DNA of 5,417 bases from NCBI GenBank assembly GCA_023132135.1, contig JAGLYR010000190.1:1-5417 (forward strand). The letters run 5' to 3'. Positions 1-5,417 of the stretch are shown here, one piece after another. Position 1 is the first letter of the stretch, and the number at the start of each line of letters is the position of its first letter. This DNA comes from Candidatus Eiseniibacteriota bacterium. Its GTDB lineage: Bacteria; Arandabacterota; Arandabacteria; JAGLYR01. The notes beneath the pieces were generated by a model. That model saw only the letters and a program-made list of their open reading frames with translations, ran no database searches and had not been told where the DNA came from. The translations under genes and the position numbers were made by a program.

Positions 1-65
1 GTGTTCATCCCGCGGGGCCCTCAATGCCGTCGCGGTGGTTAGGCATGTGCTCTCGGTGATTTGCG

Positions 66-94
66 TTGACGTTTGGGAAAGAGGCTGCTACGAT
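66..94 (+). promoter_or_regulatory. Sigma-70-type promoter of the prenyl synthase gene
   Basis: A -35 box TTGACG (66-71, five of six consensus bases) is separated by exactly 17 bases from a -10 box TACGAT (89-94, four of six). This predicts a transcript start near 101 and a leader of about 30 nt before the ATG at 132. The position, spacing and match are all what a housekeeping-sigma promoter should show. No operator-like dyad is visible in the spacer. That it is used is an inference. Confidence 0.6.
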
Positions 95-131
95 AAGATG
101 TTTGTGACTCTGTTTCTTCGAGGGATGGACG

Positions 132-1136
132 ATGCGGAAGGCTGCTCACGCTCCGGAACTGCTCAAGTTGCAAAAATTGCAAAAGCCGATCCAGCTGGAT
201 CTGGATCTGGTAGAGGAGAAACTCCGCGAGGTTCTGGGTGCGGGTGAGGGCGTGGCCGGGGAGGTGAGCGACCATATTCTCTCCGGCTCCGGCAAGCGGC
301 TGCGCCCGATTCTCGTGCTGCTGGTTTCCCGCCTGTTCCCCCGGAAGCAGGACCACGCGATCACGGCGGCGGTGGCATTGGAGCTGGTCCATACCGCTAC
401 CTTGGTCCATGATGACGCCATCGATGATTCCGCTCTGCGGCGGGGCCGTGTGACCGTCAACGCGCGATGGGGCGAGAATATTTCCCTGATCTTCGGAGAT
501 TACCTCTACAGCCGCAGTTTCATGCTGATGGGTGAGGCGGGTCTCCATGATGCCATGAGGGTCGTGGCCTCTGCCACTCACCTCATGACCCAGGGGGAAA
601 TGCTCCAGTGGGAACGGCGGGGCGATCTGGATATCAGTGAGGAAGACTACCTGAGGATCGTGAGGCACAAGACCGCTTCCCTCTTTTCCGCCGCCTGCCA
701 GGTGGGTCTGTCTACTTGCGAGGATGGGGATGGGTTGGCCCGGGATGTCGTGAGTTATGGTGAGCACCTGGGTGTGGCCTACCAGATGGTGGATGACCTG
801 CTGGACTTCGTCGGTGCAGAGAGATTCCTGGGAAAGCCCGTAGGGGGAGATCTCAGGGAAGGCCGAGTCACTCTCCCGCTGATCCGGGCGCTCCAGGGCG
901 CAGATGAGAAGGAGCGGGCGGAATTCCTTGGTCTAATCCGCAGCGGTGGGCTCGACAACGGTGGTTGGCCGGAGATTGTGAACTTCGTCTCACGCAACGG
1001 CGGAATCGAATACTGCCATCAGAAGGTCAGGCAACACGGTGAAGCGGCCAAGCTGGCGTTGGCCAGGGTTGAATCCGGCGATGCGCTCCAGGCGCTTCTC
1101 GCCATCGCAGACTACGTGATCGGCAAGCGTGAATGA
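132..1136 (+). CDS. Trans-polyprenyl diphosphate synthase, IspB-like (long-chain)
   Basis: This 334-residue protein condenses isopentenyl diphosphate units onto an allylic primer in the cytoplasm, making an all-trans prenyl diphosphate, most likely the side chain of a menaquinone or ubiquinone. Visible motifs are the substrate-binding GSGKRLRP (52-59), the first Asp-rich motif DDAID (94-98) followed by LRRG, the KTA triad (180-182), the second Asp-rich motif DDLLD (221-225), and GKPVGGDLREGRVTLPL (234-250). The residue five positions before the first Asp motif is Ala89. A small residue there is typical of long-chain enzymes, and the sequence HTATLVHDD closely resembles E. coli IspB, so a C35-C50 product is more likely than farnesyl or geranylgeranyl diphosphate; the exact length cannot be read. 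The start at 132 is supported by GAGGG at 120-124, seven bases upstream. Length is normal for the family. A gap of 115 bases separates it from rsfS, so it may be its own transcription unit. Confidence 0.93.
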   Translation: MRKAAHAPELLKLQKLQKPIQLDLDLVEEKLREVLGAGEGVAGEVSDHILSGSGKRLRPILVLLVSRLFPRKQDHAITAAVALELVHTATLVHDDAIDDSALRRGRVTVNARWGENISLIFGDYLYSRSFMLMGEAGLHDAMRVVASATHLMTQGEMLQWERRGDLDISEEDYLRIVRHKTASLFSAACQVGLSTCEDGDGLARDVVSYGEHLGVAYQMVDDLLDFVGAERFLGKPVGGDLREGRVTLPLIRALQGADEKERAEFLGLIRSGGLDNGGWPEIVNFVSRNGGIEYCHQKVRQHGEAAKLALARVESGDALQALLAIADYVIGKRE

Positions 1137-1150
1137 TCTTCCCCACCCCC

Positions 1151-1171
1151 TATCCTGAATAGCCCAGGATA
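1151..1171 (+). other. Small hairpin after the prenyl synthase gene
   Basis: TATCCTG (1151-1157) and CAGGATA (1165-1171) form a perfect 7-bp stem with a 7-nt loop, 15 bases after the prenyl synthase stop codon. No U-tract follows, so it is not a canonical intrinsic terminator. It might slow 3' exonucleases or mark a factor-dependent end. A stem this short can also arise by chance. Confidence 0.3.
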
Positions 1172-1202
1172 TGACCCAGGTGATCAGCCGGGAACAGGAG
1201 CG

Positions 1203-1231
1203 TTGCCGTCTCGGACTGTGACGCAGAAAAT
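1203..1231 (+). promoter_or_regulatory. Weak candidate promoter before rsfS
   Basis: TTGCCG (1203-1208) and GAAAAT (1226-1231) lie 17 bases apart, each with four of six consensus bases. The transcript would start around 1238, just before the ribosome binding site GGAGGG (1241-1246). The match is weak, and read-through from the upstream promoter would serve equally well. It is listed because the gap before rsfS is long enough to hold a separate promoter. Confidence 0.2.
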
Positions 1232-1251
1232 GAAAGATACGGAGGGCGCAC

Positions 1252-1617
1252 GTGCACATGGATTCCCAGGATCTCGCCCGTCGGATTGCCCGGCTTGCCC
1301 TTGCCAAGAAGGCCGAGGATATTCTGATACTGGATGTCCGGCAGTTTTCTGTCGGCACGGATTTCTTCCTCATCTGCTCCGGGAATTCCGACACCCATGT
1401 CAGGGCTGTCGCGGACGAGATTGTCGAGACCATGAAACATGAAGAAGAGCGCGTCTGGCATGTGGAGGGATACTCGACGGCCCGGTGGGTTCTGCTTGAT
1501 TACGTCAATGTGGTTGCGCATGTGTTTCACCACGAGACGCGATCCTACTTCGGGCTGGATCTCCTGTGGGGAGATGCCCCCTCCGAAAGGTTGGAGGAGA
1601 CGGAGGGGCGAGGATGA
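1252..1617 (+). CDS. rsfS: Ribosome silencing factor RsfS (YbeB/Iojap family)
   Basis: RsfS binds ribosomal protein uL14 on the large subunit and blocks joining to the small subunit, which damps translation in starvation and stationary phase (established for the family). The 121-residue product has the whole family core: an N-terminal helix (residues 5-22), the strand ILILDV (24-29), the signature DFFLICSGNSDTHVRAVADEI (37-57), and HVEGYSTARWVLLDY (70-84) running into VVAHVFHHETRSYFGLDLLWGDAP (87-110). Length is normal. I chose the GTG at 1252 because GGAGGG (1241-1246) sits five bases upstream; an in-frame ATG at 1258 would leave a spacing of 11. The stop overlaps the argS start by four bases (ATGA), so the two are very likely translationally coupled. 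In many bacteria rsfS lies beside nadD or rlmH; neither is visible here. The short charged tail after residue 110 is not conserved in the family. Confidence 0.95.
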   Translation: MHMDSQDLARRIARLALAKKAEDILILDVRQFSVGTDFFLICSGNSDTHVRAVADEIVETMKHEEERVWHVEGYSTARWVLLDYVNVVAHVFHHETRSYFGLDLLWGDAPSERLEETEGRG

Positions 1618-3554
1618 GGCCTGACGTAGAGAGAAGGATCAGGGAGGGATTGCGGGCCGCCATTCTAGCCACGGGTCGCGTCGAGCATCTGGATCTCTCC
1701 GCCGTTCATCTGGAGAAGCCACGGGACCCGGTCCATGGCGATCTGGCTACCAATGCGGCCATGGTCCTGGCTGCCTTGGTGAAGGCGTCTCCCCGCATGT
1801 TGGCCGAAGAAATCGTGGCGCGCTTGGACTTCCCTCCCGATCTGATCGGCGGTGTTGAAATCGCGGGGCCGGGCTTCATCAACCTCCGATGGAGTGATGA
1901 ATTCCTTTTTCGGGAAACCGAACGGATTGTGCGGGCGGGATCCGAGTATGGCCTGGGAGAGAAGAAGGCGGGCAAGCGGATTCAGCTGGAGTTCGTGAGC
2001 GCCAATCCGACGGGTCCGTTGAATGTTGTGAGCGCCCGGGCTGCTGCGGTGGGAGATTCACTGGCGAGGATCCTGGAATGGGCGGGCTGGGAGGTGGAGA
2101 CGGAGTTCTACGTCAACGATGGGGGAACGCAGATCCAGCTGTTTGGGGATTCCATCCGGGCCAGGTTCCTGGAGCTGGGCGGGTTTCCCTCCTCGTTGCC
2201 GGAGGATGGATACCGGGGGGAGTGGGTCCGTGGAATTGCCCGGATGCTGTGGGACCTACTGTCGGAGATCCTGCGCACGGCGAGGGAGGACTTGCCCCTT
2301 GAGCCTTGGCGCGATCTGACAGGTGGCCGGGATATCGGGGACACTTGGGAAGGGGGCACGACACGCGAACGCGCCGCTGCGTTGGCGGATGCCCTCTGTG
2401 ACCATGTGGAGCAGAGAAATGGGGCCCGCGGTCTTGCCGAAGGATGGTTTGCCCCCAGAGGGGGAGGAGATGCGCTGGCTGGCGATCCCGGGCGGGTCTC
2501 GGACGAAGAGGTCCTGGCGCTCGGAGAGCCGTGGGGAGAGACGTTCCCCTTCGGGAGGGTTGGAGTCGCATTCATGCTGGCGTGGCAGAGGGCGTCCTTC
2601 GAGCGGTTTGGCGTGATCTACAATGCAGACGCGTGCGCTGAGTCCGAGCTGAGAGGCTGGTTTCACGAATCCCGGCTATATGAAACCCGTGCCGTGGAGG
2701 ATACGCTGGCGAATCTCAAGACGCTCGGTGATGCGGTGTATGAGAAGGACGGCGCGTGGTGGTTGGCCACCTCCGGTCATGGCGATGATGAAGACAGGGT
2801 CCTCGTACGAAGCGACGGCCGTCCCACGTATTTCCTCACGGACATTGCCTACCACGAGAACAAGCTGCGGCGCGGGTATGACAGCGTGATCGATATCTGG
2901 GGACCCGATCACCACGGCCACGTCGGGAGAATGAAGGCTGCGATGCAGATAGTCGGGGCCGGGCGGGATTGGCTGGAAGTCATCATCGCTCAGCAGGTGA
3001 ATGTGTTGAGGGATGGGAAGCCGGTGAGGATGTCGAAGCGCGGTGGAGAGATCATCAGTTTGGACGAAGTAGTGGCCGAAGCCGGCGTGGACACGGCCCG
3101 GTTCTTCTTCCTGATGCGCAAGACCAGCAGTCATCTCGATTTCGATCTGGACCTGGCCCGGAAAGCCTCGGAGGAGAATCCTGTGTACTACGTGCAATAC
3201 GCGTTTGCCAGGATTTGGAGCATCTACGAATTTGCTCGCCGGCGGAATCTGATGACGGAGGAGATGGGGGACCTGTCGCTCCTGACGGCTCGGGAGGAAG
3301 TACGATTGATGCGGGACCTCGTGCGTTTCCCGGGAGAGGTCAGGGCCGCCGCCGGCACGCTGGAACCGCATCGGCTGACCGTCTATCTTCAGGATCTGGC
3401 CCATAGTTTCCACAAGTTCTACCAGGGGCACCGGGTTGTGGGAGACGACGATGGGCTGTCCCGGGCTCGGCTGAGTATTGTTCACGCTACCCGTGCAATT
3501 CTGGAAACGGGAATGGGGCTTGTGGGAGTGCAACCTCCGAAGGAACGGATGTAG
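1614..3554 (+). CDS. argS: Arginyl-tRNA synthetase with variant HIGH motif and insertion
   Basis: This class I synthetase charges tRNA-Arg with arginine in the cytoplasm. Domains in order: the N-terminal tRNA-binding domain (about 1-95, with HGDLATNAAMVLA at 41-53 and VEIAGPGFINLR at 81-92), the Rossmann catalytic core (about 120-480, with SANPTGPLN at 129-137, FYVNDGGTQIQLFGDS at 165-180, YFLTDIAYHENKLRRGYD at 406-423, WGPDHHGHVGRMKAA at 429-443 and the KMSKS equivalent RMSKRGG at 472-478), and the DALR anticodon-binding domain (about 522-646). I chose the ATG at 1614, giving 646 residues, because GGAGGGG (1602-1608) is five bases upstream and it makes the ATGA overlap with rsfS. An upstream in-frame ATG at 1566 would add 16 residues lying inside rsfS. 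Oddities: the HIGH motif is N137-V-V-S140, the usual His of YVQYAHAR is Phe531, and residues about 215-315 carry roughly 80 more residues than my recollection of B. subtilis ArgS. The frame is intact and all flanking motifs are conserved, so it is probably functional. Confidence 0.96.
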   Translation: MRPDVERRIREGLRAAILATGRVEHLDLSAVHLEKPRDPVHGDLATNAAMVLAALVKASPRMLAEEIVARLDFPPDLIGGVEIAGPGFINLRWSDEFLFRETERIVRAGSEYGLGEKKAGKRIQLEFVSANPTGPLNVVSARAAAVGDSLARILEWAGWEVETEFYVNDGGTQIQLFGDSIRARFLELGGFPSSLPEDGYRGEWVRGIARMLWDLLSEILRTAREDLPLEPWRDLTGGRDIGDTWEGGTTRERAAALADALCDHVEQRNGARGLAEGWFAPRGGGDALAGDPGRVSDEEVLALGEPWGETFPFGRVGVAFMLAWQRASFERFGVIYNADACAESELRGWFHESRLYETRAVEDTLANLKTLGDAVYEKDGAWWLATSGHGDDEDRVLVRSDGRPTYFLTDIAYHENKLRRGYDSVIDIWGPDHHGHVGRMKAAMQIVGAGRDWLEVIIAQQVNVLRDGKPVRMSKRGGEIISLDEVVAEAGVDTARFFFLMRKTSSHLDFDLDLARKASEENPVYYVQYAFARIWSIYEFARRRNLMTEEMGDLSLLTAREEVRLMRDLVRFPGEVRAAAGTLEPHRLTVYLQDLAHSFHKFYQGHRVVGDDDGLSRARLSIVHATRAILETGMGLVGVQPPKERM

Positions 3555-3564
3555 GGAGATCGAG

Positions 3565-4491
3565 ATGGAACTACTCGTGGTCGGTTCTGTGGCTCTTGAC
3601 ACGGTGAAGAGCCCGGCCGGTGAGCGGGAGGAAATGCTGGGAGGTTCCGCCATCTATTTCTCCGCTGCGGCTTCCTACTTTGGTCCCGTGAGGCTGGTGG
3701 GAGTAGTGGGCGAGGATTTCCCTTGGGACGAGGTGGAATTCCTGAGGGAACGTGGTGTCGATCTTGAGGGGCTGGAGATAGCTGAGGGGAAGACGTTTCG
3801 CTGGTCCGGGGTGTATCCGGAAGAAGGGGAGCGGGAAACGCTTCTGACCCGGCTCAACGTGTTCGAGAACTTCCGCCCGAAGATCCCTGCGCAGTACCGG
3901 AGCAGTGAGATGGTGTTCCTCGCCAACATCGATCCCGTCCTGCAGCTGGAAGTGTTGAGACAGGTGGGTAACGCGAGGCTCTCCGCCTGCGACACTATGA
4001 ATTTCTGGATCGACTCGAAACTGGAACGGGTTTTCGAGGTTCTGTCGCGCGTGCAGATGGCTTTCTTCAACGACGGCGAGGCCCGGTCCGTCGTTCGGGA
4101 ATCGAACCTCCCGCTGGCGGTGGAAAAGATACACGCCGGCGGTCCCGCGATCGCGGTGGTGAAGAAGGGAGAGAACGGGGCCCTGATGAGCTACAAGGGG
4201 TCGATGTTTGCTGTGCCCGCGTTTCCGCTGAAGGATGTCCAGGATCCCACGGGAGCCGGCGATTCCTTTGCCGGGGGAATGATGGGATACCTTCTGTCCA
4301 AGGGTTCGCTGGAGAGGCGGACGTTCCGGGAGGCTGTCATCTACGGGACCGTGATGGCATCCTTTGCTGTGGAGGGTTTCGGTGTCGAACGTCTCAAGGT
4401 TCTGCGGGAGGAGGATATCGAGCAGCGTGCGGCGAAGCTGGTCGGCATGATCAGCCTCTCTCCACGAAACAGTGTGGCGGGAACTTCTTGA
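3565..4491 (+). CDS. PfkB/ribokinase-family sugar kinase, substrate unknown
   Basis: This 308-residue protein belongs to the PfkB family, which phosphorylates sugars, nucleosides or related alcohols using ATP. The C-terminal signature DPTGAGDSFAGGMMGYL (227-243) contains the catalytic base Asp233 and the anion hole GAGD. The N-terminal substrate-side motif is GGSAIYFSAAASYFG (26-40). Other family features are RLVGVVGEDFP (43-53), FFNDGEAR (167-174) and the nucleotide-binding VVKKGENGA (198-206). Length is usual for the family. The ATG at 3565 is chosen because GGGAG (3554-3558) lies six bases upstream and the core strand LLVVGSVALD begins at residue 3; the frame is open further upstream but that part overlaps argS. 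It begins 10 bases after the argS stop and is probably co-transcribed with rsfS and argS. The substrate cannot be read from sequence; adenosine, ribose, fructose-type and cofactor-precursor kinases all share these motifs. The link to translation genes may be no more than shared expression. Confidence 0.88.
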   Translation: MELLVVGSVALDTVKSPAGEREEMLGGSAIYFSAAASYFGPVRLVGVVGEDFPWDEVEFLRERGVDLEGLEIAEGKTFRWSGVYPEEGERETLLTRLNVFENFRPKIPAQYRSSEMVFLANIDPVLQLEVLRQVGNARLSACDTMNFWIDSKLERVFEVLSRVQMAFFNDGEARSVVRESNLPLAVEKIHAGGPAIAVVKKGENGALMSYKGSMFAVPAFPLKDVQDPTGAGDSFAGGMMGYLLSKGSLERRTFREAVIYGTVMASFAVEGFGVERLKVLREEDIEQRAAKLVGMISLSPRNSVAGTS

Positions 4492-4516
4492 TCAATTCCG
4501 GGGAATTCGTTATGCT
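4488..4516 (+). promoter_or_regulatory. Promoter for the last gene, overlapping the kinase stop codon
   Basis: TTGATC (4488-4493) and TATGCT (4511-4516), each with four of six consensus bases, are exactly 17 bases apart, the same spacing as the promoter at 66-94. The -35 box includes the kinase stop codon TGA (4489-4491). A transcript would start near 4523 and give a leader of about 39 nt before the ATG at 4562. This supports a separate unit for the last gene and argues for that start rather than an upstream one. Use is inferred. Confidence 0.5.
4494..4507. promoter_or_regulatory. Dyad between -35 and -10 boxes, possible operator
   Basis: AATTCC (4494-4499) and GGAATT (4502-4507) are perfect 6-bp inverted repeats separated by two bases. 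The dyad starts right after the -35 box and ends three bases before the -10 box. That is where a repressor, or an activator that reshapes the spacer, would bind. A 6-bp dyad can occur by chance, and no regulator gene is present in the window. Confidence 0.35.
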
Positions 4517-4561
4517 GCCCCCGGCTTGGCCGCAACATGCTCGCGCAGACACGGGGACAAC

Positions 4562-5326
4562 ATGACCATTGTTTTTGATGAGGATGACGGAACCGGTTTC
4601 ACGGACCAGAGCGTTTCCCCATTGAGCGGGAAAGGATACTCGTTGTCAGCGCGCATCCAGCAGGCCGGTCGAGCAATTGAGGAGATCGAGGGTGTGGTGT
4701 CCGCCCGGGTGGAGGCGGCACAGGACGGACGAGTGGAAGAGGTGCACGTTGTGGCCCGCGGGGGACGGAGGGCTAAGGAGATCGTGCGCGACGTGGAGAC
4801 CCTCCTCAAGGCAAAGTTCGATCTGGAAATTGACCACCGCAAGATCAGTGTGGCTCGCTTGGGTGATGCTTCTCAGACTCCACGGGAACCGGAGGTCGCT
4901 TCTCGAGTCGGCTTCCAGAGCGTTTCCCTTCACCTATCCCGCGAGGGAGGGGAAGCGAAGGTGGATTTGTCCAGCGGGAGCCAACGCTGGGTCGGAAGAG
5001 CTTCGTCCCGTGGTCCTGAGTCCGCGTGGCCTCGCCTGGTTGCGCGGGCAACAATCGACGCTGTTTCGCAAATGTTGCCTCCGGATTCGTTCCTGGAGCT
5101 TGCCGACCTCACCACGGTCACTGTCGCTGAACGGGATGCCATACTGGTGTCGTTACGCTACCGGAAACAGCGCCACTCCATTGACCTGATGGGATGCGCG
5201 TCCATGGAGGACGACGTGCAGCGTTCCGTTGTGTATGCCGTCCTCCACGCGATGAACCGATTCCTCGGACGTTTCTCCGACACGGCCCAGAGAGAGCTCA
5301 TCCTCGAACCACCGTGGGACTCCTAG
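4562..5326 (+). CDS. Conserved-looking two-domain protein of unknown function
   Basis: I do not recognise a named family for this 254-residue protein. It has an acidic, probably disordered start (1-25), then a compact domain (about 28-100) with the pattern IEGVVSARVEAAQDGRVEEV, a KEIVRDVETLL helix (72-82) and a final DHRKISVARL (91-100). A variable Pro/Ser-rich linker (101-115) leads to a second domain (about 117-238) with alternating strands, for example VSLHL, AKVDL and AILVSLRY, and two predicted helices, ARATIDAVSQML (161-172) and VVYAVLHAMNRFL (223-235). I have an unverified impression of similar proteins in other high-GC bacteria. No signal peptide, membrane segment or catalytic motif is visible, so it is probably cytoplasmic. 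The ATG at 4562 is chosen from the promoter at 4488-4516 and from where acidic protein-like sequence begins; its Shine-Dalgarno (GGGGA, 4553-4557) is close and weak. A GTG at 4472, inside the kinase gene, and a TTG at 4643 are alternatives. Confidence 0.75.
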   Translation: MTIVFDEDDGTGFTDQSVSPLSGKGYSLSARIQQAGRAIEEIEGVVSARVEAAQDGRVEEVHVVARGGRRAKEIVRDVETLLKAKFDLEIDHRKISVARLGDASQTPREPEVASRVGFQSVSLHLSREGGEAKVDLSSGSQRWVGRASSRGPESAWPRLVARATIDAVSQMLPPDSFLELADLTTVTVAERDAILVSLRYRKQRHSIDLMGCASMEDDVQRSVVYAVLHAMNRFLGRFSDTAQRELILEPPWDS

Positions 5327-5371
5327 CCTGGACTATGCACGAATCCGGATGGATTCGCACACAGTCCAGGC
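5326..5371 (+). terminator. Long hairpin at the end of the last gene, no U-tract
   Basis: The outer arms GCCTGGACT (5326-5334) and AGTCCAGGC (5363-5371) pair perfectly over 9 bp. Inside them CGAATCC (5340-5346) and GGATTCG (5351-5357) pair over 7 bp around a GGAT loop. An interrupted internal loop (5335-5339 against 5358-5362) joins the two stems. The outer stem starts at the last base of the TAG stop codon. The position fits a transcript end, but the downstream bases are A/G-rich and lack a run of T, so it is not a textbook intrinsic terminator. It could instead be a mRNA-stabilising hairpin or a bidirectional element. Confidence 0.5.
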
Positions 5372-5376
5372 AGAGC

Positions 5377-5400
5377 AATAGAGAAGTAGCTAATAGAGAA
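5377..5400. repeat. Short direct repeat in the 3' intergenic region
   Basis: AATAGAGAA occurs at 5377-5385 and again at 5392-5400, with a 15-base period, in an A-rich patch that contrasts with the GC-rich genes. It lies just after the hairpin and runs towards the window edge. It may be part of the control region of a gene beyond the edge or a chance duplication. Confidence 0.3.
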
Positions 5401-5417
5401 TAGATCCCGGACAAGAG

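Follow-up and report, generated by a model that had tools for sequence, protein, structure and literature searches.

A bacterial arginyl-tRNA synthetase type carrying N-V-V-S in place of the class I HIGH motif

Altered HIGH motifs in class I synthetases

Two catalytic signatures are taken to define class I aminoacyl-tRNA synthetases; the HIGH motif (HxGH), which counts as indispensable for the use of ATP, is one of them. TrpRS has the signature TxGN, and both TrpRS and the ArgS proteins with TIGH, TVGH, SVGH or HLGG are ordinary synthetases in which the histidine at position 1, at position 4 or at both is replaced. All of them retain the glycine at position 3. This glycine is strongly conserved to accommodate adenine, which in class I enzymes is held between the tip of alpha1 (the HIGH glycine) and the beta5/KMSKS side; in IleRS1 a phenylalanine stacks on the adenine (PMC10485003). 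In several class I enzymes, mutating the first HIGH histidine costs about 10^3-fold (PMC10485003). The nearest precedent for a natural loss of HxGH is IleRS2 (G/AXHH), which has a bulky third residue in its altered motif, is still active and is tied to mupirocin hyper-resistance (PMC10485003). IleRS2 retains a histidine, its positions 1 and 3 having changed places, and it coexists with IleRS1 in bacteria.

Here we describe an arginyl-tRNA synthetase (ArgS) from Candidatus Eiseniibacteriota bacterium, encoded in a window of 5,417 nucleotides (the whole stretch of DNA that was analyzed). Like IleRS2, this enzyme and its relatives, defined by N137 and V139 and called N-type below, have naturally lost HxGH, carry a larger residue at the glycine position and recur in bacteria. 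Unlike IleRS2, they keep no histidine in the motif, are the sole copy and have no linked antibiotic. The takeover seen in IleRS2, where a histidine at position 3 replaces the first histidine, is impossible in the N-type because position 3 is valine.

The closest described arginyl enzymes are the canonical NPTGP-type ArgRS (TIGR00456, for instance Campylobacter jejuni 3fnr). They share with the N-type the fold, the domains including DALR, the NPTGP context, EFxSAN, the DHH loop, KMSKR and the arginine-site residues. The N-type differs in having N[VI]V[SN] for HxGH, in A143, P431 and Q/H461, in a constant KMSK lysine and in its frequent position behind rsfS. We found no solved N-type structure; the C. 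jejuni, P. horikoshii, E. coli, N. gonorrhoeae and yeast ArgRS entries, aligned residue by residue, all keep HxGH. Nor did we find, in the open-access literature, a description of a HIGH-less ArgRS or of the peptides NPTGPLNVV and NPTGPLNIV.

The argS gene of the window and its product

The genes of the window all lie on the forward strand:

132-1136, + strand: polyprenyl synthetase gene
1252-1617, + strand: rsfS, ribosome silencing factor (PF02410 / TIGR00090)
1614-3554, + strand: argS, arginyl-tRNA synthetase of 646 aa, N-type (HIGH-less), assigned by TIGR00456, the DALR_1, Arg_tRNA_synt_N and tRNA-synt_1d domains and the AF2 fold
3565-4491, + strand: pfkB-family kinase gene
4472-5326, + strand: ORF of 284 aa, no Pfam or NCBIfam match

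The argS gene starts with the ATG at 1614, which overlaps the rsfS stop as ATGA (1614-1617), and ends with the stop codon at 3552-3554. A pfkB-family gene is often found downstream of N-type argS, and stretches similar to the 284-aa ORF occur near argS in three other loci (L018, L172 and L173).

The product passes the TIGR00456 equivalog (362.9 bits, curated cut-off 261.65), and its matches to PF03485 (N-terminal Arg), PF00750 (class I catalytic) and PF05746 (DALR anticodon-binding) are all above cut-off. Its AF2 model (pLDDT 89.8) has the class I (Rossmann-type) catalytic fold, with ArgRS as the top PDB fold matches, followed by CysRS and MetRS. The following features were located within the gene:

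1989-2006, + strand: E126 to N131, equivalents of yeast ArgRS E148 and N153 (yeast numbering by alignment), invariant in the N-type
2022-2033, + strand: N137-V-V-S140 replacing HxGH (from the translation and alignment to canonical ArgS)
about 2253-2573, + strand: catalytic-domain stretch that is expanded and poorly conserved, with low pLDDT at about residues 221-310
2829-2843, + strand: Y406 to D410, equivalents of yeast ArgRS Y347 and D351 (yeast numbering by alignment), invariant in the N-type
3027-3041, + strand: RMSKR (residues 472-476), the KMSKS loop, with its second lysine K475 at 3036-3038

The KMSKS loop is thus present as RMSKR, and NVVS occupies the site of HxGH. The sequence of the motif region is NPTGPLNVVSARAAAVGD, in which N-V-V-S stands at the place of the class I H-x-G-H. 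The original prediction had read residues 131-140 as NPTGPLNVVS, followed by ARAAAVGD, and the translation (nt 2004-2033) agrees; the alignment to canonical ArgS likewise bears out that both HIGH histidines and the glycine are absent. That alignment is without gaps, which excludes a displaced HIGH motif nearby. The further claim that everything around the motif is intact held for the flanking residues and failed for A143, P431, Q461 and K475, which are systematically unlike those of canonical enzymes.

We take yeast E148, N153, Y347 and D351 to be the arginine-recognition residues. All four equivalents (E126, N131, Y406 and D410) are kept in the window ArgS. Compared with L024, the expanded stretch adds about 80 residues to its catalytic domain; across the window's class, ArgS is expanded there by roughly 80-130 residues on the same comparison, and the inserted sequences are unlike between relatives.

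Distribution, copy number and ancestry of the N-type

N[VI]V[SN] is also found at the motif site in five relatives of the same class (G001 and G003-G006). A degenerate DNA pattern for NPxGPxN[VI]V matched 46 genomes in a diverse panel of 386 from bacteria (about one in eight), belonging to 41 genera and, by our own count from the listed family codes, 29 families; the panel was spread over families and was not a random sample, so this fraction is not a natural frequency. A control pattern read backwards gave 0 matches in the 386 genomes, and a degenerate pattern for the canonical motif was too noisy for a census. The only named carrier found was a Candidatus Goldiibacteriota MAG (L055). When plasmids were searched for relatives of the N-type with a name, 86 records gave a match; among the 15 matches listed, none exceeded 43% identity. 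The N-type looks like an old, working and unstudied ArgRS type. Two genomes of a neighboring family in the same class (G002 and G007; L183 and L184) have an ArgS of a different type, with SVGH in place of the N-type motif, an apparent case of gene displacement.

A canonical second argS copy alongside this one had been named in advance as the result that would overturn the reading of an evolved variant. We searched for one in the source genome (96.4% complete, 345 contigs) and in the 46 carrier genomes, and found none. The only other weak ArgS match in the source genome (on C48) is a CysS with a normal HVGH. With the TIGR00456 profile, which was run on the 46 pattern-carrying genomes plus G002 and G007 and was positive in 14 of 14 control genomes, archaea included, no second full-length ArgS was detected in any of the 46 carriers, among them the single-contig genomes G065 and G147. 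The other matches were short and weak, most of them within long frames resembling synthetases of other kinds, or were parts of genes cut off by a contig end. One genome (G186) has a 70-codon C-terminal ArgS fragment with a stop on a separate contig. Because the organism needs an ArgRS and the N-type is the only copy, we infer that the N-type enzyme must charge tRNA-Arg; for the window ArgS, charging is likewise implied by its sole-copy status. The claim of an evolved variant and not a decayed gene is upheld by this widespread type being the sole ArgS in 46 of 46 carriers.

For the trees, the trait columns were left out. The N-type fell into several groups in the free quick trees (9 changes), which had poor backbone support, and the tree that held all N-type proteins together had a lnL 10.8 better than the free quick tree. 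One common origin of the N-type was not rejected by the AU test (p = 0.596). Given this test and the better likelihood of the held-together tree, we read the split as the product of an incomplete search and not as evidence for many origins. The suggestion that these synthetases mark a single clade therefore stands in a weaker form: one origin is compatible with the AU test and the conserved gene context, and falls short of proof given the split in the free quick trees. Among loci with enough flank, rsfS is the immediate upstream neighbor of argS, in the same orientation, in 29 of 45 N-type loci and in 2 of 93 H-type loci (the Gly139 enzymes defined below), where 93 overstates independence since Nocardia, Lentzea and Gammaproteobacteria are heavily represented in the H-type set. 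The rsfS linkage agrees with a single ancestry of the N-type. The ribosome silencing factor and the N-type ArgS may be functionally connected.

Linked positions, rival explanations and a proposed mechanism

The comparison covered 47 N-type and 103 H-type proteins, all of the NPTGP kind; the H-type was defined by Gly139 in an NPxG context, and His137 was not required. In a ranking of columns by divergence between the two sets, A143, Q461, P431 and S140 came next after the two defining positions, well above all others. Three of the linked changes, A143, P431 and Q/H461, played no part in defining the groups:

2040-2042, + strand: A143, co-varying, mostly Gly in the H-type (weighted, Ala 0.95 in the N-type and Gly 0.79 in the H-type)
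2904-2906, + strand: P431 of the WGPDHHG loop (canonical WGADHHG), in 47 of 47 N-type and 1 of 103 H-type proteins
2994-2996, + strand: Q461, adjoining the adenine-contact segment before KMSKR (canonical F/M/L), Gln or His in 45 of 46 N-type and in 0 H-type proteins

The weighted frequency of Ala at 143 in the H-type is about 0, and H-type residues at 461 are F, M, L, I or T. At the nucleotide/ribose loop, a helix is predicted to begin with P431; this predicted helix, which follows the WGPDHH strand, spans 431-446 in the N-type model, compared with 341-351, a later start, in the canonical model. The second lysine of MSKR, K475, is found in 46 of 46 N-type and 57 of 103 H-type proteins. On the tree it changed 0 times over 29.1 units in the N-type and 6 times over 32.2 units in the H-type; about 5.4 changes would be expected in the N-type, and our Poisson estimate for none is about 0.005, which is a modest test.

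In yeast ArgRS, two backbone brackets hold the adenosine phosphate at residues 153 and 405 (PMC5919687). These align to N131 and V462 (the latter give or take one residue), so that Q461 adjoins the second bracket, yeast V405; near 461, the alignment to ArgRS of the eukaryotic and E. coli types may be off by about one residue. By homology, the linked changes map to the nucleotide site and the arginine-binding residues are unchanged. Two other enzymes bear on the same positions. An NPNGP-type ArgS (L189, G011) has TIGS and P431 with Leu461 and is possibly a partial package, and an ArgS of the other bacterial type (L205, G050) has SVSH, a separate loss of the position-3 glycine, to serine.

Four other accounts of the motif deserve weighing. 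A sequencing or assembly artefact, or a local pseudogene, might be suspected in a window from a draft assembly of 345 contigs. The same motif recurs with different codons in 46 genomes, the frame is open over 684 codons, and this reading is refuted, with a probability close to nil; the independent genomes also dispose of a base-calling error at the motif, a possibility raised from the start. A catalytically dead paralogue with another job, such as a regulator or a protein like the ArgS-related NrtL, would account for the loss of both histidines and the glycine, and the NrtL model (NF045898) gives a weak match of 111.9 bits, below its cut-off of 340. This reading is refuted in practice by the sole-copy result, since charging of tRNA-Arg is indispensable, and KMSK, DALR and the arginine-site residues are all retained; we regard it as very improbable. 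Selection for resistance to a natural inhibitor of ArgRS, one that acts at the ATP site or mimics the adenylate, has a direct precedent in the mupirocin hyper-resistant IleRS2, which is also of class I and is altered at the same positions of the motif (PMC10485003), and the changed positions of the N-type lie at the nucleotide site. Such an origin seems improbable all the same: the N-type is the sole ArgS across distant families and not a second copy, and no producer or resistance context lies near argS within the window. To our knowledge, no such natural ArgRS inhibitor has been described.

The remaining account is that HIGH is simply tolerant of change in ArgRS, so that near-neutral drift was fixed once by ancestry, with ordinary chemistry and no compensation. 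Few HIGH contacts are seen in ligand complexes (PMC5919687), and motif positions 1 and 4 vary in otherwise ordinary ArgS, often with T, S or G at position 1 and N, G or S besides H at position 4. H-type proteins carry H or T in the first position and H, N, G or S in the fourth, and the other bacterial ArgS type provides the cases of a first-position S or G. One panel genome (G274) has NPTGPLNVGH, an asparagine with the glycine kept. Judging from these sequences, histidine loss by itself is not unusual in ArgRS, and the rare part of the change is Gly to Val at position 3. Against tolerance, position 3 is only Gly or Val among the NPTGP-type proteins collected, which include no H137/V139 or N137/G139 combination. 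Moreover, P431, Q/H461 and A143 accompany Val139 across 29 families, a depth at which drift would be expected to scatter them. We consider this account unlikely, although co-variation within one clade may reflect shared ancestry without compensation.

The explanation that we favor, and hold to be probable, is that the N-type is an ancient, functional bacterial ArgRS subfamily with a rebuilt ATP site, which would activate arginine without the HIGH histidines, by means of Asn137 and the KMSK lysine. ATP would still bind in the class I site, with its adenine contacts rearranged. On the alpha1 side, the adenine-packing glycine would give way to valine, and on the beta5/KMSKS side a bulky hydrophobic residue to Gln or His, so that the adenine contact would be inverted between the two sides. 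P431 may re-set the GxDH ribose loop. The transition state would be stabilized by Asn137 and the KMSK lysine in place of the HIGH histidines, and arginine recognition and tRNA charging would proceed as in other ArgRS. We infer the altered ATP-site chemistry from co-varying positions that homology places at the nucleotide site. The original interpretation is thus supported in part: the evolved variant is borne out, and the altered chemistry is a proposal.

A bolder version, which we offer tentatively and think rather doubtful, is that the N-type is a second catalytic solution in class I, HIGH-less and driven by Lys and Asn, with an inverted adenine sandwich and possibly with a different preference among nucleotides or an inherent resistance to inhibitors that mimic the adenylate.

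The motif N[VI]V[SN] together with GPDHH serves as a marker for the N-type subfamily, which warns against annotation or inhibitor design that presumes HIGH. If the favored explanation is true, the N-type would be a natural, essential and widespread HIGH-less ArgRS with valine at the adenine-packing glycine. The signature would then be replaceable as a package, and the N-type would let the catalytic residues be told apart cleanly.
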